From a virus: a stretch of DNA of 20,891 nucleotides. Position 1 is the stretch's first letter, and each line of letters starts with the position of its first letter. The notes beneath the pieces are model-generated. The model saw only the letters and a list, made by a program, of their open reading frames with translations, was not told the origin of the DNA and did not search any database. A program made the translations under genes and the position numbers. Shown here one piece after another: positions 1-20,891 of this stretch. The stretch is taken from positions 1 through 20,891 of the IMG/VR virus record IMGVR_UViG_3300002460_000197; one strand, written 5' to 3'.

Positions 1-453
1 AACTCCTAGCCCGTTTATATTTAAACTTGCTGCACCTGAATTGGCTACATCAGCGTTAAAGAATACTCCCAGACCCGTGTTATAGGCAGTCGGAGCTGGA
101 TCTACAGTTAAAGTATAAGCATCTGTTCCATTGGTTGAAGCTCCATAAAGAGTAGGGTTAAGGCGAATACCATCAACTACAAGTCCGTTAATATTTAGTT
201 GTGTACCAGTCCAGTTTAAATAAGAGGTGGTATTTCCAATATAAAACTTTGCCAGTCCGTCGTGGATGCCTAAAATAAAACCCGTGTCCACATTATCAAA
301 AGTAGATTTACCTTGCCTAAACCCTCCGACATCTACTTCTATAAATCCCGTGTAGATATTGTTGTCTAGTTTGGTATTTGAAAGAGTGGCAGACTTAATG
401 GGGTCTATTTTATACAAACTGGGGTCTACGAACTGGTATAAATTAGTACTCAT
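1..453 (-). CDS. Tail fibre / receptor-binding protein, N-terminal part (cut by window edge)
   Basis: The reading frame is open from an ATG at 453 to the window edge, giving 151 residues with no stop. The start overlaps the stop of the preceding neck gene as ATGA, so the two are probably translationally coupled. It begins MSTNLYQFVDPSLYKI and includes a stretch reading FYIGNTTSYLNWTGTQLNI. That pattern of glycine-aromatic beta strands, followed by NGTDAYTLTVDPAPTAY and ASLNINGLGV, is common in phage tail fibres that assemble as beta-rich trimers. Its place after the neck genes supports a distal tail or host-recognition role. The C-terminal receptor-binding part lies outside the window. The fibre role is inferred from composition and position. 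Confidence 0.72.
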   Translation of the reverse strand, partial: MSTNLYQFVDPSLYKIDPIKSATLSNTKLDNNIYTGFIEVDVGGFRQGKSTFDNVDTGFILGIHDGLAKFYIGNTTSYLNWTGTQLNINGLVVDGIRLNPTLYGASTNGTDAYTLTVDPAPTAYNTGLGVFFNADVANSGAASLNINGLGV

Positions 454-1847
454 GGTTTTTTCATTCCATTAGTAAGTAAAATAAGAAGTTCCCATCCACG
501 AAAAATGAGTTGACTACCTATACTATTTCCTGAAAATCTTAATCTAATCTTCTTGAATTTAGCAGAAGTATTAAATGCCTGAACTATCTCTTTAGTAATT
601 GTTCCAATGTTTTTCCAACTCTCGTTATTTGTTTGATGAGAAATAGTTGCCCCTTGAGCATTTTCATGCACAACAGAAACTTCAGTAATCTCTTTATCTT
701 GCATTTTAATTGTAGTCAAATAAAGAGGATGTGTTTGTAAATCATAAAAAATAGGCGTTCCATTGTCGGTTGTACCACTATCAAAAACAAAAGGATGGCC
801 GTTTTCATCTCCAACTATCAATCTTAAAAGTGTTCCATTGTCGTAAAGAGTGGAGCTTCTTAATTCTGTTGCGTAAGAGTAAAGTGTCCAAACTTGGGTT
901 GAAATAGTGTATCGACAGACTACATTTGAGTAGCTTACGCCTTTTAATGTAAGATCTCCCACACTCCAATAAAGGTGATCGCTATCAGCCCAACCTATGA
1001 TGTTTTCGTAACTACTTCGGGATATAGCTTCTACCACATCAATAATAGGTCTTGAAATCTCATCTTGTTCTCCCTCAAAGACAAACTTATAAAATCCAGT
1101 TGGGTGGTGATAGTAAATGCCGTCTTTCACTTCAACAATACTCTCGTTTGAATAAGTGCCTCGTTGAATAGAAGGGTCAGGGTCTACAGAAGTCGTGGAT
1201 TTAATTTTATAAACGTGATTTTGTTTAAAGACTAATAAAGCCGAGGGGTGTCTTTTTAGTCCTGTAATCTTTTCTCCATCTTGGGGGGAGACTTGTATAA
1301 AATCTGTGCCACCTGAAATAGTCTGGGAAGTAGAAACAACTGCTGAATAATAAACTTTGTCTGTGGCACTGTCAGCTACCCATATTCTTGAACGATAGTT
1401 TTCTATAAAGTCTCCTGTTGGTAAAGAACCAATATTAGTAGAACCAAAAGTAGAGCCGTTGTAAGTGGCAACCGAACTACCAGTGTTTCCATCTACCATA
1501 TAAGTTAGGTCTATAAAGTTGGTAAATCTAGCCTTAGAAGTAGGGGATAGTCCTGACCTAACTAAACTCCATAATGTGCCATTAAAGTTATAGATTGACG
1601 AACTTACTTTAGCTAATAATCCATAAGTTGTGCCTGCGTTGTTTCTATAGTTAGACATTCCCAGCACTTCACCAGAAGCAATTTGCGCTCCTAAAGTAGT
1701 TAATCCATCTCGTAATTGTGCCGAGCCTATCCTGTCAAAATTTAAGTTTATAGCAAACTCAACACTTTCAGGTGAGATTAAAGTCTCATCAACAGCCGAT
1801 TCCCTCACAATTCCAAGGTGACCAACTTTTAGTGGCAATGATTCCAT
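450..1847 (-). CDS. Neck / tail-hub protein resembling P22 gp10-type beta-propeller
   Basis: This 465-residue protein starts at an ATG that shares one base with the preceding stop (TAATG). Its N-terminus, with ISPESVEFAINLNFDRIG and then QLRDGLTTLG, matches the opening of podovirus tail stabilisation/hub proteins of the P22 gp10 kind, where an extended arm lists 'DFD..G....R.G'. The rest is a series of short beta blades containing phrases such as RSRIWVADSATDKVYYS, GLKRHPSALLVFKQNHVYKI and DGIYYHHPTGFYKF, as expected of a propeller. In P22 this protein sits below the adaptor and holds the tail fibre or spike and needle. Here it lies between the adaptor-like gene and a fibre gene, the same order. 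The family call rests on pattern recognition and gene order. Confidence 0.7.
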   Translation of the reverse strand: MESLPLKVGHLGIVRESAVDETLISPESVEFAINLNFDRIGSAQLRDGLTTLGAQIASGEVLGMSNYRNNAGTTYGLLAKVSSSIYNFNGTLWSLVRSGLSPTSKARFTNFIDLTYMVDGNTGSSVATYNGSTFGSTNIGSLPTGDFIENYRSRIWVADSATDKVYYSAVVSTSQTISGGTDFIQVSPQDGEKITGLKRHPSALLVFKQNHVYKIKSTTSVDPDPSIQRGTYSNESIVEVKDGIYYHHPTGFYKFVFEGEQDEISRPIIDVVEAISRSSYENIIGWADSDHLYWSVGDLTLKGVSYSNVVCRYTISTQVWTLYSYATELRSSTLYDNGTLLRLIVGDENGHPFVFDSGTTDNGTPIFYDLQTHPLYLTTIKMQDKEITEVSVVHENAQGATISHQTNNESWKNIGTITKEIVQAFNTSAKFKKIRLRFSGNSIGSQLIFRGWELLILLTNGMKKP

Positions 1848-3241
1848 TATCGTGGTATATCTACTTTAATTATTAAATTCTGACCAGAAAATTCCTTATT
1901 TATTTGAGCTTCTTTTTTTTGAATCCAAGCTATGTAGTCTGGGTCGTTTTTAATGTCTAGTGCGGAGTTTTTTCGTAGTTTAATTCGGTATCGCATATAA
2001 GGGAGATAAATTCTATAAAAATTCTCATCTAATGTATCTCCAAAACTATTAGCTAGTGTCTTTTTTGCGTAGTAATCAATCCACACGTTTTCTCCAGCTA
2101 TATCATCATCAAAAGGTTGATTAAACTTAATCACTCCGTTATCCACAGTAAAGCCCGTAGGAGTTCCAAATGAAACTCCCTGCCAAACATCTCTGCCTGC
2201 GGAATGGCTATTGACTATACTTGTGACTGTGCCAAGTGTTTTAGTGCTTTCGGTGTTGGTTGTATAGTCAGCGTTATCCACTGTTTCAGTTATGTCCTCA
2301 GCAGCAATATCAACTGCCCCACTTTCATCAAAGTCTCCTGTAGAAGTTAAAACAATGGAAGTAGAAGCGGAAGTGATTGAGTTAGTTAAAGCTGAATGAG
2401 CTATACCCTGATACCATCTGTTCATCTCTATTTTATCCATCCAAACAAGAGGTAAGGCGTCTCTACCTATCCTTACTGAAAGAATATGTTTAGAAGTTTC
2501 TGGGTCTCGTAAATCTGTCGGTAAAGTTAAAGTATTCCTTCCTGGAATACAATCACCTATATCATAATCAAAGACTGTTCTAAAAGCCCATCTGCCTGTG
2601 TTCTCATGTAAATCAATCTCGTCTCTACCTTCATCTAAAGCTCTAAGTAAAAATTCTTTAGTAAATACTTCGTCGTCTATTTTCTCACCCATAGAAACAA
2701 GTGCGTCTCGGATGATTGCTCCTGCGGAGTTTTCTGCGTCTCCTGTAGCTATGACACCATCGGAGTCGCTTGATACTCCTGCGGTGGTAGAGTTGCTAAA
2801 TCTTGCTCGGTAATAATAGGTTGAAAGCCCTGCTGTGTGGTTATAGTAGGTTTCAGTCGCATCGGCTCGAATATCTATCGTAGTAAGTGCAACATAAGTC
2901 GTGCCATCTGTTGAGTATTCTAAAACTATTTGGTTATAGGGAATAAATTGTAAAACTTCGCCTCTGTTGTGCGGGTGATTAGTTGTAGAAACATTTACTG
3001 CCGTTGCGGTTGGTGTTCCTGAAATCTTTACTATCTCGGCTTTCTCATAACCGAACCTGCCAACTACCAGATATTCATTGGCGGCGAATTTAAGTCCGTT
3101 ATCTACTGTGAAAGCAGATACCGAGGCAGAAACATCAGTAACTATAAAAGTAGACTCTGTTTCAAGGTCAGGATGAGAGATAAATATTTCAACTCCCAAG
3201 TTTTCCCCTGTTTTTGTGCGTAATTTTGGTAGTAGTATCAT
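1847..3241 (-). CDS. Head-tail adaptor / neck protein with N-terminal FN3-like region
   Basis: This 464-residue virion protein appears to have three parts. Residues 1-105 are beta-rich. Residues about 105-165 (NQIVLEYSTDGTTYVAL through TYYYRARFSNSTTAG) look like a fibronectin type III domain. From about 175 onward there is a helical adaptor-like region (IRDALVSMGEKIDD, LLRALDEGRDEID, GRWAFRTVFDYDIG) and a C-terminal helical end (FYRIYLPYMRYRIKLRKN). A Ser/Thr-rich beta insertion occupies about 280-350. The helical bundle with an inserted beta region resembles P22 gp4 and T7 gp11-like proteins that bind the portal ring. It directly precedes the gp10-like gene, and its stop shares a base with that gene's start (TAATG). 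The FN3-like extension is unusual; the adaptor role is an inference. Confidence 0.6.
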   Translation of the reverse strand: MILLPKLRTKTGENLGVEIFISHPDLETESTFIVTDVSASVSAFTVDNGLKFAANEYLVVGRFGYEKAEIVKISGTPTATAVNVSTTNHPHNRGEVLQFIPYNQIVLEYSTDGTTYVALTTIDIRADATETYYNHTAGLSTYYYRARFSNSTTAGVSSDSDGVIATGDAENSAGAIIRDALVSMGEKIDDEVFTKEFLLRALDEGRDEIDLHENTGRWAFRTVFDYDIGDCIPGRNTLTLPTDLRDPETSKHILSVRIGRDALPLVWMDKIEMNRWYQGIAHSALTNSITSASTSIVLTSTGDFDESGAVDIAAEDITETVDNADYTTNTESTKTLGTVTSIVNSHSAGRDVWQGVSFGTPTGFTVDNGVIKFNQPFDDDIAGENVWIDYYAKKTLANSFGDTLDENFYRIYLPYMRYRIKLRKNSALDIKNDPDYIAWIQKKEAQINKEFSGQNLIIKVDIPR

Positions 3242-3244
3242 AAA

Positions 3245-3871
3245 TTATTCTTTTAATACGAATGTCTCGTTTAGATACTTCTTCCTCATACGAGCTTCGT
3301 AAATTTGTAAATCCGACCTTCTAATACTTAAAAGCCTTTCTTCTCTTAAAATCTCTGCCTTTCTGTTGTCTAGTTCCCTTTTAGTATTATGTAGTTCTTT
3401 TTTTATTTCACTTAAATTGTCTTTTAACCCTTGCACAATAAGTCTTTTTTCTTCTATTTCATTTTGTTTAACAGTTTTTAATTCACTAAGAACGGAATTG
3501 AGTTTTATTATCTCATCACTAAGTTGTTCTTTGTTTTCTTTTTTATTTTGCTCTTTCTCTTCTAATTCTTTAACTAAGTTTTGAAGAACATTTATTGTTT
3601 TAAAAAGATTTGCTTGTTTTTCTGATTTTTTATTAATTTCTTCCTTTAAAACAATAAACTTTTTATCTAGCTCATCCACTACTTTTACTCTCTCAGCAGT
3701 TATCTCTTCGTAGTCTCCTCCGTGAACACTTACTTCTTTGCGTATGTCAATTAAGGTGGCAACCAAATCGTTTCTTTGTTTAATTAGAACTTCAATTTCA
3801 CTAAGAAGTTTATTTTTCTTCTCTTCTAGTTCCATTACTTCCTTATGTTGTTTTTGCCATTTTGCTTCCAT
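3245..3871 (-). CDS. Coiled-coil protein of unknown function in the virion gene cluster
   Basis: The 208-residue product is almost entirely predicted coiled coil. It is rich in Lys, Glu, Leu, Ile and Asn with heptad spacing from about residue 5 to 190 (for example LEEKKNKLLSEIEVLIKQ), has few aromatic residues and no signal peptide. The start ATG overlaps the previous stop as TAATG (base 3871), and its stop lies 3 nt before the adaptor gene, so it is co-transcribed with tail genes. Coiled coils in this position can be tail needle, fibre-shaft or chaperone proteins, but nothing here separates these. I do not recognise the family. Confidence 0.7.
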   Translation of the reverse strand: MEAKWQKQHKEVMELEEKKNKLLSEIEVLIKQRNDLVATLIDIRKEVSVHGGDYEEITAERVKVVDELDKKFIVLKEEINKKSEKQANLFKTINVLQNLVKELEEKEQNKKENKEQLSDEIIKLNSVLSELKTVKQNEIEEKRLIVQGLKDNLSEIKKELHNTKRELDNRKAEILREERLLSIRRSDLQIYEARMRKKYLNETFVLKE

Positions 3872-4200
3872 TATTCATTTATAATTCTGTAGTCGCATAG
3901 TCCCGAAACCTGCACCGCGGAACCTAAGTTTATCTTAAATGCTTCTCCTGGAAGACATCTAACTACACCCCACCTGCTACCTGAAGGGTTATCTAAAGTA
4001 AATCCTTGGTTAGCTGTAAGGGAATAAACACCACTTTGGTCTCTGGAGCCTGCAATAAGTTTAAGACTTACAGCTGAGTTTGGCACAATTGCCAAAGTGT
4101 CTATTACTATTCTGCCATTTGTAGGAGCAGAAATAATTTCATTATCCCCTGAACTTGCGAACGACACTACTACATTTTTTGAAAATTCGTCATATTCCAT
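3871..4200 (-). CDS. Small beta-rich putative virion protein
   Basis: This 109-residue protein has no recognisable family. It begins MEYDEFSKNVVVSFASSGDN and alternates short hydrophobic strands with Ser/Gly/Asn turns (GRIVIDTLAIVPNSAVSLKLIAGS, then SRWGVVRCLPGEAFKINLGS), suggesting a single beta-sandwich or jelly-roll domain. There is no transmembrane segment or signal. It lies between the giant repetitive virion protein and the coiled-coil gene and overlaps the latter's start by one base. A small head-fibre, head decoration or fibre-tip protein is plausible. The upstream 88-nt gap (4201..4288) shows only a weak 6-bp inverted repeat and no Shine-Dalgarno. Confidence 0.65.
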   Translation of the reverse strand: MEYDEFSKNVVVSFASSGDNEIISAPTNGRIVIDTLAIVPNSAVSLKLIAGSRDQSGVYSLTANQGFTLDNPSGSRWGVVRCLPGEAFKINLGSAVQVSGLCDYRIINE

Positions 4201-4288
4201 ACATAATTATTTTAAGTTAAGTTGATAATCTTAGTTCCATATCTTGAGAGGTATAAGCCTCCCAAGTATGAAACCAAGTTATTAAGTT

Positions 4289-7200
4289 TTAAGTTACTGC
4301 GAATGTACAAGCCGCTGACACATTAACCATACCGTTCACAAACCAAGTAGTTCCATCACAGTAGAATTCATAATAATCAGCTGCAATAGATTGGTTTAGT
4401 ACAAAGTTAATTACGTCTTGTCCTGTGCCTGCTACACCTGCCCCACCCGCTCTTTCAACAACCATACCTTTTAATATATCAGAACCACCATTAGTAGTGA
4501 TAATATATGATGCTCCTGTTGGAGCTGTTTGCACGATAAATCTAAAGTGCAAACCTGCTGCTGGTGCTGGAAGTGTTGAAGTGAATCCACCTACCGCGTT
4601 TAAGAAGTAAGTAGTCCCAGATTCTGCTGCTGTAATAACATTTGTAGTTGTTACAACTTCAGTCATTTGCTGATAAGTTAAGGTTGAACTAAGTGTCGTT
4701 GCACCTGTAACTGTGAGTGTTTCATCAAAAGTTACAGTTCCTGCATCAACTTTAATAGCTTCACCCGCGCTACCAGAAGCGTTAATATACAGACAATAAG
4801 AACCTGATGTTGGCGTACCGGTTGAAGCAATAGAAACAATGTGTGAAGTAGAAGAGTGATTACCATTTGAGGTAATGTCTATCAAATTCGCGCCTGCTAC
4901 TAATGCTCCTGTGTGGGTAATATCTAATGCTGAACCTTCACCAGATACACCCGTAGCTGCTGAAGTTATAATAATAGCCTGACCACCCACGTTTGCTCCC
5001 ATTGCTAATTTAATAGCGTCACCGGTTGAAACACCAGTTGTGTAAGATACATCAAGAACATTTCCAGTAAAGACAGCATTTCCAATATCAATATTGAAGA
5101 TGTGTCCTGAACTTGTTGATGTTCCGGTGTATTGGAATACGTCTACTGAACCTGAACTTGAATCAGTAATTACAATAGCGTCCGCTACTCTTGCTCCTGC
5201 AAGTGTGTAGTTATGCACTATCGCACCCACCGCATTAGACATATTTATTTCAAATATGGTTCCCGTTGAGGCTTGATCGGTTGCGAAGTCAAAGATGTTT
5301 CCTGTATGAACACCACCCGTAATATCAATATCAATCAAAGGTGAGGCTGCTGCTCCAGTCAAAGTTGAAATATCAATATTAAAGAGTGTTCCACCCGCAC
5401 CTGAGGCGAAGGTGTGGTCAAGGGTAAAGAGGAATAGTTCCCCTGTTCTTGCCCCTGCTGTGTCCACTGTCATTACTTTTCCAGCAATATTAGAAGTACC
5501 TGTTTCCAAGTGAACTAATCCACCAGTCGTACAAGCTCCTGTCGCTGAAACTGTAAGAACGTGTCCGGTAAAGATACCAGTAGTTTGAGAGAATAATACT
5601 ATTCCATCAATACTTCCTGTTTCTACTGTTACAAGATCAATAATACTATCAGTCCTAGCGCCTGCACCAGTGATAACTAATGCTCCGCCAGCCACATTAT
5701 CAGCCATTACTACTTTCAAAGCATCACCTGTGTCGGCTGCCGAATAAGTAATGTCAATAACGTTTCCTGAACCAACTCCTGAAGAGTTGATGTCAAAGAC
5801 ATGCTGTGTTCCAGTGTTGGAATCATTGATTTCCATGAAGTCAATGTTACCAGTATTGTCATTAGTTACGGTAATTAAGTTTGCTGTTCTTGCTCCACCT
5901 CCTGCGTCTAGGAATAAGAACCTAGCCGCTAGGCCAGCGTTCATATCTACTGCGATAACATCACCCGTTGAAGCCGAACCAAGAGCAATATCTACAATAT
6001 TACCTGTATATACCCCTGAAACATCAATATCTATAAATGGCGAAGCTAAAGCCCCTGTCATTGAGATATTAGCGTCAAGGAATGTTCCACCCCCTGTTGC
6101 GCCGAATGTACCATCAAAGGTTGCCAGAATAGTTGCTACTGTCCTTGCTCCAGCGTGGTCAAAGGTAATCGCTTTGTAGGCGACACCCGCATCCAAGTTT
6201 AAGTGAAGCAAAGAGCCAGTCGTTGCAGCCGCTGAAGTAGTAAGAGTAACCAAACTACCAGTGTGAACTGCCGTGTTATCAACAAAGATAACACTTCCGT
6301 CAACAGAACCGTCATCGCCTGTGGTTATATCTATCAAACTATCAGTGCGTGTGCCTGTTGCCGCAATCTTTAATGCAGCTCCAGCGAGGTTAGTCGCCAT
6401 ATCTACATAAAGAGCATCGCCATCAGAAGCACCTACCGAATAAGTAATGTCAATAACATTACTATTCAAAAGTCCGCTGACATTGATGTCAAAGATATGG
6501 TCATCTGTGCCTCCATCTGTTCCAGCCGAAGTAATAAGAACTACTGGGGCTGTTCTTTCATTAGCGGTAACGATTTGAATAGCATTACCAGCCAAGTTTG
6601 AACCTGTGGTGATAAGAATACCTGCGCCTGTTGCTGCTGCTGAGAAGTTTATGTCAAGAATATCTCCTGTATAAGCTCCAGTAACATTAATGTCTATGAT
6701 AGACACATTTCCTGTTGAAGCGTCCGCAATCGCAATAGCATTATCAGTTCTGACACCTGTTCCACGAGTGATAAGAATACCACCCGTTGAAAGACCATCA
6801 GCGTTATCAAATGTTAGAGAGATGGCATTGCCTCCTGGTGAGCCGTTATAGGAGTTGGTATAGGCAAAGCCCGTTCCCGCTCCTGAACCACCAGCGTTAA
6901 TTTCTATATTGTTATGTGTTCCCGTTGAGGTATCAGTAAATTTAATATCTGAACCTGTCCTTGCATCAGTTGTTGAGGTAAATAGAATACCCTGTGATGC
7001 TACGCCAGTTCCGTAGTTGATGTCTATTACATTGCCTGTAAAGGCGGCTGTAATATCCACATCAACTAAATTACCTGAGCCAGCACCTGATTTGTTTATG
7101 TCAAGCACATTTGCCGCGCCTGCCGTAGAATCGTTTAATATGATTGCTCCGTCATCTACAGTGATAGTGTGTCCGTCAGAATATGACTCGTCTAATGAAC

Positions 7201-7405
7201 CACCTGCGCCACCAGTTCCACCAAGTGTGGTGATACTCGTTTTATTCCAAAATACCAATTCGTTTGAAGAATTGACATAAAGACCCCAGCCAGTTGAGTC
7301 GTTGGTCAAAGGATTTGAAGTTTTACTTACATCAAACCTCAAAATACCATCCCGTAGGTTGATATTTTTTGGTGAGCTGTAAGGATTAGCTGAAATTACA
7401 CTCAT
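4289..7405 (-). CDS. Giant repetitive beta-strand virion protein (1038 aa)
   Basis: The N-terminus (about residues 15-60, with GLYVNSSNELVFWNKTS) is followed by a Gly-rich linker at 61-70. From about 95 to 890 comes a long repeat region. Each unit carries a [T/S]GN[V/I][I/L]DI strand (starting near 123, 247, 314, 467, 546, 701 and 780) and a later GxRT turn (RT near 149, 219, 284, 353, 421, 506, 584 and 653), so the period is about 65-86 residues. The repeat region is rich in Gly, Ala, Thr, Asp and Ile and very poor in Lys, which suggests a beta-helix or stacked beta fibre. The last 120 residues form a different domain (TTYFLNAVGGFTSTLPAPAAG and YYEFYCDGTTWFVNG), like the C-terminal domains of other phage surface proteins. 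Placed just after the major capsid gene, it may be a head fibre, capsid surface protein or side fibre. Confidence 0.75.
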   Translation of the reverse strand: MSVISANPYSSPKNINLRDGILRFDVSKTSNPLTNDSTGWGLYVNSSNELVFWNKTSITTLGGTGGAGGSLDESYSDGHTITVDDGAIILNDSTAGAANVLDINKSGAGSGNLVDVDITAAFTGNVIDINYGTGVASQGILFTSTTDARTGSDIKFTDTSTGTHNNIEINAGGSGAGTGFAYTNSYNGSPGGNAISLTFDNADGLSTGGILITRGTGVRTDNAIAIADASTGNVSIIDINVTGAYTGDILDINFSAAATGAGILITTGSNLAGNAIQIVTANERTAPVVLITSAGTDGGTDDHIFDINVSGLLNSNVIDITYSVGASDGDALYVDMATNLAGAALKIAATGTRTDSLIDITTGDDGSVDGSVIFVDNTAVHTGSLVTLTTSAAATTGSLLHLNLDAGVAYKAITFDHAGARTVATILATFDGTFGATGGGTFLDANISMTGALASPFIDIDVSGVYTGNIVDIALGSASTGDVIAVDMNAGLAARFLFLDAGGGARTANLITVTNDNTGNIDFMEINDSNTGTQHVFDINSSGVGSGNVIDITYSAADTGDALKVVMADNVAGGALVITGAGARTDSIIDLVTVETGSIDGIVLFSQTTGIFTGHVLTVSATGACTTGGLVHLETGTSNIAGKVMTVDTAGARTGELFLFTLDHTFASGAGGTLFNIDISTLTGAAASPLIDIDITGGVHTGNIFDFATDQASTGTIFEINMSNAVGAIVHNYTLAGARVADAIVITDSSSGSVDVFQYTGTSTSSGHIFNIDIGNAVFTGNVLDVSYTTGVSTGDAIKLAMGANVGGQAIIITSAATGVSGEGSALDITHTGALVAGANLIDITSNGNHSSTSHIVSIASTGTPTSGSYCLYINASGSAGEAIKVDAGTVTFDETLTVTGATTLSSTLTYQQMTEVVTTTNVITAAESGTTYFLNAVGGFTSTLPAPAAGLHFRFIVQTAPTGASYIITTNGGSDILKGMVVERAGGAGVAGTGQDVINFVLNQSIAADYYEFYCDGTTWFVNGMVNVSAACTFAVT

Positions 7406-7517
7406 TTTGTTTTAAGAGATTTCCCGTGTATAGAATCTTGAACCAAGTTGTTCTCACCCACTTCGGGATTTCTCTGTTAGTTAATAATCTATATTGTTGT
7501 GCCACTTGACAAAATCA

Positions 7518-7992
7518 TTAGGAAGTTGTCGAATCCCCTTCGCTCCAGACCCACATCCTTGCTACATCATTAAATCCTTCTCTGAATAATGTATGCCCCA
7601 CGATTTGCATTTCGCGTGTCTTTGCAACTATGTTTACTGGGTCTACATTGTTTGCTTCTGATTCAATGTGTTGGAATCCATACTCATCGGATTTCAAAGA
7701 TGAATCAAACATTCCCCAAGCCGCATCTTTAGTAAGATACTTTAATGGGAGAATTTCAAACGCCGGGAGACCAGCTCCATCGTTGTCGTTGGACTCTGGA
7801 ATTTTGCCTTTCTTGATAGCTCCTAAAATTTCCAGTGCCTTAAAATGCACTGAAGAATTAAATTTGCATACAAGGGTATCTAAGGCTGCTGGCATTGGAT
7901 TGCCACGAGGGTCTACCATAAGTCCTGCTGTTCGCATAGCAGCTTTGTAGCCTGCATAGCCGAAGGGCAAAGAATATGTAGTGCCGTCATAT
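7518..7992 (-). CDS. Major capsid protein, 3' exon (residues 175-331 plus stop)
   Basis: This is the second exon of the intron-split major capsid gene. The first base (7992) completes codon 174, and the exon then reads YDGTTYSLPFGYAGYKAA. A TGA stop lies directly upstream in this frame, and the only candidate starts are a TTG at 7970 and later codons, so it makes little sense as an independent gene. The 157 residues look like the C-terminal half of an HK97-fold coat protein: ALDTLVCKFNSSVHFKALEIL, then a core ending in TREMQIVGHTLFREGFNDVARMWVWSEGD. Splicing to exon 1 gives a continuous 331-residue protein of typical coat-protein length. I infer the splice from RNA structure and frame; there is no transcript evidence. 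Confidence 0.82.
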
Positions 7993-8099
7993 CATTTTGT
8001 TACTACCCCATAGGGCGGGAGAGACACTTCGGACTCTCCTCTTATGATTTCTCATAAGTTCAGACTATCGCTTCATCCTCTATTGAGGAGCTTCTTCAC

Positions 8100-8597
8100 T
8101 TAGTCGTTGCGGCTGTGCGTGAACCCTGACTTGTTTCGTTCATTTAGCTTTCGCATTTTTAGTCTATATTCTTCTCGTTTTTCTATTTCAGAATCTGGAA
8201 TAAATAATCCTCTAAAGTTATCCTTGTTCTTTTTTTCCTGAAACTCAATCCCGAGTTTTACTTGTTCTTTCTTGAGAATAATATAGGGTTCTATAAGTTT
8301 CAAAAATTTTAGTGCATTTAATGAAGTTAGTGTCCACTGGTATGCAATAAACTCTTTGCGATACTTATAGGATTTAATTGTTCTATGAGGAGAAAATAAA
8401 TCGTAATGTAACTGGATAATATCTTTTTTTGTCCCAACTACTCTTACGGTCAAAGTATATGTATTCTTACTATCTTTCTTGTGTCTAGGTTTTATTCTAC
8501 CTATACATATAGTTCCCTCTCCATCAAAGAATCCTGCGATATAAGCTAATTGTAAGGGTTCATACTTGCCTCTGGTTGTCTTGTTTTGCTTTTTCAT
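8100..8597 (-). CDS. LAGLIDADG homing endonuclease encoded within the intron
   Basis: The 165-residue protein carries one LAGLIDADG-family motif at residues 17-28 (LAYIAGFFDGEG). A single-motif enzyme of this size normally works as a homodimer whose two copies each contribute the acidic motif residue. It would cut the intronless capsid allele around GTCGT/ATATG and so spread the intron. The middle is beta-rich (TYTLTVRVVGTKKDI) and the C-terminus is very basic. The last codons and the TAA stop coincide with intron core bases: the P5 3' strand is inside the gene and TAA falls in GACTAA of P7. A possible promoter lies just upstream inside the intron. The motif looks intact, so the enzyme may be active. 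Confidence 0.9.
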   Translation of the reverse strand: MKKQNKTTRGKYEPLQLAYIAGFFDGEGTICIGRIKPRHKKDSKNTYTLTVRVVGTKKDIIQLHYDLFSPHRTIKSYKYRKEFIAYQWTLTSLNALKFLKLIEPYIILKKEQVKLGIEFQEKKNKDNFRGLFIPDSEIEKREEYRLKMRKLNERNKSGFTHSRND

Positions 8598-8605
8598 ATA
8601 CTACT

Positions 8606-8634
8606 ATCATACTCTACTGTTGTATATTATGCAA
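8606..8634 (-). promoter_or_regulatory. Possible intron-internal promoter for the homing endonuclease
   Basis: TTGCAT (8629-8634) and TATGAT (8606-8611) are separated by 17 nt, a good match to sigma70-type -35 and -10 boxes. The -10 box ends 8 nt before the endonuclease ATG, so the transcript would be nearly leaderless. The sequence also lies in the intron, so chance AT-richness or RNA-structure constraint could explain it. Confidence 0.35.
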
Positions 8635-8733
8635 GCAATCGTCAGAGTTTCCAAATGTAATCAGAAGAAGTTTATCGATGGCTTTTATATATAAGCCAAA
8701 GGTCGCATATGGTACGGTGAAACCATTTTGTTT

Positions 8734-9254
8734 ACGACATTATTCATTGAACTGCCCCCATCTTCACGAGTGTGAGTTGTTATCCAAGGCTCAAGACCAT
8801 CTCCACCTGTGATAGTGATAGTTGTATTACCACCTATACCCTGATGGGAATAAGTTGTTCCAAAACCATTAGTTAATCTTTCTGCTGCAAGTTTTTCTTT
8901 CTTGCGATTAAGAGCATTAAGAACTTGTTTTACGAAGTTCGTTAATTTTCTCTTTTTGAAACCGAACTTATACACTTGATAGGACATCGGCAAGAGAATA
9001 TCAACTTGCTGTTGAGTATAGCTCTGGTCAAAACCCTGCACCGGCACATCTTCTGTAACTTGTGCGTTCTCTGTGGTAAATTCCGCTTCTTTAAGACCTG
9101 AAATTGAAGAATCCTTCTCAATCAAATCTTCGGTAGTCCTGAAGTTGTAATACTTTTTAAGCATCAAATCAGGTTCTGCCTCTTTTTTTACGATTTTTTG
9201 AATCGCTAGGTTCGTAGAGTCTACGAATTGTCCTAAATTAAATGGGCTTGCCAT
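8734..9254 (-). CDS. Major capsid protein, 5' exon (residues 1-174)
   Basis: Exon 1 encodes MASPFNLGQFVDSTNLAIQK through HTREDGGSSMNNVV. Its last two bases, GT, form codon 174 (GTA, Val) with the first base of exon 2. The pattern of an N-terminal arm, an E-loop-like region (GFDQSYTQQQVDILLPMSYQV), a spine helix (KLTNFVKQVLNALNRKKEKLA) and then WITTHTREDGG is characteristic of HK97-fold coat proteins of tailed phages. Without splicing, the frame runs on into the intron and stops at 8685, giving a truncated 189-residue product. No standard ribosome site precedes the ATG (context AAACAAAATGG). A GGAG sits 22 nt upstream in the loop of a 9-bp hairpin. The gene follows the decoration-like gene in an apparent capsid operon. 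Confidence 0.85.
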
Positions 9255-9266
9255 TTTGTTTTTCTG

Positions 9267-9292
9267 TTTTAATTATCTCCAACTAATTAAAA
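9267..9292 (-). promoter_or_regulatory. Leader stem-loop with GTTGGAG loop upstream of the capsid gene
   Basis: Reading the minus strand, TTTTAATTA and TAATTAAAA form a perfect 9-bp stem around the 8-nt loop GTTGGAGA, ending 12 nt before the capsid ATG. The loop displays GGAG, but at 22 nt it is too far from the start for a normal Shine-Dalgarno. The decoration gene has an equivalent hairpin with the same loop and a different stem. A translational operator or RNA processing site is possible. Confidence 0.5.
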
Positions 9293-9309
9293 ACTTAGTT
9301 AGTTAGTAA

Positions 9310-9735
9310 TTAGGCAGCGCGATCGTTACGGGTAACGAATCGTCCACGAATCTTTTTATCTGCTGCTGCTCCGACCACTCCAAGTTGCTGGAACACTCCA
9401 GTGTCTCCAGTTACATCTGCTCCGTTCGCTACCGCGTCTTCATCGGTTAGAGCGTTCCGATGATAGTTGTCTGTCGTTGCTGAATTGCTGGTAGTATCAA
9501 CAATATATTCGTCAAATTCCTCTGGCTTTTGTATAAGCACAGTGGTATCTGCCGTAGTAGCTGCTGCTACCGCCACTCCAGCAAAGTTTTCTATGGTCAT
9601 TGAGGATGTCCCTAAAATGGCGACTTCGTTTTCGTAGTCCCACATTAGAGCATCACCCACGGCCACAGTTATGGAAGAGATAGCGACTTCTTCAAAGCCC
9701 TTATCTCCGCCCTTCACACGATTAAATCCGGCCAT
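9310..9735 (-). CDS. Probable capsid decoration / stabilisation protein
   Basis: This 141-residue protein is rich in Ala, Thr, Val and Asp and has predicted short beta strands (AISSITVAVGDALMWDYENE, IENFAGVAVAAATTADTTVLI). It ends in a basic tail (KKIRGRFVTRNDRAA). There is no signal peptide or transmembrane segment. Its place between the acidic scaffold-like gene and the coat gene, its small size and the 'GDAL...G.AV' pattern resemble head-stabilising decoration proteins, which form trimers on the capsid surface. The ATG at 9735 lacks a normally spaced ribosome site; a hairpin with loop GTTGGAG lies 16 nt upstream. The function is inferred from context and fold pattern. Confidence 0.62.
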   Translation of the reverse strand: MAGFNRVKGGDKGFEEVAISSITVAVGDALMWDYENEVAILGTSSMTIENFAGVAVAAATTADTTVLIQKPEEFDEYIVDTTSNSATTDNYHRNALTDEDAVANGADVTGDTGVFQQLGVVGAAADKKIRGRFVTRNDRAA

Positions 9736-9751
9736 TGTGAAATAGCATAAG

Positions 9752-9772
9752 AGTTTTACTCCAACTAAAACT
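9752..9772 (-). promoter_or_regulatory. Leader stem-loop with GTTGGAG loop upstream of the decoration gene
   Basis: On the minus strand AGTTTTA and TAAAACT form a 7-bp stem around the loop GTTGGAG, ending 16 nt before the decoration-gene ATG. The loop is the same as in the hairpin before the capsid gene, while the stem sequence is different but still complementary. This pattern suggests selection for structure plus loop sequence. Confidence 0.5.
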
Positions 9773-9792
9773 TTATGTAAATTATTTAATAA

Positions 9793-10635
9793 TTAGAAGT
9801 CGTCATCGTCAAAGTCCTTAAACATCGCTCTGACTTTAGGGTCAGTTGGCGCGTTAGACTTTTTAACGACTTCTGTTTTCGTTCCACCTGTATGAGAAAC
9901 ACTACGAATCTTTTGAATTTCAGCGTTGCGTTTAGGAGCGATGGTATTCTTGGGAGCTTCACCGAACTCTTCAAGAACGTCATTATGGACCTTTTCGTAG
10001 ATTTTAACTAGCTCTTTAGGAGTTTTATCCGCACGATTATAGGTTGATATTAGTATTCGCTTAAAGGTTTCCCATCTTACATCTTCGGGGTCATTTTCTG
10101 GTTTATACTCTGGGTACTTTTCTATAAAAGCCTCCACTGTATCTTGACTATCTTTAGCGTAAATCTCTTCAGCTTTGACATATCCTTTTTTCTTGCCGAT
10201 GACATCAAAAAGTTTTTCCACCTTTTCAAGTTCCTCGTCAGTATAATCTTCTCTGAGTTTTTCGTACTCTTCGTTAGACATAGGGGGTGGGGTTATTTTA
10301 ATTAACTCCTCCTTATTTCTAACTTTCTCCCGAAGTTTCTGTATCTCTATTCGCAATCCTCGTTCTCTAGCCGTTTCGCCCTCAACAGGGTTGGGTTGTT
10401 TAAGAACTTCAATTTCAGGGACTTTAGAAACAACTATTTCTGGTTCCCCTGAAACTTCTTCAAGAATAGACTTTTTTTCACTAGCTTTTTTAATTTCTTC
10501 CTCTGAAGGTTCTTCTTCTAAAGCGGGAACGACTTGCTCATTCTCGTCTTCTTCGAGTTCTTCAGGTTTAATTTCAAGCTCGTCTTTTTCCTCCGCCCCA
10601 CTGGGGGCGATTGTCTCTGCGATTACATTTGTCAT
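9793..10635 (-). CDS. Scaffolding-like protein
   Basis: The 280-residue product is extremely acidic and helical. Residues about 14-70 are a Glu/Asp-rich segment (EEKDELEIKPEELEEDENEQ), followed by a coiled coil at about 90-115 (RERGLRIEIQKLREKVRNKEE), further helices, and an ending in FKDFDDDDF. High charge, helical content, absence of a globular catalytic motif and position directly before the decoration and coat genes are typical of internal scaffolding proteins, which organise coat subunits during procapsid assembly and later leave. I see no serine-protease motif in it, so it is not an obvious protease-scaffold fusion. The leader contains a terminator-like hairpin and a possible attenuator. 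The start ATG at 10635 has no Shine-Dalgarno (context AAAATATATG). Confidence 0.68.
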   Translation of the reverse strand: MTNVIAETIAPSGAEEKDELEIKPEELEEDENEQVVPALEEEPSEEEIKKASEKKSILEEVSGEPEIVVSKVPEIEVLKQPNPVEGETARERGLRIEIQKLREKVRNKEELIKITPPPMSNEEYEKLREDYTDEELEKVEKLFDVIGKKKGYVKAEEIYAKDSQDTVEAFIEKYPEYKPENDPEDVRWETFKRILISTYNRADKTPKELVKIYEKVHNDVLEEFGEAPKNTIAPKRNAEIQKIRSVSHTGGTKTEVVKKSNAPTDPKVRAMFKDFDDDDF

Positions 10636-10682
10636 ATATTTTACACCGTTATTTTACTTCTTCGGTGAGAAGTTAAAACAAA

Positions 10683-10708
10683 AGCCACCAACATTTCTGT
10701 AAGTGGCT
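10683..10708 (-). terminator. Rho-independent terminator (possibly conditional) before the scaffold gene
   Basis: On the minus strand AGCCACU pairs with GGUGGCU; after a U-U mismatch, ACA pairs with UGU around a GAAA tetraloop. The stem is followed by TTTGTTTT, giving a strong intrinsic terminator. It lies between the 176-residue gene and the scaffold gene. It would end part of the upstream transcription and could control entry into the capsid genes. Confidence 0.7.
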
Positions 10709-10800
10709 AAAGCCCAACTCCGACTAGGTAACTTGGAGGTAAACCTTTGTCAGAGATGGAATTCAGCCACCTCACAGGACTACTCCAAGTTGGTAACCTT
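10709..10800 (-). promoter_or_regulatory. Structured leader that could act as an antiterminator
   Basis: AACTTGGAG (near 10784-10792) and CTCCAAGTT (near 10729-10737) form a perfect 9-bp stem on the minus strand. Inside it, AGGTGGCTGA (near 10763-10772) can pair over 10 bp (two G.U) with TTAGCCACTT, which contains the 5' arm of the terminator at 10683-10708. Terminator and antiterminator would therefore exclude each other. Separately, CCAACTT can pair with GAGTTGG around the domain. This is read from sequence only, and no known riboswitch class was recognised. Confidence 0.4.
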
Positions 10801-10814
10801 AAATTATTAATGAG

Positions 10815-11345
10815 TTATTTCGTAAATGGTGAAAGAATTGCATCTTCCACAATTTCACTTATTTGTTTCATCTGTTCTATGGTAATAGTATTTGGCACAT
10901 CCGCTAGGGCAATTTTATACAGTGTGATAGTAGATTCGGTCTTTAGTAAGTCGTTCTGTTCTTTGATTTGGGCTTCACGAGCGTTTATCGCCGCTTTGTG
11001 TTCCTCTTTCAATACCTCAAACGCTTTTTCAAACGCTTCTTTATCTTCAAGAGTAAATTCTTCCACTCCTTGCGCGTTTTTTACTTTCACCGCCTTACCG
11101 TCTTCGCCCTTTTTAGCGTGGGATTCGGCTAACTTTACTCTTTCAGCGTCATACTTCACAAACTCATCTGTTGCTTCAAGTGCTTTCTTGATAGCGTTTA
11201 TTTCTGGCTGTAAGATTGCTAGATTTTTTGCTACCGCGTATGCAAACTTGGCTCCTGATAATTGCCCTAATTGTTTATCTGATAAAGCATTGAATAAATT
11301 TATATTGTCGCCTTTATTTGTGAATGTATATTTATTATTCTCCAT
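10815..11345 (-). CDS. Hypothetical Lys/Glu-rich helical protein
   Basis: The 176-residue product has an N-terminal segment with LSDKQLGQLSGAKFAYAVAKN and two long charged helices (about residues 45-80 and 95-135). A short 'KKGEDGKAVKV' turn lies between them and a C-terminal helical region ends ILSPFTK. It resembles the loosely described DUF1617-type phage proteins, which share the 'E..K.Y......DEDGK.V' pattern, but that match is uncertain. There is no membrane segment. It lies between the portal region and the scaffold gene and its transcript runs into the terminator/leader element. Its ATG has no Shine-Dalgarno. An accessory role in head assembly is possible but not shown. Confidence 0.7.
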   Translation of the reverse strand: MENNKYTFTNKGDNINLFNALSDKQLGQLSGAKFAYAVAKNLAILQPEINAIKKALEATDEFVKYDAERVKLAESHAKKGEDGKAVKVKNAQGVEEFTLEDKEAFEKAFEVLKEEHKAAINAREAQIKEQNDLLKTESTITLYKIALADVPNTITIEQMKQISEIVEDAILSPFTK

Positions 11346-11360
11346 AGATTTTTAGTTATC

Positions 11361-11879
11361 TTATAATTTTAACATCATTCTACGACTATAGTGCAAATTT
11401 TGACACACTTGTTTGCAATACTTTTCCATTGAACCCTCAATGTCGTTTCCGTCAAGCACTTTATGTCTGATGTCTTTCTTGTAGTAGTCCTTGTAAGCGT
11501 CTATCGCATTAGATAGGTTTAGTGGAACTTCTATTCTAAAATTCACTCCTTTTAAATCTGCCTTAAAGCCATCAGTCATATCAAAATACTTCTCAAATAT
11601 AGTTTGATACTCTGGACTGATTTGGTCTAGGTTGTGAACTACCGGCAGAGCAGATGGATGTTGAGCATACACCTTGCCTATCTTTTCGGGTTCAGTAGCC
11701 ATCATTACTTTTCTTTCTGGGAGTTTTTGGGCTTCTATTTTATCTGAAAGGTTTTGCAGAACATCTATAATTTTTGTTTGAAAATTAGTAAAGTCGTCTT
11801 TAGAAACAAACTTTGCGTCTTTTTCAGCTTTTACTTTTTCTCTTACTTCTTTAAGTTTTGCTTTATGCTCAGGTGTCAT
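11361..11879 (-). CDS. Hypothetical protein, helical N-terminus
   Basis: This 172-residue protein has a charged helical N-terminus (EHKAKLKEVREKVKAEKDAKF), then a second helix (NFQTKIIDVLQNLSDKIEAQ). A mixed C-terminal domain follows, containing SPEYQTIFEKYFDMTDGFKADLKG and ending with CKQVCQNLHYSRRMMLKL. No catalytic motif or known family was recognised. It is preceded by the best sigma70-like promoter in the window, with the -10 box only 11 nt from the ATG, and ends 15 nt before the next gene. A structural or assembly role is only suggested by the neighbourhood. Confidence 0.65.
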   Translation of the reverse strand: MTPEHKAKLKEVREKVKAEKDAKFVSKDDFTNFQTKIIDVLQNLSDKIEAQKLPERKVMMATEPEKIGKVYAQHPSALPVVHNLDQISPEYQTIFEKYFDMTDGFKADLKGVNFRIEVPLNLSNAIDAYKDYYKKDIRHKVLDGNDIEGSMEKYCKQVCQNLHYSRRMMLKL

Positions 11880-11890
11880 ATATGTTATAT

Positions 11891-11919
11891 ATTATACTAC
11901 TACTAATAATCTATGCAAA
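11891..11919 (-). promoter_or_regulatory. Sigma70-like promoter upstream of 11361..11879
   Basis: TTTGCA (11914-11919) and a perfect TATAAT (11891-11896) are spaced by exactly 17 nt on the minus strand. They lie in the 48-nt gap after the upstream gene. The -10 box ends 11 nt before the ATG, so the leader would be only a few bases long. This could drive the scaffold-capsid part of the operon. Confidence 0.5.
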
Positions 11920-11927
11920 CTACCGAT

Positions 11928-12386
11928 CTAGTTTGATTCGGTGGATAACTCCAGTTTACCTTTTAGCCACATGTCCTTCATTAGTTTAGCGGCTTCATTA
12001 TCAGATACATAACTTTTCAAGGTCTTTTTACTATTCTCTACTAATTTAACCATATCTCCAGAACTTTTCAACAACTCATACTCTGACTTAGGTATCCAAT
12101 AAGTGTAGGGAAACACTAGGTATTCTCCTTCTTTAGTGTCTTTGGTGACTTTGAGCTTCAACATTCTTTCAATGGACACGAAATCAGTCTTGCTTGTCTG
12201 TAAAATATCTTCCATTTGGTTATCGTCTGCAAATACAGCCATTAGAGTAGAAAACTCCTCTCTTGACAAAATAGCTTCATTATCGCCTAGTTTAATTTTG
12301 ACTTTTTTACAAGGTAAAACAGAATCTTTCCAGTTAAGTGAGATTTTGAGATTTCCTTTTTTGTATTCAAATGGATAATTTATCAT
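11928..12386 (-). CDS. Hypothetical protein in the portal-scaffold interval
   Basis: The 152-residue product begins MINYPFEYKKGNLKISLNWK and is a mixed alpha/beta protein. It has a beta-rich start (CKKVKIKLGDNEAILSREEF), a middle segment EGEYLVFPYTYWIPKSEYELL and a Lys-rich C-terminal helix. It has no signal, membrane span or recognised motif. Its ATG lies 2 nt after the stop of the preceding 76-residue gene, so the two are probably translated together. The function is unknown. Confidence 0.68.
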   Translation of the reverse strand: MINYPFEYKKGNLKISLNWKDSVLPCKKVKIKLGDNEAILSREEFSTLMAVFADDNQMEDILQTSKTDFVSIERMLKLKVTKDTKEGEYLVFPYTYWIPKSEYELLKSSGDMVKLVENSKKTLKSYVSDNEAAKLMKDMWLKGKLELSTESN

Positions 12387-12388
12387 AA

Positions 12389-12619
12389 CTAATTCTGCTT
12401 ACTCGCTTCATCCTCAAGATATTTCATAAAATTTTCAAGATGATATTGACCTCCTTCTCGCCAACTTGCCTCCCAAAGGGTGTTAAACTCATTCTCCCTT
12501 TTAATTGAAGTTTCTAGGAAATAGTTTTTAAGATAGTCGGCAAAGGCAGTTTCAACAGACAACCAACGTGGGTCTTGTAAAATTCCTCTTATAGACGAGC
12601 GTGTGGACTTATCTAGCAT
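12389..12619 (-). CDS. Hypothetical small protein (76 aa)
   Basis: This 76-residue, mostly helical protein has a phrase DPRWLSVETAFADYLKNYF and a C-terminus MKYLEDEASKQN. The pattern 'L.DPRW..VE....' recurs in small phage proteins encoded near the portal, but I cannot assign a family. It ends 2 nt before the 152-residue gene and starts at an ATG with no ribosome site (AATATAATG). It is probably part of the portal-to-scaffold operon segment. Confidence 0.68.
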   Translation of the reverse strand: MLDKSTRSSIRGILQDPRWLSVETAFADYLKNYFLETSIKRENEFNTLWEASWREGGQYHLENFMKYLEDEASKQN

Positions 12620-12635
12620 TATATTCTAACAAAAT

Positions 12636-12755
12636 TTAATCTAACTTCCCCGTTTCTTGAGCATTTTGTAATCCATATCTTTCAATATAATCTCCAGTTA
12701 CAGATAAAAAACAAACACCTCTTATCAAACCATTACCTCTATTTTCATTCTCCAT
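12636..12755 (-). CDS. Very small hypothetical protein (39 aa)
   Basis: An ATG at 12755 opens a 39-residue frame, MENENRGNGLIRGVCFLSV through NAQETGKLD, in the gap between the portal stop (12781) and the 76-residue gene. It fills the gap with normal phage spacing, 25 nt after one gene and 16 nt before the next. It has balanced composition and no membrane segment. No family is recognised and no Shine-Dalgarno is present. The chance of a spurious frame is real at this length. Confidence 0.45.
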   Translation of the reverse strand: MENENRGNGLIRGVCFLSVTGDYIERYGLQNAQETGKLD

Positions 12756-12780
12756 ATAGTTTTAATTTATTAACTTATAA

Positions 12781-14940
12781 TTATCTAACTTTTAACATTT
12801 CATTCATAGAGTCTTTTACAGGGTTCGTAATCTGTCCCTCCCCAACGACCTTTGGCGCTTCTCCCTTAGCTGGCACAAATAATGGCGGTCCTTTAGAAAT
12901 TATATCATCACTCATTATTTTTTGTTTAGATTCTATGTGCTGTTGTTCCATCATCATTTGTTCTTGTTGTTGTATTAGAAGCTGTGCTTTATATGCTTCT
13001 GGATCTTCCATTGCTTTCACTACTTCATCGGGCAACCATAGTTTCGGTTTTTCATTTTGAGACTCTAAGATTTGAATAACAGGTTTAGTTAGAGCTAGGG
13101 CGGTATCCACATCTGTTTTTATCGCTAGGACTATCTGGGCTATGGCTGGGGCGATTAGGTTATATAGTTCCAGTTTCCTTTGGCGTTCCAACTCTGGCGT
13201 AGGCGAGAGCATAGAGTCGTGTTTGACTTCTATCATTCCCTCCCAGTCTAGCAGGTTTAAGTCAAGGTCAGCCCCGACATTAAAGAAGCGATTTTCTTTA
13301 CTTTCTACTAGTACCCCGTCTCTGTCTTCTAAAGCCATTTCTAATTGAGGGAAGAAGTCGGCTTGCATTTCTATAGGTTGTCCCATTTCATCTGTTTTCA
13401 GGGGTAGAACATTCTGAGCCAGCTTGCCTGTCTCATCCACATACGCTTGGATTTCTTCTGCATTGGCGAATTTCTTAATCTCTGGGATAGAGTAGATTTG
13501 TTTCATCCACGACAGAGAAATAAAGGCTTCGGTTTCCAACATTGAAGAAATGTTTTTAAGCGGAGTAGAGAGTTTCTTTAACGCGCCTTCTTTGTCTTGC
13601 AAGCTCTGTCCAAGTGTTTTAGCAGTTGTTTCGCCTTGAAGTGTGGGAGTAATGCCTGTTATCTCGTCTATATCCTCTTGTATTTGGGTAGTAGCCTCCC
13701 AACCCCTCTGGTCGTATTTAATATCCACTTGGTCTATGGTGGTACCTGGAACTTTCTGCCTAATAGTGTTTGGGGAGATGGTTAGTGTGCCATCGCCTGT
13801 CTGCCCGCCTGCCCCAGAAAAGAAAAGCATCGGATAGATAGCCATTATCAGCTGATCCACAGTCATATTCCTTACTCGGTCAAAGAGAACCTTATCGTTC
13901 TTAAATATCTCATGCAACCCGATACCATAAGCAGTCTTAGGGTCTCGAATATTCCATATCGTCCACCAACAGGATAGTTTCTTTTTGTCGTTCGGCAGAG
14001 GAGAGTAGAACAGCGTTACATTCTGGGAAGGGATTTGAATAGCGTATAAGTCCTTATCCACACTTTCATAAAAGCCAACTGTGATGATGTCGTCTCGCAT
14101 TTGCTTAGCATCATCATCGTCTTCATCTTCACTTAATACCCTTCCCCCTTTTTTAACATAATCAAGATTGGCATAATCTCCAAACTCGGCTACAAAAGAG
14201 TTCCACGAATAGTCTTTCTCATAATACCAGTCATTTGTTGAGAATGGGTCTGATAGGTTTGCCATATCGTCTATCCAGCTTTTATGGGGGTCTAGCCGTT
14301 CCCGGTAAATGTCGTTGTATTGGACTATCTCCACATCTTTATATTTATTCTTTTCGGGGTGGTCGTCATTTATCTCCACCAATACTTTGCCTTTTCTTGA
14401 AATATAGCGAGGATAAGTTCTGCCGATGCACCAGCCATATTTAGCCAAGTCAAACACACAGAGTTTAAGTTGATCTTTAGACTTCGCCACTATCCAACTT
14501 CGCTTCCACAGAGAATAGGCAAAAGCGGTGTTTCTCTTAAACTTCTCGTTCAGAGCCTTGAAGGTGGCATCGGGATTTTGGTCTATTAAGATAGCCAGAG
14601 CTGTTTGAACTTTTGAGAGCAACATCGGCTCGGACACATCGCTACGCCATTCGTCATCGCCCGCCCCTGTAATCGGCACAACTCTTGAGCCTCTTAATCC
14701 TTTTATCTCGTCTTGCACCAGCATTATAGAGCTTGATTTATTCTCTCTTAAGTTGTGCGGAATATACTCTCTGTCCGCGTCTTTCATTAACTGCTCAAAG
14801 TTAAAGCCGTCCAGAATACTCTTTTTGGTTTCTTTTAAAATAGGTATGCGTTTCTTTAGATATTCACAGACATCAAATTCTTCTCCTTGAGGATTATATG
14901 TTTCTATTTTTCTGTCTATTTCCTTTAAGTTTATGGGCAA
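12781..14940 (-). CDS. Portal protein
   Basis: This 719-residue protein is the size and pattern of a P22-like portal, the dodecameric ring through which DNA enters and leaves the head. Residues about 100-200 contain VSEPMLLSKVQTALAILIDQ NPDA, then WKRSWIVAKSKDQLKLCVFD and YGWCIGRTYPRY, as in many portals. Later come VRNMTVDQLIMAIYPMLFFSG, a PGTTIDQVDIKYD segment and GITPTLQGETTAKTLGQS. The C-terminal 100 residues are helical and Gln/Met-rich (LLIQQQEQMMMEQQ), probably barrel or crown. I chose the TTG at 14940, which has GGAG 7 nt upstream, because an in-frame TAA lies 24 nt before it and no ATG intervenes. It overlaps the preceding gene by 10 nt. Confidence 0.85.
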   Translation of the reverse strand: MPINLKEIDRKIETYNPQGEEFDVCEYLKKRIPILKETKKSILDGFNFEQLMKDADREYIPHNLRENKSSSIMLVQDEIKGLRGSRVVPITGAGDDEWRSDVSEPMLLSKVQTALAILIDQNPDATFKALNEKFKRNTAFAYSLWKRSWIVAKSKDQLKLCVFDLAKYGWCIGRTYPRYISRKGKVLVEINDDHPEKNKYKDVEIVQYNDIYRERLDPHKSWIDDMANLSDPFSTNDWYYEKDYSWNSFVAEFGDYANLDYVKKGGRVLSEDEDDDDAKQMRDDIITVGFYESVDKDLYAIQIPSQNVTLFYSPLPNDKKKLSCWWTIWNIRDPKTAYGIGLHEIFKNDKVLFDRVRNMTVDQLIMAIYPMLFFSGAGGQTGDGTLTISPNTIRQKVPGTTIDQVDIKYDQRGWEATTQIQEDIDEITGITPTLQGETTAKTLGQSLQDKEGALKKLSTPLKNISSMLETEAFISLSWMKQIYSIPEIKKFANAEEIQAYVDETGKLAQNVLPLKTDEMGQPIEMQADFFPQLEMALEDRDGVLVESKENRFFNVGADLDLNLLDWEGMIEVKHDSMLSPTPELERQRKLELYNLIAPAIAQIVLAIKTDVDTALALTKPVIQILESQNEKPKLWLPDEVVKAMEDPEAYKAQLLIQQQEQMMMEQQHIESKQKIMSDDIISKGPPLFVPAKGEAPKVVGEGQITNPVKDSMNEMLKVR

Positions 14941-15143
14941 TTCATTTCTCCAGTTTTTGTTATGAATAAAGATTTAAGCCAGTTAATAAATTTATTCCAC
15001 CAAGATTTTTTAATTATAGACATAATAGGTTTTGATTTAGGACAATCGTGTTCACTTATACAACTAGATTTATTCAAATGACATTTAACTCTGCCTTCTA
15101 AAATTCTTTTACGCTTCAACCTTTTTAAGAAAATACTATTCAT
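14931..15143 (-). CDS. Small Cys-containing basic protein between large terminase and portal
   Basis: The 70-residue frame opens with an ATG overlapping the terminase stop as ATGA (15143/15140) and ends inside the portal start region, so it sits tightly in the operon. It has a basic N-terminus (FLKRLKRKRILEGRVKC), a central cluster with three Cys and a His (CHLNKSSCISEHDCP) and a Trp-containing amphipathic end (SWWNKFINWLKSLF). The CX5-6C-type spacing could bind zinc, but no classical ribbon is complete. The function is unknown. It could be a small membrane-associated or nucleic-acid-binding protein. Confidence 0.55.
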   Translation of the reverse strand: MNSIFLKRLKRKRILEGRVKCHLNKSSCISEHDCPKSKPIMSIIKKSWWNKFINWLKSLFITKTGEMNCP

Positions 15144-16720
15144 ATATATTGATTTTGGGTTATTTTATTTCTATTCTTTGAACCATATAAAATCTCAAGT
15201 CTTCGTTGCACATTTAATTCCGCTTGTGATTTTATTTCTGGTCTTGAAAATTCTTTGGGTGCGTTGCGTCTCACTTCATATGCTATGCTTGTGGCAAAAA
15301 TTCTATCATCATTTTTACTACTCATTGCTTCAGGTCGCCCTACTTTATTTCTCACAAATGTCAAACACTCGTTTAAAAAATCTTTGTTTGTCCATATCTC
15401 GGTATAATTATAAAGCATCTTCTGCAACTCCGCAAGTATGTAGGGTCTGGTGCGTTCATCTGTTCTAAAACCCACTTTTGAAGATACTCTGTTGGTTATG
15501 TCGTCTATCGCTTCTCTAAAATATAAATTAGGATAGCCCATTTTGAATAACTCGGTATTAACCCACAAGCCGTCTTTATTCACTTCAATACCCATATACG
15601 CCCAATTATACCACTCACCCAAAGCAAAGGCAATCAAAGTAAGCTCATCGGGTGTTGTCTTACCACACCATTCGGCTACACATTTAAGACTTTGATTATC
15701 TATGACTTCTAGCACACTATTGTCACCTCCCTCAATACCTTCTGCGGTGTCGCCTCCAATAACATAGCTTTTATACTGCTGTGGTAGTTCCCATGTCTTT
15801 AGGTTTCCGTTATTATGCTCTGTGAATTGGTGTAGTTTATCTTTGAGAGCTATAGAGCCAGTATGTAAAGGTTCAGGGGCAATCTTGATGTATTCTATGA
15901 TTTTAGAATTATCAAAGTAAGAGGAACCGCTTGAAATAAAGGCTTCTTCTGCGGTAGCTGGATATTCCTGCATCAACATATTCTTATCCACGAACTCGGA
16001 AGCAATTAAATTAAATTCTTCCTGTGTATAAAATTCTTTCCAACCATAAAATCGTGGCTTGTATCTTATTAGTCCCGCTTTAGCTTGATGCCACATTAGC
16101 TCGTAGTAGTTTCCGTAGCCATTAGCCGTGCTTTCAGAAAATACCCACCCAGAGTTTATATCTACTTGCCGTGCCGTTCCGTCTATAATTTCTTTTGCGG
16201 TCATCTTTTCTGTATCGGGGTAGAAAGCGGATTCAGTAAAGAGTAGTTTTTGTAGCACACCTCCACGCCCTGCTACTCTCGCGCTGGCAGTTCCACAAAA
16301 GAACCTAGCCCCATTTCTTTTAATCACTAATTCGTTTCCATTATCTACACTCCAAATATCTTTTGGTTCAGTTACTTTCCACAGAGAATAGTAGGCAGAT
16401 TCTATAAAAAGTTTGTATCTTTTAGAAAATGTTTTAGTTCCGTCTTCACGATAGCTTATCACTTGTGTTTCAGTAGGATTTTTTTGGGTCATATCGTCTA
16501 CAGCAAAAAGGGCGAGGATTAAAGAAGAAAATCCCTCACGCCTTGCTTTTAAGATTTTTTCTCTTATCGGCACAGATAATCCTTTCTTTTCTATGTTGTA
16601 GTCTCGGCAGAGTTCGTTGTAGTATTTATTTTGAACAGTGTTAAAAACAAAAGGAACTAGCTTACCTTGCTTAGGCTCGTCTATACGCATATTCTCCTCT
16701 ATAAATTTACGGTATTTCAT
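15140..16720 (-). CDS. terL: Large terminase subunit (ATPase-nuclease)
   Basis: The 526-residue protein packages DNA by ATP hydrolysis and cuts the concatemer. The ATPase half has a deviant Walker A (KARREGFSS, residues 58-66), a Walker B-like strand with catalytic Glu (LLFTESAFYP, E164) and a coupling motif (SESTANG, 195-201). EYPATAEEAF at 252-261 is a typical post-ATPase signature. The nuclease half shows GGDTAEG (D324), MGIEVNKDG (E379) and NDDRIFA (D471/D472), matching an RNase H-like metal site. The ATG at 16720 overlaps the preceding gene by 14 nt. A second in-frame ATG at 16690 has GAGGAG 3 nt upstream and may be the true start, giving 516 residues. The small terminase is two genes upstream. 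Confidence 0.92.
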   Translation of the reverse strand: MKYRKFIEENMRIDEPKQGKLVPFVFNTVQNKYYNELCRDYNIEKKGLSVPIREKILKARREGFSSLILALFAVDDMTQKNPTETQVISYREDGTKTFSKRYKLFIESAYYSLWKVTEPKDIWSVDNGNELVIKRNGARFFCGTASARVAGRGGVLQKLLFTESAFYPDTEKMTAKEIIDGTARQVDINSGWVFSESTANGYGNYYELMWHQAKAGLIRYKPRFYGWKEFYTQEEFNLIASEFVDKNMLMQEYPATAEEAFISSGSSYFDNSKIIEYIKIAPEPLHTGSIALKDKLHQFTEHNNGNLKTWELPQQYKSYVIGGDTAEGIEGGDNSVLEVIDNQSLKCVAEWCGKTTPDELTLIAFALGEWYNWAYMGIEVNKDGLWVNTELFKMGYPNLYFREAIDDITNRVSSKVGFRTDERTRPYILAELQKMLYNYTEIWTNKDFLNECLTFVRNKVGRPEAMSSKNDDRIFATSIAYEVRRNAPKEFSRPEIKSQAELNVQRRLEILYGSKNRNKITQNQYI

Positions 16721-16979
16721 TGAGCACTCGTGGTTGGGTCAATTTTATTTCATACCAAAGTATCTTGTATAATTTAGAAAATCTCTTAAATGGAGACACA
16801 ATCTCATAACAAAATCGGTATAAAATACTTTCTGTATCCTTTATATAACTTCTAATCGTCTTATCAGAACATTCCTGACACTCTCCTATAATTTTTGTTA
16901 TAGAATTTTTAGACTCCACGAATGAATTATTACACCTCTTATAATTCCAACATTTAACTTTATTCATATTTTTATTCAT
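16707..16979 (-). CDS. Cys-rich small protein between the terminase genes
   Basis: This 90-residue frame overlaps the small terminase end by 8 nt and the large terminase start by 14 nt. It contains KCWNYKRCNN and later ECQEC, so four Cys in CX5C and CX2C pairs separated by 17 residues suggest a small zinc-ribbon. The C-terminal half is aromatic and basic (RFCYEIVSPFKRFSKLYKILW). Its position suggests it is co-translated with packaging genes, and a role in DNA recognition is possible but unproven. Similar zinc fingers occur in HNH and transcription-related phage proteins. No HNH residues are present here. Confidence 0.55.
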   Translation of the reverse strand: MNKNMNKVKCWNYKRCNNSFVESKNSITKIIGECQECSDKTIRSYIKDTESILYRFCYEIVSPFKRFSKLYKILWYEIKLTQPRVLNEIP

Positions 16980-17415
16980 AATCCTTGAAACGGTTAATAT
17001 TCACCTGCACTGCTGTTGTGGGAGAGTCTTTAGGATAATGCCCCTTTAGCTTAAGTCCTGTTTCCAGATACTTGTGTCGAACAGCATAATCGGGTACAAA
17101 TATGTCTATATGTCCAACGCTACCCACTTCACCTTCATTAACTCCAATAGCCATTCCGCCTATTCCTTGTTGTTTTGTAGCGTCTAGTCCTTCATTTAAA
17201 ACATTGATTAGTTTATCGTCTCTTACTCTTTGCTCTAATAACATTTTCCATCCCTTTGTTTTAGTTAAAGAAATTGGAACAGTGGCTGAAATTGGAGAAT
17301 ACCCTGCATCAATCATTGCTTTTTTCATAGTTACTCCCTCTACTACTGCATTAAATACTTTTTTCATTCTTTCTTTAGGTGCTACTTTATATTCTTTTCC
17401 TCTGTTTTTAGACAT
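16972..17415 (-). CDS. terS: Small terminase subunit
   Basis: I start at the ATG at 17415 directly after the upstream stop, giving 147 residues (MSKNRGKEYKVAPKERMKK). Upstream codons in frame run over the neighbouring gene. The N-terminal half contains VVEGVTMKKAMIDAGYSPISA, the helix-turn-helix of small terminases that recognises the packaging site. This is followed by TKTKGWKMLLEQRVRDDKLINVLNEGL, a pattern common in such proteins. The C-terminal part (FVPDYAVRHKYLETGLKLKG and NINRFKDYE) is also typical and would form the oligomer core and the TerL contact. It lies two genes before terL. The family call rests on motifs and order. Confidence 0.78.
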   Translation of the reverse strand: MSKNRGKEYKVAPKERMKKVFNAVVEGVTMKKAMIDAGYSPISATVPISLTKTKGWKMLLEQRVRDDKLINVLNEGLDATKQQGIGGMAIGVNEGEVGSVGHIDIFVPDYAVRHKYLETGLKLKGHYPKDSPTTAVQVNINRFKDYE

Positions 17416-17416
17416 A

Positions 17417-17698
17417 TTATTGTTTAAAATCACAAGTAAATTTAGTTGTGTTATATTTTGACAATAAAACACTCAATTCATTGAGAAAACTTTTTTGTGT
17501 TTCACCTTGCCCATCTAGTGTTGCTACTCTAAAGGTTACAGAATAATTAAAGCGAGATTTGTCTTCACTAGCCTCTTGTTTTTGAATAGATAACAGTTCA
17601 ACTTGAGACTTTAAAGAATCAACTTGTTTGGCAATTTTTATTAAGAAGTCTGGACCTATTTCAGTTTTTTGGGTTTTTTTTGACATACTAGAGTTCAA
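17417..17698 (-). CDS. Hypothetical small helical protein (93 aa)
   Basis: The product has a helical N-terminal half (DFLIKIAKQVDSLKSQVELLS) and then a beta/alpha half (FNYSVTFRVATLDGQGETQ with KSFLNELSVLLSKY). It overlaps the previous gene's end by 11 nt and its stop is 1 nt before the small terminase ATG, so it belongs to the same operon. No motif or membrane segment is seen. The function is unknown. Confidence 0.6.
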   Translation of the reverse strand: MNSSMSKKTQKTEIGPDFLIKIAKQVDSLKSQVELLSIQKQEASEDKSRFNYSVTFRVATLDGQGETQKSFLNELSVLLSKYNTTKFTCDFKQ

Positions 17699-17975
17699 TT
17701 CTGTTTAATAAATCATTTAATCTTTCTTCTAGACTTTGGATTTTATCGTGGATTTTATTTATGTTTTGGGCAAGGTTTGTTTCGTATGGGGTATCGCCTT
17801 GCTCTTTCTCTTTCGTTTCGGTAGGTCTGTTATTTCTTACTACTCCCGTTAATCTTGCTTCTATTGCTTCTACTGATTGAGTAAGACATTCTACCGCTTT
17901 TGACAAATTGTTCATCACTTTGCTTATTTCAGTTTCTTTTTTTGTAACAGCACCAACTTTGTATTCTGAATCCAT
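17688..17975 (-). CDS. Hypothetical coiled-coil protein (95 aa)
   Basis: This 95-residue protein has two heptad-like stretches at about residues 15-45 (EISKVMNNLSKAVECLTQSV) and 70-93 (NINKIHDKIQSLEERLNDLLN), joined by a polar linker rich in Asn, Arg and Glu. There is no signal or transmembrane segment. It is preceded by the membrane-anchored 80-residue gene with a 7-nt gap. A helical adaptor or antirepressor-like oligomer is possible, but I cannot assign it. Confidence 0.62.
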   Translation of the reverse strand: MDSEYKVGAVTKKETEISKVMNNLSKAVECLTQSVEAIEARLTGVVRNNRPTETKEKEQGDTPYETNLAQNINKIHDKIQSLEERLNDLLNRIEL

Positions 17976-17982
17976 ATATTTT

Positions 17983-18225
17983 TTAAATTAAATCTTGTAA
18001 TGGGGTATCTCGACCTTTTCGTCTATTCTCCGCAATTATCTGCTCCCGAGCTTCGTCCGCGTCGCTTTCCGCTTCTATGATAAATCCTTTGGGTTTCGGG
18101 CCTTTGGCTTCAATCTGCTTGCTTATAATTTCCACTTTGTGTTCTATCACTCTACGGAAGTAAGTCAGGGTTGCCACTATGAGGATTGCGATGAGCAGTC
18201 CGAGTATAATTCCTAGATATATCAT
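17983..18225 (-). CDS. Single-pass membrane protein, unknown function
   Basis: The 80-residue product has one strongly hydrophobic helix at residues 3-24 (LGIILGLLIAILIVATLTYF). This is followed by arginines and a long polar, charged tail ending GRDTPLQDLI, so the tail probably faces the cytoplasm. The start ATG overlaps the stop of a 24-residue frame as ATGA. Small one-span proteins of this type occur in phage lysis cassettes (holin or spanin-like), but no lysozyme or lipobox is seen nearby and no such role is claimed. Confidence 0.62.
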   Translation of the reverse strand: MIYLGIILGLLIAILIVATLTYFRRVIEHKVEIISKQIEAKGPKPKGFIIEAESDADEAREQIIAENRRKGRDTPLQDLI

Positions 18226-18296
18226 ACTTTATTTTTGTTAATTTTTAACCATAATCTAGCGACCACATCTTCAACACTTTCATTAAAAACTGTCAT
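18222..18296 (-). CDS. Very small hypothetical protein (24 aa)
   Basis: A 24-residue frame, MTVFNESVEDVVARLWLKIN then KNKV, is coupled to the following membrane gene by an ATGA overlap and starts 2 nt after the stop of the preceding 27-residue frame. The packing supports translation; it could also be a coupling leader for the downstream gene. No function is recognised. Confidence 0.4.
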   Translation of the reverse strand: MTVFNESVEDVVARLWLKINKNKV

Positions 18297-18298
18297 CG

Positions 18299-18382
18299 TT
18301 AATACTTTAGTTGCTTTTGCAGTCCATTTTCAAAGTCTACCTCTTGTGCCTTGATTTCTTCGGGTGTTGGTTGTTTTTCCAT
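18299..18382 (-). CDS. Very small hypothetical protein (27 aa)
   Basis: The frame reads MEKQPTPEEIKAQEVDFENG and ends QKQLKY. It begins 5 nt after the stop of the KGG-motif gene and ends 2 nt before the 24-residue frame. The polar, Glu-rich composition and tight packing are like other real phage mini-proteins, but no ribosome site or family is visible. Confidence 0.42.
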   Translation of the reverse strand: MEKQPTPEEIKAQEVDFENGLQKQLKY

Positions 18383-18387
18383 AAAAA

Positions 18388-18543
18388 TTATTCTTTATTT
18401 TTAATTTTTTTCCAACGGGCATTACTGCCTTTTTTACCTATTTCGCTCATGTGTTTTCTGTCTTTAAACACAGCAAGACCACCTTTACGGCCAAAGGCAG
18501 AGGCGGCTTCTGATACGAGATTGTTTCTAAGTTTTGTTTTCAT
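18388..18543 (-). CDS. KGG-motif small basic protein
   Basis: This 51-residue protein contains AFGRKGGLAVFKDRKHMSEI and GKKGSNARWKK. It matches the two-half pattern of the KGG (stress-induced, Con-10/GsiB-like) motif, in which an RKGG turn precedes a 'hhEIGKKG' helix and a basic ARW end. Such motifs occur in bacterial stress proteins and in many small phage or plasmid proteins of unknown role. The high Lys/Arg content could allow nucleic-acid binding. It lies downstream of one copy of the 22-bp leader repeat, at a 70-nt distance. Confidence 0.62.
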   Translation of the reverse strand: MKTKLRNNLVSEAASAFGRKGGLAVFKDRKHMSEIGKKGSNARWKKIKNKE

Positions 18544-18613
18544 ACTTACATTTTATCACGGACGGTTGATATCTGTAATGGTTTAGATGTGGATAACTCA
18601 CATTCTCTTTCAC

Positions 18614-18635
18614 TTCTCCTCTAATTAACTAATAA
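18614..18635 (-). repeat. 22-bp leader repeat, copy 1
   Basis: This sequence is identical over 22 bp to 19725..19746. On the minus strand it reads TTATTAGTTAATTAG followed by AGGAGAA, so it carries a strong Shine-Dalgarno. In this copy the next ATG is followed at once by TGA, and a GTG lies only 2 nt after AGGAG, so which start it serves is unclear. Confidence 0.7.
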
Positions 18636-18644
18636 TTTCTTTAA

Positions 18645-18911
18645 TCATAATAGGAGAAAATCTTTTTTAATAAATCCTCTTTTAAGTAGTTTTAGTATTT
18701 CTTCTACCTCGGCGATTTTAAGGTTCGGTGGTTCTGTAAAGAATTGTAAAAACGGGGGTTCGTCTTCTAAAAACTTTACACAAATTCGGCAAAGTTCTAC
18801 ATCTTCATATACACTTGGGGCAAAACCAGGGATACCCTTTACATCTTTATATAGAATTATATCATACCTTGTTCCCCTTATGTTGTTTTCTTGTCTATAT
18901 TCTTTCTTCAT
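18645..18911 (-). CDS. Hypothetical protein (88 aa)
   Basis: The product begins MKKEYRQENNIRGTRYDIIL and contains ELCRICVKFLEDEPPFLQFF and EEILKLLKRGFIKKDFLLL. It is a compact alpha/beta sequence with no membrane signal and two Cys in CRIC. The context GAAGAAGATATG has a purine-rich GAAGAAG just before the ATG that could serve as a weak ribosome site. It follows the methyltransferase gene and precedes the KGG cluster. The function is unknown. Confidence 0.62.
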   Translation of the reverse strand: MKKEYRQENNIRGTRYDIILYKDVKGIPGFAPSVYEDVELCRICVKFLEDEPPFLQFFTEPPNLKIAEVEEILKLLKRGFIKKDFLLL

Positions 18912-18949
18912 ATCTTCTTCTCTTTCATTATCTTAATCATAATATAGGG

Positions 18950-19471
18950 TTAGAGTTCCACAAATGTTAATTCTTTTCCTATATTTAAGCCGTGCGTGAA
19001 CCAAGCGGAGGCGAACCAAGCACTACTTTTTTCTATTTTATTCGGTGTTTCAAAATTTATTCGCTTATCAAAAAATATAACTTCAAGTCCGTGTTTCTTA
19101 AAAAGTTCTTGCCGTTTTTTTGTTTCAAAAGTGGTGAGTGGTAAAAGAAGCGCGAACGGCTTTCCTAAATTATAACACCTTTCAAGAAATTTCTGCTTGA
19201 TAGAAAATGGCGGATTTGTTATAATGCAATCAAATACTTTACTTGGAGTATCAGTTAAAAAATCTCTAAAAGGTTCATTTCCATAATCAACATATAAATC
19301 AGAACCCACAACATTAAATCCTTTGTCCGCCAATTCTTTAACAAGATTTCCTTTTCCACAAGCACATTCCCAGATAGTCCATTCCTTTTTTAGATAAGGC
19401 AAAAGTGGCTTTAACGCTTCAGGCGGAGTTTGAAAATCATTACTATTTCCTTGTTTTAATGGAGGTTTCAT
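18950..19471 (-). CDS. Compact N6-adenine-type DNA methyltransferase
   Basis: The 173-residue protein has the class I SAM-dependent fold motifs. NDFQTPPEAL (residues 11-20) is the usual motif X context. ECACGKGNL (35-43) is the SAM-binding motif I, GSDLY (56-60) a probable acidic loop, and TNPPFS (85-90) the NPPY-type catalytic motif IV of amino-methyltransferases acting on adenine. The whole enzyme is only 173 residues and no separate target-recognition domain is visible. It may therefore recognise a short site or modify another nucleic acid. It has no obvious restriction partner. Phage orphan methyltransferases often protect the phage DNA from host restriction, but the substrate is not shown by sequence. 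Confidence 0.75.
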   Translation of the reverse strand: MKPPLKQGNSNDFQTPPEALKPLLPYLKKEWTIWECACGKGNLVKELADKGFNVVGSDLYVDYGNEPFRDFLTDTPSKVFDCIITNPPFSIKQKFLERCYNLGKPFALLLPLTTFETKKRQELFKKHGLEVIFFDKRINFETPNKIEKSSAWFASAWFTHGLNIGKELTFVEL

Positions 19472-19507
19472 AACATATTATTAACTAATAATCTTGTATT
19501 GATGTGG

Positions 19508-19720
19508 CTAAAGATTAACAATCAACCATCCTATTGCTCTAAATGGATACCATAGGGGCGATGAAAGTTCTACTACTGCGACCGTTCCATATCCCATTTC
19601 TTCACAGTCGCAAGGAAAATCCTCACCATATAAACTTTTGGCATAAGAAAATCCGCCCACTAAAGAACCAACTATCCAAACTGCTATAAAACCCTTGATA
19701 AACATTTTTTTATATTTCAT
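19508..19720 (-). CDS. Small membrane or exported protein
   Basis: The 70-residue protein starts MKYKKMFIKGFIAVWIVGSL, a basic N-terminus followed by a hydrophobic core to about residue 25 and then GFSYAKS, consistent with a signal anchor or signal peptide. The remainder has CDC in DFPCDCEEMGYG and a hydrophobic C-terminus (WYPFRAIGWLIVNL) that could be a second membrane segment. No lipobox is evident. The ATG is preceded at 6 nt by AGGAG within the second copy of the 22-bp leader, the clearest ribosome site in the window. The function is unknown; a superinfection-exclusion or lysis role is conjecture. Confidence 0.62.
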   Translation of the reverse strand: MKYKKMFIKGFIAVWIVGSLVGGFSYAKSLYGEDFPCDCEEMGYGTVAVVELSSPLWYPFRAIGWLIVNL

Positions 19721-19724
19721 ACAT

Positions 19725-19746
19725 TTCTCCTCTAATTAACTAATAA
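19725..19746 (-). repeat. 22-bp leader repeat, copy 2 with ribosome site
   Basis: The copy is identical to 18614..18635 and ends 5 nt before the membrane-protein ATG, with AGGAG ideally placed. A shorter 11-bp part (TTATTAGTTAA, 19481..19491) lies before the methyltransferase gene. The repeats may carry a shared translational or transcription signal. Confidence 0.72.
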
Positions 19747-19789
19747 CTTAAATTCTTGTTGATATATGTTTGTAGTCTGCCCCATTGAG

Positions 19790-20044
19790 TTAAGAATACG
19801 TGGTTTTTAAATCTCCATTCGTAGCATTTTGATTGTTTGTCGTAAGAATGTCTCGTGCCAACTTCTCTGGCCAGTAAAAACCAAAGTATGGAGCCGTGCC
19901 GTTTCTTGATTCTATTTCTGTAGTGCAGGGATTGATGTGGCTAAAAGCGGATTGAATGGACTTGTAGCTAACAGGGTTTTTATACCTATCTGCCTTATTG
20001 ATTATTCGGCAGTATCCTTCAATCACGCTTTTTAGCAACACCAA
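19790..20044 (-). CDS. Hypothetical protein (84 aa), non-ATG start
   Basis: The frame from a TTG at 20044 gives MVLLKSVIEGYCRIINKADR, and no ATG occurs early in frame; GTG at 20041 and TTG at 20038 are alternatives. It contains SYKSIQSAFSHINPCTTEIE and APYFGFYWPEKLARDIL. No family, signal or membrane span is recognised. Its first codon is 7 nt after the stop of the previous gene, supporting translation in the same unit. The start is uncertain. Confidence 0.5.
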   Translation of the reverse strand: MVLLKSVIEGYCRIINKADRYKNPVSYKSIQSAFSHINPCTTEIESRNGTAPYFGFYWPEKLARDILTTNNQNATNGDLKTTYS

Positions 20045-20051
20045 TCTTACT

Positions 20052-20279
20052 TTACTTTATCCGACCTTTGATAAAATTCTTTTCAACTACAATTATTATT
20101 TTCTTTAAAAGTTCCACATACTCTTCGGGAGTTCGCCATTTTTCTTTGTAGTATTCTACTTTGATGGCATCTCGGTCAGGCACATTTTCTTCTTGAATAA
20201 TAGTAATGCTTTCCAGTTCACTGTTAACGTTTATATTAATTGCGTAATGTGATTCGTATTTTAATTTGTCTTTTCCCAT
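20052..20279 (-). CDS. Hypothetical protein (75 aa)
   Basis: The product has a beta-rich N-terminus (HYAININVNSELESITIIQE) and a helical end (WRTPEEYVELLKKIIIVVEK). This beta-beta-alpha arrangement with charged ends is common in small phage regulatory or structural proteins, but no family is identifiable. The ATG context AGTATATG lacks a Shine-Dalgarno. It starts 16 nt after the HNH gene stop. Confidence 0.6.
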   Translation of the reverse strand: MGKDKLKYESHYAININVNSELESITIIQEENVPDRDAIKVEYYKEKWRTPEEYVELLKKIIIVVEKNFIKGRIK

Positions 20280-20295
20280 ATACTATTACTTTTGG

Positions 20296-20787
20296 TTAGG
20301 TTTTTAAAAACTCGTCTAACTGTTCTTTGGTGTTATTTTTATATCCATACTTTTTATGGAATACCCTATGAGTTTCTGCCGTCAAGGTAATACCATTCTC
20401 AATACTCGTTCTTAGTTCAGGATAATCAGCAAAGTTGTGAATATGATGGACTATAAGTTTCCCTCCATTTTGTCCTGTTTTTTGGCAAGTAAAACGGTCT
20501 CTTTCTAAAACTGCCTTATGCCACAACCGAAGCTCTAACGACTTCCTTATCTTTTTGTGTAAAGGCTTAACTCCTCCTTTCCACCAAACCGATTTAGCTC
20601 CTTTGTGTGCTTCTGATAATCTTTGTCTGTGATAAACACTAAGTTTTCGCCCAGTTCTTCGTGCTATGGCTTCAGGAGAATGTTTTAAACCTTTACAGGA
20701 AGCACTTATCTTTTTCTTGGTTTCTTCTGTGTGTTTTTTATGTGGGAATATACCCGAACCAACAGACTTTTTTCCTTTTTGTGGCAT
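20296..20787 (-). CDS. NUMOD3/HNH homing-type endonuclease
   Basis: The 163-residue protein begins with a basic N-terminus and two NUMOD3-like DNA-binding repeats, HTEETKKKISASCKG (residues 19-33) and HRQRLSEAHKGAKSVWWKGG (53-72). The C-terminal nuclease shows RFTCQKTG (98-105), LIVHHIHNF (111-119), ENGITL (130-135) and ETHRVFH (138-144), the His-Asn-His pattern that makes a beta-beta-alpha metal finger. Only one Cys of the usual pair is present. Such proteins act as free-standing phage homing endonucleases and nick or cut DNA near their own gene. It stands between unknown genes with no flanking intron visible, so I treat it as free-standing. An extended -10 promoter precedes it. Confidence 0.85.
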   Translation of the reverse strand: MPQKGKKSVGSGIFPHKKHTEETKKKISASCKGLKHSPEAIARRTGRKLSVYHRQRLSEAHKGAKSVWWKGGVKPLHKKIRKSLELRLWHKAVLERDRFTCQKTGQNGGKLIVHHIHNFADYPELRTSIENGITLTAETHRVFHKKYGYKNNTKEQLDEFLKT

Positions 20788-20793
20788 ATAGAT

Positions 20794-20802
20794 ATTATAT
20801 CA
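20794..20802 (-). promoter_or_regulatory. Extended -10 promoter before the HNH gene
   Basis: TGATATAAT on the minus strand is a perfect extended -10 element. It ends 6 nt before the HNH ATG, so the transcript would be leaderless or nearly so. No convincing -35 box lies 17 nt upstream, as is allowed for extended -10 promoters. Confidence 0.4.
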
Positions 20803-20805
20803 CTT

Positions 20806-20891
20806 TCATACCCGTTTCTTTAAAATGTTTTTAATAATACATTCTATTGCGAAGTTAAATCCCTTTATTTTATCAGGCGTATCTATCCATT
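20806..20891 (-). CDS. C-terminal end of an upstream gene (cut by window edge)
   Basis: In the frame ending with TGA at 20806, the last codons read WIDTPDKIKGFNFAIECIIK and end NILKKRV. No stop occurs before the window edge. The sequence looks protein-like, but only 27 residues are visible and no family can be named. Confidence 0.5.
   Translation of the reverse strand, partial: WIDTPDKIKGFNFAIECIIKNILKKRV

Follow-up and report, generated by a model that had tools for sequence, protein, structure and literature searches.

Evidence for a mobile group I intron carrying a LAGLIDADG endonuclease in the capsid gene of an uncultured bacterial virus

How an intact coat protein could be obtained from a capsid gene that is written in two pieces is the question raised by a metagenomic fragment of an uncultured bacterial virus, recorded in IMG/VR with 20,891 bases, the whole of which is referred to here as the window. 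The gene occupies 9254..7518 on the minus strand and is split at exactly 8733..7993 by an insert of 741 nt, and codon 174 is broken after its second base (NNV V/YDG). Translation of the joined exons, with 8733..7993 removed, gives a stop-free frame of 331 residues, and translation of the unspliced frame gives a 189-aa product that ends after 15 intron-coded residues. The split points, the frame, and the coordinates given in the preliminary description are exact to the base, and the early stop that it expected for a retained intron is indeed encountered. We conclude with great confidence that the capsid gene contains a mobile group I intron with its own endonuclease, for which splicing, cleavage, and homing would be the expected activities. 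Judging from its sequence, the intron is almost certainly self-splicing.

The assignment of the gene product as a coat protein is based on its predicted fold and on gene order, with a terminase upstream and a cement-like protein adjacent. The capsid exons show no Pfam or PHROG capsid match, and the intact homologue shows no PHROG match. An AlphaFold model of this homologue (L147/L002), which is 85% identical, was built from 47 sequences with a pLDDT of 87.9 and was used instead of an earlier, poor model from 16 sequences (pLDDT 55). When the homologue model was compared with the PDB, the best matches were HK97-fold capsids (E 3e-11), and mature HK97 was matched at E 9e-10; the TM-scores normalised by query are 0.56 for the best PDB match and 0.57 for mature HK97. 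The predicted structure is in good agreement with the HK97-type coat protein that had been proposed. Directly downstream of the capsid gene, window positions 4289-7405 encode a repetitive protein of 1038 residues without a PHROG match, and a protein with a similar start is found in the same place in another viral contig (L218, 5545-8256).

An empty site could be recognized among the relatives of the gene. By tblastn, the joined protein matches 28 viral contigs and is paired with uninterrupted genes of 993-996 nt, and the 331 residues can be aligned to uninterrupted homologues without gaps at up to 85% identity. In the closest relatives, the DNA is continuous through the junction, reading ...AACAATGTTGT/TTATGATGG... 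in L002, with equivalents in the other loci listed. The alignment with related coat proteins that had been put forward as a check has therefore come out in favor of an intron, since the relatives continue gap-free across the junction. A profile search of viral contigs yielded 104 capsid relatives; among the best 80 of these contigs, the gene is uninterrupted over its whole length in 62, interrupted in 15, and running off the contig in three. The insertion site in the window falls in the HTREDGG..NNVVYDGTTY block, and a stretch of 11 residues with this site at its centre ranks among the most conserved 5% of the protein. Homing introns usually occupy such strongly conserved sites. No relative was found when genome contigs were scanned with the capsid alignment, and the capsid is not encoded by any phage record in the collection searched. 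Two 3' ends on different contigs (L028 and L029) both stop within the same two capsid codons (residue ~201), a shared end point that is possibly an assembly break from strain variation.

The ribozyme elements P1, P10, P3, P7, P8, and P9 could all be found as originally drawn, as could the U.G pair at the splice point and the terminal G, both of which are likewise present in L218 (Table 1). The internal guide pairs with the two exons of the window over 5 bp in P1 and 5 bp in P10. The P4, P5, and P6 helices, for each of which 3 bp were counted, are short, and comparison with L218, L221, and L224 served to place their strands in an alignment made partly by eye around the excised ORF. For the P4 3' strand, a position beyond the ORF was rejected, since L218 and L221 have this strand as ACCAGAGGC where the ORF begins. 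When 801 nt were folded thermodynamically, a z of -5.2 was obtained, and the pseudoknotted core is absent from this fold, which was hence not counted as evidence for the intron. Promoter-like matches in this region are no more frequent than in shuffles. A 9-base direct repeat, AACAAAATG, lies just within both intron ends (window 8724-8732 and 7993-8001), and a GTAACAAAATTG-like 3' end is common to other introns of these capsid genes. According to the proposed mechanism, the capsid mRNA would fold so that the internal guide aligns both exons via P1 and P10, a guanosine would attack after U8734, and U8734 would be ligated to A7992, so that an intron with G7993 as its last base would be set free and the complete coat protein of 331 residues could be made.

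Table 1. Coordinates of the capsid exons, the proposed intron, and its elements in the window
Feature	Position	Strand	Remarks
Capsid exon 1	8734..9254	-	residues 1-173 and first two bases of codon 174; 3' end GTCGT
P1 exon strand GUCGU	8734..8738	-	U.G at splice site; partner GCGAC 8706-8702; covaries with AUCGU/GCGAU in L218
Group I intron	7993..8733	-	741 nt; U precedes, last base G (G7993)
Internal guide	8702..8711	-	CAUAU 8711-8707 can pair with 3' exon AUAUG 7992-7988 (P10); GCGAC 8706-8702 in P1; read from sequence
P2 hairpin UGGCUU...AAGCCA	8679..8698	-	CCUGC...GCAGG in L218 instead
P3 5' strand CUUCUUC	8664..8670	-	
P4 5' (UGG 8653-8651) and P5 5' (UCU 8646-8644)	8643..8656	-	
LAGLIDADG homing endonuclease ORF	8100..8597	-	165 aa, single motif LAYIAGFFDGEGTI; in L6; start overlaps P5/P4/P6, end overlaps P6/P7
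P5 3' (AGA), P4 3' (CCA), P6 5' (GGC)	8565..8582	-	within ORF codons KTTRGK
P6 3' (GCC 8113-8111) and P7 5' (GACUA 8105-8101)	8101..8117	-	within last ORF codons SRND-stop
P3 3' strand GAAGAAG	8091..8097	-	
P8 hairpin UCCUC AAUA GAGGA	8074..8090	-	
J8/7 and P7 3' (UAGUC 8067-8063)	8063..8074	-	
P9 hairpin CUUAUGA GAAA UCAUAAG	8041..8058	-	
P9.1 (8039-8018) and P9.2 (8016-8005) hairpins	8005..8039	-	L218 has similar hairpins
Capsid exon 2	7518..7992	-	starts ATATGACGG; includes stop codon

The pairings could be evaluated by comparison with L218, which contains, at the same codon position, a homologous intron with a LAGLIDADG ORF 45% identical to that of the window (E 2e-44). P1 is GUCGU/GCGAC in the window versus AUCGU/GCGAU in L218, where an exon change of G to A, which turns a Val into an Ile codon, is compensated by a change of C to U in the guide. 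P2 is rebuilt (UGGCUU/AAGCCA in the window versus CCUGC/GCAGG in L218), P3 is CUUCUUC/GAAGAAG versus UUUCUUC/GAAGAAA, and the P10 pairing is weaker in L218 than in the window. In an alignment of five cores with their ORFs excised (window, L218, L224, L221, and L040), 97.8% of cells are paired and 13 pairs are changed on both sides. The covariation of 0.448, compared to 0.153 for shuffled alignments, is reached in none of 500 shuffles, and P7, being invariant among the five cores, is uninformative in this respect.

The covariance-model search for group I introns (Rfam RF00028) that had been suggested gave a divided result. A match was obtained at 8207..8041 on the minus strand, which is the right one, with an E value of 4.3e-5, but its 28.6 bits are under the gathering score of 50, a limit for detection that does not itself define a group I intron, and the intron is not reported by a default Rfam scan. 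The Rfam alignment places ORF sequence in the 5' half of the model, and the true 5' half (P1-P5) lies ~500 nt upstream of the aligned stretch. The low score is due to the ORF in L6, which overlaps the ribozyme core at both ends. The 23-nt P8/J8-7/P7 string was also found in four viral contigs (L030-L033), in which a short ORF-less group I intron splits a tape-measure-like gene (gene name read from sequence). RF00028 reports none of these four cores at E 0.1, and since it misses complete ORF-less relatives, the model is insensitive to this subgroup. With a gapped core pattern, 117 viral stretches were matched, revealing a large family of short group I introns. Across 47 aligned ORF-less cores, which contain P3, P4, P5, P6, P7, and P8, the covariation is 0.405 versus 0.139 for shuffles and at most 0.093 for slides. 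A model built from these 47 cores (R1) finds the 3' half of the window's intron at 25 bits (E 6e-4, 112 kb searched), and the true 5' half appears separately and weakly. The empty site and the covariation, both with the same-site allele and with the wider intron family, support the group I intron that had been claimed. It could be argued from the low RF00028 score and from the metagenomic origin of the window that the insert is an intron remnant whose ribozyme no longer splices, so that a dead capsid gene would lie in a defective or chimeric contig. This is very unlikely, because all core helices pair, the splice sites retain their bases, the reading frames of the endonuclease and of both exons are open, and an independent contig has the same arrangement.

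The ORF within the intron matches Pfam LAGLIDADG_1 (PF00961) with a score of 23.1, exactly at the curated cut-off (E 1.4e-4), and PHROG 5046 with E 9.6e-23, as expected for the LAGLIDADG endonuclease that had been claimed, and the motif is conserved in L218 and L052. Since there is only one such motif, the enzyme probably acts as a homodimer. This homodimer would cut intronless capsid alleles at the conserved site, whereupon repair would copy the intron in. The closest annotated proteins are the LAGLIDADG endonucleases of the Streptomyces phages Navo and Braelyn, which are 38.5% identical over 86% of the ORF. A search of viral contigs with the single endonuclease sequence found nothing, and a three-member alignment found 54 loci, of which the contigs of L218 and L052 (L223, L224) are the only ones to match the capsid with the endonuclease inside; another of these loci, L240, has a weak capsid match (22%). 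Endonuclease ORFs that reach from a loop into core helices are a known arrangement in group I introns (review, PMC3984707), and the window resembles these cases but differs from them in that its overlap is at both ORF ends (P5/P4/P6 and P6/P7). Such overlap would account for the conservation of KTTRGK and SRND at the two ends of the protein.

An endonuclease ORF between two coat-protein halves is also what would be seen if a free-standing homing endonuclease gene had settled in a capsid gene that is now truly two genes, without any splicing. A TTG at 7970 is given as the start of an ORF for exon 2, and a separate C-terminal polypeptide is conceivable. However, this start would lose the first residues of exon 2, which are part of the best conserved block, and the covarying ribozyme core, the P1 and P10 matches to the exons, and the same-site covariation of exon and guide would be left unexplained, making two separate genes extremely improbable. 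Readthrough of the insert at the protein or translation level, as an intein or as a bypass/frameshift element, would suit the length of 741 as a multiple of three but has a negligible chance in view of the group I core, the Pfam and PHROG scans, which detect nothing but the endonuclease in the ORF and in particular no domain for intein splicing, and the many in-frame stops through the insert, the first 15 codons past the junction, which exclude an intein.

With the insert taken as a mobile group I intron, it could be compared to the other interruptions in this capsid family. The family is a target for introns, and most of the interrupted homologous contigs have their insert elsewhere than at the site in the window. 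Interruptions are found near residue 80 (L193-L195), near residue 95 (L022-L025, L027, L190, L191, L198, L203, L204, and L218), at residue 168 (L221), and at residue 174 (the window and L218). Several of the inserts near residue 95 are group I introns by RF00028, with up to 94.8 bits, and the insert near residue 80 reaches only 20 bits with R1 (E 0.011). The group I intron near residue 95, located at L023:833-1754, in the corresponding region of L022, L024, and L025, and also in L027, L190, L191, L198, L203, L204, and L218, differs from that of the window and has HNH-like ORFs in some copies and none in others. On the single contig of L224 and L052, whose capsid is ~40% identical, four R1 cores are found in one capsid gene and a fifth downstream. 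In this gene (L224:942-3536), the cores lie at 1209, 1665, 2065, and 2936, the downstream core is at 4579, and exons 3 and 4 are tens of bases each.

A broader and rather doubtful reading of these data is that group I introns have repeatedly landed in the capsid gene of the clade, at five or more sites, in LAGLIDADG, HNH, and ORF-less forms, and with up to four introns per gene. If this were true, the supply of coat protein would genuinely be controlled through the efficiency of splicing, and the endonucleases would keep watch over the exchange of capsid genes among co-infecting phages. The regulatory idea of the preliminary description, in which particle production is tied to RNA folding, is hypothetical. 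The natural series in one highly expressed gene, from an empty site through an ORF-less intron and an intron with an endonuclease to several introns, is useful for asking about the cost or role of such introns.

The rarity of capsid-gene introns suggested in the preliminary description was overstated, as they have been reported in LittleE, Tuc2009, and crAss-like phages. In mycobacteriophage LittleE, a group I-like intron (~819 bp) interrupts an HK97-type major capsid gene, and Pope et al. (2013, PMC3706429) demonstrated by RT-PCR together with N-terminal sequencing that it is spliced. As in the window, a U precedes the LittleE intron, which ends in G and encodes a LAGLIDADG-type endonuclease, and intronless relatives are known; the two differ in that the endonuclease ORF of LittleE is on the opposite strand and in that splicing is experimentally established there, whereas for the window it is deduced. 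Lactococcal phage Tuc2009 is cited in the same paper (PMC3706429) as a case in which the gene for a capsid subunit contains a group I intron, a feature that it shares with the window. Group I introns are also found in the major capsid protein genes of crAss-like phages (Delta and Zeta), one Zeta gene being in five fragments (Yutin et al. 2021, PMC7886860), which is comparable to the four-intron capsid gene of L224, although these are different and much larger gut phages. The arrangement has thus been reported in other phages, and the window adds a well-supported example in a clade that is absent from the phage records searched. In annotation, its capsid gene wrongly appears as two fragments plus an endonuclease, and the intron is missed by standard Rfam settings.

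Two further ORFs of the window were observed at a distance from the capsid gene. Positions 20296-20787 contain a NUMOD3/HNH homing endonuclease ORF, which is probably free-standing, and positions 18950-19471 contain a small methyltransferase-like ORF with an NPPF motif and weak Pfam matches.
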